Assembly (NCBI RefSeq): GCF_028290645.1 | Contig: NZ_JAQGJL010000372.1 | Coordinates: forward strand, 1 to 37,211 | Direction: 5' to 3' | Length of the DNA stretch: 37,211 nucleotides | Source of the DNA: Devosia sp. | Lineage (GTDB): Bacteria; Pseudomonadota; Alphaproteobacteria; Rhizobiales; Devosiaceae | Part shown: piece by piece, positions 1-37,211 of the stretch | How positions within the stretch are numbered: the first letter of the stretch is position 1 | How the letters are laid out: the number at the start of each line of letters is the position of its first letter | Notes under the pieces: model-generated | Seen by the model: only the letters and a program-made list of their open reading frames with translations | Told to the model about the DNA's origin: nothing | Databases searched by the model: none | Made by a program: the position numbers and the translations under genes

Positions 1-363
1 CAGCAGCAGCGGCCCCATCTCGGTGATGGTGGTGCGCACCGGGTGCCCCTGCCTCCCGAACAGGTCCCAGAAGATCGTCGGCGACTTGCTCGCCGCATAG
101 TCGGTAAAGCCGATGTCCTCGGCGCGCTTGACCTGCCAGTCCTTCATCTGGCCCATCGCCGCGATGCCCGAAAGGTCGCCCTTGATGTCGGCCGCGAACA
201 CCGGCACCCCCGCCGCCGAGAACCCCTCGGCCATCACCTGCAGCGTCACGGTCTTGCCGGTGCCGGTCGCGCCGGTCACCAGCCCGTGCCGGTTGCCATA
301 CTTCAGCGCCAGGTATTCCGGCCGCGTGCTGCTGCCGAGATAGATCTTGTCGGGAAGGAGCAT
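1..363 (-). CDS. HerA-like / DUF853 ATPase, N-terminal part (runs off window start)
   Basis: Reverse strand from ATG at 363 reads MLLPDKIYLGSSTRPEYLALKYGNRHGLVTGATGTGKTVTLQVMAEGFSAAGVPVFAADIKGDLSGIAAMGQMKDW..., with Walker A GATGTGKT; typical of DUF853/HerA-type ATPases. Confidence 0.85.
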   Translation of the reverse strand, partial: MLLPDKIYLGSSTRPEYLALKYGNRHGLVTGATGTGKTVTLQVMAEGFSAAGVPVFAADIKGDLSGIAAMGQMKDWQVKRAEDIGFTDYAASKSPTIFWDLFGRQGHPVRTTITEMGPLLL

Positions 364-532
364 GACGCCTCGCTGGATTCGGTGGCCGTGTCTGACTCTA
401 TAGCGGTGCGGGCATGGGGTGCCAAATGAAAGCGCGGCGGCGTGCCGCAGATGAAAGATCGCCTGTGTCCTTGATCGGCCGACCTCTGGCCCTACCTACG
501 ACGGACCAAAAAACATGAGGAGAATCCGAGCC

Positions 533-823
533 ATGAAGTGTCCGATCGATGACGTCGAGCTGGTGATGAGCGACCGCCAGGGCATCGAAATCGACTATTG
601 CCCGAAATGCCGCGGCGTGTGGCTCGATCGCGGCGAACTCGACAAGATCATCGAGCGCTCTGTGACGGTGCCTCAGACACAGCAGCCGCAGCGCGTGGAG
701 GAGCCCCGCCGGGTCGAACCACGCTACGAGGATCGCGACCGCCGCTACGACCAGCACGGCGATCACGGGCGCAAGCCCTACAAGAAGCGCGAGTCCTTCC
801 TGGGCGATTTGTTCGACTTCTAG
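533..823 (+). CDS. zf-TFIIB domain protein
   Basis: MKCPIDDVELVMSDRQGIEIDYCPKCRGVWLDRGELDKII: CPxD...CPKCxGVWLDRGEL zinc-ribbon motif; internal ATG at 533 preferred over 515. Confidence 0.85.
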   Translation: MKCPIDDVELVMSDRQGIEIDYCPKCRGVWLDRGELDKIIERSVTVPQTQQPQRVEEPRRVEPRYEDRDRRYDQHGDHGRKPYKKRESFLGDLFDF

Positions 824-884
824 TCCAAGCCATTGTAGCGGGAGCGGTAACTGCGTTTTCCTCACATGGTGGTATGGTGCCTGC

Positions 885-2246
885 ATGCAAATCACCCGTG
901 ACGGAATCCAGAACCCCTCCCGACGCCGGTTGATCGGCGGCCTCGCGGCACTGAGCGTCCTGCCGCTTGCGGGCATCGCGCAGGCCCAGTCGCTCGACCC
1001 GGCAACGCTCAATCTCACGGCGGGCAGCCTCGAGGACCAGAGCGGCGCGCTGCAGGAAGCGCTGCTGCGCGCCGCCGCCGAGGGGCGGAAACTGTTCCTC
1101 CCCTCCGGCGCCTATTACGTGCAGAACCTGCAGGTGCCCAGCAACGTGGTGGTCGAGGGCATTCCCGGCTCCACCATCCTTGCCGCCGCGGGGGAAGCGC
1201 CCCTCTGCCGCATCGCCGGCAGCGCCCATGTCAGCTTCTCGGGCATCACCTTCACCCGCGGCAATGGCGGACCGACGGGCGCCGACCGGGGCCTGCTGGA
1301 GATCGAGGCCAGCGAACACGTCACGCTCAGCAATTGCAGTTTCGTCGGCGGGGCCGCCAACGGCATCGCGATCCGCGATGCGGCCGCCGCTATCCAGGGC
1401 TGCGACTTTACCGGCCACGCCCTCGCCGCGATCTTTTCGATCGACAGCCGCGGCCTCAACATCGCATCCAACCGCGTCGACAAGTGCGGCAATGGCGGCA
1501 TCCTCATCTGGGGCGGCCAGAACCGTCACGATGGCTCGGTGGTCACCGGCAATTCCATCACCGGCATTGGCAGCACCAATGGCGGCAATGGCCAGAACGG
1601 CAACGGAATCAACGTCTTCCGCTGCAACGACGTGGTCGTCGCCAACAACCAGATCGCCGATTGCGCCTTCACCGCGGTGCGCCTCAACTCGACCGGCAAC
1701 GTCTCCGTCACCGGCAATCTCTGCCGCAACTCGGGCGAGGTCGCGATCTTTTCGGAATTCGCCTTTACCGGCTCGGTGATCGCCAACAATGTCATCGACG
1801 GCGCCGCCGCCGGCATCTCGATCACCAATTTCGATTCCGGCGGCCGCCTCGCCGTCTGCTCGGGCAATATCGTGCGCAACATCTACCAGCGCTCCGAGGT
1901 CAACCCCGACACCAAGCCGTGCGGCATCTATGTCGAGGCCGAGACCAGCGTTTATGGCAACAGCATCGACAACGTCCCGGGCATCGGCATCATGGCCGGC
2001 TACGGCAGGTTCCTGCGCAACGTGGTGATCGCCGACAACGTCCTCTATGCCACCCGGACCGGCATCGCCGTCAGCGTCGTCCAGAACCCCGCCCCCGGCC
2101 CGGTCTCGATCACCGGCAACATCATCAGCGCCCCCCTCGACTTCGCCATCGTCGGCATGGAATGGGACAAGGTGGTGGTCGAGGACCTCGTCAGGGACGC
2201 GGCGAGGTATCCGCATGTGACGGTGGCGGATAACAGGGTGAGCTAG
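885..2246 (+). CDS. Tat-exported right-handed beta-helix protein, TIGR03808-like
   Basis: Twin-arginine signal SRRRLIGGLAALSVLPLAGIAQA followed by repeated N/G-rich beta-helix turns (SNRVDKCGNGGILIWG, GNSITGIGS, NNQIADCAF). Confidence 0.8.
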   Translation: MQITRDGIQNPSRRRLIGGLAALSVLPLAGIAQAQSLDPATLNLTAGSLEDQSGALQEALLRAAAEGRKLFLPSGAYYVQNLQVPSNVVVEGIPGSTILAAAGEAPLCRIAGSAHVSFSGITFTRGNGGPTGADRGLLEIEASEHVTLSNCSFVGGAANGIAIRDAAAAIQGCDFTGHALAAIFSIDSRGLNIASNRVDKCGNGGILIWGGQNRHDGSVVTGNSITGIGSTNGGNGQNGNGINVFRCNDVVVANNQIADCAFTAVRLNSTGNVSVTGNLCRNSGEVAIFSEFAFTGSVIANNVIDGAAAGISITNFDSGGRLAVCSGNIVRNIYQRSEVNPDTKPCGIYVEAETSVYGNSIDNVPGIGIMAGYGRFLRNVVIADNVLYATRTGIAVSVVQNPAPGPVSITGNIISAPLDFAIVGMEWDKVVVEDLVRDAARYPHVTVADNRVS

Positions 2247-2465
2247 GCGGACCGCGCTGAGGACCGGTCTAACCACCTACTCAGGGGGTGGAGCTTATCG
2301 AAGGTCGCTCAGCCGCGCGGTTACAACACTTTTGGCGCCATTCTGGCGTTTCTGTTGAAACCATTGTCGCGCAGCAATTGCCGGCTGCGGCCCGGTACCG
2401 TAGTGCCAATCTTGTATCGCTTCGCCGGCTCGGACTATGATTGGGTTGACTTGCTGGAGCGCCGA

Positions 2466-2711
2466 ATGACCAAGAAGTACGTGGTCAATGCCTTCTGGGA
2501 CGATGAAGCGAAGGTTTGGGTCGCCACGAGCGACGACATCCCCGGCCTCACAACCGAGGCTCGCACCCTCGATGCACTTGTCGCGCGAGTTAACGCGGTT
2601 GCTCCCGAGCTCCTTGATGACAACGCTCATCTGATCCGCGGTGGCCGGACGCCGGACGAGCAGATCTCAGTGCAAATTCTGTCCTACGTTGACGCCTCGC
2701 ACGCCGCATAG
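2466..2711 (+). CDS. HicB/DUF1902-type antitoxin
   Basis: MTKKYVVNAFWDDEAKVWVATSDDIPGLTTEARTLDALVARV: HicB-like fold; stop abuts the ATG of a HicA toxin. Confidence 0.8.
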   Translation: MTKKYVVNAFWDDEAKVWVATSDDIPGLTTEARTLDALVARVNAVAPELLDDNAHLIRGGRTPDEQISVQILSYVDASHAA

Positions 2712-2909
2712 ATGGTCCGGGGCTTCTACCCCCAGATCGTCGATGCGCTGAAGGCTGCCGGCTATTCCTTCAAGCGCCACGGAAAGGGTGACCACGAAAT
2801 CTGGCATAACCCGGCGACCAATAAGTCGGTGGCCGTGGATCGGGGATCGCTCTCCCGCCACTCCGCCAATGGGGTCATGAAGCAGGCTGGCATCGGTAAG
2901 CGCTTCTAG
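2712..2909 (+). CDS. hicA: HicA-type toxin (type II TA)
   Basis: YPQIVDALKAAGYSFKRHGKGDHEIWHNPATNKSVAVDRGSLSRHSANGVMKQAGI: HicA fold with the GDHEIW motif. Confidence 0.82.
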   Translation: MVRGFYPQIVDALKAAGYSFKRHGKGDHEIWHNPATNKSVAVDRGSLSRHSANGVMKQAGIGKRF

Positions 2910-2913
2910 CCCC

Positions 2914-4383
2914 TCACCCATCCAGCCCCAGCGGGTCCGCATCCAGTGGCCACATCGGTCGCGGCACCCGCTTGAACGGCAGTGCCGACCAGTCCGGGTT
3001 GCTCGTGCCCGGCGTCGCGACGAACAACTGTTTCCGTGTATTGTCGACGAACAGGTCCTTGTGCTTGTAGAGGTTCTTGATCGAGACGACCTGCTTGTCG
3101 TCGAAGCTGATGCCGTGCAGCGTCAAGAGGCTCAGCGAATAGAGGTTGGTGCGGAGCGTCGTCAGCAGCACCTCGATGCCCTCGACCCGCACCACGGCGA
3201 CGTCGCCGATATCGATCCGCTCGTCGGCGAGGTGATCCTGCCAGGCGTTGCGCTTGAGGAACAGCACCTCGGCATCGGCGTCGTGCGCAGGCCCCGAATG
3301 CGGCTCGTACTTGCCGCCGATGCGCAGCTTCAGCTTGCCGCCGACGCCAACCTGGAAGCAGATGTTGACTGCCAGCGGGTCCCAGAGCGGCGCGATCGCG
3401 GCGTTGCGGATGCCGGCATCGATGAAGGCCTTCAGCACATAGGTCGTATCGCCCGGCGCGCCGCTGCCGATCTGGTCCGCCGTGTCGGCGATCAGCAGCG
3501 GCTTCTCGCCCTTGATCTTCGCCTCCTCGATCGCCTCCGCGAACGGGGTAAACGGCAGCGTCGCCTCCTTGCGGATGCGGTAGAACCACTCCCCGAACCG
3601 CTTCGCCGCCTCCGCGGCGACACCCATGTCGCCATCGGCAATGGCAAGCATCTTGGCTCCCGCCAGCGGCACATCGGCCCAAGGGAAGCCGTGGTTGAGC
3701 GACAGCGACAGGATGCCGTCCTTGCCCTCGGCCTCGATGATCGCCTTGGAGAACTCGATCATCGGGCCCTCCATGGTGGTCGGGAACAGGCCCATCGACT
3801 TGCAGTCGAACAGAGCCATCTTCGGGTCGATCTCGCCCGCGAGCAGCCGCTTCATCAGCTCGAACAGGTCATGCGCCCGCTCGGCATGGTCGATATGCGG
3901 ATAGGTCTTGTAGATGACGATCAGGTCGGACGCGTCGACGATGGTGTTGTCGACATGCCCGTGCAGATCGAGCTCGACGCCGATCTTCGTGCGCTTCCCG
4001 ACCTGCTGGCGGATGCGCGTTACGAGGTCCCCCTCGCAGTCGTCATAGCCGTCCGCCACCATCGCGCCATGCAGATAGAGCAGCACCGCGTCGACCTCCC
4101 CCGCTGCCGCGAGATCGCCGAGGATGCGGTCGCGCATCGCCTCGTAGTCCTTGCGAACCGTCGGCCCCGCCGGATTGGCGAATGCGAAGAGGCTCTGGAC
4201 GACCTCCCAGCCCTCCTCGCGCCCCCGCTCGAGCCAGATCTGGCCTGGCGAGGTCCACGGCGAAGCCGGAAACGTCTCGATGTTGCCTTCGGCCCACAGG
4301 CAGGCCTTGAAGTCGTCGAGCCCGGTCGGAAACGACGCGAAAGTATTGGTTTCCGTGCCCAGGGTGGCGATGAACAGGCGCAT
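2914..4383 (-). CDS. M81 family metallopeptidase (MlrC-like)
   Basis: MRLFIATLGTETNTFASFPTGLDDFKA...LYLHGAMVADGYDDCEGDLVTRIR...VELDLHGHV: MlrC/M81 signatures. Confidence 0.9.
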   Translation of the reverse strand: MRLFIATLGTETNTFASFPTGLDDFKACLWAEGNIETFPASPWTSPGQIWLERGREEGWEVVQSLFAFANPAGPTVRKDYEAMRDRILGDLAAAGEVDAVLLYLHGAMVADGYDDCEGDLVTRIRQQVGKRTKIGVELDLHGHVDNTIVDASDLIVIYKTYPHIDHAERAHDLFELMKRLLAGEIDPKMALFDCKSMGLFPTTMEGPMIEFSKAIIEAEGKDGILSLSLNHGFPWADVPLAGAKMLAIADGDMGVAAEAAKRFGEWFYRIRKEATLPFTPFAEAIEEAKIKGEKPLLIADTADQIGSGAPGDTTYVLKAFIDAGIRNAAIAPLWDPLAVNICFQVGVGGKLKLRIGGKYEPHSGPAHDADAEVLFLKRNAWQDHLADERIDIGDVAVVRVEGIEVLLTTLRTNLYSLSLLTLHGISFDDKQVVSIKNLYKHKDLFVDNTRKQLFVATPGTSNPDWSALPFKRVPRPMWPLDADPLGLDG

Positions 4384-4489
4384 GCGGCGGACTCCCCTCA
4401 GATTGCCGACAACCTAGGGACCCGTCTGCCGACCGGTCAACGTCCCGGTGTTCCGCCGCAAGGAACGCGGCACCCAAACCCCGTGTGAA

Positions 4490-5500
4490 TCAGTGCCGCA
4501 GCGTACCAGCCGCCCGCATCTCGCCGACGACGAACCCGCGCACGTTCTTGACCCCCTGCCGCGCGAAGCGCTCGAGCACAAGCTGCTGGATGTCATCCGG
4601 CTCGGCGAACTCGAGCAGCAGGTTGGCGACCAGTGTCTGGCTCGCCAGCATGTTGCCGTCGTCGATCTTCAGCGCATAGCCCCAGCCCTTGTCGCGGATG
4701 GCGCCGCATTGCACGCCCTCGGCGCCGCCCTTCTGCATGACGCGGCCACCGAACGCCTCCATCACCAGCGTATCCAGATGCCCGGTTCCCGCCACCAGCA
4801 GCGGGTGCGAAGTCGCTGCGTCGAAGATGCGGTTGGCCGCGCTCGCCAACTCCTCCGGCAGTCCCTCGCCCGTTGCCATCCGTGCAAAGCCCCGCGCAAA
4901 ACCGGATAGCGGCGCCGCCCAGGTCGGGATCGAGCAGCCATCGGTGCCGCAGCGATCCTCGCTCAAGGGCTCGCCGATCACCGTCTCGATCGCCTGTCGC
5001 ACCGCCACCTGCACCGGGTGCCCGCGCGTCACGTAGTCATGCGTGTCGACGCCCAGCGCCCGCGCCACGCTCAGCATGCCCGAGTGCTTGCCCGAGCAGT
5101 TATTGTGCAGCTGGCTCGGCTCGAGCCCTGCCCGGCGCAGCGCCTCGCGCGCCCGCGCATTGCTCGGCTGGTGCGCGCCGCATTCGAGGTCATCGGCGCC
5201 GAGCCCGAGATGGCCGAGGAAATGCGTCACGCCAAGCACATGCACGTCCTCGCCATGGTGCGATGCACAGGCCAGCGCCAGTTCCTCGTCGCTCAGCCCG
5301 AACCGGTCAATGGCACCCGAAGTCACCATCGCCAGAGCCTGCATCGATTTGATCGCCGAGCGCGGGAACACCGGCCGCGAGATGTCACCGGCCGAGGCGA
5401 TGATATTGCCCTTCGCGTCCGAGACGACGAACGCCGCCCGGTGGCGGTTCTCGACGAAGTTACCGCGCGTCTGTTCGATGAGGATAGGGTTGGCGTCCAC
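4490..5500 (-). CDS. Asparaginase (rhizobial type II / AnsA-like family)
   Basis: VVDANPILIEQTRGNFVENRHRAAFVVSDAKGNIIASAGD...CASHHGEDVHV...NNCSGKHSGML; GTG start at about 5500 preferred, the ORF is open to 5563. Confidence 0.85.
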   Translation of the reverse strand: MDANPILIEQTRGNFVENRHRAAFVVSDAKGNIIASAGDISRPVFPRSAIKSMQALAMVTSGAIDRFGLSDEELALACASHHGEDVHVLGVTHFLGHLGLGADDLECGAHQPSNARAREALRRAGLEPSQLHNNCSGKHSGMLSVARALGVDTHDYVTRGHPVQVAVRQAIETVIGEPLSEDRCGTDGCSIPTWAAPLSGFARGFARMATGEGLPEELASAANRIFDAATSHPLLVAGTGHLDTLVMEAFGGRVMQKGGAEGVQCGAIRDKGWGYALKIDDGNMLASQTLVANLLLEFAEPDDIQQLVLERFARQGVKNVRGFVVGEMRAAGTLRH

Positions 5501-5519
5501 GACTGACTCGAAAGAAAAT

Positions 5520-5553
5520 GGCCCGGAGGTTCCTCTAGGAAACCGTCCGGGCC
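5520..5553 (-). terminator. Hairpin GGCCCGGACGGTTTCCTAGAGGAACCTCCGGGCC followed by ATTTTCTTTC on the minus strand
   Basis: Near-perfect inverted repeat with a T-rich tail on the minus strand, between the SH3-like gene (stop at 5650) and the asparaginase start. Confidence 0.55.
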
Positions 5554-5649
5554 GCGAAGTCAATCTACTGGAGGTCAGTCAGGCACGTGCATGGGAGGCG
5601 GTAGAAGCCTGCCGCGCCGTTTGGAGCAACGCGGCGGGAAATCGGGGGA

Positions 5650-5991
5650 TCAGATGTCCCAGTCGTGGGCGAGCTTCAGGAACCGGGCGTTCACCCAGCC
5701 CCTGGTTTCCTGCTGCTCGACGAGGCACCAGTCCGAGCCGCCCTGCGGCGCAATGATGCAGCGTTCGACCCAGACGCTGGTCCTGGGTTCGAACTCGCCG
5801 ACCTTCTGGGAGTACGAGGCGGGCCACTTGCGGGCGTTCAGCGTGTCCCACTTCTTGACGCCGACGATGTGAGCGGGGGTCTCGACGTCATAGCCGGCGG
5901 CCATGACCGGCTGGATGGCGAAGGCGGCGGCGCCGGCGATGATCAGACCCGCAAGGGTCGCGACCAGCAGCTTCTCATGGGTCTTGTTCAT
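5650..5991 (-). CDS. Secreted SH3-domain-like small protein
   Basis: MNKTHEKLLVATLAGLIIAGAAAFAIQPVMA signal peptide; GVKKWDTLNARKWPASYSQKVGEFEPRTSVWVERCI...WVNARFL is SH3-like. Confidence 0.7.
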   Translation of the reverse strand: MNKTHEKLLVATLAGLIIAGAAAFAIQPVMAAGYDVETPAHIVGVKKWDTLNARKWPASYSQKVGEFEPRTSVWVERCIIAPQGGSDWCLVEQQETRGWVNARFLKLAHDWDI

Positions 5992-6164
5992 TTGGCGTCC
6001 TCTCGGGACCGGGGTGTCGATCTGTTGGGCCGACCTTGCCCCACCCCGATTGAACCCCCTCTGAGCCGGCCATTCAGAAACCATTCATCGGCAGGGCAAT
6101 CCGGCGGCAGAAATAAGGAGGGCGGGGACCGCAGCTCCCGTCCTCCCTGTACGAGTCCACTGCG

Positions 6165-6545
6165 TCAATTGCTCATGCGATGGACGTAGAGGCTGATAGC
6201 GTTCTGGCCCATCATCTGCACGGCGAACACGTCGATGGGGAAATAACCCCAGCGGTGCAGTTCCCTGACCAGCACAGGATTGTTGCGGATGGCCCCGCGC
6301 AGGTGCCATGCGTTGCCGTCCTCGGTGTTCATCATGTCGGTATGGGGGCACACCTCGACGACCCAGACGCCCTGCCGGCGGTCGATCCCGGTTACTTCAG
6401 CGGGCGACACGTGCGGCAGATACCCCATGTCGTTGCCGCAAGGGCGAGGCTCGAGCGGTGATATCGTTGATTGACCCACAGCGGGAAGAATAAAGGCAGA
6501 CGTCAGGGTAGCTGCGGCCAGGGCGGCCAAGGCAAGCTTGTTCAT
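6165..6545 (-). CDS. Small secreted protein of unknown function, paralogue 1 of 3
   Basis: Signal peptide MNKLALAALAAATLTSAFILPAVG; shared core VSPAEVTGID..VWVVEVCP...GAIRNNPVLVRELHRWGYFPIDVFAVQMMGQNAISLYVHR. Confidence 0.8.
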   Translation of the reverse strand: MNKLALAALAAATLTSAFILPAVGQSTISPLEPRPCGNDMGYLPHVSPAEVTGIDRRQGVWVVEVCPHTDMMNTEDGNAWHLRGAIRNNPVLVRELHRWGYFPIDVFAVQMMGQNAISLYVHRMSN

Positions 6546-6823
6546 TTCAGTCTCCTTGTGTGTGCGGCTGGGGCACCGCGTGACAGTCCTTTCGATGCGA
6601 GGCGTGCGCCTCAGGTTGACGCTCGCCATCAGCATGCGCTTCGGCCGTCAAACTGGCCGTGACATACGTCAATCCGGTGGGTGACGGGCAGCGCAGGAAT
6701 TGCCCTAGGTTGCGCGCAACTCACGCAAATGCCGCAGCCTGCCACGTCGCCGGCAACGGAAACGTCGCCTTCGCCGCGAGCAAAACTGTGCGCCGCCCGA
6801 CGAGGAGTAGCGATCGGCTGCCT

Positions 6824-7198
6824 TCAGAACGCGAAGCGGTGCACGTAGAGATTGATGGTGTTCTCGCCCATCATCTGCACTGCAAATACGTCGTCGCTGA
6901 AATAGCCCTTGCGCTGCAGTGCCCTGACCAGCACCGCGTTGCTGCGGATGGCGCCCCGGACGTGCGCCGCGTTGCCGTCGGAGCGCATGAAGTGGGATCT
7001 GGGGCAAATCTCGGTGACCCAGACGCGGTGCTCGACGTCGATTCCAAGCACTTCGGCGGGGGATACGGGCCTCAGGTAGCCGAGTTCGTCATCGCAGAAA
7101 TGCTCCCGCGATTCACGTTCGCTCTGTGCAAGGGTGGGGAGAACAGTAGAAGACGTCAGCATGGCTATGGCCAGGGCGGCCAGTGCAAGCTTGTTCAT
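6824..7198 (-). CDS. Small secreted protein of unknown function, paralogue 2 of 3
   Basis: MNKLALAALAIAMLTSSTVLPTLAQ; CDDELGYLRPVSPAEVLGIDVEHRVWVTEICP...GYFSDDVFAVQMMGENTINLYVHRF. Confidence 0.8.
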   Translation of the reverse strand: MNKLALAALAIAMLTSSTVLPTLAQSERESREHFCDDELGYLRPVSPAEVLGIDVEHRVWVTEICPRSHFMRSDGNAAHVRGAIRSNAVLVRALQRKGYFSDDVFAVQMMGENTINLYVHRFAF

Positions 7199-7494
7199 TT
7201 CAGTCTCCTTGTTTGTGCGGCTTCGGGTTACCGCGTGCCAGTCCTTTCAAGGTGGGCGTACGCCTCTCGTTGATGCTTTGATAAACATGCTCCGCGGCAA
7301 CCGGTTCGTCCGTGACATCCGTCATTGCGCCTCGCGACGGAAAGTGCCCGGCGGGTGCTGGGTTCGGCGCAAATCACATCGGACGACGTAGGCTTCGGCC
7401 AGTGGCCCTCGCCCTCCTCGCCGCCATCCCGACCGCAGAAACGAGGAGGGCGGGAACCGCGGCCCCCGCCCTTCCCTCAACTCGATCGACTGGT

Positions 7495-7914
7495 TCAGCG
7501 GCCGAAATGGTGCACGTAGAGACCGATCGTGTCGTCGCCCATCATCTTCACCGCGAACACGTCGTCGCTGAAATAGCCCTTTTGCTCGAGCGCCTCGACC
7601 AGCACGCCGTTATCCGCAATCGCGGTCCGCAGATATGCTGCGTTGCCGTCCGAACGCATCAGATCGGACGTCGGGCAAATTTCGGTGATCCACACGCGGT
7701 AGCCGTTGTCGATGTCGAGCACATCGGCCGGGAATACACGCTTCAGATGGCCGAGTTCGTCACCGCACTGCGAGGTTGCGGAAGAGTTGTCCTGTCCACA
7801 TTGTGCGTCGCCGCACGGGGTGTCGAGTTGCACCTCCTGAGCATTGGCCGGGAGGGTGGAGAACGAAGGCAGCATGGCAACCGCGAAGGTAGCGGCGAGG
7901 GCGAACTTGATCAT
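7495..7914 (-). CDS. Small secreted protein of unknown function, paralogue 3 of 3
   Basis: MIKFALAATFAVAMLPSFSTLPANAQ; CGDELGHLKRVFPADVLDIDNGYRVWITEICP...GYFSDDVFAVKMMGDDTIGLYVHHF. Confidence 0.8.
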   Translation of the reverse strand: MIKFALAATFAVAMLPSFSTLPANAQEVQLDTPCGDAQCGQDNSSATSQCGDELGHLKRVFPADVLDIDNGYRVWITEICPTSDLMRSDGNAAYLRTAIADNGVLVEALEQKGYFSDDVFAVKMMGDDTIGLYVHHFGR

Positions 7915-8107
7915 TTCAGTCTCCTGGTGTGAGGCGGATGAAATACCGCGGCGCAGTTCTTTTGATGTGAGGCATGCGCCTCTTGACCGCTGGGATAAGC
8001 CAGCGCCCCGGCTGTTGAACTGGTCGTGACGACGCCGTTCAGGCTCGTGACAGAAAGGGCCCGACCCGTGCTAGGTTCGGCGCAAATCACTTCGGAGGAT
8101 GCGAGCG

Positions 8108-8965
8108 ATGGCGAAGGTTCTGGTGACGGGCGGCAGCGGCAAGCTCGGGCGGGCGGTGCTCAAGGATCTGGTGACCAACGGTTATTCGGTGCTCAACATC
8201 GACCAGGCGCTGCCCAGGGAGCAAATCTGCCCGACCGTGCGCATCGATCTCACCGATTTCGGCCAGGTGGCAGAGGCCATCATGGGCGGGGTCGATGAGC
8301 GCAAGGGCCCCTTCGACGCCGTCGTCCATCTCGCGGCCATCCCGGCGCCGGGCCTGTTCGCCAACAGCCGCACCGTCGCCAACAACGTGCCCAGCAGCTA
8401 CAATGTGTTCGAGGCCTGCCGCCTCGCCGGCATCAAGAATGTCGTCTTCGCCTCGAGCGAAACCGTGCTCGGCCTGCCCTTCGATTCCCCGCCGCCCTAC
8501 GTGCCGGTCGACGAGGAGTATTTCCCGCGCCCCGAGAGCGCCTATTCGCTCGGCAAGCTCCTCGACGAGACCATGGCGGCGCAGTTCTGCCGCTGGGACT
8601 CGGAGCTCAAGATGGTCGGCCTGCGCTTCTCGAACGTCATGGACGTCGAGGACTACAAGGCCTTCCCCTCGTTCAACGCCGACCCCAAGCTGCGCAAATG
8701 GAACCTCTGGGGCTACATCGACGCGCGCGATGGAGCCCAGGCGGTGCGCCGCGGCATCGAGGCCGAGTTCAAGGGGTTCGAGCCCTTCATCATCGCCAAC
8801 CAGGACACGGTGATGAGCCGCGCCAATGTCTCGCTGATGGCCGAGGTGTTCCCCACCGTGCCGCACAAGGGCCAGCTCTCCCCCAACGGCACGCTGCTCT
8901 CGATCGATAAGGCGCGGCGCATGCTCGACTACAACCCGCAGCATAGCTGGAGGAACCACGTCTGA
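8108..8965 (+). CDS. NAD-dependent epimerase/dehydratase (extended SDR; uronate dehydrogenase-like)
   Basis: MAKVLVTGGSGKLGRAVLKDLVTNGYSVLNIDQ; DAVVHLAAIPAPG; YSLGKLLDE; ggagga SD upstream. Confidence 0.82.
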   Translation: MAKVLVTGGSGKLGRAVLKDLVTNGYSVLNIDQALPREQICPTVRIDLTDFGQVAEAIMGGVDERKGPFDAVVHLAAIPAPGLFANSRTVANNVPSSYNVFEACRLAGIKNVVFASSETVLGLPFDSPPPYVPVDEEYFPRPESAYSLGKLLDETMAAQFCRWDSELKMVGLRFSNVMDVEDYKAFPSFNADPKLRKWNLWGYIDARDGAQAVRRGIEAEFKGFEPFIIANQDTVMSRANVSLMAEVFPTVPHKGQLSPNGTLLSIDKARRMLDYNPQHSWRNHV

Positions 8966-9813
8966 TGGTCCGACTGGGCGGGCACGGGCTCCCGATCGGG
9001 AGCGACGATCCCTATGCCTTCGCCCGCGCCCATCGCGAGTTCGGCTATAGCGCCGCCTATGTTCCCGAGGTGCGGATCGACGACCGTGCTCGCCTCGCCG
9101 ACATCGAGCAGGCCTTCGCGGCCGAGGACGTCGTCCTCGCCGAGATCGGGATTTGGCGCAACCTCGTCTCGCCCGACGAGGCGACCCGCAAGGCCAACCT
9201 CGCCTATGCCGTCGAGCGCCTCGCCATCGCCGATGCCGTGGGCGCCGGTTGTGCAGTGAGCTACATCGGCTCGTTCCGAGCCGGGACCGACTATGCGCCC
9301 GCCGCCGAGAACATGGGCCGGGAAGCCTTCGATGCGACGGTCGAGACGGTCCGCTACCTGCTCGACACGGTGAAGCCGACACGGGCCAAATTCGCGCTCG
9401 AGATGATGCAGTACTCGTTGCCCGACAGCGTCGACAGCTATGTCGAGCTCATTCGGGCGATCGACCGGCCGATGTTCGGCGCGCATTTCGATCCGGTGAA
9501 CATCATCATGACGCCGCGGGTGTACTTCGATAACGGCGCGCTGATCCGCGAGTGCTTCGACAGGCTCGGGCAGTGGGTCGTCTCGTGCCACGCCAAGGAC
9601 ATCAAGCTCCATCACCAGGCGGCACTGCACCTCGACGAAGTGCAGATCGGCGAGGGCGTGCTGGATTACCGCACCTACCTCACCGAGCTCGATCGGCTGC
9701 CCCGCGAGGTGCCGCTGATGCTCGAACACCTGGACGGCGCCGCCTATGCCGTGGCCCGCGATCGCATTTTCGCCGTGGGAGACGAGGTCGGGGTCAGATT
9801 CGCGCGCCCGTGA
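8965..9813 (+). CDS. Sugar phosphate isomerase/epimerase (xylose isomerase-like TIM barrel)
   Basis: EMMQYSLPDSVDSYVELIRAIDRPMFGAHFDPVNII...CHAKDIKLH..EVQIGEGVLDYRTYL: AP-endonuclease-2 superfamily pattern. Confidence 0.8.
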   Translation: MVRLGGHGLPIGSDDPYAFARAHREFGYSAAYVPEVRIDDRARLADIEQAFAAEDVVLAEIGIWRNLVSPDEATRKANLAYAVERLAIADAVGAGCAVSYIGSFRAGTDYAPAAENMGREAFDATVETVRYLLDTVKPTRAKFALEMMQYSLPDSVDSYVELIRAIDRPMFGAHFDPVNIIMTPRVYFDNGALIRECFDRLGQWVVSCHAKDIKLHHQAALHLDEVQIGEGVLDYRTYLTELDRLPREVPLMLEHLDGAAYAVARDRIFAVGDEVGVRFARP

Positions 9814-9898
9814 AAATCACTGCTTGGTGATTGGTCACATTCCGGCCAACACTGTGCGTTGCTAGCCTGTAGCGAACACCGGATCACTGGAGCCGCCA

Positions 9899-11011
9899 TT
9901 GGGCGCCTACATATTGCGACGCCTGCTCCTGATGATCCCGACCTTGTTCGGGATCATGGTCGTCTCCTTCGTCATCGTGCAGTTTGCCCCGGGCGGTCCG
10001 GTCGAGCAGGTCATCGCCCAGATGTCCGGCCAGAACGTCAGCGCCACCGAGCGCATCACCGGCAGCCAGGGCGGTGACTTCGCCGGCCAAGAGACCTCGC
10101 AGGCCACGGACTCGAACGACGTCAATGCCACCTATCGCGGCGCCCGCGGACTGCGCCCGGAAATCCTCGAGCGCATCAAGAAGCAGTTCGGCTTCGACAA
10201 GCCCCCGCTCGAGCGCTTCGCCACCATGATGTGGAACTACATCCGGTTCGATTTCGGCGACAGCTACTTCCGCGACATCTCGGTCATCGACCTGATCAAG
10301 GAAAAGCTCCCGGTGTCGATCACGCTGGGCCTCTGGATGACCATCCTCGGCTACGGCGTCTCGATCCCGCTCGGCATCGCCAAGGCCATCCGCGACGGCT
10401 CGCGCTTCGACGTGTGGACCTCGTCCGTCGTCATCGTCGGCTATGCCCTTCCGGGCTTCCTCATCGCGGTGCTGCTGATCGTGCTGTTCGCCGGGGGCAG
10501 CTTCTGGGACTTCTTCCCGTTGCGGGGGCTCACCTCAGAGAACTTCGCCAGCCTCCCCTGGTACAGCCAGATCCTCGATTATCTCTGGCACATCACGCTG
10601 CCGGTCACCGCCATGGCGGTCGGCGGCTTCGCCACGGTGACGTTGCTCACCAAGAACTCGTTCCTCGAGGAGATCCGCAAGCAGTACGTCACCACCGCCC
10701 GCGCCAAGGGCCTCAACGAACGGCAGGTGCTCTACCGGCACGTCTTCCGCAACGCCATGCTGCTGGTCATCGCCAGCTTCCCCGCGGCGTTCATCTCCGC
10801 GTTCTTCGGCGGCTCGCTGCTGATCGAGACGATTTTTTCGCTCGATGGCCTCGGGCTCCTCGGCTTCCAGTCGGTGCTCAACCGCGACTATTCGGTGGTG
10901 TTCGCGACGCTCTACGTCTTCTCGCTGCTGGGGCTGGTCATCGGGCTCGTCTCCGACCTCATGTACATGTGGATCGATCCGAGGATCGATTTCGAGTCCA
11001 GGGAAGTCTGA
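9899..11011 (+). CDS. yejB: Microcin C/oligopeptide ABC transporter permease, YejB-like (TTG start)
   Basis: [44 protein letters not shown]; ends in [16 protein letters not shown]; first gene of a B-E-F-A set. Confidence 0.88.
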
Positions 11012-12186
11012 TGCACGGCATCGCAGCGGGCATCCGCTCTCCCTTCATCGCCTTCGCGCCAGCCGACCACGCCCGCCCGGCCCCCCGTCTCTCCCCGATC
11101 AACCAGCGCCGGCTCAAGGTCTTCAACGCCAACAGGCGAGGCGTATGGTCGCTGTGGATCTTCCTCATCCTGTTCATCCTCACCATGTTCGCCGAGCTGA
11201 TCGCCAACGACCGGCCACTGGTGGTGAGCTACAAGGGCGAATTGCTGTTTCCGGTGCTGGTCGCCTACCCCGAGACCAAGTTCGGCGGCTTTCTCGCCGA
11301 AACGATCTATCGCGACCCGTTCATCTCGGACGAAATCAACGCCAATGGCTGGATGATCTGGGCGCCGATCCGCTACTCCTACAACACGGTCGACGAATCC
11401 CTCACCGGCGCAGTCCCCTCGAAACCTTCATGGCTGCAGACGCCCGAAGAGCGCTGCGCCTTCTATCCCGCCGGCGTCGCCGATCCCTCGTGCAACATCG
11501 GCAATTTCCACTGGCTCGGCACCGACGACCAGGGCCGCGACGTGCTCGCCCGGCTGATCTACGGCTTCCGCATCTCGGTGCTGTTCGGCCTCATCCTTAC
11601 CGTGCTCTCCTCGATTGTCGGCATCGGCGCCGGGGCACTGCAGGGCTATCTCGGCGGCTGGGTCGATCTCACCGCGCAGCGGCTGATCGAGATATGGACC
11701 TCGGTTCCCTCGCTCTATCTGCTACTGATCATTTCCAGCATCATCGCCCCGAGCTTCTGGGTGCTGCTCGGTATCCTGCTGCTGTTCTCGTGGACGGCGC
11801 TGGTCGGGATCGTGCGCGCCGAGTTCCTGCGTGCCCGCAACTTCGAGTATGTCGCGGCCGCCCGGGCACTCGGCGTCTCCAACTTCAAGATCATGACGGG
11901 GCACCTGCTCCCCAACGCCATGGTCGCGACCCTCACCTTCATGCCGTTCATCCTCGCCGGCTCGGTGACGACGCTCACGGCCCTCGATTTCCTCGGCTTC
12001 GGCCTGCCGGTCGGCTCGCCGTCGCTCGGTGAACTGCTGAGCCAGGGCAAGGACAACCTCTCCGCCTGGTGGCTGGGGATCACCGGCTTCTTCACCGTCT
12101 CGATCATCCTCACCCTCCTCGTCTTCATCGGCGAGGCGGTGCGCGACGCCTTCGACCCGCGCAAAACCTTTGCGGGGCGCCAATGA
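11011..12186 (+). CDS. yejE: Microcin C/oligopeptide ABC transporter permease, YejE-like
   Basis: LSPINQRRLKVFNANRRGVWSLWIFLILFILTMFAELIANDRPL...HWLGTDDQGRDVLARLIYGFRISVLFGL. Confidence 0.88.
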   Translation: MHGIAAGIRSPFIAFAPADHARPAPRLSPINQRRLKVFNANRRGVWSLWIFLILFILTMFAELIANDRPLVVSYKGELLFPVLVAYPETKFGGFLAETIYRDPFISDEINANGWMIWAPIRYSYNTVDESLTGAVPSKPSWLQTPEERCAFYPAGVADPSCNIGNFHWLGTDDQGRDVLARLIYGFRISVLFGLILTVLSSIVGIGAGALQGYLGGWVDLTAQRLIEIWTSVPSLYLLLIISSIIAPSFWVLLGILLLFSWTALVGIVRAEFLRARNFEYVAAARALGVSNFKIMTGHLLPNAMVATLTFMPFILAGSVTTLTALDFLGFGLPVGSPSLGELLSQGKDNLSAWWLGITGFFTVSIILTLLVFIGEAVRDAFDPRKTFAGRQ

Positions 12187-13811
12187 GCGGCCCCCTGCTC
12201 CAGGTAGATGACCTGCACGTGGATTTCGCCACCGAACACGGCCAGATGCACGCCGTCCGCGGCGTCTCGTTCGACATCCAGCCGGGCCAGACGGTGGCAC
12301 TGGTCGGCGAGTCCGGTTCGGGCAAGTCCGTCACCGCCCTCTCCGTCCTCCGCCTCCTCCCCTACCCCGCCGCTTCCCATCCCAAGGGGCGCATCCTGTT
12401 CAACGGCGTGGACCTGCTCGGTGCCGACGGTCGCGGCATCCGCGCGGTGCGCGGCAACGCCATCTCGATGATCTTCCAGGAGCCGATGAGTTCGCTCAAC
12501 CCGCTCCACACCGTCGAGCGGCAGGTCAGCGAAGCGCTGATCCTCCACCGCGGCATGCGGCGCGCGGCGGCGCGCGTCCGCACCATCGAGCTCCTCACCG
12601 AGGTCGGCATCCCCAACCCGGAGTCGCGCCTCGACGATTTCCCGCATCAGCTCTCGGGCGGGCAGCGCCAGCGGGTGATGATCGCAATGGCGCTCGCCAA
12701 CGAGCCGCAACTGCTCATCGCCGACGAGCCGACCACCGCGCTCGACGTCACCGTGCAGGCGCAGATCCTCGAGCTGCTGATGTCGCTGCAGAAGAAGCGC
12801 GGCATGGCGATCCTGTTCATCACCCACGACCTGCAGATCGTCCGCCGCATGGCCGAGATCACCCACGTGATGACCGAGGGCAAGATCGTCGAGTCCGGCA
12901 CGACCGAGGCACTCTTTGCCAACCCCCAGCACCCCTACACGCGAAAACTCCTTGCCGCCGAGCCGAAGGGCGATCCGCCGTCGCCGGCCGCGGATGCCCC
13001 CGTGCTGGTCAGCGCCGAAAAGCTCCGCGTCTGGTTCCCGATCAAGCGCGGGTTCCTCCGCCGCATCGTCGGCCACGTGAAGGCCGTGGACGACATCGAC
13101 ATCACCATCCGCCGCGGCGAAACCCTCGGTCTCGTCGGCGAGTCCGGGTCGGGCAAGACCACTCTCGGCCGGGCCTTGCTCCGCCTCATCGGTTCGGAGG
13201 GCCGCATCGTCTATCTCGGCAAGGACATCGAGAAGCTCTCCTGGGGCGCCATGCGGCCCTTGCGCAAGGACATGCAGATCGTCTTCCAGGACCCGTTCGG
13301 CTCGCTCAGCCCGCGCATGTCGGTGGCCGAGATCATCGCCGAGGGCCTCGCGGTCCACGCCCCGCAGCTCAGCCCCGCCGAGCGCGACGCGAAGGTGGTC
13401 CAGGCCCTCACCGAAGTCGGGCTCGATCCCGAAGCCCGCTTCCGCTACCCCCACGAGTTCTCCGGCGGCCAGCGCCAGCGCGTCGCCATTGCCCGCGCCA
13501 TGGTGCTCGAGCCGAAATTCGTCGTCCTCGACGAGCCCACCTCCGCCCTCGACATGAGCGTCCAGGCCCAGGTGGTCGACCTGCTCCGCGACCTGCAGCG
13601 CCGGCACAACCTCACCTATCTCTTCATCTCGCACGACCTGCGCGTCGTCCGGGCGCTCGCCAATGAGCTGATGGTGATGCGCAACGGCAAGGTGGTCGAG
13701 CACGGCCCGGCCCGCGACATCTTCGCCGCGCCGCAATCCGACTACACCAAGGCCCTGATGGCTGCCGCCTTCGCCGTCGAGGCGGCTCCGAGCCCCGAGG
13801 TGGCGCAGTGA
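12183..13811 (+). CDS. yejF: Dipeptide/oligopeptide ABC transporter, duplicated ATPase, YejF-like
   Basis: Two ABC cassettes: [12 protein letters not shown]...[15 protein letters not shown] and [14 protein letters not shown]...[19 protein letters not shown] overlap with yejE. Confidence 0.93.
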
Positions 13812-13828
13812 GGGGAGCCGCGGATCAG

Positions 13829-13950
13829 GTGGCTGTGGACCCCCACCCCTGTCCCCCTAAGAATGGGGAGGGAGACCCTCTCACCGCTATCAGTGCTTTG
13901 GTCTCCCTCCCCAGTAGGGGGAGGGGACAGGGGTGGGGGTCCACAGCCGC
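13829..13950. repeat. Type A extragenic palindrome (inverted arm pair) between yejF and yejA
   Basis: Left arm ggctgtggacccccacccctgtccccctaagaatggggagggagacc; right arm is its near reverse complement ggtctccctccccagtagggggaggggacaggggtgggggtccacagcc. Confidence 0.9.
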
Positions 13951-14032
13951 GATCTCTCCTGGACCACCCTCGATTCCCGCCGCAATCGCCCCTAAGCTCC
14001 CCCGCAACGTTCTCCCCCAACGGAGGCCCTTC

Positions 14033-15880
14033 ATGCACCTCGCCAAGCTCGCCACCCTCACCCTCGCAGCCCTCCTCGCCCTCTCCCCAGCCCTCGCGCA
14101 GGAGAAGGTCTGGCATCACGCCGGCTCGCTGATCGGCGAGCCGAAATACCCCGAGGGCTTCGCCAGGTTCGACTACGTGAACCCCGATGCCCCGGTCGGC
14201 GGCCAAGTGCGGCTGAGTTCGATGGGCGGCTTCGACACCTTCAACCCGATCCTGCCCGAGGGGGAACCGGTCGACGGGATCGGCCTCGTCTATGAGACGC
14301 TGACCACCGCCTCGCTCGACGAGACCTCGACGCAATACGGCGACCTCGCCGAAGCATTCAGCTTCCCCGACGACTATTCCTCGGTCACCTTCCGCATGAA
14401 CCCGCGCGCCAAGTGGGCGGACGGCGAGCCGGTGACCGCCGAGGACGTGGTCTGGTCGTTCAACAAGATCATGGAGCTGAACCCCAGCCAGGCGAACTAC
14501 TACGCCAACGTCACCAAGGCCGAAGTCACGGCGCCGGGCGAGGTGACCTTCACTTTCGACCAGAAGGGCAACCGCGAGCTGCCGCACATCATGGGCCAGC
14601 TGATCGTCCTGCCCCAGCACTGGTGGGAAGGCACCGGCCCGGACGGCAAGCCGCGCGACATCGCCCACTCCACCCTCGAGCCGCCGATGGGCTCGGGCCC
14701 GTACAAGCTCGCGAGCTTCTCGCCCGGCGCCTCGGTCACCTACGAGCGGGACCCCAACTACTGGGCCCTCAAGGAGCCGTTCAACATCGGGCAGAACAAC
14801 TTCCAGCAGATCAAGTACGAGTATTTCCGCGACACCACCGCCGAGTTCGAAGGCTTCAAGGGCGACGAATTCGACTGGTGGGACGAGAACCTCGCGCTGC
14901 GCTGGCAGAACGGCTACGACTTCCCCGCCGTCACCGAAGGCAAGGTGACCAAGGAGCTGTTCGAGAACAATTACCGCGGCTCGGGCGTCCTCGTCGGGTT
15001 CGTCCCGAACCTTCGGAAGCCCCTGTTCCAGAACGAAGCCCTGCGCGAAGCGATGCTCTACGCGTTCGATTTCGAGGAGCTCGACAAGCTCAGGTTCTTC
15101 GGCCAATACGACCGCATCAACAGCTACTTTTACGGCACCGAGTTCGCTTCGTCCGGCCTGCCTCAGGGCAAGGAGCTCGAAATCCTCAACTCGGTCAGGG
15201 ACCTCGTCCCCGCCTCGGTATTCACCACCGAATACAAGAACCCGGTCAACGGCGATCCGACCAAGCTGCGCAACAGCCTCCGCACCGCCAACCAGATCCT
15301 CACCCAGGCCGGATACACCCTCAACGGCAACCAGCTGATGGACCCGACCGGCAAGCCGGTCTCGTTCGAGATCCTGCTCAACGGCCCGACCATCGAGCCG
15401 ATCGCCACGGCGTTCCAGACCAACCTCAAGCGGCTCGGCATCGACGCCACCATCCGCACCGTCGACTCACCGCAATATATCGAGCGGGTCGGCAAGCGCG
15501 ACTACGACATGATCTATACCGGCTGGGGCCAGTCGCTCTCCCCGGGCAACGAGCAGCGCGACTTCTGGGGCTCGGCGTCAGCCCAGGGCGAGGACAGCCG
15601 CAACTATGCGGGCATCGCCGACAAGGGCATCGACGCATTGATCGACAAGGTCATCTTCGCCACCGACCGCGATACGCTCATCGCCGCCACCCGCGCGCTC
15701 GACCGTGTGCTGCTCGCCCACCACTACGTGACGCCGACCTACACGCTGCGCAAATCTCGCATCGCCCGCTGGGACCGCTTCAGTCACCCCGATCCCCTCC
15801 CCGAATTCAACATCGGCTTCCCCACGGTCTGGTGGTACGACGAGGCAAAGGCGGCCAAGACCGGGGCAGCGAAGAACTAG
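14033..15880 (+). CDS. yejA: Oligopeptide/microcin C extracellular solute-binding protein, YejA-like
   Basis: Signal MHLAKLATLTLAALLALSPALAQ; SBP_bac_5 features (GLVYETLTTASLDE, FRMNPRAKWADGEPVTAEDVVWSF, GSGPYKL). Confidence 0.9.
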   Translation: MHLAKLATLTLAALLALSPALAQEKVWHHAGSLIGEPKYPEGFARFDYVNPDAPVGGQVRLSSMGGFDTFNPILPEGEPVDGIGLVYETLTTASLDETSTQYGDLAEAFSFPDDYSSVTFRMNPRAKWADGEPVTAEDVVWSFNKIMELNPSQANYYANVTKAEVTAPGEVTFTFDQKGNRELPHIMGQLIVLPQHWWEGTGPDGKPRDIAHSTLEPPMGSGPYKLASFSPGASVTYERDPNYWALKEPFNIGQNNFQQIKYEYFRDTTAEFEGFKGDEFDWWDENLALRWQNGYDFPAVTEGKVTKELFENNYRGSGVLVGFVPNLRKPLFQNEALREAMLYAFDFEELDKLRFFGQYDRINSYFYGTEFASSGLPQGKELEILNSVRDLVPASVFTTEYKNPVNGDPTKLRNSLRTANQILTQAGYTLNGNQLMDPTGKPVSFEILLNGPTIEPIATAFQTNLKRLGIDATIRTVDSPQYIERVGKRDYDMIYTGWGQSLSPGNEQRDFWGSASAQGEDSRNYAGIADKGIDALIDKVIFATDRDTLIAATRALDRVLLAHHYVTPTYTLRKSRIARWDRFSHPDPLPEFNIGFPTVWWYDEAKAAKTGAAKN

Positions 15881-17544
15881 GCCTTCGACAGATCGAACCA
15901 GGCGAGGCCCTTTTGCCGGGCCTCGTCCCGCGCCTCGTCGTACCCCGCGTCCGCGTAACGCATCACGCCGAGCCCGGTATCATTGGTCAGCGCGTGGCTC
16001 AGCCGCGCGTCGGCCGCCTCCGTACCGTCCGCCACCAGCGTCACGCCGGCCGAGGTCATGTACCCGGCGTAGCCGCCGCCGCCCGAGTGGATGGCGACGA
16101 GGTCGGCCATCGAGGCCGTCAGCAGCATGGCATCGAGCAGCGGCCAGTCGGCGATGGCGTCCGAGCCGTCCTTCATGTTCTCGGTCATGATGTTGGGGTG
16201 CGCCATGGCGCCGGCGTCGAGGTGATCGCGGCTGAACGCCACCGGGCCGCTCAATTCCCCTGATTTTACAAGGGCATTGACGGCCAGTGCCAGCTGCGTG
16301 CGCTCGCCGTGGCCAAGCCAGGCGATGCGGGCGGGCAGGCCCTCGAACGGCACGTATTGGCGCGCGAGGCCGATCCAGTTGGTGACGATGTTGTTGCCGG
16401 GAAACATCTCCAGCACCAGGTCGTCGATTCGCCGGATATCGTCCGGCTCGCCGGACAGCGCCATCCAGCGGAAGGGGCCGATGGCCCGTGCGAACAGCGG
16501 TCTCAGGTAGGCTTCGGTGAAGATCGGGATGTCGAACGCGTGCTCGACGCCGCCCTTTTTCGCCTGGGTGCGGATCAGGTTGCCGTTGTCGAACACCTCG
16601 GCGCCGGCGCGCTGGAAGGCGAGCATGGCGTTGACGTGTTCGACGATGGAAGCCGTGCTTTCGGCCATCAACAGCGCCGGATTGGCTATGCGTAGGTCAT
16701 GGACTTCCGCCAGCGTGCGCGTCCGCGGCACGTAGCCATAGACGAGGTCGTGCGCACTGGTCTGGTCGGTCACGATATCGGGCACGATTCCCCGCCGCAC
16801 GATCTCGGGATAGACGTCGGCGGCGTTGCCGACGAGCCCGACCGAGAGCGGGCGCTTCTCCTTCACGGCGGCGTCGATCATCGCCAGCGCGGTGTCGAGG
16901 TCGGGGGCGATCTCCTCGAGGTAGCCGATGTCCTTCCGCCGTCGCGCCCGCTCCGGATCGATATCGACGACGAGGATCGCGGCGCCCGCCATGCGGCCGG
17001 CCAGCGGCTGCGAGCCGCCCATGCCGCCGAGCCCGGCGGTGAGGATGAAGCGGCCGCGCAGGTCGCCGCCGAAGCGCTTCTCGGCGATGCGCATGAAGAT
17101 CTCGTAGGTGCCCTGGATCACCCCCTGGCTGCCGATATACTGCCACGCCCCGGCGGTCAGCCCGCCCCAGGCGATCAGGCCCTTCTTCTCGAGCTCGTAG
17201 AACACCTCGGCCTTCGCCCACTGCCCGACGATGTTGCAGTTGGCCATGATCACCAGCGGCGCCTGCGCATGGGTCTTGAACAGGCCGATGGGCTTGCCGG
17301 ACTGGATCAGCAGCGTCTGGTCCTCGTCCATGGTGGTCAGCGCGGCGACGATCTGCCTGTGCGCTGCCCAGTTGCGCGCGGCCTTCCCGAGCGCGGCGTA
17401 GACCACGAGGTTGTCGGGGTCCTCACCGACAGAGAGCACGTTCTCGAGCAGGCGGAGCAACCCCTCCTGGCGCCAGCCTTTGGCGCGGAGGACGGGGCCG
17501 GAGGGGATGGGGAAATTGGGGTGGCGGGAATTGGGTTTGGGCAT
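15877..17544 (-). CDS. Urocanate hydratase family protein, probably a (S-methyl)thiourocanate hydratase-type paralogue
   Basis: Urocanase family: GRFILTAGLGGMGGSQPLAGRMAGA, LVGNAADVYPEIVRRGIVPDIVTDQTSAHD, NWIGLARQYVPFEGLPARIAWLGHGER; genome context is not canonical hut. Confidence 0.85.
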   Translation of the reverse strand: MPKPNSRHPNFPIPSGPVLRAKGWRQEGLLRLLENVLSVGEDPDNLVVYAALGKAARNWAAHRQIVAALTTMDEDQTLLIQSGKPIGLFKTHAQAPLVIMANCNIVGQWAKAEVFYELEKKGLIAWGGLTAGAWQYIGSQGVIQGTYEIFMRIAEKRFGGDLRGRFILTAGLGGMGGSQPLAGRMAGAAILVVDIDPERARRRKDIGYLEEIAPDLDTALAMIDAAVKEKRPLSVGLVGNAADVYPEIVRRGIVPDIVTDQTSAHDLVYGYVPRTRTLAEVHDLRIANPALLMAESTASIVEHVNAMLAFQRAGAEVFDNGNLIRTQAKKGGVEHAFDIPIFTEAYLRPLFARAIGPFRWMALSGEPDDIRRIDDLVLEMFPGNNIVTNWIGLARQYVPFEGLPARIAWLGHGERTQLALAVNALVKSGELSGPVAFSRDHLDAGAMAHPNIMTENMKDGSDAIADWPLLDAMLLTASMADLVAIHSGGGGYAGYMTSAGVTLVADGTEAADARLSHALTNDTGLGVMRYADAGYDEARDEARQKGLAWFDLSKA

Positions 17545-17580
17545 GGTGTGGAGGTTCTAGCACCAGCCGCAAGATGGCGA

Positions 17581-17718
17581 AACTGCCCCTCACCCGGCGC
17601 TACGCGCCACCCTCTCCCTCAAGGGGAGAGGGAAGAAGGCGAGATTGTGCCACGCTCTTCCCCTCTCCCCTTGAGGGAGAGGGTGGCTCGGCGAAGCCGA
17701 GGCGGGTGAGGGGCAGTT
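17581..17718. repeat. Type B extragenic palindrome
   Basis: aactgcccctcacccggcgctacgcgccaccctctccctcaaggggagaggg ... ccctctccccttgagggagagggtggctcggcgaagccgaggcgggtgaggggcagtt. Confidence 0.88.
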
Positions 17719-17725
17719 CAGACCC

Positions 17726-18853
17726 CTACTTCCACCCCTTCGCCGCCTTCTTCTTCCGCTTCACCCCATCCAGCGCGTATTTCACCAGCTCGATCCCCAT
17801 AGCCTTCTCCACCGGCGGATAGACCGCCGGATCGAGCACCGACGAGGCCAGCGGAATGATCTTCTTGGGGACGTGGAGGACGAAGACGAACATGCCTTCG
17901 CGCAACTGCCCGGCGCTGAGCGGGGTGCCGGCGGCGTCGAGGGTGGCGATCACGTCGGGGAAGGTCGCGAGCCGGGTGCCGCCGGCGTCATCCACTGCCA
18001 TGTATTCGTTCATGGTGTGGATGGTGACCGCCTTGTCGCCATCGCCCAGCGCGAACCGGCCGATGTCGAAGGCCTCCTTTGTGTAGACGAGCTCCTTCTT
18101 CGTCACCGCGCCCTTGGCCAGGATGCTGCCGCCCGTCGTCTTGACGATGGCGTCGATGACCGCCGAGCCGCCTTTCTTTTCCGCCGCGATGATCGCTTCG
18201 CCGAGGCTCAGCGCCAGCGAGATGCCGCCGAGTGCCGCGTTGCGCCGCACGTATTTGGCGCGCAGCGGGTTGCGGCACGAGGCGATGAAGCCGCCCGACT
18301 GGTCGGCGGCGGTGCGAAGGATCGGCGAGATCTTTGCCGTCGCGCCCTTCACCACCAGCTCGATATAGCGGTTCTCGGCACGGTTGCCGCCCACTGCGGT
18401 CTGGATCATCTTTTTCGGGCTGCCGGCCATGCCGATCGAGCCCATGTCGCCCGTCGGGTGCGCGCGGATATCGCCCACGGCGTCCACCACCTTGGTGCCG
18501 AGCAGCGCCGAGGGCAGCCAGGCGTTCAGCGTCGAGCTCTTGCCGTTCTGCCCGATCATCAGGCCGCTCAGCTTCTCGCCCAGCGCCTTTTCGAGCAGCT
18601 TCACGGCCTTGACGTAGTCGACACCCTGCATCTCCCACGCGGTAGTCGAGGCCGGCGCGCCGATGGCGGCGGCGGTTGCCACCCAGTCGCGCGGGTCGAG
18701 CTCCTCGATGTCCACCAGCTCGGGCTTGCCGACGCTCACCGCAGCATAGCCGAGCATCCGGCCATGATCGGCCCAGCCACCGCCGCCAGCAGCATAGACG
18801 GAGCCGCCCTTTACGGCGGGCTCCACGTCTTTTTCGGTCAATACGCGACCCAT
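17726..18853 (-). CDS. DUF917 family protein (S-methyl thiohydantoin desulfurase-type)
   Basis: MGRVLTEKDVEPAVKGGSVYAAGGGGWADHGRMLGYAAV...TAAAIGAP...IGQNGKSSTLNAWLPSALLGTKVVDAVGDIRAHPTGDMGSIGMAG: DUF917-like; precise activity inferred from family and context. Confidence 0.75.
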   Translation of the reverse strand: MGRVLTEKDVEPAVKGGSVYAAGGGGWADHGRMLGYAAVSVGKPELVDIEELDPRDWVATAAAIGAPASTTAWEMQGVDYVKAVKLLEKALGEKLSGLMIGQNGKSSTLNAWLPSALLGTKVVDAVGDIRAHPTGDMGSIGMAGSPKKMIQTAVGGNRAENRYIELVVKGATAKISPILRTAADQSGGFIASCRNPLRAKYVRRNAALGGISLALSLGEAIIAAEKKGGSAVIDAIVKTTGGSILAKGAVTKKELVYTKEAFDIGRFALGDGDKAVTIHTMNEYMAVDDAGGTRLATFPDVIATLDAAGTPLSAGQLREGMFVFVLHVPKKIIPLASSVLDPAVYPPVEKAMGIELVKYALDGVKRKKKAAKGWK

Positions 18854-18854
18854 A

Positions 18855-20093
18855 CTACAATTCCCCGTCCAACCGCTTCACCGCCTCCAGCAGCACCGCA
18901 GCGCCAAGCGCCACGTCGGCTGTTTCGGCATGTTCTTCCGGCGTGTGGCTGCGGCCGCCGAGGCAGGGGATGAAGATCATCGCTGCCTTGGTGATCCGCG
19001 CCATCCAGGCCGTGTCGTGCCCGGCGCCCGACGCCAAACGGCGGTGGCGCGCGCCCACGGCCACGGCTGCCGCGTCGAGCGTATCAAGCACGAAGGGGTC
19101 GCAAGGCGTTGGGAAATTGTCGGAAATGGTCAATGGGGGTTCTATGGCGACGCCGGTCTCGGTGCTCACCGCCTCGGCCAACGCGCCGAGTTCCGCAACG
19201 AAAGTTTCCATGTCCTCGCGGCGCTCGGCCCGCGCGTCGACCAGGAGGCGCGCCTGCGACGGCACAACATTGGCCGCCCCCGGCTCGATCGAGAATTCAC
19301 CCACAGTCGCGGCGAAGTGAAAATCTCCCTGGCTCAGTTCGGTCCCCAGCACCTCGATGCCCAGCACCAGCCGCGCCGCCGTCGCCAGTGCATCCTGGCG
19401 CGAGCCCATTGGCGTCGTCCCGGCATGGTCGGCGCGGCCGTTGACGATGATCTCGATACGCGTGATCCCGGCGATCGCGGTGACGACGCCGATATCGAGA
19501 TGCCCGTCCTCGAGCACCGGCCCCTGCTCGATATGCAGCTCGAGGAAGGCCACGATGTCGTCGCGCTTCTCCTGCCGCAGCGGATTGCCTCCGACCTCGG
19601 CGATGCCCTCGCGCAGGCTGAACTCGTCGACCTCGCGATCGAGCCATGCCTCCGGCCGCACACCGGCCATGCCGCGGCTGCCGACGCAGGAGACGCCGAA
19701 GATCGACACTTCCTCGGCGAGGAAATCGACGATCTCGAGGTCGTGGCGGAGCTCGATGTGCTGGTCTCGCAGGGCGCGGGCCACTTCCAGCGCCGCCGAG
19801 ACCCCGGCGATGCCGTCGAAGCGGCCGCCATCGGGGACGGTGTCGGAGTGGGAGCCGAGCATGATGGTGCCCTGTCCCAAGTTTCCCGGCCGGCGGCCGA
19901 TGAGGTTGCCGGAAGCATCGATACGTGTCTCGAGCCCCGCCGCCTCGAAGCGGCGGACGAGCCATTCGCGGCCGCGGAGGAACATCGGGGTGAAGGCGCG
20001 GCGAGTGTAGGGGCGTCCGGGTTCGGTGATCTCGGCGAGGGAGGCGATGTCCTCGGCGATGCGGGCGGGGTTTGTGGAGAGATTGGTGGCCAT
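18855..20093 (-). CDS. M20-family Zn-dependent N-carbamoyl-L-amino acid hydrolase / allantoate amidohydrolase-like
   Basis: LGSHSDTVPDGGRFDGIAGV, DFLAEEVSIFG, ELHIEQGPVLE, GRADHAGTTPMGSRQDAL, ASGAGHDTAWMA. Confidence 0.9.
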   Translation of the reverse strand: MATNLSTNPARIAEDIASLAEITEPGRPYTRRAFTPMFLRGREWLVRRFEAAGLETRIDASGNLIGRRPGNLGQGTIMLGSHSDTVPDGGRFDGIAGVSAALEVARALRDQHIELRHDLEIVDFLAEEVSIFGVSCVGSRGMAGVRPEAWLDREVDEFSLREGIAEVGGNPLRQEKRDDIVAFLELHIEQGPVLEDGHLDIGVVTAIAGITRIEIIVNGRADHAGTTPMGSRQDALATAARLVLGIEVLGTELSQGDFHFAATVGEFSIEPGAANVVPSQARLLVDARAERREDMETFVAELGALAEAVSTETGVAIEPPLTISDNFPTPCDPFVLDTLDAAAVAVGARHRRLASGAGHDTAWMARITKAAMIFIPCLGGRSHTPEEHAETADVALGAAVLLEAVKRLDGEL

Positions 20094-20614
20094 CAAGAGC
20101 CCCCACCCCTGTCCCCTCCCCGCAAGGGGGAGGGAGACGATGGAGCCGCGTGCGCCGTGTCAGGCTCTGCCGTTTGCTCGAAAGGCGTGGTTGCGATGGC
20201 TGATCGTAAGGGTCTCCTCCCCCCTTGCGGGGGAGGGACAGGGTGGGGGGAGTTCGACACACGAGATACCGCCCCAAGCACGCCGGCAATCACCTCGTAC
20301 ACGCCATCTGCGTTTTGCAGCACATAGTCATTGGTGAACCGGAGCACGTGAATGCCCCTGCCCCGCATGTACTCGTTCCGGTTAGCGTCGTAAGCCACGG
20401 CCCGGTCCGTCCCATGCGTCTCCCCGTCCATTTCGACAATGACCTTCGCGTGCAAACAGGCAAAATCTGCGTAGTAGGGACCAACCTGCTGCTGCCGCCG
20501 AAAATGCCAGCCCTGCTCGCGGAAATGCCAGAGTATGCGCCACATGGCACGCTCCGGTCCCGTCTGATCCCGGCGCAGTTTCCGGGCGCGTTCAATGCTC
20601 AAAGACACCCCCAC
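20093..20614 (-). CDS. DUF559 (VSR-like PD-(D/E)XK endonuclease fold) protein; termini encoded by flanking palindromes
   Basis: SIERARKLRRDQTGPERAMWRILWHFREQGWHFRRQQQVGPYYADFACLHAKVIVEMDGETHGTDRAVAYDANRNEYMRGRGIHVLRFTNDYVLQNADGVYEVI is a full DUF559 core; exact start (GTG/TTG at about 20602-20614) uncertain. Confidence 0.8.
   Translation of the reverse strand: MGVSLSIERARKLRRDQTGPERAMWRILWHFREQGWHFRRQQQVGPYYADFACLHAKVIVEMDGETHGTDRAVAYDANRNEYMRGRGIHVLRFTNDYVLQNADGVYEVIAGVLGAVSRVSNSPHPVPPPQGGRRPLRSAIATTPFEQTAEPDTAHAAPSSPSPLRGGDRGGGS
20098..20251. repeat. Type A palindrome pair at the 3' end of the DUF559 ORF
   Basis: cccccacccctgtcccctccccgcaagggggagggagacg (20098-) and inverted gggtctcctccccccttgcgggggagggacagggtggggg (20210-). 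Confidence 0.9.
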
Positions 20615-20647
20615 CCCTGTCCCCTCCCCGCAAGGGGGAGGGAGACG
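20605..20647. repeat. Type A palindrome arm at the 5' end of the DUF559 ORF
   Basis: acacccccacccctgtcccctccccgcaagggggagggagacg. Confidence 0.9.
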
Positions 20648-20696
20648 TCAAGCTTGCTCCGAGTGTAAGGTTGCTCGTACCAACTCATCCCCTCCC

Positions 20697-20751
20697 TCTG
20701 CTCGCCGTTTGATGCCGTCGCAAGCCCGGGGCGCGTTCAGTGCTCAAAGAT
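20697..20751 (-). pseudogene. Shorter, more degenerate DUF559 N-terminal remnant
   Basis: gtttgatgccgtcgcaagcccggggcgcgttcagtgctcaaagata aligns with gtctgatcccggcgcagtttccgggcgcgttcaatgctcaaagaca at the intact gene start. Confidence 0.65.
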
Positions 20752-20880
20752 ACCCCCACACCCCTGTCCCCTCCCCGCAAGGGGGAGGGAGACGCTTGCA
20801 GTTTGCTCCGCGCTTGAGGTTACGAAGACAGATCGGGAGGGTCTCCTCCCCCCTTGCGGGGGAGGGATAGGGTGGGGGGT
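20752..20880. repeat. Type A palindrome pair
   Basis: Arm at 20752-20794 and inverted arm at 20840-20880, separated by cttgcagtttgctccgcgcttgaggttacgaagacagatcgggag. Confidence 0.9.
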
Positions 20881-20982
20881 ACTCTTTACGCACCACCCCA
20901 TCACCTCGCTCCGGGCTCTTGCCGCACGCTCCGGCCCTGGCTGATCCCGCCGCAGTTTTCTTGCACGTTCAATGCTCAAAGA
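20881..20982 (-). pseudogene. N-terminal remnant of a DUF559 gene (internally deleted copy)
   Basis: acgctccggccctggctgatcccgccgcagttttcttgcacgttcaatgctcaaagag matches the 5' end of the intact gene (acgctccggtcccgtctgatcccggcgcagtttccgggcgcgttcaatgctcaaagac); translates as SLSIERARKLRRDQPGPERA. Confidence 0.8.
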
Positions 20983-21025
20983 GACCCCCCACCCCTGTCC
21001 CCTCCCCGCAAGGGGGAGGGAGACG
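20983..21025. repeat. Type A palindrome arm
   Basis: gaccccccacccctgtcccctccccgcaagggggagggagacg. Confidence 0.9.
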
Positions 21026-21087
21026 CTTACAGTTTGCTCCGCGCGCGAGGTCACGAAGACCGATCCGGAGGGTCGCCCTCCGCACCA

Positions 21088-22440
21088 TCACCTAACCTCC
21101 GGCCGAACCCACCGCCCTGCCCCGGGCTCCGCCACCTTCGTCCCGTCGAACACCTGCCGCCCGCGCAGCCACGTCCCGGCCACGGTCCACGGCAGCTCGA
21201 TGCCGTTGTAGGGGCTCCACCCCACGACATTGTGCCCCGAGCGCGCGGCGTCGTAGACCTGCGGGCGGTCGACCAGGACGGTGATGTCGGCGTCCTTGCC
21301 GGCCTCGAGCGCTCCCTTCTGGCTGAGGCGGAAGTGTCGCGCCGGGTTTGCCGCCATCAGCTTTGCCGCCCAGGTCAGCGAGATGCCGCGCTGCAGCGCG
21401 CCCTTGACGAATAGCGGCACCATGGCTTCGAGCCCCGGCACGCCGGAGGCATTGGCAAGCATATCCGGGTTGGTCTTCCTGTCCTCCGACCAGCTGACGT
21501 GGTCGGTCGAGACCAGCGTCACGTTGCCGGCCGCCACCTGCCGCCACAGCGCCTCGACTTCGGCGCGGGGGCGGATCGGGGGGTTGATCTTGGCCTTGCC
21601 GCCGAGACGGCGGACGTCGTTTTCCTCGTCGAGCGTCAGGTAGTGGATGCAGCATTCTATACTGGCGTGGAAGCCCCGCGCCCGGTAGTCGGCGGCGATG
21701 TCGTAGCCGCGGCTGAGGGAGCAGTGGACGACGTGGGCGTCAGCGCCGGTCGCTGCACCGGTTTCGTAGATTTCGAGCGTCGCCAGCAGCTCGGTCAGCG
21801 GCGGGCGGCTGAGGCCGTGGGCGCGCCAGTCGGTGATGCCGGAGGCCTTCACCCTGGCCATGGCGGCGCGGACGCTTTCGTCGTCTTCGTTGTGAACGCC
21901 ACCGGTCAGCCCCGTCATTGCCACTTCGATGAACGCTTCCTGAAGCAGCGGCGGCGAGATGCGGGGAAAGCGCACCGGGTCCGTGCCGAAGGTCGAGAAC
22001 TTGAACGCGGCGACCCCTGCTGCCGCCTGCTCGGCGATGCGGGTCGCGCCCTCCTCCGGGTTGATCGTGCCGTAGAGCGCGAAGTCCACCCGGGCCTGCG
22101 GCTCGGCGTGAGCGACCTTTCGCTCCACCGCTGCGGCCGAGCAGACGAGGTCGCCTTCGTCATAGGGCATGTCGACAATGGTGGTGACGCCGCCGGCTGC
22201 CGCGGAGCGGGTCGACCAGATGAAATCCTCCTGGTTGCGCTGGCTCAGCGAGTGCACCTGCGCGTCGATGGCGCCGGGGAGGATCAGGGCCTTGCCGAGC
22301 AGATGCCGTTCATGCGCATGCGGGGGCGTCCCCTCGCCGACATGGATGACCTTGCCGTCGCGCACCGCGACATAGCCGTCCTCGATGATCAGCGAGGGCA
22401 GCACCACGGTGCCGGCGAGGACGAGATCGAAATCGGACAT
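21088..22440 (-). CDS. Hydantoinase/dihydroorotase/allantoinase-like amidohydrolase
   Basis: ILPGAIDAQVHSLSQRNQEDFIWSTRSAAAGGVTTIVDMP...AAFKFSTFG...LVSTDHVSWSEDRK...NPARHFRLSQKGALEAGKDADITVLV. Confidence 0.85.
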   Translation of the reverse strand: MSDFDLVLAGTVVLPSLIIEDGYVAVRDGKVIHVGEGTPPHAHERHLLGKALILPGAIDAQVHSLSQRNQEDFIWSTRSAAAGGVTTIVDMPYDEGDLVCSAAAVERKVAHAEPQARVDFALYGTINPEEGATRIAEQAAAGVAAFKFSTFGTDPVRFPRISPPLLQEAFIEVAMTGLTGGVHNEDDESVRAAMARVKASGITDWRAHGLSRPPLTELLATLEIYETGAATGADAHVVHCSLSRGYDIAADYRARGFHASIECCIHYLTLDEENDVRRLGGKAKINPPIRPRAEVEALWRQVAAGNVTLVSTDHVSWSEDRKTNPDMLANASGVPGLEAMVPLFVKGALQRGISLTWAAKLMAANPARHFRLSQKGALEAGKDADITVLVDRPQVYDAARSGHNVVGWSPYNGIELPWTVAGTWLRGRQVFDGTKVAEPGAGRWVRPEVR

Positions 22441-22491
22441 GCTTGCCTCGCGGCCTCCCTTAACTCGGTGTCACGGTGGGGAAACCCCAGT

Positions 22492-23241
22492 TCACGATAT
22501 CTCCCTCCGCTGTCCGGTCCTTGCCATCAGTATCCGCTCGAGCGCCGAGAGCGCATCATAGATCAGAACGGCCATCACGCCGACCACCAGCCCGCCTTGC
22601 GCCACGAAGGCGAGGTTGTTGGAGAGGAGACCGGCGATGATCACCTCGCCAAGCGTCGAGGCGGCGACGGTCGAGCCGATGGTGGCGGTGGCGACCGAGA
22701 TCACCACCGAGAGCCGGATGCCGGCGAGGATCACCGGCGTCGCGAGCGGCAGCTCCACGTCGAGGAGCCGCTGGCGGTCGGTCATGCCCACGCCACGTGC
22801 CGCTTCGGTGACGGTGGGCGGCAGGGTCGTGAGGCCGGTGAGCGCGTTCTCGAAGATCGGCAGCAGCCCGTAGAGGAACAGCGCCACCAGCGTCGGGGCG
22901 GTGCCGAAGCCGAGCACCGGAACGGCGAGCGCCAGCACGGCGACCGGGGGAAAGGTCTGGCCGATATTGGCGATCGAACGGCTCAATGGCAGGAACTCGG
23001 CGCCGAACGGGCGCGTCACCAGGATAGCGAGGCCGACGGCCACAAGCGTTGCGGCAATCGTGGCGATCGCAACGATGGTCAGGTGGCTGAGCGTCAGGTT
23101 CAGCAGCGAGTTCTGCGTGTAGATCGCCGGCTGGCCGTTCCTGGTCAGTGGCTGGAACACGAAGGCGAAGCTCTCGGGCGTGACGATGAACGCCACCAGC
23201 AGCGCGAGGACGACCAGCCGGATGATCAGGCCGATGCTCAT
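22492..23241 (-). CDS. OpuC/YehW-type quaternary amine ABC transporter permease
   Basis: MSIGLIIRLVVLALLVAFIV...HLTIVAIATIAATLVAVGLAILVTR...ANIGQTFPPVAVLALAVPVLGFGTAPTLVALFLYGLLPIFENALTGL. Confidence 0.87.
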   Translation of the reverse strand: MSIGLIIRLVVLALLVAFIVTPESFAFVFQPLTRNGQPAIYTQNSLLNLTLSHLTIVAIATIAATLVAVGLAILVTRPFGAEFLPLSRSIANIGQTFPPVAVLALAVPVLGFGTAPTLVALFLYGLLPIFENALTGLTTLPPTVTEAARGVGMTDRQRLLDVELPLATPVILAGIRLSVVISVATATIGSTVAASTLGEVIIAGLLSNNLAFVAQGGLVVGVMAVLIYDALSALERILMARTGQRREIS

Positions 23242-24176
23242 TGCGGGCGCTCTGCCTTGTGGGCGATGTCGTCGCGGCGGATGCGGCCGATGAGGGCGCC
23301 GCTTTCGTCGATCACCGGCAGCATCTCGCGGCCGCTCCACAGGCACTCGGCATAGGCGTCGCGCAGCGAGGCATCGGCGGAGATCGGTTCGCCCTGCGCC
23401 GGACCGGGCTCGACCAAGTCGCGGACCTTCCAAAGCGACAGCAGCCGGAACGGGCGCTCGCCGGTACCGATCAGTTCGGCGACGAACGGGGTGGCGGGAT
23501 TGGCGATGATCTCATGGGGCGGCGCGTATTGCAGGAGCTTGCCCTTGTCCATCACGGCGATGCGCGTACCGAGATGGATGGCCTCCTCCATGTCGTGGGT
23601 CACCAGCACGATGGTGGTGCCGAAGCGCTTCTGGATGGCGAGGAGGTCCGACTGCGCCTTGCTCCGGATGATCGGGTCGAGCGCGCCATAGGGCTCGTCC
23701 ATCAGCAGCAGTTTGGGCTCGGCGGCGAGGGCGCGGGCCACCCCGACCCGCTGCTGCTGGCCGCCCGAGAGCTCGCTCGGCAACCGGTCGCGAAATTCCG
23801 CGGGATCGAGCTGGAAGAGATTTAGAAGCTCATCCACCCTTTGTGCGGTTTTCTGCTTGTCCCAGCCGAGCAGCTCGGGGACGGTGGCAATGTTCTGCCC
23901 CACCGTGCGATGCGGAAACAGCCCATGCCCCTGGATCGCGTAGCCGATCCGGCGGCGGAGCTCGAAGGCCGGTTCCGACCGCGTATCCTGCCCGTCGATC
24001 TTCACCGTGCCGGAGGTGGGCTCGATCAACCTGTTGATCATCCTCAACAAAGTGGTCTTGCCCGAACCCGAGGTGCCGACGATTACCGCGAGCTCGCCGT
24101 CCTCGACGGTCATGCTGACATGGTCGACCACGGTCAGGTCGAGATAATCCTTGGTGAGGGCCTCGATCTCAATCAC
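23238..24176 (-). CDS. OpuC/OsmV-type quaternary amine ABC transporter ATPase (with CBS-like C-terminus)
   Basis: [34 protein letters not shown]...LSGGQQQRVGVARALAAEPKLLLMDEPYGALDP; GTG start at about 24176. Confidence 0.9.
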   Translation of the reverse strand: MIEIEALTKDYLDLTVVDHVSMTVEDGELAVIVGTSGSGKTTLLRMINRLIEPTSGTVKIDGQDTRSEPAFELRRRIGYAIQGHGLFPHRTVGQNIATVPELLGWDKQKTAQRVDELLNLFQLDPAEFRDRLPSELSGGQQQRVGVARALAAEPKLLLMDEPYGALDPIIRSKAQSDLLAIQKRFGTTIVLVTHDMEEAIHLGTRIAVMDKGKLLQYAPPHEIIANPATPFVAELIGTGERPFRLLSLWKVRDLVEPGPAQGEPISADASLRDAYAECLWSGREMLPVIDESGALIGRIRRDDIAHKAERPQ

Positions 24177-25356
24177 GGCGCATATCCTTGGGCGAGACCA
24201 TTTCCACAATAGAATCAAGCACTACGGCGGCCGCGAAGGCCAGCGCCACGGTCGGCACGGCGCCGAGCAGCACCAGGTCCATGGCCGTCTGTCCGACGCC
24301 CTGGAAAACGAAGACGCCGAAGCCGCCGCCGCCGATCAGCGCGGCGATGGTAGCGAGGCCGATGTTCTGGACGAGCACGATCCGGATGCCGGTGAGGATC
24401 ACCGGGAAGGCGAGCGGGAACTCGACCGTCAGCAGCCGCTGCCGGTCGGTCATGCCCATGCCCTTGGCCGCATCGTTGGCGGCGGGCGGCACATTGTCGA
24501 GGCCTACCACGGTGTTAGCGACCACCGGCAGCAGCGAATAGGCGAAGAGGGCCACCATCGCCGGCGCCGCGCCGATGCCGGAGATGCCGAGGGCCGAGGC
24601 GCTAGGGATGTTGGCCGCCACCCAGGCCAGCGGCGCGATCAGGAGGCCGAACAGGGCGATGGAGGGCACGGTTTGGATGGCGTTGAGGACGTTGAGGACG
24701 GGAGCGCGCAGGGCATCGCTGCGGTGGCAGAGAATGCCGATGGGGATGCCGGCGACCGTGGCCGCGGCCAGCGAGCCCAGCGCCAGCGCCAGATGCGTCT
24801 GCGCCTCGCGCCAGAAGGTGTCGCCGCGGTTGAAATATTCACGCAGGATCGAGAGGTCGTTGAGGGTGCCCGAGCCGAGCAGAACGGCGAAGAAGATGGC
24901 GACCCCCACGAGGGCGCCGATGCGCGTCCACGGCCTCAGCTTCAGCCGCGCAATGGCGTCGGCGGCGAGGAGCGCGAAGGCGAAGATCAGCAGCCAGAAG
25001 CCAGCGCCGGGCGAGACGCGGGCGATCCGGTCGCCCTCGGGGGTGAGGAAAGACGCGGCGTGCCCGACGGCGATGAAGAGGATGGCGAGCACGACAAGGC
25101 TGGTCCAGAGCCGCCACAGGGTGGGCGTCCTGAACAGGGCGATGGCGATGGCGGCGAACAGCGCCAGCACGAGGAGCGTGGCTTCCCAGGCGGGCAGCGC
25201 GGCGAAGATGGACTTGGACTCGCCTAGAACGATGCGGTTGGCCCGGAAGGCGGCGAAGGGGAGGAATGACGCGACGGTGGCGATGGCGGCAATGAGGACG
25301 CCGAGCTTGTCGATGGCGAACTGCAGGCGGCGGGGGACCGCTACAACGGCACTCAC
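24169..25356 (-). CDS. OpuC/YehY-type ABC transporter permease with N-terminal extra TM region
   Basis: C-terminal LNVLNAIQTVPSIALFGLLIAPLAWVAANIP...LLPVVANTVVGLDNVPPAANDAAKGMGMTDRQRLLTVEFPLAFPVILTGIRI; GTG start at about 25356, since the longer ORF runs into a palindrome. Confidence 0.85.
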   Translation of the reverse strand: MSAVVAVPRRLQFAIDKLGVLIAAIATVASFLPFAAFRANRIVLGESKSIFAALPAWEATLLVLALFAAIAIALFRTPTLWRLWTSLVVLAILFIAVGHAASFLTPEGDRIARVSPGAGFWLLIFAFALLAADAIARLKLRPWTRIGALVGVAIFFAVLLGSGTLNDLSILREYFNRGDTFWREAQTHLALALGSLAAATVAGIPIGILCHRSDALRAPVLNVLNAIQTVPSIALFGLLIAPLAWVAANIPSASALGISGIGAAPAMVALFAYSLLPVVANTVVGLDNVPPAANDAAKGMGMTDRQRLLTVEFPLAFPVILTGIRIVLVQNIGLATIAALIGGGGFGVFVFQGVGQTAMDLVLLGAVPTVALAFAAAVVLDSIVEMVSPKDMRRD

Positions 25357-25363
25357 TGCCTGC

Positions 25364-25503
25364 CTCCCCTTATCCGGCGCTGCGCGCCACCGTCTCCCCG
25401 AGCGGGATAATAAGCGCGGTGGCACCATCGTGCCACGGCCGTTCTCCTCCCCGTCGGGGAGAGGGTGGATCGGCCCGAGGCCGAGACGGGTGAGGGCCCT
25501 CCC
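25364..25503. repeat. Type B extragenic palindrome (degenerate)
   Basis: ccttatccggcgctgcgcgccaccgtctccccgagcggg ... cctccccgtcggggagagggtggatcggcccgaggccgagacgggtgaggg. Confidence 0.75.
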
Positions 25504-25541
25504 GCCGCGATATCGCAAAACCCGTTCATCGCGAAAACATT

Positions 25542-25570
25542 AGGGGCGGGCAGTAGTCCTGCCCACCCCC
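25542..25570 (-). promoter_or_regulatory. Intergenic hairpin downstream of the SBP gene
   Basis: Minus strand GGGGTGGGCAG-GACT-ACTGCCCGCCCC, located between the SBP stop (25595) and the permease start. Confidence 0.6.
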
Positions 25571-25594
25571 AAAATGCGTTGTCTGCGCTGTAGT

Positions 25595-26503
25595 TTACTT
25601 CAGGAAGCCGTTGGTCTTCAGCCAGTCGACGGCGACGTCCTTGGCGGCTTCGCCACCGACCTGGATGCGGCCGTTCAGGCCCTGGAGCGTGGTGAGGTCG
25701 AGCTTGGCGAAGACCGGCTTCAGCAGCTCCTCGATCTGCGGGTTGGCCTTCAGCACGGCCTCGCGGATGATCGGGGCGGGCTCGTAGACCGGCTGCACGC
25801 CCTTGTCGTCGGCCATCACCACCAGACCCGAGGGGGCGATGCCACCGTCGGTGCCGTAGACCATGGCAGCGTTGACGCCGTTGGTCTGCTGCGCGGCGGC
25901 AGCGATGGTCGCGGCAGTGTCGCCGCCCGAAAGGGTCACCAGCTGGTCGGGCTTCAGGGTGAAGCCGTAGACTTCCTGGAACTTGGGGAGCGCCGCGGGG
26001 GACGAGACAAACTCGGCCGAGGCGGCGAGCTTGATGTTGCCGCCGCCGGCAATGTATTTGCCGAGATCGGAGAAGGTGGCGAGCTTGTTGGCATCGGCCA
26101 CATCCTTGCGGACCGCCACGGCCCAGGTGTTGTTGGCAGGAGCCGGCGTCAGCCAGACGATCTTGTTGGCGTCGAAGTCGAGCTTCTTGGCCTCATCGTA
26201 GCCCTTGGCGGCATCGTTCCAGATCGGATCGTCGGCCTTCTCGAAGAAGAACGCGGCGTTGCCGGTGTACTCGGGGTAGATGTCGATTTCGCCGGCGGTG
26301 ATCGCCTGGCGCACTACCGGGGTGCCGCCGAGCTGGATCTTCTCGGTCACGGGAATGCCGTTGGCCTGCAGCACCTGGCTGATGATGTTGCCGAGCAAGC
26401 CGCCTTCGGTATCGATCTTCGAGGACACGACGACCTGGGCGTTGGCAGCAGTCACCGTGAAGGCCAGCGCCGCGACGGCGCCGAGCAGTTTCTTCGAAAG
26501 CAT
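25595..26503 (-). CDS. OpuCC/OsmF(YehZ)-type quaternary amine solute-binding protein
   Basis: MLSKKLLGAVAALAFTVTAANAQVVVSSKIDTEGGLLGNIISQVLQANGIPVTEKIQLGGTPVVRQAITAGEIDIYPEYTGNAAFFF. Confidence 0.9.
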   Translation of the reverse strand: MLSKKLLGAVAALAFTVTAANAQVVVSSKIDTEGGLLGNIISQVLQANGIPVTEKIQLGGTPVVRQAITAGEIDIYPEYTGNAAFFFEKADDPIWNDAAKGYDEAKKLDFDANKIVWLTPAPANNTWAVAVRKDVADANKLATFSDLGKYIAGGGNIKLAASAEFVSSPAALPKFQEVYGFTLKPDQLVTLSGGDTAATIAAAAQQTNGVNAAMVYGTDGGIAPSGLVVMADDKGVQPVYEPAPIIREAVLKANPQIEELLKPVFAKLDLTTLQGLNGRIQVGGEAAKDVAVDWLKTNGFLK

Positions 26504-26600
26504 GGATGGTCTCCTTATTGCTCCGGCCTTTGTGTGATCCCTGGGCCGGAATTGGCGCCAAACCTATACGTACCCCTCGGAAAAGTCATACTCCCGCGTG

Positions 26601-28154
26601 CTACGTGACCGGGCCAAGCGCGAAAAACTCGTCCAGTGCATGGATGGGCGCGTGGGAAATCAGTTCCGCCATGGTCTGTTCCGAGCCCAGATCGCTTTCG
26701 ATGATCTCGACTTCCGCCGAGAGCGGTCGATCGATTTCGTAGAACTCGGCGTGCTTGCGCACCTTCTCGTAGATCATGCCGGGAACACCGCTGGGGCGAT
26801 CGCCGTGAATGTCCATCGCCTGCGCCGCCAGCAGTCCTTCGAGCGCCGCGAGGCGCTTCAGGGCCCGCACCTGACGTTCGAAGCGCTCGACCACCAGCGG
26901 CAGGAACGAGACCTCGTCCTCGAGCCCCGCCGCCACCACCAACGATTGCGCGGACACCGGCACCGACATCGAGAGCGCTCGGGCGAACAGTTCGCCGGCG
27001 AGCTTGATGATCGGGCCGAAGCCGGTGGCGATGGCGCCGCGCGGCACGAGGTTGATCGGAAGGTCGCGGCGCGCGCCGTTAGACAGCAGCACGCAGCGGT
27101 TGAACGAGTTGCGCGCCGCGTGCGCCAGCCCCAGCTGGGCGGTCTGGAGATAGATGGTGACGTCGAGGGGGAGCGAGCCGCCCGAGGTCAGCACCTGGCC
27201 GCCAACGACCACCGGGTTGTCGTCGGTACGCCCGGTGGCGGCAAGAATGGTGCGGCCGCAGACCAGGAGGGTGTCGAATACCGAGCCGAAGACCTGCGCC
27301 ATCATCCTGAGGCTCAGCGGGTCCTGGATATGTGTGGCGTCGGGCCAGTCCCAGCCCATGGCGTTGTGGTAAAGCCAGGCGCCGATCTCGGCCTCGCGCT
27401 CGGTGCCCACATGCGCGACGGCCTTCCACGGGTCGCGCGAGGCGCCCAGCGCACCGGCGGTGGTGAGGCTGGTGGCGAGCAGCATACGGACGGTGGAGGC
27501 GGCCGAGCGCGTTGCCTCGGCGGCGGCGGCGAAACCGACCGCATTGACGCTGATCGAGGCAAGGCTATCGCGCGGCGCCATTCGCCAGGGCGCGAGGCCG
27601 GCATCGGCAAGCGCCGCCTCGGCCGACATGCGGCGGTTCTGGTACACGGCTTCGCCGACGCCGGTGAGCACGGCGCCGATCTGGCCCATCAGCCCAATAT
27701 CGGCGGTGCCGATAGAGCCGGTGCGCCGCACCACCGGCACCACGTCCTTGTCGAGCAGCGCCAGGTAGGCCTCGACGAGGCCGCGCGAGCAGCCAACCCG
27801 GCCGGTGAGGGCGGTGTTGACGCGGATCGCCATGGCGTTGCGGACCACCGAGTTGGGGAATGGGGCACCGGTGCCGAAATGGTGGGCCCGGACGAGGCCG
27901 ATGTTGAAGGTCTCCATCTGCTCGGGCGTCCACTCGACGTCCTTCATTGCGCCCACGCCCGTGGTTGCGCCGTAGACCGGCTCGCCGCGGGCGATCTTGT
28001 CGTCGAGCACCTTGCGGGCGACATCGACGCGGTCCATGGCGGCAGGGTCAGCCTCGAGCACGACGGCGCGCTGCCCGATGCGCGCCAGGTTCGCGAAGCT
28101 CAGAGGCTTGCCGTTGAGGGAGAGAGTCTCGGATTGGGGATGAAACTGCTGCAT
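26601..28154 (-). CDS. HAL/PAL-fold lyase lacking the MIO triad; ergothionase-like candidate
   Basis: HAL family: YGATTGVGAMKDV, NIGLVRAHHFGTG, but RRTGSIGTADIGLMGQIGAVLTG replaces the canonical GS(V/I)GASGDLAPLAH; codons checked at 27690-27740. Confidence 0.85.
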   Translation of the reverse strand: MQQFHPQSETLSLNGKPLSFANLARIGQRAVVLEADPAAMDRVDVARKVLDDKIARGEPVYGATTGVGAMKDVEWTPEQMETFNIGLVRAHHFGTGAPFPNSVVRNAMAIRVNTALTGRVGCSRGLVEAYLALLDKDVVPVVRRTGSIGTADIGLMGQIGAVLTGVGEAVYQNRRMSAEAALADAGLAPWRMAPRDSLASISVNAVGFAAAAEATRSAASTVRMLLATSLTTAGALGASRDPWKAVAHVGTEREAEIGAWLYHNAMGWDWPDATHIQDPLSLRMMAQVFGSVFDTLLVCGRTILAATGRTDDNPVVVGGQVLTSGGSLPLDVTIYLQTAQLGLAHAARNSFNRCVLLSNGARRDLPINLVPRGAIATGFGPIIKLAGELFARALSMSVPVSAQSLVVAAGLEDEVSFLPLVVERFERQVRALKRLAALEGLLAAQAMDIHGDRPSGVPGMIYEKVRKHAEFYEIDRPLSAEVEIIESDLGSEQTMAELISHAPIHALDEFFALGPVT

Positions 28155-28279
28155 AGGCAGGGATTAGCGGGTGCAAGGCAGGCGCGCAATGGGAGGGGCT
28201 GGCGCGTTGGGGGGGCGCCTGCCCGAGGCGCGGGAGCGGCGGGGTCTGTGGCCGGGATTTGGAAAGATTCGAGCGTGGG

Positions 28280-28323
28280 GCCACCCCCACCCTTGATCTC
28301 TCCCCACAAGGGGGAGGGAGTCG
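28280..28323. repeat. Type A palindrome arm (variant)
   Basis: gccacccccacccttgatctctccccacaagggggagggagtc. Confidence 0.75.
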
Positions 28324-28342
28324 ACTGAGGGGATCAGGGACA

Positions 28343-29143
28343 CTAAGCTTGGCGGTCGCTGCCCGGGAGTGGGTAGCGCTCGACTTCGCGCAGCAGTTCG
28401 ATGAAGCCGTCGACGGCGGTTTCGACGGTGATGCGGCCCTTGTCCGCGGTGGCCTTGCTGGCTTCGCCGGCGGCGCCGAGGGGGTGGATGTCGCTGGCGA
28501 TCCAGGCGTAGCTCAGCATGCCGGTGGGACGGAGGTACTTGTAGGCCTGCTCGTCGCGCTGGGCGACGGAGGGGAAGTCCTGGAGCTTGTCGGTGTTCAC
28601 CAGTTCAGGGCGGAAGTGCATCACCAGCGAGGTCTCGCTGTCGCCGCCGTGGATGCCGAAACGGTTCTCGATGTCGGAGTAGATGTCCTTGGGCCAGAAG
28701 TGGCTCCAGCCGGCCTTCACCGCCAGCATGTTCTCGCGCACCCGGAGCTCGCGGGCGACGATGTCGAGGATCGACACGTTCCCGCCGTGGCTGTTGACGA
28801 ACACCACCTTCTTGATGCCGGTGCGGGCGATCTCGAGGCCGACCTGCGTCCAGGCGTCGATCAGGTTGGTGGCGGTGTGGCTGACCGTGCCCTTCTGCCA
28901 GATGTGCTCGTTGGACTTGCCGATCGCCTGGACCGGCAGGATGCGGATATCGAGGTCGGCCGGGGCGCGCTGCACCAACAGATCGAGGTGGCCCTGGTTG
29001 ATGATGGTATCGGTGCCGACGGGCAGATGCGGGCCGTGCTGCTCGACTGCGGCGACCGGGAAGACGGCGATGGTCTTCATCGGATCGAGGCCGTGGAATT
29101 GGGTGGCGGAGAAGTCGTTCCACCAGATCTTGCGGTAGCTCAT
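28343..29143 (-). CDS. Creatininase family amidohydrolase
   Basis: MSYRKIWWNDFSATQFHGLDPMKTIAVFPVAAVEQHGPHLPVGTDTIINQGHLD...FVNSHGGNVSILD...DSETSLVMHFRPELV. Confidence 0.9.
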   Translation of the reverse strand: MSYRKIWWNDFSATQFHGLDPMKTIAVFPVAAVEQHGPHLPVGTDTIINQGHLDLLVQRAPADLDIRILPVQAIGKSNEHIWQKGTVSHTATNLIDAWTQVGLEIARTGIKKVVFVNSHGGNVSILDIVARELRVRENMLAVKAGWSHFWPKDIYSDIENRFGIHGGDSETSLVMHFRPELVNTDKLQDFPSVAQRDEQAYKYLRPTGMLSYAWIASDIHPLGAAGEASKATADKGRITVETAVDGFIELLREVERYPLPGSDRQA

Positions 29144-29166
29144 GGGAAGTCTTTCGAAGGGTTGGG

Positions 29167-29556
29167 TCAGCCGGGCGTCGCCGCCACGGCCTCGATCTCG
29201 ACGACGAATTCGGGGCGGGCGAAACCGGCGACGATCATCAGGGTCGAGGCGGGAAAGGGCTCGGAAAACAGGGCGTTGCGGACCTGCATGTAGGGCTGCA
29301 GGTGCTCGCGGCCGGTGACGTAGGCGTTGATGCGGACGATATCCTTCAATGCCATGCCGGCCTCGCCCAGGATGGCGAGGATGTTCTGGAAAGCGAGCTC
29401 GGCCTGCCCGGCGCAATCGGGTGGAATCAGGCCATCCTTGCCGATGCCGAGCTGGCCGGAAACGAAGACGAAGCGGGAGCGGGACGCCACCTCGACGCCC
29501 GGGCTGTAAGGCGCGAAGGGCGGGTGAATACTGTCTGGTAAAAGCGGCTTATGCAC
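29167..29556 (-). CDS. RidA / YjgF family protein
   Basis: FVFVSGQLGIGKDGLIPPDCAGQAELAFQNILAILGEAGMALKDIVRINAYVTGREHLQPYMQVRNALF..ASTLMIVAGFARPEFVVEIEAVA. Confidence 0.92.
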   Translation of the reverse strand: MHKPLLPDSIHPPFAPYSPGVEVASRSRFVFVSGQLGIGKDGLIPPDCAGQAELAFQNILAILGEAGMALKDIVRINAYVTGREHLQPYMQVRNALFSEPFPASTLMIVAGFARPEFVVEIEAVAATPG

Positions 29557-29700
29557 AGGACCCCCGATGTGTATGCTCAGCTAAGCGTCAAACGCTCACT
29601 AAGGAAAGCCCCATTCTGACCCTTATTGCCTATTATCGCGGCAGTTCGCCCGGTGGCGCGTTTTTGGGCTTTTCTTTTTCAATCGGGCGCGGAATGAATG

Positions 29701-29782
29701 GCCCGCGTGCTCTCGGGCACAGGAGTTTGCCGACCCGCCGGGCGGGGGACAAGCCCGGCGGATACCGTAACAGGGAGACTAA
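29701..29782 (+). promoter_or_regulatory. Structured 5' leader: two consecutive GC-rich hairpins before the NMT1-like SBP gene
   Basis: gcccgcgtgctctcgggc (29701-29718) and ccgccgggc-gggggacaa-gcccggcgg (29735-29761, 9 bp perfect stem), then SD agggag and ATG at 29783. Confidence 0.5.
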
Positions 29783-30790
29783 ATGATGATCGACTTCACC
29801 AAGCTCATCTCGGCCGGCGCGATAACGCTGGCACTGGGTATGGGCGGCGCGCTGGCGCAGGACAAGGTCAGCTTCGGCACCAACTGGCTCGCGCAGGCGG
29901 AGCACGGGGGCTACTACCAGGCCGTGGCCGATGGCACCTATGCCAAGTACAATCTCGACGTCACCATCCGCCAGGGCGGGCCGCAGGGCGCCAACCGGTC
30001 GCTGCTGATCGGCGGGCAGATCAACTTCTACATGGGCGGGCCGACCACCGCGATCGACGCGGTCAAGGAAGGCATCCCGACCCTCACCATCGCCTCGATC
30101 TTCCAGAAGGATCCGCAGGTGCTGCTGGCGCATCCGGATTCCGGCTTCGAGACCTTCGCGGATCTCGCCAAGGCTTCGAAATACATCCTCTCCAAGGACG
30201 GCTTCATCTCCTATTTCGGCTGGATGAAGACGGCCTATGAAGGCTTCACCGACGACAAGTTCGAGCCCTATACCTTCAACCCTGCACCGTTCATCGCCGA
30301 CAAGCAGGCGATCCAGCAGGGCTATGTTACGTCCGAGCCCTACGAGATCGAGAAACAGACCGGCTGGGCGCCCAAGGCGTTCCTGCTCGCCGACAACGGC
30401 TTTGCGCCGTACTCGTCGACGATCGAGGTAATGAAGCCGTGGTACGATGCCAACAAGGACGTGGCCAAGCGTTTCGTCGAGGCCTCGATCATCGGCTGGT
30501 ACAACTACCTCTATGGCGACAACACGGCCGCAAACGAGCTGATCAAGAAGGACAATCCGGACATGACGGACGGCCAGCTGGCGTTCGGCGTCGCCAAGAT
30601 GAAGGAATACGGCCTTGTCGTTTCCGGTGACGCCGAGACCAACGGCATCGGCTGCATGACCGACGCGCGTTGGAAGGACTTCTACGAGCAGATGGTGGGC
30701 GTGGGCCTGTTCAGCGACGGCATTGACTACACCAAGGCCTATACCACCGAGCTGGTTTGCCAGGGCGTTGGCAAAGAGCTGGTGAAATAG
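29783..30790 (+). CDS. NMT1/THI5-like ABC transporter substrate-binding protein
   Basis: Signal peptide then QDKVSFGTNWLAQAEHGGYYQAVADGTYAKYNLDVTIRQGGPQGANRSLLIGGQINFYMGG. Confidence 0.88.
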   Translation: MMIDFTKLISAGAITLALGMGGALAQDKVSFGTNWLAQAEHGGYYQAVADGTYAKYNLDVTIRQGGPQGANRSLLIGGQINFYMGGPTTAIDAVKEGIPTLTIASIFQKDPQVLLAHPDSGFETFADLAKASKYILSKDGFISYFGWMKTAYEGFTDDKFEPYTFNPAPFIADKQAIQQGYVTSEPYEIEKQTGWAPKAFLLADNGFAPYSSTIEVMKPWYDANKDVAKRFVEASIIGWYNYLYGDNTAANELIKKDNPDMTDGQLAFGVAKMKEYGLVVSGDAETNGIGCMTDARWKDFYEQMVGVGLFSDGIDYTKAYTTELVCQGVGKELVK

Positions 30791-30804
30791 GCTAAACACC
30801 CCAT

Positions 30805-30830
30805 CGGCGCGGGCAATACCGCCCGCGCCG
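30805..30830 (+). promoter_or_regulatory. Perfect 10-bp-stem hairpin between SBP and ATPase genes
   Basis: cggcgcgggc-aatacc-gcccgcgccg; no T-run follows. Confidence 0.7.
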
Positions 30831-30857
30831 TTCGTCCCTAACCTGGGCTTAACGCAC

Positions 30858-31685
30858 TTGACTGATCTTTCCCTCGCCGAGCCGAGGACCGCACCGCTTT
30901 CGTCACGCACAGTCGTTTCGATGCGCAACGTCTCGAAGGTTTTTTCCAATGGTACGCTGGCGCTCAAGGACATGTCGCTCGATGTGGAGCGGGGCGAGTT
31001 CCTGAGCCTGCTGGGCCCATCCGGGTGCGGCAAATCGACCGCGCTCAGGATCATCGCCGGCCTCGGCGCCCCGAGTTCCGGGCAGATCCGCTGGCCGTCA
31101 TCCAAGATCAATTCCAAGGGCCTGCCCGAGGGCGATGTCGGCTTCGTGTTCCAGGAACCGACGCTGATGCCGTGGCAGACGGTGTTCGGCAATGTCTACC
31201 TGCCGCTCAGGCTGCAGGGCGTGGGCAAATCCGCCGCCCGGCCGCGGGTGATGGAGACGCTTGCCGCCGTCGGCCTTGCCGATTTTGCCGAGGCCTATCC
31301 GCGCGAACTCTCGGGCGGTATGAAGATGCGCGTTTCGATCGCCCGGGCGCTGGTCACCAAGCCCAAGCTGCTGCTGATGGATGAGCCGTTCGCGGCGCTC
31401 GACGAGATTACTCGGCAAAAGCTCAACGACGACGTGCTGCGGCTGTGGAAGCAGTCGGGCGTCACGGTGATCTTCGTCACCCATTCGGTGTTCGAGAGCG
31501 CCTACCTCTCCAACCGCATCGTGGTGATGAAGGCGCGGCCGGGACAGGTATTCGCCGACATGCCGCTCAAGACGAGCGGCGAGCGTAACGCCGAATACCG
31601 AACTTCCGAGGAGTACCGTGCGATCACCCACGATGTGTCACACGCGCTGCACGAGGCCATCCACGCCGGCGGGGGGACGCACTGA
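30858..31685 (+). CDS. Nitrate/sulfonate/NMT1-type ABC transporter ATPase (TTG start in ORF track)
   Basis: LLGPSGCGKSTALRIIAGL...GFVFQEPTLMPWQTVFGNVYLPL...LSGGMKMRVSIARALVTKPKLLLMDEPFAALDE. Confidence 0.9.
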   Translation: MTDLSLAEPRTAPLSSRTVVSMRNVSKVFSNGTLALKDMSLDVERGEFLSLLGPSGCGKSTALRIIAGLGAPSSGQIRWPSSKINSKGLPEGDVGFVFQEPTLMPWQTVFGNVYLPLRLQGVGKSAARPRVMETLAAVGLADFAEAYPRELSGGMKMRVSIARALVTKPKLLLMDEPFAALDEITRQKLNDDVLRLWKQSGVTVIFVTHSVFESAYLSNRIVVMKARPGQVFADMPLKTSGERNAEYRTSEEYRAITHDVSHALHEAIHAGGGTH

Positions 31686-32557
31686 TGAGCGAGATCGTCC
31701 AGGCCGGACCGGGCAGTTCCGAGGAAGCCGGCACCGACAGCGCCGTCGCGATCCTGCGTCCGCGCACCTCGAATACCGAGAAGATCCTCCGCATCGTCGT
31801 GCCGGTCGCCATGCTGGTGCTGGCGGTGATCGCCTGGCACTTCATCGTGGTGCTGAACGGCATCCCGAAATACATCCTGCCGACGCCGGCGGACGTGGCC
31901 AATTCGCTGCTGAATGACTGGCCGACGCTACTCCCTGCCCTGCTGGTGACGCTGAAGATCACCTTTTCGGCGCTGATCCTGGCGCTGATCGGGGGCGTGG
32001 CGCTGGCCATCATCCTCGTCCAGAGCAAATGGATCGAACTGGCGCTGTTCCCGTTCGCGGTGATCCTGCAGGTGACGCCGATCATCGCGATCGCGCCGCT
32101 GCTGCTGATCTATTCACCCGACACGCAGACGGCGCTGCTGATCTGCTCGTTCCTCGTGGCGTTCTTCCCGATCCTCTCCAACATGGTGGCCGGGCTGAAG
32201 AGCGTCGATCATAACCTGTTGAATCTCTACGACCTTTATGGGGCGTCGCGGTGGCAGACGCTGATCTACCTGAAGATCCCGGCGGCGATGCCGTACTTCA
32301 TGGCCGGCCTCAGGATCGGCGGCGGACTGGCGCTGATCGCGGCGGTGGTGGCGGAGTTCGCGGCAGGTACCGCGGGCGAAGGTTCGGGATTGGCGTTCCG
32401 GCTGCTCGAGGCGCAGTACCGGCTCAACATTCCGCGGCTGTTCGCGGCGCTGATCCTCTTGACCGGGACGGGCATCGCGATCTTCGGACTCACCTCGTTC
32501 ATCGCCTGGCTGACGCTGCACCGCTGGCACGAAAGTGCACTGAAGCGGGAGAATTGA
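31685..32557 (+). CDS. SsuC/TauC-type ABC transporter permease
   Basis: KYILPTPADVANSLLNDWPTLLPALLVTLKITFSALILALIGGVALAIIL...LYGASRWQTLIYLKIPAAMPYFMAGLRIGGGLALIAAVVAEF. Confidence 0.9.
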   Translation: MSEIVQAGPGSSEEAGTDSAVAILRPRTSNTEKILRIVVPVAMLVLAVIAWHFIVVLNGIPKYILPTPADVANSLLNDWPTLLPALLVTLKITFSALILALIGGVALAIILVQSKWIELALFPFAVILQVTPIIAIAPLLLIYSPDTQTALLICSFLVAFFPILSNMVAGLKSVDHNLLNLYDLYGASRWQTLIYLKIPAAMPYFMAGLRIGGGLALIAAVVAEFAAGTAGEGSGLAFRLLEAQYRLNIPRLFAALILLTGTGIAIFGLTSFIAWLTLHRWHESALKREN

Positions 32558-32574
32558 GTTGGCGCTCACGGAGA

Positions 32575-32709
32575 CAGACGGCCCCCTCCCGGCCTCCCCC
32601 ATAAAGGAGGAGGTGCCGCATCGGGTTCGAGGCACGATCGCAGCCAGGAATCAGCTCCCCTTCACCTCCCCCTTTATGGGGGAGGCCGCCGGGAGGGGGC
32701 CGTCTGCCG
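32575..32709. repeat. Type C extragenic palindrome
   Basis: cagacggccccctcccggcctcccccataaaggaggaggtg ... cacctccccctttatgggggaggccgccgggagggggccgtctg. Confidence 0.9.
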
Positions 32710-32725
32710 ACGGTGGACACCCCTG

Positions 32726-34042
32726 ATGCACGGCACCCCAGCGCTCGCGACCGGCAACGTCACGCTCCGCAATGCCCGCATCCCCAGCGCCGCGCTCGGC
32801 AAGGCCGGGAGCGGGGCGGTCGAGACGGTCGATGTGGAGATCAGGGATGGCCGGGTGGCGGCGATTCGGCCGACCGGGTTGGCGCCCGTCACGGGGGCGA
32901 GCCACGATCTCGATTCCGGGCTGATCCTGCCGGCCTTCGTCGATGTCCACACGCATCTCGACAAGGGGCATATCTGGCCGCGGAAAGAGAACCCGGACGG
33001 GACCTGGCTCGGGGCGCTGGTGGCCGCGGGGGCCGACCGCGAGAACAACTGGTCCCGGGCCGACCTCGAACGCCGGATGGATTTCGCGCTACGCTGCGCC
33101 TATGCGCACGGCACTGCCGCCATCCGCACGCATCTCGACAGCGCCCCGCCGCAGCACGAGATCAGCTGGGCGCTGTTCGAGGAGATGCGGGAGCGGTGGG
33201 CCGATCGCATCGAGCTGCAGGCGGTGTCGATCGTCGGGCCGGATACGCTCTTGAACCCGGCGGAACTCGATACCGTGGCGCGGCAGGTGAAGGCCTCGGG
33301 CGGCGCTCTCGGCGGATCGGTGGCCGAATACGGGCGCTCCAAGGAAGCCATGCTGCGGGTCGTCGAAAAGGCCGGCGAGCTTGGCCTCGACCTCGATCTT
33401 CATACGGACGAGACGGGCGACCCCAGCGCGCACGCCCTGCTCCACCTCGCCGAGGCGGTGCTCGAGACCGGCTACACCGGCAAGGTGATGGCGGGCCATT
33501 GCTGCGTGCTCACGGTGCAGGACGAGCGGACGGTGCGGGGAACCATCGACAAGGCGGTGGAGGCGGGGATCGCGATCGTCTCGCTACCGATGTGCAACAT
33601 CTACCTGCAGGACCGGGACAACGGGAACGGCGCGGTGCGCACCCCGATCCGGCGCGGGGCCACCTTGCTCAATGAATTCAAGGCGGCGGGCGCGGTGGTC
33701 GCCGTTGCGTCGGACAATACCCGCGATCCGTTCTACGCCTATGGCGATCTCGACGGGGTCGAGGTGCTGCGCGAGGGCGCGCGGATCCTCCACTTCGACC
33801 ACCCGCAGGACCTGGCGTGGGACTGGGTGCGGGCCGTCGGCTCGGCGCCTGCGGCGCATGCCGGGTTTGCCTACAGGGCGGTGATCGAGGTCGGCGCGCC
33901 GGCTGACCTGGTACTGTTTTCTGCCCGCAGCTGGACCGAGCTCAATGCCCGGCCGCAATACGACCGGATCGTGCTGCGTGCCGGCAAGGCGATCGACACC
34001 ACCCTGCCCGACTATCGCGAACTCGACGACCTGATGGAGTAA
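32726..34042 (+). CDS. Cytosine deaminase-like amidohydrolase
   Basis: LILPAFVDVHTHLDKGHIWPR...TAAIRTHLDSAPPQ...DLDLHTDETGDPSAHALLHLAEAVLETGYTGKVMAGHCCVL...VASDNTRDPFYAYGD. Confidence 0.87.
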   Translation: MHGTPALATGNVTLRNARIPSAALGKAGSGAVETVDVEIRDGRVAAIRPTGLAPVTGASHDLDSGLILPAFVDVHTHLDKGHIWPRKENPDGTWLGALVAAGADRENNWSRADLERRMDFALRCAYAHGTAAIRTHLDSAPPQHEISWALFEEMRERWADRIELQAVSIVGPDTLLNPAELDTVARQVKASGGALGGSVAEYGRSKEAMLRVVEKAGELGLDLDLHTDETGDPSAHALLHLAEAVLETGYTGKVMAGHCCVLTVQDERTVRGTIDKAVEAGIAIVSLPMCNIYLQDRDNGNGAVRTPIRRGATLLNEFKAAGAVVAVASDNTRDPFYAYGDLDGVEVLREGARILHFDHPQDLAWDWVRAVGSAPAAHAGFAYRAVIEVGAPADLVLFSARSWTELNARPQYDRIVLRAGKAIDTTLPDYRELDDLME

Positions 34043-34044
34043 TC

Positions 34045-35451
34045 ATGGACATTGCCGCCTTCCGCACCGCTCTCGGCGACATTCCGGTCGAAGACAACCC
34101 ACGCATCGTGCAGCAGAAGAGCCGCGACCATTACTGGTACTCGCCGCGCCTGAAGCAGCAGCTGGAAGGGGTTACCGCCGAGATCGTGGTGTCGCCGCGC
34201 TCGGTGGACGAGGTGGTGACGGTGCTGCGCGAGGCGTTCCGGCATGAGGTGCCGATCACGCCGCGGGGCGCCGGGACGGGCAATTACGGGCAGGCGATGC
34301 CGCTCTCGGGCGGGGCGATGCTCAACCTGATGAACCTCAACAGGGTGATCAAGATCGAGCAGGACCGGGTGCGGGCCGAGGCCGGGGTCATCCTCGAGCA
34401 GTTGGACGAGCAGACCATCCATGCGGTCAACGGTGAACTCCGCTTCCATCCCTCGACCTATCGCATGGCTTCGCTCGGCGGCTTCATTGCCGGCGGCTCG
34501 GGCGGGGTGGGGTCGATCCGCTGGGGCGGATTGCGCAATTTCGGCAATATCCTGGGGCTGAAGGTGGTGACCTGCGAGGCCGAGCCGCGGGTGCTGGACC
34601 TCACCGGGCCGGATATTCTCAAGGTGGCGCATGCCTACGGCACCAACGGCATCATCGTCGAGGCGGAGATGCCGCTGACGGCGCATTACGACTGGGTCGA
34701 CATGATGGTCGGCTTCGACAGCATCCAGGAGGCCTGCGCCTTTGCCGAGCAGGTGGCGCTGCAGGATGGGCTGCTGTGCAAGGAGATTTCGCCGGTCGCG
34801 GCGCCCATCGCGCATGATTATTTCAACCGCCACCGGCCCTATATCCGCAGCCGCGAGCAATCGGTGGTGCTGCTGATGGTGGCGCCCGCGGCGGTGCCGG
34901 CGCTGGTGGATTTCGTGGGATTTCACGAGGGCGACTTGCTGATGCGCACCGATACGATGGCGCCGGAGGAGAAGGCGAAGCTGCCGCCGATCTATGAGCT
35001 GGCGTGGAACCACACGACGCTGCGCGGGCTGAAGATCGACCCCACGATCACGTATCTGCAGACGCAGTATCCCGACCTGGCGCATGTCAGGAAGATCATC
35101 GACATCTTCGGGGAAGAGCTGCCGATGCATATCGAGATGACCCGGTTCGACGGGCGGGTGGTGTTCTCGGGGCTGCCTATCGTGCGCTACACGTCGGAAG
35201 AGCGGCTCGAGGAGATCATCCGGATCCATGAGGAGAATGGGTGCCTGGTGTTCAATCCGCACCGCTATACGCTCGAAGAGGGCGGGATGAAGCGGACGGA
35301 TCGGGCGCAGCTGGCCTTCAAGAAGGAGGCCGATCCCAAGGGCATCCTCAATCCGGGCAAGATGATCGCCTGGGACGATCCGGATTTCGATTTCGAGTCG
35401 GGGCGGACCTGGCTGTTCACGGGGCTCTACACGCTCGGCGGCGCGGCCTGA
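34045..35451 (+). CDS. FAD-binding oxidase (GlcD / VAO-type)
   Basis: VVSPRSVDEVVTVLREAFRHEVPITPRGAGTGNYGQAMPLSGGAMLNLMNLNRVI...RMASLGGFIAGGSGGVGSIRWG...DPKGILNPGKMI. Confidence 0.9.
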   Translation: MDIAAFRTALGDIPVEDNPRIVQQKSRDHYWYSPRLKQQLEGVTAEIVVSPRSVDEVVTVLREAFRHEVPITPRGAGTGNYGQAMPLSGGAMLNLMNLNRVIKIEQDRVRAEAGVILEQLDEQTIHAVNGELRFHPSTYRMASLGGFIAGGSGGVGSIRWGGLRNFGNILGLKVVTCEAEPRVLDLTGPDILKVAHAYGTNGIIVEAEMPLTAHYDWVDMMVGFDSIQEACAFAEQVALQDGLLCKEISPVAAPIAHDYFNRHRPYIRSREQSVVLLMVAPAAVPALVDFVGFHEGDLLMRTDTMAPEEKAKLPPIYELAWNHTTLRGLKIDPTITYLQTQYPDLAHVRKIIDIFGEELPMHIEMTRFDGRVVFSGLPIVRYTSEERLEEIIRIHEENGCLVFNPHRYTLEEGGMKRTDRAQLAFKKEADPKGILNPGKMIAWDDPDFDFESGRTWLFTGLYTLGGAA

Positions 35452-36053
35452 TGCGGGTGCTGGTGGTCCACGCCCACCCGGTCGAGACCAGCTACAACCG
35501 CTCGCTCTTCAACGCCGCCTGCGAGGCCCTCAGGGCCAAGGGTGACGAGGTGGATGCGCTCAACCTATATGATGAGCAATTTCAAGCAGTTATGAGCAGC
35601 GAGGAGCGGCTTGGCTATCACGATGTGCCGGGCAACCTGACGCCGCTGACGAGGCCCTATGTCGACCGGCTGCGCGCCTGCGATAAGATCGTGTTCGTCC
35701 ACCCTGTGTGGAATTATGGGTACCCGGCGATCCTCAAGGGGTTTTTCGACCGCATCTTTTTGCCGGGAGTCTCGTTCGTGCTCGAGGGCGGCGACGGGCC
35801 GGACAAGGGCAGGCTGGTGCCGGCGATGAAGAACATCCGGAAGGTCGCGTACATCACCACATATGGCGGGGATCGCTTGCGCACCATGATCATGGGCGAC
35901 CCGCCGCGGCGGCTCGCGATGCGCTGGGCCTGGGTGACTTTCGGCACGCCGATGCCGCCGAAATACCTGGCGCTCTACGACATGAACAACCAGACCGAAG
36001 CGGGGCTGAAAGGGTTCATCGAGAAGGTGAAGCGGGAGATGGCGCGGTTCTGA
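35451..36053 (+). CDS. NAD(P)H-dependent oxidoreductase, flavodoxin-like fold (NQO/MdaB type)
   Basis: MRVLVVHAHPVETSYNRSLFNAACEALRAKGDEVDALNLYDEQFQ...FVHPVWNYGYPAILKGFFDRIFLPGVSF. Confidence 0.9.
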   Translation: MRVLVVHAHPVETSYNRSLFNAACEALRAKGDEVDALNLYDEQFQAVMSSEERLGYHDVPGNLTPLTRPYVDRLRACDKIVFVHPVWNYGYPAILKGFFDRIFLPGVSFVLEGGDGPDKGRLVPAMKNIRKVAYITTYGGDRLRTMIMGDPPRRLAMRWAWVTFGTPMPPKYLALYDMNNQTEAGLKGFIEKVKREMARF

Positions 36054-36340
36054 TTGAACGAACTGGGGGTGGTTCGTTCAGTTTGGGTTTTGGTCTTCGG
36101 TTGGTGCATCGCTGGGTCCCCTGGCCACATTTGGTGAGGGCATTGTCGCTGATGCGGGGAACGCGGGGATAAGTGCTGTGAGGGCGCCGCGGGCCGGGGT
36201 TTTGGGATGGCTTGGTGGGGGCGGACGGGTTGGACGGGGCTCGGAGGGCGGAATAGGGCTGCAGTGCTGCCGCTTGTTTGCCCCGGAGATGAACGGGAGA
36301 TGAATGGGGGCTGAGGGGGAATTGGGGCCATTGAGAGGCT

Positions 36341-36392
36341 GGTGGCTGTGGACCCCCACCCCTGTCCCCTCCCCGCAAGGGGGAGGGAGACG
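36341..36392. repeat. Type A palindrome arm
   Basis: ggtggctgtggacccccacccctgtcccctccccgcaagggggagggagacg. Confidence 0.88.
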
Positions 36393-36450
36393 CTCACCGA
36401 TGGTCTGGTGCGGGCGAAGCGTGTTCCGTACTCGCTTCGCCCGCTACCGC

Positions 36451-37211
36451 TTACCCAAAGTTCCAGCCCCGCTTGAACTGGTAGAAGATGTGCTGGCCGA
36501 TCTTGGCGTTCTTCTTCATGCGCGGAGCCCAGTGGGGGTAAACGTAGGTGGCGTGGTAGTGGGTCGCGTAGCCGACTTCGGCGAGGTATTCCTTGCCGGA
36601 GATGACGTCCTTGGCGATCGCCATGGCCTGTTTCCAGGACTTCTGGTCGGTGACCTTTTCCGGGTTGCCGTCGCAGGCGAAGGAGTTCTGGCAGGCGTTG
36701 CGCTTGTTCTGGTTCTGGAACACCACGCCGCAGATCGTGTCGGGGTAGAGCTTGTGGTAGACGCGGTTCATCACCACCTGGCCTACCGCGACCTGGCCGC
36801 GATAGCTCTCGCCGCGTGACTCGAAGTAGATGGCGGTGGCCATGCACCAGACTTCCTTGTCGGAAACCTTCTTGCCCTGCTTGTTGAGCACGGAGCCGTC
36901 GAACACGGTCGCGGGCAGGTCGGCGCGGGCGTAGGCCAGCTTGTCGGACATCGAGCGGGGCATCGGCACGTCGCTGCCAGCGCCGGCCATGCCGTCGATG
37001 GCGTCGAGCGCCGGGGTGGTGAGGGCGGGATCGACCGAGGCGACGGACACCGGCATGGGCGGGGGCGTCTTGCCGCTGGCGTCGGCCTTGGCAGTCTCGA
37101 GGGGCGCGGCCACCTGCAGGCCGTTGGCGATGCGCTGCGCAGCGATCTGCGCGCGGATCCCCGCGAAGCTGCCGGTGACGTCGGCGAGTTCCACCACGGG
37201 CCGGGCGCGAT
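36451..37211 (-). CDS. SleB/CwlJ-type cell wall hydrolase (probably runs off window end)
   Basis: MATAIYFESRGESYRGQVAVGQVVMNRVYHKLYPDTICGVVFQNQ...CQNSFACDG...ATHYHATYVYPHWAPRM: hydrolase_2 domain; N-terminus unresolved because the only start in the window is a GTG near the edge. Confidence 0.88.
   Translation of the reverse strand, partial: RARPVVELADVTGSFAGIRAQIAAQRIANGLQVAAPLETAKADASGKTPPPMPVSVASVDPALTTPALDAIDGMAGAGSDVPMPRSMSDKLAYARADLPATVFDGSVLNKQGKKVSDKEVWCMATAIYFESRGESYRGQVAVGQVVMNRVYHKLYPDTICGVVFQNQNKRNACQNSFACDGNPEKVTDQKSWKQAMAIAKDVISGKEYLAEVGYATHYHATYVYPHWAPRMKKNAKIGQHIFYQFKRGWNFG

Follow-up and report, generated by a model that had tools for sequence, protein, structure and literature searches.

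The closest described counterparts of the locus reported here are the REP/REPIN-RAYT (TnpA_REP) systems, or REPtrons (PMC3116915, PMC2817692, PMC3733652). As in REPtrons, we find short palindromes whose copies number in the tens to hundreds, arranged in inverted doublets that form long hairpins, together with a single-copy partner gene that lies between its cognate palindromes, and with several such gene-palindrome pairs per genome. Alphaproteobacteria also carry CGTC-tagged REPs, high-copy palindromic doublets for which no dedicated transposase has been reported, with stems that begin with A/T residues and with CGTC/CCA ends (PMC3733652). On the protein side, the nearest studied relative is Caulobacter VsrA (CCNA_02930), a DUF559 protein needed for the SOS response in cells without the ScmA methylase and interpreted as a mismatch-repair nuclease (PMC12907096).

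A DUF559 gene among type-A palindromes

The stretch of DNA that we analysed (the window, 37,211 nucleotides) is contig 386 of a 4.36-Mb Devosiaceae assembly. An earlier note, made from the letters of the window, had placed a DUF559 ORF between palindromes of one type, called type A (CCCCACCCCTGTCCCCTCCCCGCAAGGGGGAGGGAGAC and its reverse complement). This was confirmed: in a profile search, the minus-strand ORF at 20093-20614 matches PF04480 over residues 8-111 (E 7e-30; 103.5 bits against a gathering cut-off of 20.6) and is hence a DUF559 member, and type-A palindromes were located on both of its sides. The 173-aa reading of the ORF takes in palindrome-encoded tails: the upstream palindrome supplies its N-terminal MGV, and the downstream pair of palindromes its last ~60 aa. 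The DUF559 domain itself spans ~20282-20605. The locus reads REPIN, DUF559 gene, palindrome, scrap of the gene, REPIN, second scrap and half REPIN, set between two amidohydrolase genes:

17583-17721, no strand: complete REPIN that belongs to another subtype, AACTGCCCCTCACCC...CCCTCTCCCTCAAGGGGAGAGGG ... GGGTGAGGGGCAGTTC; subtype among 84 sites counted
18855-20087, minus strand: hyuC-like amidohydrolase of the M20 family; borders the insertion site on the left
20093-20614, minus strand: DUF559 ORF as called, extending into palindromes at both ends
20100-20250, no strand: REPIN-like pair downstream of the gene, one type-A palindrome at 20100-20138 and its inverted copy at 20212-20250
20267-20605, minus strand: DUF559 gene core, predicted Vsr/EDxHD-fold nuclease domain (PF04480, AlphaFold2, Foldseek, invariant residues)
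20605-20650, no strand: upstream type-A palindrome (20605-20646), a half unit with its tail toward the gene start; spacer remnant to about 20680
20705-20750, minus strand: 5' end of a second DUF559 copy, now a remnant (80% identical, E 2e-5)
20752-20880, no strand: second REPIN-like type-A pair, 20754-20796 and 20838-20880; ssDNA fold -40 kcal/mol, z -5.3
20924-20982, minus strand: 5' end of a third DUF559 copy, now a remnant (86% identical, E 8e-14)
20984-21077, no strand: third unit, consisting of a type-A palindrome (20985-21025) and a spacer half; 91% identical to 20754-20846
21088-22440, minus strand: amidohydrolase/hydantoinase; right border of the insertion site (the two border genes nearly abut in the relative G102)

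The arms of the downstream pair are 39 nt long and 85% complementary, and the tail of the inner palindrome faces the gene. The upstream palindrome folds into a single-strand hairpin of -11.6 kcal/mol, and the third unit is a pair whose inverted partner is lost. The REPIN at 17583-17721 is read through as ORF tails such as SPSRGEG/SPLEGEGG.

The two shortened recurrences of the gene that had been noticed before are genuine, the E-values of both 5'-end scraps being significant in a 4.36-Mb genome. Their interpretation as MITE-like deletion derivatives of an autonomous element holds only in part: the derivatives are real, but a genome-wide search found no further copy of the scraps anywhere in the own genome, which rules out dispersed MITEs. 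Since they are confined to this locus, the scraps are tandem remnants, and the gene-less units that are dispersed are REPINs without DUF559 sequence. The junction motif described as preserved in all three copies is common to them as ttcaatgctcaaagaNac(c)cccac, but the middle copy reads ttcagtgctcaaagatacccccacacccc. An Rfam search of the window found nothing, and PADLOC and PHROG searches returned weak, uninformative matches.

The AlphaFold2 model of the protein (pLDDT 90) gave Foldseek matches to N. gonorrhoeae NGO0050 (3hrl), to the catalytic domain of I-Bth0305I (3r3p, E 3e-5) and to Vsr (1cw0), and residues E18, D47, E58, D60 and H64 were invariant among 52 sequences. The predicted fold and the conserved acidic and histidine residues thus place it among the Vsr/EDxHD nucleases. 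dN/dS values of 0.04-0.19 indicate purifying selection on DUF559, and the protein is therefore maintained.

Enrichment, polarity and gene-specific pairing

Each palindrome forms a C-rich hairpin, CCYYTCCC-loop-GGGRRAGG, to which an asymmetric tail is attached (for example GGGTGAGGGG). Tails point toward the gene (G-rich upstream, C-rich downstream) at 85 of 154 DUF559 genes and show the reverse orientation at 3; in gene-less pairs, the REPINs, they point outward, and these pairs form strong ssDNA folds (-40 and -52 kcal/mol, z -5.3 and -6.5). Genome copy numbers were obtained from pattern searches. The type-A core occurs at 158-164 sites in the own genome versus 0-1 for a reversed-pattern control, which excludes chance, and many of the 158 type-A sites stand in inverted pairs 50-80 bp apart. 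Alongside them the genome holds 84 type-B and 20 type-D sites (controls 0), and all five of its DUF559 genes lie directly between palindromes, each gene with its own type.

To assess how general this is, DUF559 loci were gathered without regard to palindromes (80 from GTDB genomes, 29 more from genomes of the family, and others added), and the 400 bp before each gene were compared with the 400 bp after it, a score of at least 20 counting as a shared repeat. Both flanks shared a repeat in 83/113 genes of the first set and in 116/155 of an enlarged non-identical set. The corresponding figures were 11/727 for control windows laid out identically within these loci but displaced by 1.5 kb or a multiple of it (Fisher p = 2e-96), and 0/29 for small GNAT (acetyltransferase) genes of the same bacterial family (p = 3e-15). 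The enrichment in relatives on which the earlier note had staked its proposal is therefore present. It persisted with relatives removed (<60% identity, no shared neighbours; 30/44 two-sided), and an independent hairpin-motif test found the motif on both sides of 54/156 DUF559 genes versus 0/734 controls. Palindromes and small genes both occupy intergenic DNA, and the GNAT genes are the sole gene-call-based control for genes in gaps; one could thus suspect that palindromes gather in any gap, so that a small gene lying there merely seems flanked. Given the control counts (0/29 and 11/727), the 85:3 orientation bias and the 30/44 of the non-redundant set, we regard such an artefact as extremely improbable.

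The two-sided pattern holds in Rhizobiales, Sphingomonadales, Hyphomonadaceae, Xanthomonadales and Betaproteobacteria, and single distant examples were found in S. meliloti, N. gonorrhoeae and one Deinococcus; a second Deinococcus gene has a shorter two-sided match, with a score of 18 where the threshold is at least 20. One-sided or no palindromes were seen in 39/155 genes. One-sided examples come from Azospirillum, Synechocystis and a Sphingomonas suf operon, and E. coli ycjD, also a DUF559 gene, has no flanking palindromes. The arrangement recurs in most of the Proteobacteria genes tested and in both Deinococcus, and DUF559 therefore looks like the missing partner, and is perhaps the mover, of a widespread kind of bacterial palindromic repeat for which none had been known.

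Some of these loci lie inside operons. In the Deinococcus hpa operon, DUF559 with flanking palindromes occupies two different gaps in two species (L213, L214), on the strand opposite to the catabolic genes. On a Sphingomonas plasmid (L217) the gene separates sufB from sufC, has a single palindrome on its upstream side, and is possibly a domesticated copy in the suf operon.

Pairing between gene and palindrome was examined in 18 genomes with several DUF559 genes. A gene's own two flanks matched each other in 33/46 cases, versus 18/229 when its flanks were compared with those of another DUF559 gene in the same genome. Across genomes, the palindromes of non-syntenic pairs matched in 1% of cases at 35-40% DUF559 identity, in 51% at 60-70% and in 91% at 70-80%. 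Palindrome similarity hence rises with protein identity, but permutation bears this out incompletely: with all pairs p was 0.0005, much of it from syntenic orthologues, and a stricter within-genome permutation limited to non-syntenic Devosiaceae pairs gave a suggestive p of 0.07. We do not rely on the permutation signal, because it is largely syntenic and falls to this value once synteny is removed.

Copy number tells a related story. Across the family (136 genomes), genomes with more type-A sites tend to have higher best scores for a DUF559 of the window's type (rho 0.53, or 0.68 within the genus only, before any correction for phylogeny), and median type-A copies are 43 in genomes with any DUF559 and 2 in those without. 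RAYT (PF01797, Y1/HUH) is absent from the own genome and from 131/136 relatives. A passenger model, in which another enzyme moves the palindromes and DUF559 is mere cargo or a frequent co-travelling neighbour, would suit the fact that palindromes far outnumber DUF559 genes and that some palindrome-rich genomes have no detected DUF559 (G021, G060, G053 and G132, with 194, 87, 45 and 45 type-A copies). Yet at most loci no gene other than DUF559 was found between the palindromes, each DUF559 lineage has its own palindrome type, Y1/RAYT is missing from those 131 relatives, and the median drops to 2 palindromes where DUF559 is missing; on balance we consider this model unlikely. For the exceptions G021 and G060, recent gene loss, an assembly gap or the help of another enzyme are the options.

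Polymorphism at orthologous gaps

We compared the gap between the hydantoinase and M20 genes (hyd-M20) among relatives whose M20 gene is 83-89% identical. The gap is empty in G102, where the genes almost abut; it holds a type-A REPIN and no gene in G089 and G096, a REPIN of another type in G092, G095 and G099, and a palindrome-DUF559-palindrome unit in G088. In G089 and G095 (L202 vs L203) the different REPIN types sit at the same point with similar short flanks, which suggests that one type was converted into the other in place. G089 also carries the closest homologue of the gene in the window (73% identity), at an unrelated place.

The mmsA-hyuC-hydA operon offers a second comparison. Its gaps are independently empty (gap 1 in G042, gap 2 in G000) or filled by DUF559 genes of different lineages; between G088 and G099, mmsA and hyuC are about 97% identical, while the gap-1 DUF559 genes are only 58% identical. 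The operon serves pyrimidine degradation, and its two gaps are both hot spots (L221, L121, L115, L124, L125, L130, L131, L132). Gap 2 of G092 contains about 680 bp without palindromes or recognisable DUF559.

A common DUF559 unit was also found in unrelated surroundings at three loci, L117 and L118 of one genome and L129, where similarity starts and stops at the outer palindrome edges. Presence and absence at an otherwise similar target allele were thus observed in the hyd-M20 and mmsA-hyuC-hydA gaps, at the level of the genus and not of the strain. A strain-level search of Sinorhizobium replicons revealed no empty site, the Azospirillum DUF559 locus occupies the same place in all seven replicons compared, with no polymorphism, and no target-site duplication was identified. 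Read from sequence, the site comparisons show gain, loss and relocation, and do not tell which enzyme brought them about.

These data bear on two further accounts. Genes and palindromes could simply diverge together at fixed sites with little movement, as the many syntenic pairs among close DUF559 genes and the constant position in the seven Azospirillum replicons would have it. This vertical co-divergence fits poorly with orthologous gaps that are empty or gene-less, with lineage swaps between near-identical neighbours, and with the finding of one unit in unrelated places, including two within a single genome, and we hold it to be very unlikely. Alternatively, DUF559 could be a host repair or safety nuclease, acting in Vsr-like mismatch repair or hairpin processing, and the palindromes could be regulatory, for instance operators or terminators. 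The Vsr-like fold and the strong purifying selection agree with such a role, as do the ties of Caulobacter VsrA to the m5C methylase ScmA and to the DNA-damage response (PMC12907096). It would leave unexplained, however, why each paralogue has a different matching palindrome, why copies are dispersed, and why orthologous gaps show presence, absence and lineage replacement, and it seems to us quite improbable.

A candidate mover and its known counterparts

We favour, with a probability of roughly 60%, the reading that GC-rich REPIN-like palindromes between genes have DUF559 genes as their dedicated partners and are spread through cutting by the nuclease and copying during repair. It builds on the observed architecture, enrichment, gene-specific flank matching, polarity and site polymorphism, on the occurrence of the same lineage at unrelated sites, and on purifying selection and a nuclease fold taken from a predicted structure; recognition, cleavage and copying by DUF559 are what we infer from them. 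The core of the earlier note's idea, a REP/RAYT-like system in which DUF559 replaces the Y1 transposase, has survived both attempts at refutation: flanking palindromes are enriched in relatives, and syntenic sites are polymorphic there, being empty, filled by a REPIN only, or by a REPIN plus DUF559.

The unit consists of a palindrome, a single nuclease gene and an inverted palindrome, each nuclease lineage having its own palindrome variant and gene-less pairs being dispersed in tens to hundreds of copies. In the proposed mechanism, the nuclease would recognise its cognate palindrome, as duplex or as ssDNA hairpin, and cut at or near it, and repair of the cut would then copy in palindromes, either alone or together with the gene. 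The copying could proceed by ectopic homing from one dispersed palindrome to another, or by single-strand transposition of the IS200 kind; the former would explain the repeated use of the same gaps as well as the same unit at unrelated sites. In the window, a unit would have entered the hydantoinase-M20 gap and been tandemly repeated, after which two of the three gene copies would have decayed.

On a broader scale, we see about an even chance that a third large class of interspersed palindromes exists in bacteria, mobilised by DUF559 nucleases and not by any transposase, with members across Proteobacteria and Deinococcus. If true, palindrome-DUF559-palindrome units would be self-linked elements, with their gene-less REPINs spreading alongside, which suggests a repeat-spreading route via a homing-type nuclease in place of a transposase. 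A concrete partner gene is now named for one untagged palindrome class, and the question is therefore testable with one purified protein and one oligonucleotide; for a nuclease family still labelled 'unknown function', there is a function to look for.

The system has in common with REPtrons its inverted doublets in many copies and a partner gene flanked by the cognate palindrome. Unlike in REPtrons, the partner is a DUF559 protein (PF04480) of predicted Vsr/EDxHD fold and no HUH Y1 transposase, and the palindromes are of CCYYTCCC type with no GTAG tag, none being present beside the hairpins in the window sequence. With both the HUH transposase and the tag missing, we reject membership of REP/RAYT for a system that works alike. 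The CGTC REP superfamily was rejected as well: ATTCCCGC...GCGGGAAT lies within 130 bp of 0/156 DUF559 genes, and type-A and type-B stems begin with CCC. A CGTC-type REP doublet, CGTCATTCCCGCGAAGGCGGGAA, is found downstream of the M20 gene in G086 (L209).

RIME (Rhizobium-specific intergenic mosaic elements) and other untagged palindromes likewise lie between genes as double palindromes of ~100 bp. One such double palindrome, which may correspond to RIME1, flanks the S. meliloti DUF559 gene (L216). To our knowledge, no partner gene has been described for RIME, and we found none for RIME or other untagged palindromes in the open-access papers searched. The same set of open-access papers holds no earlier report of a link between DUF559 and palindromes. 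Caulobacter VsrA has the DUF559 domain in common with our protein, and the text of PMC12907096 does not mention palindromes.

Finally, DUF559 resembles the EDxHD homing endonuclease I-Bth0305I and Vsr in the fold of the catalytic domain (3r3p, E 3e-5; 1cw0), and, as with homing endonucleases, the nuclease gene adjoins its presumed target sequence. Unlike with homing endonucleases, no group I intron or intein was seen and DUF559 has no extra DNA-binding domain; it is surrounded by palindromes of a dispersed family, not by a conserved gene site that occurs once.
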